Source: Verrucomicrobiota bacterium (lineage in GTDB: Bacteria > Verrucomicrobiota > Lentisphaeria > Oligosphaerales > Oligosphaeraceae). Taken from it: 9,643 nt of DNA. The notes beneath the pieces were generated by a model. That model saw nothing but the letters and a program-made list of their open reading frames with translations, did not search any database and was not told the origin of the DNA. The translations under genes were made by a program, and so were the position numbers. Shown here piece after piece: positions 1 to 9,643 of this stretch; position 1 is the first letter of the stretch; every line of letters starts with the position of its first letter. The DNA lies in assembly GCA_022709995.1 (NCBI GenBank), contig JAKLHU010000040.1, positions 1 through 9,643 of the forward strand. The letters are read 5' to 3'.

Positions 1-602
1 ACGGAGTCCTGCTCCGATTCTTTGCCGCCTTCACCGCCAAAAAACTCACCATCACGCATGGCGACTGCATCAACTGCCGGCTGTGCGAACAGACCTGCCC
101 AAATGGCGCCATCCTGGCCCCGGAACCCGCCAGCTGGCCCGAAAAATTCGCCTTGGGCCGGCAACGCATCCAACGCCTGCTCGTCATCACGCCCTTGATT
201 CTCGCGGCCGGCGCCTGGCTCGGCTTCGCCCTGGCGCCCCTGGTCGCCCGGACCAACCCGGATGTGGCCCTGGTCGAAGAACTCGACGACGCGAGCGACG
301 CCGAAACAGTCATCGCCTTCATCGTCTCCGGCCGTCCCGAGACGGAACTGCGACAGGCGGCCTGGATGGCCGCCCGCACGACGCGCTTCGGCATGACCGC
401 CGCCGGCGCCGCCCTCGCCCTCATCATCATGGCCGAACTCATCGCCCTGGCCCGCCGCCACCCCGAACGACGGACCTATGCGATTGACCCGGCCCTCTGC
501 GTCGCCTGCGGACGGTGCTTCGCCCTCTGTCCGGTCGAACGCGCCCGCCACCGCCAGACGGCCCGCCCGAACCTCGCGGCCAGACCGCCGCCAACCACCT
601 GA
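1..602 (+). CDS. NosR/NapH-like membrane 4Fe-4S protein, C-terminal part (5' end outside window)
   Basis: The open frame begins before the window, with the first full codon at 3, and shows 199 residues. Numbering from there, residues 1-10 (GVLLRFFAAF) match the stretch that precedes the ferredoxin motif in NosR/NapH/CcoG-type proteins. A first cluster motif C22-x2-C25-x2-C28-x3-C32-P follows. Then come a hydrophobic segment at about 57-82, a charged loop of about 45 residues that is probably extracytoplasmic, a second membrane segment at about 129-150, and a second motif C166-x2-C169-x2-C172-x3-C176-P. Both Fe-S motifs should therefore face the cytoplasm and pass electrons at the membrane. 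In NosR the missing N-terminal part carries a periplasmic FMN-binding domain; whether this protein has one cannot be seen. It appears to be the first visible gene of an operon with the flavoprotein, propeller and NuoEFG-like genes. The C-terminus after residue 180 is Arg/Pro-rich low complexity and may be disturbed by a frameshift. Confidence 0.8.
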   Translation, partial: GVLLRFFAAFTAKKLTITHGDCINCRLCEQTCPNGAILAPEPASWPEKFALGRQRIQRLLVITPLILAAGAWLGFALAPLVARTNPDVALVEELDDASDAETVIAFIVSGRPETELRQAAWMAARTTRFGMTAAGAALALIIMAELIALARRHPERRTYAIDPALCVACGRCFALCPVERARHRQTARPNLAARPPPTT

Positions 603-708
603 TGCTTCGGCCCCCGAACAGGCGCACATCGCCGCTCCGGCCAGACGGCCACCATCAACAACCTGCTTCAAGCCCAGCCGCCAGCGCCCGCCACCTGAAC
701 CGCCATCC

Positions 709-716
709 AAGGAGAG
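709..716 (+). promoter_or_regulatory. Ribosome binding site of the iron-sulfur flavoprotein gene
   Basis: AAGGAGAG lies 6 bases before the ATG at 723. It is the clearest Shine-Dalgarno sequence in the window and fixes that start. The 603-722 gap before it shows no promoter or terminator hairpin that I can support. Confidence 0.7.
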
Positions 717-722
717 ACAACC

Positions 723-1346
723 ATGAACGTCCTGTTGATCAACGGCAGCCCCCGCCAAAATGGCTGCACCCACGCCGCCCTGCAGACGATCGCCGACCAG
801 CTCCAAATGGAAGGCATCAACACCCAGGAACTGCACATCGGCAACAAGCCCATCCAGGCCTGCATCGCCTGCGGCGCCTGCCGGAAAACCGGCAATGGCT
901 GCGCTTTCACGGGTGATCTCGTCAATGAAACCGCCGAACGCGTGTGCCAGGCCGACGGCCTGATCGTCGGCTCCCCCGTCTACTTCGCCGGCCCCAGTGG
1001 CGCGTTGTGCGCCTTTCTCGACCGGATGTTCTTCTCCCGCTACTACGCCTTCGCGTTCAAACCGGCCGCCGCCGTCGTCAACTGCCGCCGCGGCGGCGCC
1101 AGCGCGGCATTCGACCGCCTCAACAAGTATTTCACCATGTCGAACATGCCGGTGGTCTCCTCGCAATATTGGAATTCCATGCACGGGCTGACGCCGACGG
1201 AAGGACAGTCCGACCAGGAAGGTCTGCAGACTCTGCGCGCTCTTGCCCGCAACATGGCCTGGCTGCTGAAATGCATTGACAACGCCAAAGGCAAGGTGCC
1301 GCGGCCAACCCTGGAACAGCGCATCCAGACCAACTTCATCCGCTGA
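723..1346 (+). CDS. Iron-sulfur flavoprotein, NADPH-dependent FMN reductase/flavodoxin fold
   Basis: This is a 207-residue cytoplasmic protein of the flavodoxin-like NAD(P)H oxidoreductase superfamily. The N-terminus MNVLLINGSPR followed by QNGCTHAAL (8-20) is the phosphate-binding loop for FMN. GSPVYFAGPSGALCAFLDR (83-101) is the second typical flavin-site block. Between them sits C47-x2-C50-x2-C53-x6-C60, the compact cysteine motif that carries a [4Fe-4S] cluster in archaeal-type iron-sulfur flavoproteins (ISF), so this is more likely an ISF-like electron carrier than a plain quinone reductase. Length is normal for the family. The start is set by AAGGAGAG 6 bases upstream. It lies 41 bases before the propeller gene and probably shares its transcript. 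Inference: it shuttles electrons between the diaphorase and the membrane Fe-S protein. The substrate is not deducible. Confidence 0.85.
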   Translation: MNVLLINGSPRQNGCTHAALQTIADQLQMEGINTQELHIGNKPIQACIACGACRKTGNGCAFTGDLVNETAERVCQADGLIVGSPVYFAGPSGALCAFLDRMFFSRYYAFAFKPAAAVVNCRRGGASAAFDRLNKYFTMSNMPVVSSQYWNSMHGLTPTEGQSDQEGLQTLRALARNMAWLLKCIDNAKGKVPRPTLEQRIQTNFIR

Positions 1347-1387
1347 CCACGAACGACCCTTTCCCCGAGACCGGACGGCATCAGACT

Positions 1388-3142
1388 ATGAATCGATCCC
1401 TCCTGTACCATCTCAGCCGGAATCTCTGCCTGGTTGCGCTGGCCTTTCTCCTGCTGCTGGGCTGCCTGCTGGCCGCGGAATCGCAACGGGCCAGCCGAGC
1501 CCTGCCCGGCACCGAAGCCATCCTCGTCAACCTCCGCAGCCAGATCGGCGAGAAAACCACCGACCAGCAGTTCGTCGACGCTCTCCGGGATCTCGACCTT
1601 CTCTACCGGCAGACTTATTTTCGGCACCATGACCGCATGAACCTCGGCCGCAGCCTGGCAGCCGCCGGCCTGATGGCCTTTCTTGCCGGCGCCGCCGTCA
1701 TGGCCATGACGGGCGACTACGCCCTGCGCAAACCGTCCGGGGCGCCGGCCGCAATGCGGCTCCGGCAGAACACGTATCTGCGCCACGGCCTCGCCGCGGC
1801 CATGATCGTCACCCTGGCCGCCCTGGCCATCACGACCATCCGCGACGCCGGCCGGCCGCGACGCCGGCCGCCGCCAGCAACCGCGCCCGGCCCAAACCGG
1901 CGACCGGCCGGCCCACTGGCCGCCGAAACCGCCGCCGCCCCGGCCGCCGGGACGGCGACAGCGACGGCCGCCGCCCCGGTCCCGGCGCTGCCGCTTGCCG
2001 AGGCCCTGGCGCGCGCCGCCACCTTCTGGCCCGGCTTCCGCGGCTCCATCCTCCCCAACCAAAACCGCCTGCCCGCCTCCTGGAACCTGCGCACCGCCTG
2101 GACGGCCAAAGTCCCGCTGCCAGGCTTCAACTCGCCCGTCATCTGGGAAAACCGAGTCTTCCTGACCGGCGGCGACCAGAAAACACGCGCCATCTTCTGC
2201 TTCAACCTCGAGGACGGCACCCCCCTCTGGACATGCGCGGCGGACGCCACCGCGAAACTGCCCGCGGTGACGGACGACACCGGCTACGCCGCACCCACCG
2301 CCGCCGTCGACGACAACGGCGTCATCGCCGTGTTCGCCACCGGCCAGATCATCGCCGCCGACCACCAGGGCAACCGGCGCTGGGCCAGCCAACTGCCTGA
2401 CCTGGAAATCCTCTATGGCTACGCGTCCTCGCCCCTGCTGGCCGGAAACACCCTCGTCATCCAGCATGATACGGAAAAACAGCAGACCATCCTGGCCCTG
2501 GACCCGCTGACCGGCAGCACCCAATGGCGGACCACCAGACCGTCCGCCAGCTCCTGGTCGTCGCCAACCCTCCTCCTCGCCGCCGATGGCACGCCGGTCC
2601 TCTTCACCGCCGGCAACGCCAAGGCCGAGGCCTTCGACCTCAATACCGGCAAGCAACTCTGGGCCAATGAATGCCTGGGCGGCGAAGTGGCGACCTCCGC
2701 CTTCCCGTACCAGGGTAACTTCTACTTCGCCAATACAGGCGCCGTCGCGGCCGCCTTTGAACCGCTCTCGCCAACCCCCCGCTGGCAAAATCACAATGTG
2801 CCGATGCCGGATGTGGCCTCGCCGGTCGTCGCCGACAATACCATGTACCTGTTCACCAGCGGCGGCAGCGTCATCGCCCTCAACGCCACCACCGGCGAAG
2901 AACTCTTCGAGGAAAATTTCGACAACGGCTTTTACGCCTCGCCGGTCGTCGTGGACAGCAAGATCATCGCCGTCAACCTGGACGGCAAACTCCTGGTCGT
3001 GACGCCGTCGTCGGAGCGTTTTCTCCTGGCGGCCGAGCACGACCTGGGCCGGCAGGTGGTGGCCATACCGGCCTTTGCCCGGGGCCGGATCGTCATCCGC
3101 ACGGTTGACAACCAGCTGCTCTGCCTGGAGGCCGCGCCATGA
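1388..3142 (+). CDS. Membrane-anchored PQQ-like beta-propeller protein
   Basis: This is a 584-residue protein. Three hydrophobic segments lie at about 13-30 (signal anchor or signal peptide), 89-107 and 133-150. A Pro/Ala/Arg-rich linker (about 156-210) follows, then a propeller domain from the motif WPGFRG (214-219) to the C-terminus. Blade signatures recur in the PQQ-like pattern, with an Asp/Asn-x-TG turn before Trp or Phe: NLEDGTPLW (273-281), LDPLTGSTQW (371-380), FDLNTGKQLW (416-425), LNATTGEELF (498-507). WPxFRG is typical of PQQ-like (BamB/YxaL-type) proteins of planctomycetes and relatives, which often lack bound PQQ, so the cofactor is unproven. The most likely topology places the propeller outside the cytoplasm. 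LLGC (23-26) vaguely resembles a lipobox, but the later membrane segments make a lipoprotein less likely. There is no strong Shine-Dalgarno sequence. The stop overlaps the next start (ATGA), which points to translational coupling with the diaphorase. Confidence 0.8.
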   Translation: MNRSLLYHLSRNLCLVALAFLLLLGCLLAAESQRASRALPGTEAILVNLRSQIGEKTTDQQFVDALRDLDLLYRQTYFRHHDRMNLGRSLAAAGLMAFLAGAAVMAMTGDYALRKPSGAPAAMRLRQNTYLRHGLAAAMIVTLAALAITTIRDAGRPRRRPPPATAPGPNRRPAGPLAAETAAAPAAGTATATAAAPVPALPLAEALARAATFWPGFRGSILPNQNRLPASWNLRTAWTAKVPLPGFNSPVIWENRVFLTGGDQKTRAIFCFNLEDGTPLWTCAADATAKLPAVTDDTGYAAPTAAVDDNGVIAVFATGQIIAADHQGNRRWASQLPDLEILYGYASSPLLAGNTLVIQHDTEKQQTILALDPLTGSTQWRTTRPSASSWSSPTLLLAADGTPVLFTAGNAKAEAFDLNTGKQLWANECLGGEVATSAFPYQGNFYFANTGAVAAAFEPLSPTPRWQNHNVPMPDVASPVVADNTMYLFTSGGSVIALNATTGEELFEENFDNGFYASPVVVDSKIIAVNLDGKLLVVTPSSERFLLAAEHDLGRQVVAIPAFARGRIVIRTVDNQLLCLEAAP

Positions 3143-6100
3143 TTGTCAACGACCTCCTGCCCAGGCTCAACGACATCCAGCGGCATTTCGGCTACCTGCC
3201 ATTGCCGGAACTGACCGCTCTGGCCGCGGAAACCGGCGCCAGCATGGCCGCAGTCACCTCCGCCGCCACCTTCTACAGCGGCTTCCGCACCAAGCCAGCC
3301 GGCAAGCATCTCGTCCGCGTCTGCATCGGCGCCGCCTGCCACGTCAAAGGCGCGGAAAAAGTCCACGACGCCTTCCGCCGGGAACTGGCCATCGCCGGCG
3401 ACGACGACACCAGCGCCGACCGGCTCTTCACCGTCACCAAGGTGGCCTGCCTCGGCTGCTGCATGCTGGCCGTCGCCGTCCAGATTGACGACCACATCTT
3501 TGGATGGGTCGAACCGGCCACCGTCCCGGATGTCATCCGCGACTTCCTGCACGCCAAAGCGGACGAACTGGCGGCCGCCGACAGCCGCCATGCGACAACA
3601 GTCCCCGCGAGCGCCAGCGCGGAAGCCCGCGTCTGCCGCTGCTCATCCTGCCGGGCCGCCGGCGCCGAAGAGGTCTGGCGAAACCTGCGCCGCGAAGCCG
3701 GCCGGCACGGCCTTCCCGCCCACGTCCGCGAAGTCAGCTGCACCGGCAAATCCTACCGCGCCCCCGAAGTGACCATCCTCAGCGCCGGCCACTGCTTCCA
3801 TTATCCCAATGTCCAGCCCGACACCGTTGCCCGGCTGCTGCAGGAGCATTTCACCCCCCAGGGCGCGCTGGCCAAACTGCGCTGGCGCGCGGCGGCGGTC
3901 GTGGACGCCATTTACACCGGCGCCAGCGCCTGCCTCTGCCAGTCGCCGACACTCGCGCCCGACCGCGGCGACGGCCTTCTCATCGCCACCGAGCGCGGCG
4001 GCGAATCGTCGCCGCTTGACCTCGAAGACTACCGCCGCAGCGGCGGCTTCGCCGCCCTGGACACCGCCCTGGACGCGTCGCCCGAGGCCATCCTGGCCCA
4101 GCTCGACGCCGCCAGGCTCCGCGGCCGCGGCGGCGCCGGCTTCCCCACCGCCCGCAAATGGCGGCTGGCCATGGAAACCACCGCCCCGCGCAAAACCGTC
4201 GTCTGCAATGCCGACGAAGGCGACCCCGGCGCGTTCATGGACCGGATGATCCTGGAGTCCTTCCCGTTCCGCGTCCTGGAAGGCATCCTGATCGCCGCCC
4301 GCGTCATCGCCGCCCAGGCCGCCGTCATCTATATAAGGGAAGAATACAGCCAGGCCGTCGACACCCTGATGAAGGCGATCGACCTCTGCCGACGCGACGG
4401 CCGGCTGGCCCGGCTGGGACCGGACTTCGACATCGTCCTCTTCCGCGGCGCCGGGGCCTTTGTCTGCGGCGAGGAAACCGCTCTGCTGGAATCCCTGGAA
4501 GGCCGCCGCGGCATCCCGCGCCGGCGGCCGCCCTTTCCGACGACCGCCGGGCTGTTCGGACAGCCGACCCTGATCAACAATGTCGAAACCTTCGCCTGCG
4601 TGCCATGGATCATCCGCCACGGCGGCGACGCCTTTGCCCGCCACGGCACCACCACCTCGGCCGGCACCAAGACCTTCGCCCTGGCCGGCAAAATCCGCCG
4701 CGGCGGCCTGATTGAAGTGCCGATGGGGACGACGATCCGCACGATCGTCGAAGACATCGGCGGCGGCGCCGAAAACGACCACCAGCTCAAGGCCGTGCTC
4801 ATCGGCGGACCGTCCGGCGGCTGCCTGCCGGCGGCTTTGTTCGACCTGCCGGTCGACTATGAAGCCCTCACCGCCCACGGCGCCATGATGGGCTCCGGCG
4901 GGTTGGTCGTCCTCGACGAGCGCGACTGCCTGGTCGACATCGCGGCCTATTTCCTGGATTTCACCCGCGGCGAATCCTGCGGCAAATGCACCCTCTGCCG
5001 GGAAGGCCTCCAACGCCTCCACGCCATGATCGCCAACCTGACCAGGCGCCACGATGCGCCGCTGCCGGCCACCAGCCTGGATGACATTCAGGCCCTCGCC
5101 CAGCACATCCGCCAAGGCGCTCTCTGCGGCCTGGGCCGAACCGCGCCCAACATGATCCTCAGCGCCATCCGTTATTTCCGCCGCGAATTCGAAGCCCACC
5201 TCCAAGGCCATTGCCCGACCGGCAAATGCCGCGACCTGGGACGTTTCGAAATCACGGAAAAATGCATCGGGTGCACGAAATGCGTTCAGCACTGCGCCGC
5301 CGGCGCCATTCCCTTCACCCCCTTCGAACAACACCATATCAACCAGGAACTCTGCGTCCGCTGCGGCGTCTGCCGCGACACCTGCCCGCAACACGCCATC
5401 ATCACCACCGCCCAGGAACCCGAACCTCCCCCCGACCAACCGGCAACACCACCAATCACGACGGCCAAACCGGTCACCACGACATCCGCGCCAGCCGGGG
5501 CGGCCGGGGCAAGCGGAGAAAGCGCGGCGACCGCGCCAGCCGGGGCCAACGGGACGGCCGGGGCCCCGGCCGCCCTGGAAACCACGGCCGAGGTATTGGC
5601 CGAACCGCCCCCGGCAGAGCCGTCGGCAGTCATCACGCTGGATGGTAAAGTCATCCCGTGGCAGGCGAACCAGACCATTTTGCAGCTCGCCGCCGCCCAT
5701 GACATCGCCATTCCGACCCTGTGTCACCTGCCTGGCTGCCAGGAAAATGCCCGCTGCCTCGTCTGTTCGGTCTACGACCGTGTTCTTGGCCTTTTCGTCC
5801 CTGCCTGCGACACCCTGGCCCTAGCCGGCCACCGCTATGAAAACGATACCCCAAGCGTGGCAGCCTTCCGGCGCCGCGCCGTCGAACTTCTGCTCGACCG
5901 GCATGACCTGCGCTGCGGCGCCTGCGCCAAAAAAGACACCTGCCTGCTCCGCTTTCTCATGCGTACCTTCCGCGCCCGCAAGACAACGCCAAACCCGGCC
6001 ACCACCACCGTCGTCGCGACCGGCCGCATCGCGTTCTACCCGGAACGCTGCGTACTCTGCGGACGCTGCGTGGCCCTCTCCAGACAGCGCGACGCCGGAC

Positions 6101-6246
6101 TCTGCTTCCACCATCGCGGCGGCAAAACCCAAGTCGCCCCCCCCTGGGGACAAACCTGGGAACAAGCGACCGACAACCTGGCCGAAGAACTGATCGACAT
6201 CTGCCCGGTCGGAGCCCTCTGCCAACCCCCGCCAAGCACAACCTAA
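3139..6246 (+). CDS. Fused NuoE-NuoF-NuoG(N-terminal) NAD(P)H dehydrogenase, HydB/HoxU-like
   Basis: One 1035-residue chain carries a whole diaphorase arm. NuoE-like thioredoxin-fold [2Fe-2S] domain (1-140): C62-x4-C67 and C104-x3-C108. Second thioredoxin-like domain, the NuoF N-terminus (160-235): C166, C171, C201, with Ser205 where the fourth Cys is expected. NuoF core: GRGGAGFPT (329-337) for FMN, CNADEGDPGAFMDR (356-369) and CGEET (443-447) for NADH, SLBB at about 510-565, [4Fe-4S] C614/C617/C620/C663. HydB/HndC-type double ferredoxin: C709/712/715/719 and C739/742/745/749. A Pro/Ala/Gly linker (757-828) follows. NuoG N-terminus: [2Fe-2S] C862/C873/C876/C890, His-Cys3 cluster H922/C926/C929/C935, [4Fe-4S] C971/C974/C977/C1022. 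The chain stops before any H-cluster or molybdopterin domain, as in HoxU. It is cytoplasmic, probably oxidising or reducing NAD(P)H. The start ATG overlaps the previous stop, and GGAGG lies 7 bases upstream (3127-3131). Confidence 0.9.
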   Translation: MIVNDLLPRLNDIQRHFGYLPLPELTALAAETGASMAAVTSAATFYSGFRTKPAGKHLVRVCIGAACHVKGAEKVHDAFRRELAIAGDDDTSADRLFTVTKVACLGCCMLAVAVQIDDHIFGWVEPATVPDVIRDFLHAKADELAAADSRHATTVPASASAEARVCRCSSCRAAGAEEVWRNLRREAGRHGLPAHVREVSCTGKSYRAPEVTILSAGHCFHYPNVQPDTVARLLQEHFTPQGALAKLRWRAAAVVDAIYTGASACLCQSPTLAPDRGDGLLIATERGGESSPLDLEDYRRSGGFAALDTALDASPEAILAQLDAARLRGRGGAGFPTARKWRLAMETTAPRKTVVCNADEGDPGAFMDRMILESFPFRVLEGILIAARVIAAQAAVIYIREEYSQAVDTLMKAIDLCRRDGRLARLGPDFDIVLFRGAGAFVCGEETALLESLEGRRGIPRRRPPFPTTAGLFGQPTLINNVETFACVPWIIRHGGDAFARHGTTTSAGTKTFALAGKIRRGGLIEVPMGTTIRTIVEDIGGGAENDHQLKAVLIGGPSGGCLPAALFDLPVDYEALTAHGAMMGSGGLVVLDERDCLVDIAAYFLDFTRGESCGKCTLCREGLQRLHAMIANLTRRHDAPLPATSLDDIQALAQHIRQGALCGLGRTAPNMILSAIRYFRREFEAHLQGHCPTGKCRDLGRFEITEKCIGCTKCVQHCAAGAIPFTPFEQHHINQELCVRCGVCRDTCPQHAIITTAQEPEPPPDQPATPPITTAKPVTTTSAPAGAAGASGESAATAPAGANGTAGAPAALETTAEVLAEPPPAEPSAVITLDGKVIPWQANQTILQLAAAHDIAIPTLCHLPGCQENARCLVCSVYDRVLGLFVPACDTLALAGHRYENDTPSVAAFRRRAVELLLDRHDLRCGACAKKDTCLLRFLMRTFRARKTTPNPATTTVVATGRIAFYPERCVLCGRCVALSRQRDAGLCFHHRGGKTQVAPPWGQTWEQATDNLAEELIDICPVGALCQPPPSTT

Positions 6247-6357
6247 ACCCGACTCCGACGGAACCGAACAACACCCCGCCAGCCCCGCCAGTGGATGTGC
6301 CGAATTGTTTGGGGCTCGATTTGGCTTTGGGCGGCTTCATAAACCAACAGCGTATTC
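6247..6357 (+). other. Non-coding start of the 608-base intergenic region
   Basis: No reading frame with coding character is seen. The one terminator-like element is AGCCCC (6281-6286) able to pair with GGGGCT (6311-6316), followed by a mild T-rich stretch. The loop is 24 bases and there is no real T-run, so termination of the redox operon here is only a weak suggestion. Confidence 0.3.
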
Positions 6358-6476
6358 GTCCCATTGTCCTATCTGCCGTCCCATACGTCTTATAGGTCCT
6401 ATATGTCCCATTCAGTGCCCTGTCGGTCCTATGCCTCCAGCCAAAGTTACGCATACGTAAAGAGCATTGGTCCTAT
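6358..6476 (+). repeat. Degenerate short repeat cluster, unit GTCCYAT
   Basis: The heptamer GTCCCAT, GTCCTAT or GTCTTAT starts at 6358, 6366, 6378, 6387, 6396, 6405, 6426 and 6470. The four units from 6378 to 6411 are spaced exactly 9 bases apart, and the others are irregular. The unit is too short and the spacing too irregular for a CRISPR. It looks like a decayed 9-base tandem intergenic repeat. No function can be assigned. Confidence 0.75.
6447..6460 (+). repeat. Short palindrome TTACG-CATA-CGTAA
   Basis: A perfect 5-base inverted repeat has a 4-base loop. Its left half, TTACGCAT, recurs at 6548-6555 at the edge of the AT-rich island. It could be a protein site or a remnant of a small repeat element; the sequence does not decide. 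Confidence 0.4.
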
Positions 6477-6482
6477 CCCTCC

Positions 6483-6525
6483 TACGGCAGCCTGAAGGCT
6501 GTACTACGTACGGCAGCTTGAAGCC
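6483..6525 (+). repeat. REP-like palindrome with imperfect direct repeat
   Basis: CAGCC-TGAA-GGCTG (6488-6501) is a perfect hairpin. The surrounding 17-mer TACGGCAGCCTGAAGGC (6483-6499) recurs as TACGGCAGCTTGAAGCC (6509-6525), with 15 of 17 bases the same. Between them is the near-palindrome GTACTACGTAC (6501-6511). The arrangement is typical of short extragenic palindromic repeats. A role as a transcript end is possible but there is no T-run. Confidence 0.6.
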
Positions 6526-6540
6526 AAGCGCTCATCACCA

Positions 6541-6750
6541 CATCACCTTACGCATGGCCAAAAATAAGTATTTTCGGATTAAAACCCAAAAATTCTAATG
6601 GTTTTGCGGCTTTGAATGGCAACATCCTCGGCGACAAAGTCCCTGAAATACCTGTAATCGCTCCCCGATAGTAAGGCTTTCCAAAACCTCGCGAAATTGC
6701 ACCGTCCTGGGTAACAAAGCCGGATTGAAGATATATTGTATGTCTTTTCC
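6541..6750. other. AT-rich intergenic island of unknown origin
   Basis: By hand count 90 of 210 bases are G or C (43%), far below the flanking genes. On the - strand two overlapping frames stay open through it (6880-6548 and 6803-6579), but their peptides match no family I know and the start regions lie in the GC-rich leader of the next gene. I do not call a gene. It may be a dispersed repeat, a degraded gene or simply a promoter region. A weak sigma70-like pair is GTAACA (6711-6716), 17 bases, TATTGT (6734-6739), each 4 of 6 to consensus. Confidence 0.4.
6711..6739 (+). promoter_or_regulatory. Possible promoter of the MATE gene
   Basis: GTAACA and TATTGT, 17 bases apart, sit in the AT-rich island about 115 bases upstream of the MATE start. 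Each hexamer matches only 4 of 6 consensus positions, so this is a weak call. It is supported mainly by its place and by the composition change. Confidence 0.2.
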
Positions 6751-6830
6751 CCGGGAGCGCCCGCCATGACGACGGCGCCGCCTGTTTCCCGGGTGCCAGG
6801 CATCGTGCCTGCCCCTTACCTTTTTCCGGC
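6750..6830 (+). promoter_or_regulatory. Structured GC-rich leader before the MATE gene
   Basis: CCCGGGA (6750-6756) pairs with TCCCGGG (6787-6793). Inside it GCGCC (6757-6761) pairs with GGCGC (6774-6778), extending the same helix with an 8-base bulge on the 3' side. A second perfect hairpin, CAGGCA-TCG-TGCCTG (6797-6811), follows directly. It resembles no riboswitch family I recognise. GC-rich DNA forms chance hairpins easily, so a regulatory role is only an inference. Confidence 0.35.
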
Positions 6831-6854
6831 CGACCGGCCCTCGGGACGCTTCCC

Positions 6855-8252
6855 ATGCGCCTTTTCCTGCAAAAACTCAAGCGCCGTCACTGCGACGGCC
6901 CCGGCGGCATCTCCGCCCTGCTGCCGATCGCCATTCCGATGATCCTGTCAAGCGTCTTTGACACGCTGATGACCTTCATTGACCGCCTGTACCTGGCTCA
7001 TGTCGGCAAAGAACACATCGCCGCCTGCATGAGCGGCGGCATCACCTCCTGGCTATGCCTGACCTTGTTCGTAGGCCTGATCGGCTACTCCTCCACCCTC
7101 GTCGCGCACCACTACGGCGCCAAGCGGTACGGAGAATGCCCCAAGGTGGTCTTCCAAGGCATCCTCCTCGCTTTCGCCAGCTACCCGCTGGCTCTGGCGG
7201 CGTCCTATTTCGCGGCCATGACCTTCGACGTGCCCGGCCACGACCGCATCCAGCTCGAACTGGAACGCCGCTACTTCTGGTACATGGCCTTCGGCGGCAT
7301 CCTCGCCCTGCTCCGGGCCGCCTTCGCCGCCTTTTTCGCCGGCATCGGCAAAACCAAAATCATCATGCAGGCCAACGCCGCCGCCCTCGTCGTCAATCTG
7401 ATCGCCAACTACCTCCTGATCTTCGGCAAATTCGGCTTTCCGGCCCTGGGGATTGACGGCGCCGCCATCGGCACGCTTCTCTCCAGCGCCTGCATGACCG
7501 GCATCATCGGCCTGTCGTTCTGGCGCCATGCCCGCCAGGAACCCTTCCGGACCGGCCTTTTCGCCCGCCTGGACCGCTACAACCTCAAGGCCCTGCTCCG
7601 CTTCGGCGCCCCCAATGGCCTCGAAAACCTCCTCGGCATGGGGTCCTTCGTCGCCATCAACTCCGCCCTGCACAGCTATGGCGCCGACGTGGCCGCCGCC
7701 ACCACCATCGTGTTCAGCTGGGACATGGTGATGTTCTTCCCCCTCCTCGGCCTGCAGGTCGGCGTCAGCACCCTGGTCGGACAGAACCTCGGCGCCGGCG
7801 ACATCCCGTCGGCGGAAAAGTCCGCCTATTCCGGTTTCAAGATGGCCTCGGGATATTCAGCCCTGGGGGTCTTCTTCTTCTGTGTTCTCCCCCACCTGCT
7901 GGTCGGCGTCTTCACGCCGGACATCCCGGGCGTCGACTACCAGGCCGCCCGCGAACTGGCCATCCCCATGATCCGGGTCGCGTCCCTGTATCTGATGTTC
8001 GACGGCTTCATGCTGATCGCCTCCGGCGCCCTGCGCGGCGCCGGCGACACCCTGGCCGTCATGCTGATCACGACCAACATCCACTGGATTTCCGCCGGCC
8101 TGGCTCTGGGCGGCGCCCACTATTTCAACTGGCAGCCGATGACATCTTGGGTCGCCCTGGTCTTCTCCTTCATGATCGGAAGCATCGTCCTCGGCATCCG
8201 CTTCAAACTGGGACACTGGAAAAAAATCCGCATGCTGGAACCGGCCGCCTGA
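6855..8252 (+). CDS. MATE-family multidrug/cation efflux transporter
   Basis: This is a 465-residue integral membrane protein of normal MATE length, with about twelve hydrophobic segments in two halves. It is expected to export cationic drugs or metabolites in exchange for Na+ or H+. Family signatures are visible: FIDRLYLAHVG (41-51), with D43 at the conserved acidic position of the first helix; GQNLGAGD (309-316); and GALRGAGDT (391-399), the matching loop of the second half. The basic N-terminus (KLKRR, 7-11) and the C-terminus (HWKKIR) fit cytoplasmic ends. The start ATG has only a weak GGGA-like ribosome site upstream. No longer in-frame start is evident. It stands alone, downstream of a structured leader, and converges on pyrC with a 50-base gap holding no clear terminator. 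The substrate is unknown. Confidence 0.92.
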   Translation: MRLFLQKLKRRHCDGPGGISALLPIAIPMILSSVFDTLMTFIDRLYLAHVGKEHIAACMSGGITSWLCLTLFVGLIGYSSTLVAHHYGAKRYGECPKVVFQGILLAFASYPLALAASYFAAMTFDVPGHDRIQLELERRYFWYMAFGGILALLRAAFAAFFAGIGKTKIIMQANAAALVVNLIANYLLIFGKFGFPALGIDGAAIGTLLSSACMTGIIGLSFWRHARQEPFRTGLFARLDRYNLKALLRFGAPNGLENLLGMGSFVAINSALHSYGADVAAATTIVFSWDMVMFFPLLGLQVGVSTLVGQNLGAGDIPSAEKSAYSGFKMASGYSALGVFFFCVLPHLLVGVFTPDIPGVDYQAARELAIPMIRVASLYLMFDGFMLIASGALRGAGDTLAVMLITTNIHWISAGLALGGAHYFNWQPMTSWVALVFSFMIGSIVLGIRFKLGHWKKIRMLEPAA

Positions 8253-8302
8253 CCAGCGCCCAAACCGCGCTATTACCGCCCACAATCGTCTGCGATCATC
8301 AT

Positions 8303-9589
8303 TTACAGTCCACGGTCGGCCACGCCCGTCCATTTCCCCCCGACGAAGACGCCGACGACGTTGCCGCGGCAGGCCCAGCCGTCATACGGGCAATTATGCG
8401 ACCGGGACGCGAATTCGGCCACTTTCAAGCAATGCGGCGCGTCCAGGTCAAGAACCGTGACATCGGCGACGGCGCCGATGGTCATGGCGCCGACCGGCAG
8501 CCCCAGCAGTTCCCGCTGCCCCTCGGTAAACAACGACACCAGCCGGCGGAGGCTGAGAAACCCGGTGTGGTACAACCCGGTCAGACACAGCGCGACGGCG
8601 GCTTCCAGACCGACGATGCCGAACGGCGCCTCCAGCCAGCCGGCGGCCTTTTCCGCCTCGGCATGCGGAGCGTGGTCGGTGGCAACGCAGGAAATCGTCC
8701 CGTCCAGCACTCCGGCCAAGAGGGCTTGGCGGTCGCTTTCCTCGCGCAGCGGCGGCGCCATCTTGGCGTTGACGCCATACACCGCGGCGGCGGCATCGGT
8801 CAGAAACAGGTGATGCGGAGTGACTTCGCCGCTGACGGGCAGGCCTTCCCGGCGGGCGGCCCGCAGCATTTGCACAGAGCCGGCGGCGCTGAGATGCTGC
8901 AGATGCACCCGACAGCCGGTTTCCCGCGCCAGGGCGATGTCGCGGGCGACAATCGTCTCCTCGGCCGCGCGCGGCTGGCCTAGCAAGCGCAGCCGGGCGG
9001 CCACGGCGCCGCCATGCATGACGCCGGGCTTGGACAAACGGAAATCTTCGCAATGGTCGATCACCGGCAATCGCAGCGCGGCGGCGGCCCGCATGGCGGC
9101 CCGCATGACTGCACTGTCCTGGGGCGTGCTGCCGTCGTCCGTCAAGGCCGGGGCCCCGGCGGCCTGCATGGCCGCATAATCCGCCAGCTCTTTCCCGGCC
9201 CGGCCCAGCGTCAGAGCGCCGGCCTGCAGGACATGCACCGCGCCCCGCTCGGCGGCGCCTTGACGCACCGCCCGCACCCCCGCCGCCGAGTCAATCGCCG
9301 GCGCCGTGTTCGGCATCGCCAGGACGGTCGTGAAACCGCCCGCCGCCGCCGCCCGCGTCGCGCTGCCGATGTCCTCCTTGTGCGTCTGCCCTGGCTACCG
9401 CAAATGCACATGCAAATCAATGAAGCCAGGCGCCAGCACCAGCCCGCGCACGTCGACCCGCCGCGGCGAAACCAGAGATTCCAAGGCGGCAAAACGGCCG
9501 CCGCAAATCCCCACCTCGCGGACCTCGTCAACCCCGTTGACCGGATCAACCACCCGCGCCCCGCACAATACCATGTCCTGCTGCATCAT
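8303..9589 (-). pseudogene. pyrC: Dihydroorotase, interrupted by one in-frame amber codon
   Basis: Read as one frame from the ATG at 9589 this is a 428-codon class I dihydroorotase, the usual length. The enzyme closes carbamoyl-aspartate to dihydroorotate in pyrimidine synthesis. Metal and catalytic residues are all present: H60-V-H62, D151/D152 in LTDDG, H179 in VIDHCED, H232 in VHLQHLS, and D305 in ATDHAPH (303-309). Codon 65 is TAG (9397-9395), in the place of the Glu of the conserved HxHLREPG motif; the frame resumes at once with PGQTHKED. Without readthrough only 64 residues are made, ending just after the HxH pair, and a restart at M92 would lack it. Nothing else is damaged, so the loss is recent, suppressed or a sequence error. 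A GAGGG precedes the ATG by 5 bases. The end of another frame overlaps the start. Confidence 0.9.
9395..9397 (-). other. In-frame TAG inside pyrC
   Basis: The + strand bases CTA give TAG on the coding strand, between the codons for R64 and P66. The family has Glu here; GAG to TAG is a single change. The other genes in the window stop with TGA or TAA, never TAG. Confidence 0.95.
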
Positions 9590-9643
9590 CCCTGCCCTCG
9601 CCTGAATGTCACCACAACTCCTGCCGACTCTGACTCCCTCCCC
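9586..9643 (-). CDS. Possible 3' end of a gene upstream of pyrC
   Basis: On the - strand one frame is open from the window edge for 18 codons, ending ...VVVTFRRGQG, and its TGA (9588-9586) overlaps the pyrC ATG as ATGA. Such overlaps are common in operons. A pyrimidine gene such as pyrB would be a natural neighbour, but the visible residues match nothing I can name. A second frame has a stop at about 9611, so this is uncertain. Confidence 0.25.
   Translation of the reverse strand, partial: GRESESAGVVVTFRRGQG

Follow-up and report, generated by a model that had tools for sequence, protein, structure and literature searches.

The window, meaning the whole stretch of DNA analysed here, is an entire 9643-base contig from a MAG estimated to be 64% complete. 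ORF calling placed four consecutive open reading frames on its + strand, at 3-602, 723-1346, 1388-3142 and 3139-6246, and these frames, together with their Pfam matches, confirmed the four genes named by the initial annotation (NapH-like, ISF-type, propeller and NuoE-F-G fusion). The first frame runs open off the left edge of the contig and, because the window is the whole contig of an incomplete MAG, only the 3' part of that gene, encoding the last 199 residues, is present. The genes and their junction are as follows:

1 to 602, + strand: NapH-like membrane Fe-S protein, 3' part, last 199 amino acids (ORF, Fer4 matches, identity to a congener, hydropathy)
723 to 1346, + strand: ISF-type flavoprotein resembling NAD(P)H-dependent FMN reductases, accessory (PF03358, Cys motif, locus counts)
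1388 to 3142, + strand: PropA, three N-terminal hydrophobic helices plus a BamB-like propeller, predicted extracytoplasmic (PF13360, hydropathy, AlphaFold2, fold match)
3139 to 3142, + strand: ATGA, the PropA stop overlapping the NuoEFG start (sequence)
3139 to 6246, + strand: BfuC-BfuB-BfuA-like fusion (NuoE-NuoF-NuoG N-terminal), 1035 amino acids (ORF, Pfam, alignment)

The ATGA said to couple propeller and diaphorase was thus found at 3139-3142, and together with the gene order it suggests, but does no more than suggest, co-transcription. The window holds the downstream end of a conserved operon.

The 3-602 product contains two 4Fe-4S motifs (Pfam Fer4) separated by two hydrophobic helices (hydropathy) and is 82% identical to the full-length, 421-residue protein of a congener (L034:10666-11928). 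The window itself shows the C-terminal part only of this protein; in an alignment of 76 NapH-like sequences, counting those with a letter at the position, the CX3CP cysteines were kept in 76/76 and 75/75 and the 4Fe-4S cysteines in 74/74 and 72/72. Polytopic architecture, CX3CP motifs (which we take to be a NapH criterion) and two [4Fe-4S] clusters were found across this alignment. The operon resembles NapGH in these respects and also in its partner ferredoxin, which carries four 4Fe-4S sets and, in most of the sequences aligned, a Tat signal. At the same time, the NapH-like protein has about seven hydrophobic helices in a simple scan, two between the clusters, versus four in NapH, and the operon adds an NADH/ferredoxin module and propellers with no nitrate reductase seen: a domain search of operon proteins returned neither a molybdopterin domain nor a periplasmic nitrate reductase among those scanned.

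PropA carries a PQQ_2 domain (PF13360, 98.7 bits) C-terminal to three hydrophobic helices (hydropathy). Its AlphaFold2 model has a pLDDT of 86.4, and its best fold match was BamB, with a TM-score by target of up to 0.79. A PQQ-dependent dehydrogenase is supported neither by family score (46.8 bits against a cut-off of 480.05) nor by fold, BamB being the closest. PropA shares the propeller fold with BamB and differs from it in its three hydrophobic helices and electron-transfer neighbours. Of the membrane-anchored, PQQ-like propeller proposed initially, the propeller and the hydrophobic helices stand, while the PQQ likeness gives way to a fold nearest to the scaffold protein BamB rather than to PQQ enzymes.

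Pfam resolved the 3139-6246 product into 2Fe-2S_thioredx, Complex1_51K, NADH_4Fe-4S, Fer4 and Fer4_Nqo3/NADH-G domains, which we subdivide as follows:

3151 to 3543, + strand: BfuC/NuoE-like [2Fe-2S] domain, residues 5-135 (PF01257; C62, C67, C104, C107 and C108 in 48/48)
3619 to 3858, + strand, limits approximate: second thioredoxin-like [2Fe-2S] domain, B5 site (PF01257 in two stretches; alignment with the HydB N-terminal domain)
4006 to 5208, + strand: BfuB/NuoF core with FMN/NADH domain, B1 4Fe-4S, B2 ligands C597, T635 and H687, then C692/C697 (Pfam, PDB-sequence match, alignment)
5236 to 5409, + strand: two [4Fe-4S] clusters, B3/B4 (Fer4; Cys kept in 47 or 48 of 48)
5632 to 6228, + strand: N-terminal portion of BfuA/NuoG, carrying A1 [2Fe-2S], A2 (HxxxCxxCx5C) and a single additional [4Fe-4S], A4, without a catalytic domain (PF22117/PF10588/NuoG)

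Ligands were counted in an alignment of the window protein with 47 homologues (n=48). The B2 ligands C597, H687, C692 and C697 were each present in 48/48, position 635 was T in 21 (the window's among them), C in 17 and another residue in 10, and the B1, B3, B4 and C1 ligands were kept in 47 or 48. At the B5 site, C171 and C201 were found in 48/48 and the fourth position was Ser in 23/48 (Ser205 in the window), with an extra Cys in this region at 166 in 23/48 and at 168 in 21/48. The A1, A2 and A4 ligands were present in 18 of the 20 longest fused proteins, the other two being without that domain. The C-terminal BfuA part holds one Fer4-type cluster, which fits Type 2 (A1, A2, A4; no A3/A5); this assignment was made in part from what we take to be the NuoG/HydA motifs.

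Against the PDB, the fusion matched HydB-like B subunits best, these filling the first nine places (NfnB at 562.8 bits, the rest at 467-529 bits, including NiFe HydB and bifurcating FeFe HydB), after which scores fell to 340 bits for formate dehydrogenase beta and 312 bits for NuoF; the matches listed for these last two end at residues 682-694, N-terminal of the B3/B4 clusters. According to Schut et al. 2022 (PMC9304861), nearly every BfuB has the B2 His, which homologues that do not bifurcate lack. By these signatures the fusion belongs to the Bfu (HydABC-like) bifurcation-signature family, with a Type 2-like BfuA, and is not a complex I arm. The NuoE, NuoF and NuoG domains expected of a NuoEFG-type NAD(P)H module are there, but not a plain NuoEFG arm, as the B2 His and the PDB matches mark the protein as Bfu type. 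As a complex I NuoF it scored 403.2 bits with nuoF_fam against a cut-off of 558.65, with no membrane-arm domain among the operon proteins scanned, and NuoH-type PF00146 gave no match in three carriers (G036, G037 and G039, MAGs 85-90% complete). Compared with Bfu Type 2 as defined in part of PMC9304861, the window has the BfuC, BfuB and BfuA domains, the B2 His and Cys, the C-terminal ferredoxin clusters and a BfuA with only A1, A2 and A4. It differs in that the three subunits are fused in one chain, one B5 Cys is a Ser, a third-substrate subunit of known kind is absent, and a NapH/ferredoxin/propeller set is linked.

Lack of conserved gene order in relatives had been named beforehand as grounds for rejecting the arrangement. 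Among the 80 best loci, picked by the four-cluster ferredoxin alone, the order PropB-NHL-(TatFd)-NapH-PropA-NuoEF was kept in 42, from many phyla, and individual genes were present in 76 (NapH), 68 (NHL), 64 (PropB), 61 (PropA) and 53 (NuoEFG). A recognised NuoEFG gene was absent from 27/80 loci, in some because the contig ends, and propellers are missing from certain loci that do have ferredoxin and NapH. The ferredoxin, whose gene is absent from the window, has 17 invariant Cys in the 7/7 proteins aligned and four [4Fe-4S] as in NapG; a Tat twin-arginine occurs in five of the seven, the congener's included, and is missing in two. Relatives' sequences contain membrane parts and, by their signal, exported parts, and one homologue (P0216) is an NHL-ferredoxin fusion. 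In the genome that the window comes from, which is fragmentary and estimated to be 64% complete, most of PropB, the NHL protein and the ferredoxin did not turn up.

NapH, PropA and NuoEF thus recur as first described, but not the ISF-type gene, which occurred in 2/80 loci, both of the window's genus. Its product is an FMN_red protein (PF03358, 108.1 bits) with a CX2CX2CX6C motif, a combination we take to be ISF-like, and on these counts the gene is a local, accessory addition. BfuA is a separate protein in 29/80 loci, and the two scanned carry an NfnB/GltD-like FAD domain, a likeness to the Nfn-Bfu transhydrogenases of Schut et al. 2022 (PMC9304861); NADPH, rather than NapH, could therefore be the third substrate there.

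For the left flank we turned to the congener, to Oligosphaera ethanolica and to further contigs of the genome that the window belongs to. The initial annotation had asked whether it held an FMN-binding domain, cytochromes or a hydrogenase, and had taken an ordinary [FeFe] hydrogenase or formate dehydrogenase partner as evidence against its proposal. The operon proteins scanned for this (12 from the congener, 8 from Oligosphaera and a few from other loci) contained no catalytic domain of a hydrogenase or formate dehydrogenase, FMN_bind was absent from the operon proteins scanned (window, congener, Oligosphaera and a few other loci), and CXXCH was rare, occurring as a single copy in only 7 called proteins of the 80 loci. 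Instead, the flank holds a terpenoid cassette of ferredoxin, radical SAM, DUF116-polyprenyl synthase and class II cyclase. In the window's genome the radical SAM, DUF116-polyprenyl synthase, Cyc1 and Cyc2 genes lie on contig C92 and PropC on C675. The relatives' left-flank cyclase has the DxDD of class II terpene cyclases, as DADD, invariant in 6/6 and aligned with the DVDD of squalene-hopene cyclase (1gsz). Cyc2 shares that enzyme's fold family and catalytic motif, and differs in its score (83.6 bits versus the hopene-cyclase cut-off of 431.1) and in its neighbours, DUF116-polyprenyl synthase and radical SAM. The cassette genes likely make a cyclic terpenoid, one of a group of ring-shaped, fat-like molecules.

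The cassette adjoins the core in four arrangements. Across the 29 genomes of the family, strong PropA hits and strong cyclase hits fall in one identical set of 12; across 387 genomes of the phylum, 60 have the ferredoxin, 62 the cyclase and 50 both (Fisher p 4e-41, too small a value because the genomes are related), with both in 33/197 genera. Ten ferredoxin carriers in the phylum are without cyclase and 12 cyclase carriers without ferredoxin, although two genomes with cyclase and no ferredoxin (G000 and G024) do have other operon genes. Among 44 core-bearing genomes of other named phyla the cyclase was present in 14 and absent in 30, and together with the discordant genomes of the phylum this makes the terpenoid tie lineage-dependent. 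The cyclase family is also far larger than the core seen (7757 of the 7997 proteins scored reach E <= 1e-40).

Our preferred reading, to which we give a probability of roughly 40%, is NADH/ferredoxin-driven electron export across the inner membrane, by the Bfu module through the NapH-like protein to the Tat-type four-cluster ferredoxin, serving a cyclic terpenoid made or modified by the same operon; its direction, acceptor and product are what we infer. Electrons from NADH and reduced ferredoxin would enter the BfuBC core and exit via A4, as proposed for Type 2 Bfu, and the NapH-like protein would accept them at the cytoplasmic face and pass them to the exported ferredoxin, as NapH does to NapG. 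PropA, PropB and the NHL protein, anchored and outward-facing, may form a scaffold that keeps the ferredoxin next to its partner. In this lineage the electrons would be accepted by a step that makes or alters a cyclised polyprenoid, itself the work of the DUF116-polyprenyl synthase, two cyclase-like proteins and the radical SAM enzyme; where the cassette is lacking, this electron arm would have to serve another purpose. No acceptor enzyme was recognised among the operon proteins scanned. The gene set described initially and its conservation are supported, and so is the earlier idea of an electron path linking NAD(H) to a partner outside the cytoplasm, in an arrangement unlike that of any standard complex I, Rnf, Nqr or Hox.

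Electrons might instead flow inward, with an extracytoplasmic substrate oxidised at the propeller/ferredoxin side and Bfu bifurcating to NAD+ and ferredoxin. Bfu enzymes are described as reversible in part of PMC9304861, NapH-like systems are reported with oxidases as well as reductases in part of PMC8238504, and an Rnf/Nqr-type gene (PF03116), present in 29/29 family genomes, could be part of a system that consumes reduced ferredoxin; however, no dehydrogenase was recognised among the scanned proteins and PropA is far from the PQQ enzymes in score and fold, which leaves this route unlikely. A quinone-linked respiratory enzyme, in which Bfu reduces menaquinone via the NapH-like protein while the exported ferredoxin does no more than pass quinol electrons on to a terminal reductase encoded elsewhere, would suit the conserved CX3CP motifs, the description of NapGH as a quinol dehydrogenase (PMC5449189) and the UbiA-type prenyltransferases in 23/29 family genomes, but UbiA is not quinone-specific and the scan of linked proteins revealed no reductase, and we consider it quite unlikely. 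Somewhat less plausible again is a cytosolic Bfu enzyme unconnected in function with the envelope/lipid cluster in its operon, the NapH/ferredoxin pair having its own electron source. Relatives' separate BfuA could work without NapH, the 27 loci without recognised NuoEFG would agree, and order and ATGA are suggestive only; yet PropA is followed by NuoEF in the 42 loci that keep the order and, as BfuA in this clade has no catalytic domain, only the NapH arm is in sight as a partner for A4. A complex I fragment, or a flavinylated NapH/Nos/EET-type system of the ordinary kind, is very improbable: NapH/NosR-like and NuoF-like subunits are present, and a NapH-like membrane Fe-S conduit is shared with the flavinylated systems in part of Meheust et al. 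2021 (PMC8238504), but that text reports NuoF-like genes beside MsrQ-like clusters rather than NapH-like ones, FMN_bind and multiple CXXCH are missing from the proteins covered, and the nuoF_fam and PF00146 results speak against complex I.

A conserved partner set spanning the membrane would mean that the third substrate of at least some Bfu enzymes lies outside the cytoplasm; 17 BfuB clades are listed without assigned function in part of Schut et al. 2022 (PMC9304861). A text search found no mention of NapH, PQQ or propeller in the main text of two Bfu papers, PMC9304861 among them, and no description of this system was found in the literature searched. The Bfu core, with the NapH-like protein connecting it to a four-cluster ferredoxin that would sit outside on a scaffold of propellers, could possibly, if doubtfully, be a new kind of membrane enzyme driving low-potential reductive chemistry outside the cytoplasm in anaerobes from many phyla, with an oxygen-independent pathway to cyclic terpenoid membrane lipids in Lentisphaeria-type lineages, or with the terpenoid as the complex's own lipid redox carrier. 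Through the tie to the class II cyclase cassette, a connection of terpenoid lipids with anaerobic energy metabolism becomes open to test. The operon occurs, without the ISF-type gene, in a cultured organism, Oligosphaera ethanolica DSM 24202, and the core occurs without a cyclase match in a named strain, Perlabentimonas gracilis; the two form a contrast pair.

The contig reads, consecutively on the + strand, the four genes named in the initial annotation (NapH-like, ISF-type, propeller and NuoEFG fusion), and the ATGA overlap said there to couple the propeller to the diaphorase is present at 3139-3142. The window is one complete contig of a MAG of 692 contigs (estimated completeness 64%); genes were called with a custom script, which places gene boundaries and small genes only approximately and can overlook a gene.

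Features of the window
3-602, + strand: NapH-like Fe-S membrane protein, last 199 residues (ORF, domain search)
723-1346, + strand: ISF-type, FMN reductase-like protein (ORF, domain search)
1388-3142, + strand: propeller PropA, with three N-terminal hydrophobic helices (ORF, domain search, hydropathy)
3139-6246, + strand: NuoE-NuoF-NuoG fusion, 1035 residues (ORF, domain search)
6855-8252, + strand: MATE transporter, ~600 bases beyond the operon
8303-9316 and 9395-9643, - strand: dihydroorotase in two pieces (ORF calls)

The MATE transporter is probably outside the electron-transfer system, because the genes downstream of the operon differ in a congener. The split of the dihydroorotase suggests a frameshift near 9316-9395, be it from faulty sequencing or in a gene that is truly disrupted.

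The operon is present in two congeners and in other genomes of the family, some copies being cut by contig ends. In the congener G020 it runs PropC, Fd1 (two 4Fe-4S motifs), a radical SAM protein, a DUF116-polyprenyl synthase fusion, Cyc1 and Cyc2, followed by PropB, a small NHL-type protein, the ferredoxin TatFd (four 4Fe-4S sets), the NapH-like and ISF-type proteins, PropA and the NuoEFG fusion; we refer to Fd1 through Cyc2 as the cassette and to the second half, apart from the ISF-type gene, as the core. The isolate Oligosphaera ethanolica DSM 24202 (locus L099) has the run from Fd1 onward without the ISF-type gene, and after NuoEFG come PropD, an ABC ATPase and an FtsX-type permease, with a PropC-like gene beyond these. 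In the window's own genome, PropC lies on contig C675 and the genes for radical SAM, DUF116-polyprenyl synthase, Cyc1 and Cyc2 on contig C92, all 84-85% identical in nucleotides to those of the congener, while most of PropB, the NHL protein, TatFd and Fd1 was not found in this ~64% complete MAG and was presumably lost in assembly gaps. A hydrogenase or formate dehydrogenase catalytic subunit in the left flank would have spoken against the initial annotation, and the operon proteins scanned include neither, nor a nitrate or nitrous-oxide reductase that could serve as partner. The FMN-binding domain or cytochromes that it proposed to look for there were not seen either, the proteins scanned showing no flavinylated subunit and no cytochrome.

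A scan of genome contigs with a TatFd alignment matched at least 587 stretches, of which 503 were confirmed, and the best 80 of these, a choice that favours the window's relatives, were analysed. As deposited, their names include Lentisphaerae, Kiritimatiellae, Planctomycetota, Bacteroidales, KSB1, Spirochaetales, Aminicenantes, Calditrichaeota, Latescibacterota, Armatimonadetes and others. Among these best 80 of 503 confirmed loci, the NapH-like gene was found in 76, NHL in 68, PropB in 64, PropA in 61 and NuoEF in 53; the TatFd ORF itself was called in 68, though all 80 were retrieved through TatFd. The ordered run PropB-NHL-(TatFd)-NapH-PropA-NuoEF occurs in 42/80, at least three of the five cassette genes in 20/80 and the ISF-type gene in 2/80. 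The gene order is conserved, as the initial annotation needed it to be, and the co-occurrence of four families that it proposed to search for holds for NapH, PropA and NuoEF but not for the ISF-type gene. L126, L132, L138 and L139 are among the loci that have TatFd and NapH without a recognised PropA and PropB.

The nine top PDB matches of the fusion are HydB-like subunits, the best being NfnB (562.8 bits). Next come two records, titled NADH dehydrogenase (quinone) at 529 bits and HoxF at 515 bits, which we take to be Stn transhydrogenases, then NiFe HydB (498), FeFe HydB (478-495, a partial chain scoring 468) and a last HydB-like match (467). Scores then fall to 340 bits for formate dehydrogenase beta and 312 for NuoF, and the matches listed for these two stop between residues 682 and 694 of the fusion. 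Schut et al. (2022; PMC9304861) take as the defining feature of the HydABC-like, electron-bifurcating Bfu family a BfuBC core whose B2 cluster is unusual. The ligands of this cluster are C438, C476 or Thr, H525, C531 and C536 in the reference enzyme and, by alignment, C597, T635, H687, C692 and C697 in the window. Conservation was assessed in proteins of one cluster longer than 700 aa (47 homologues plus the window, 48 in all, BfuA-only proteins excluded). All 48 have C597, H687, C692 and C697 as well as every B1 ligand and BfuC cysteine, and each B3/B4 ligand is found in 47 or all 48. At position 635, 21 of the 48 have T and 17 have C, and one B5 position is Ser in 23/48. A BfuA part is found in 18 of 20 proteins longer than 940 aa, with the A1, A2 and A4 ligands in 18/18, and the domain search found no catalytic domain after the BfuA part of the window's fusion; A1, A2 and A4 without a catalytic domain match the Type 2 pattern as the text of PMC9304861 names it. 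A separate BfuA, mostly of ~525 residues, occurs in 29/80 loci, and both such proteins scanned carry a GltD/NfnB-like FAD domain. Of the NuoEFG-type NAD(P)H module originally proposed, the NuoE-F-G domains stand, but the HydB-like PDB matches and the B2 ligands mark it as Bfu-type.

The window's locus shares the BfuBC core and B2 ligands with the Bfu family but adds a different partner set (NapH-like, TatFd, propellers). In complete NapH-like homologues, counting the sequences that have a residue at the position, the cysteines of CX3CP are retained in 76/76 and 75/75 and those of the 4Fe-4S motifs in 74/74 and 72/72; about seven helices are predicted by a simple scan of hydropathy. In the text consulted of Tooke et al. 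(2017; PMC5449189), NapH clusters lie at the cytoplasmic side, and NapG is Tat-dependent, periplasmic and predicted to hold four clusters. TatFd has 17 invariant Cys in 7/7 aligned sequences and a twin-arginine in 5/7. With the PropA model (mean pLDDT 86.4), BamB chains match best in Foldseek, and the 50 matches listed of 1434 include no PQQ enzyme; a quinoprotein reading is opposed by family score and fold, a result that concerns PropA alone among the propellers. The NHL protein, modelled from a longer homologue (pLDDT 92.5), matches NHL domains best (TRIM2 and others) and also other propellers. Each GCCNP residue of this protein is shared by 67 or 68 of 68 sequences, and the motif might, with TxEK, mark a redox-active Cys pair or metal site; methanol dehydrogenase has a vicinal disulphide, which we considered as a parallel for GCCNP. 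Both motifs are near-invariant in the NHL protein at L047:10073-11077 and its homologues, in lineages of several phyla, and one protein from a large search (P0216) fuses an NHL domain of this kind with Fer4 domains.

Cyc2 aligns to squalene-hopene cyclase (1gsz, 89.8 bits), its invariant DADD sitting on the catalytic DVDD. In the window's family, a strong PropA match (E at most 1e-57) is found in 12/29 genomes and a strong cyclase match (E at most 1e-8) in the identical 12, the other 17 having weak matches or none for both. Of 387 phylum genomes, 60 have TatFd (E <= 1e-20), 62 the cyclase (E <= 1e-40) and 50 the two together, with a Fisher odds ratio of 131 and a p of 4e-41 that relatedness makes too small; in these mostly fragmented assemblies, the two share one contig in 21 of the 50 and lie on different contigs in 29. 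At genus level (197 genera), TatFd is found in 40, the cyclase in 39 and both in 33. The cassette adjoins the core in four arrangements.

Arrangements of cassette and core
before the core, same strand: L034 (from the congener), L212
after the core, same strand: L211, L224
convergent with the core: L213, L214
divergent from the core: L233

Counting against the terpenoid link, the cyclase was found in only 14/44 core-bearing genomes from records of other phyla. These 44 of the 80 loci bear names of other phyla or just 'bacterium'; the Planctomycetota-named L097, L105, L109 and L128 were left out, and in L097 and L105 the cassette is beside the core. Twelve of the 14 cyclase-bearing genomes were inspected. 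Three Bacteroidota genomes (L230-L232) have the five cassette genes together, but within the stretch that was read the core does not adjoin them. In L224 and L228, the two loci checked among those without a plain radical SAM gene, the protein next to Fd1 and DUF116-polyprenyl synthase resembles B12-type radical SAM most (84.6 bits to TIGR04013, cut-off 251).

We infer that NADH and reduced ferredoxin would feed the BfuBC core, that electrons would exit via A4 to the NapH-like protein, and that they would cross the membrane to TatFd for use outside the cytoplasm on a propeller scaffold; in this lineage they would most likely serve the synthesis or modification of a cyclised polyprenoid. Less probably, the chain runs in reverse or includes a quinone step, or a soluble Bfu enzyme is simply co-transcribed. 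An Rnf/Nqr-type gene is present in 29/29 family genomes and a UbiA-type gene in 23/29. Complex I is an unlikely partner, because the carriers G036, G037 and G039 (MAGs 85-90% complete) gave no NuoH-type match.

All parts come from known families, and the combination is a Bfu family variant with a new kind of partner set. NapH, PQQ and propeller do not occur in the main text of Schut et al. (PMC9304861), nor in that of a 2024 study of Bfu enzymes from Hydrogenedentota (PMC11406978). The text consulted of Meheust et al. (2021; PMC8238504) describes NapH-like systems with flavinylated domains, whereas none were found here. In the literature searched, mostly outside subscription papers, a NapH/ferredoxin/propeller/NuoEF cluster or a link to a terpene cyclase is undescribed.

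In the cyclase-only genome L198, no redox substitute was found among the five neighbours scanned (genes of SMP-30-like, DUF34, glycosylase and MlaE type; the fifth gave no match). Homologues of the SMP-30-like gene adjoin the cyclase in L198, L200 and L203, all without TatFd, and L198 and L200 also have the MlaE-type permease family and ABC ATPase homologues (L198 alone was scanned); these neighbours suggest a lipid role for the terpenoid. The DUF116-polyprenyl synthase fusion at L034:3193-4815 has as its best model the family 2 encapsulin cargo polyprenyl transferase (102.2 bits, cut-off 450). The operon of Gaoshiqia sediminis includes an AAA/EVE protein and a McrBC component, placed between NuoEF and a separate BfuA-like gene (L160:16141-19748). 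Finally, a family (cluster c13, L113-L166) found in 14/80 loci adjoins PropD or the ABC ATPase, and its one scanned member is a GT4-type glycosyltransferase.
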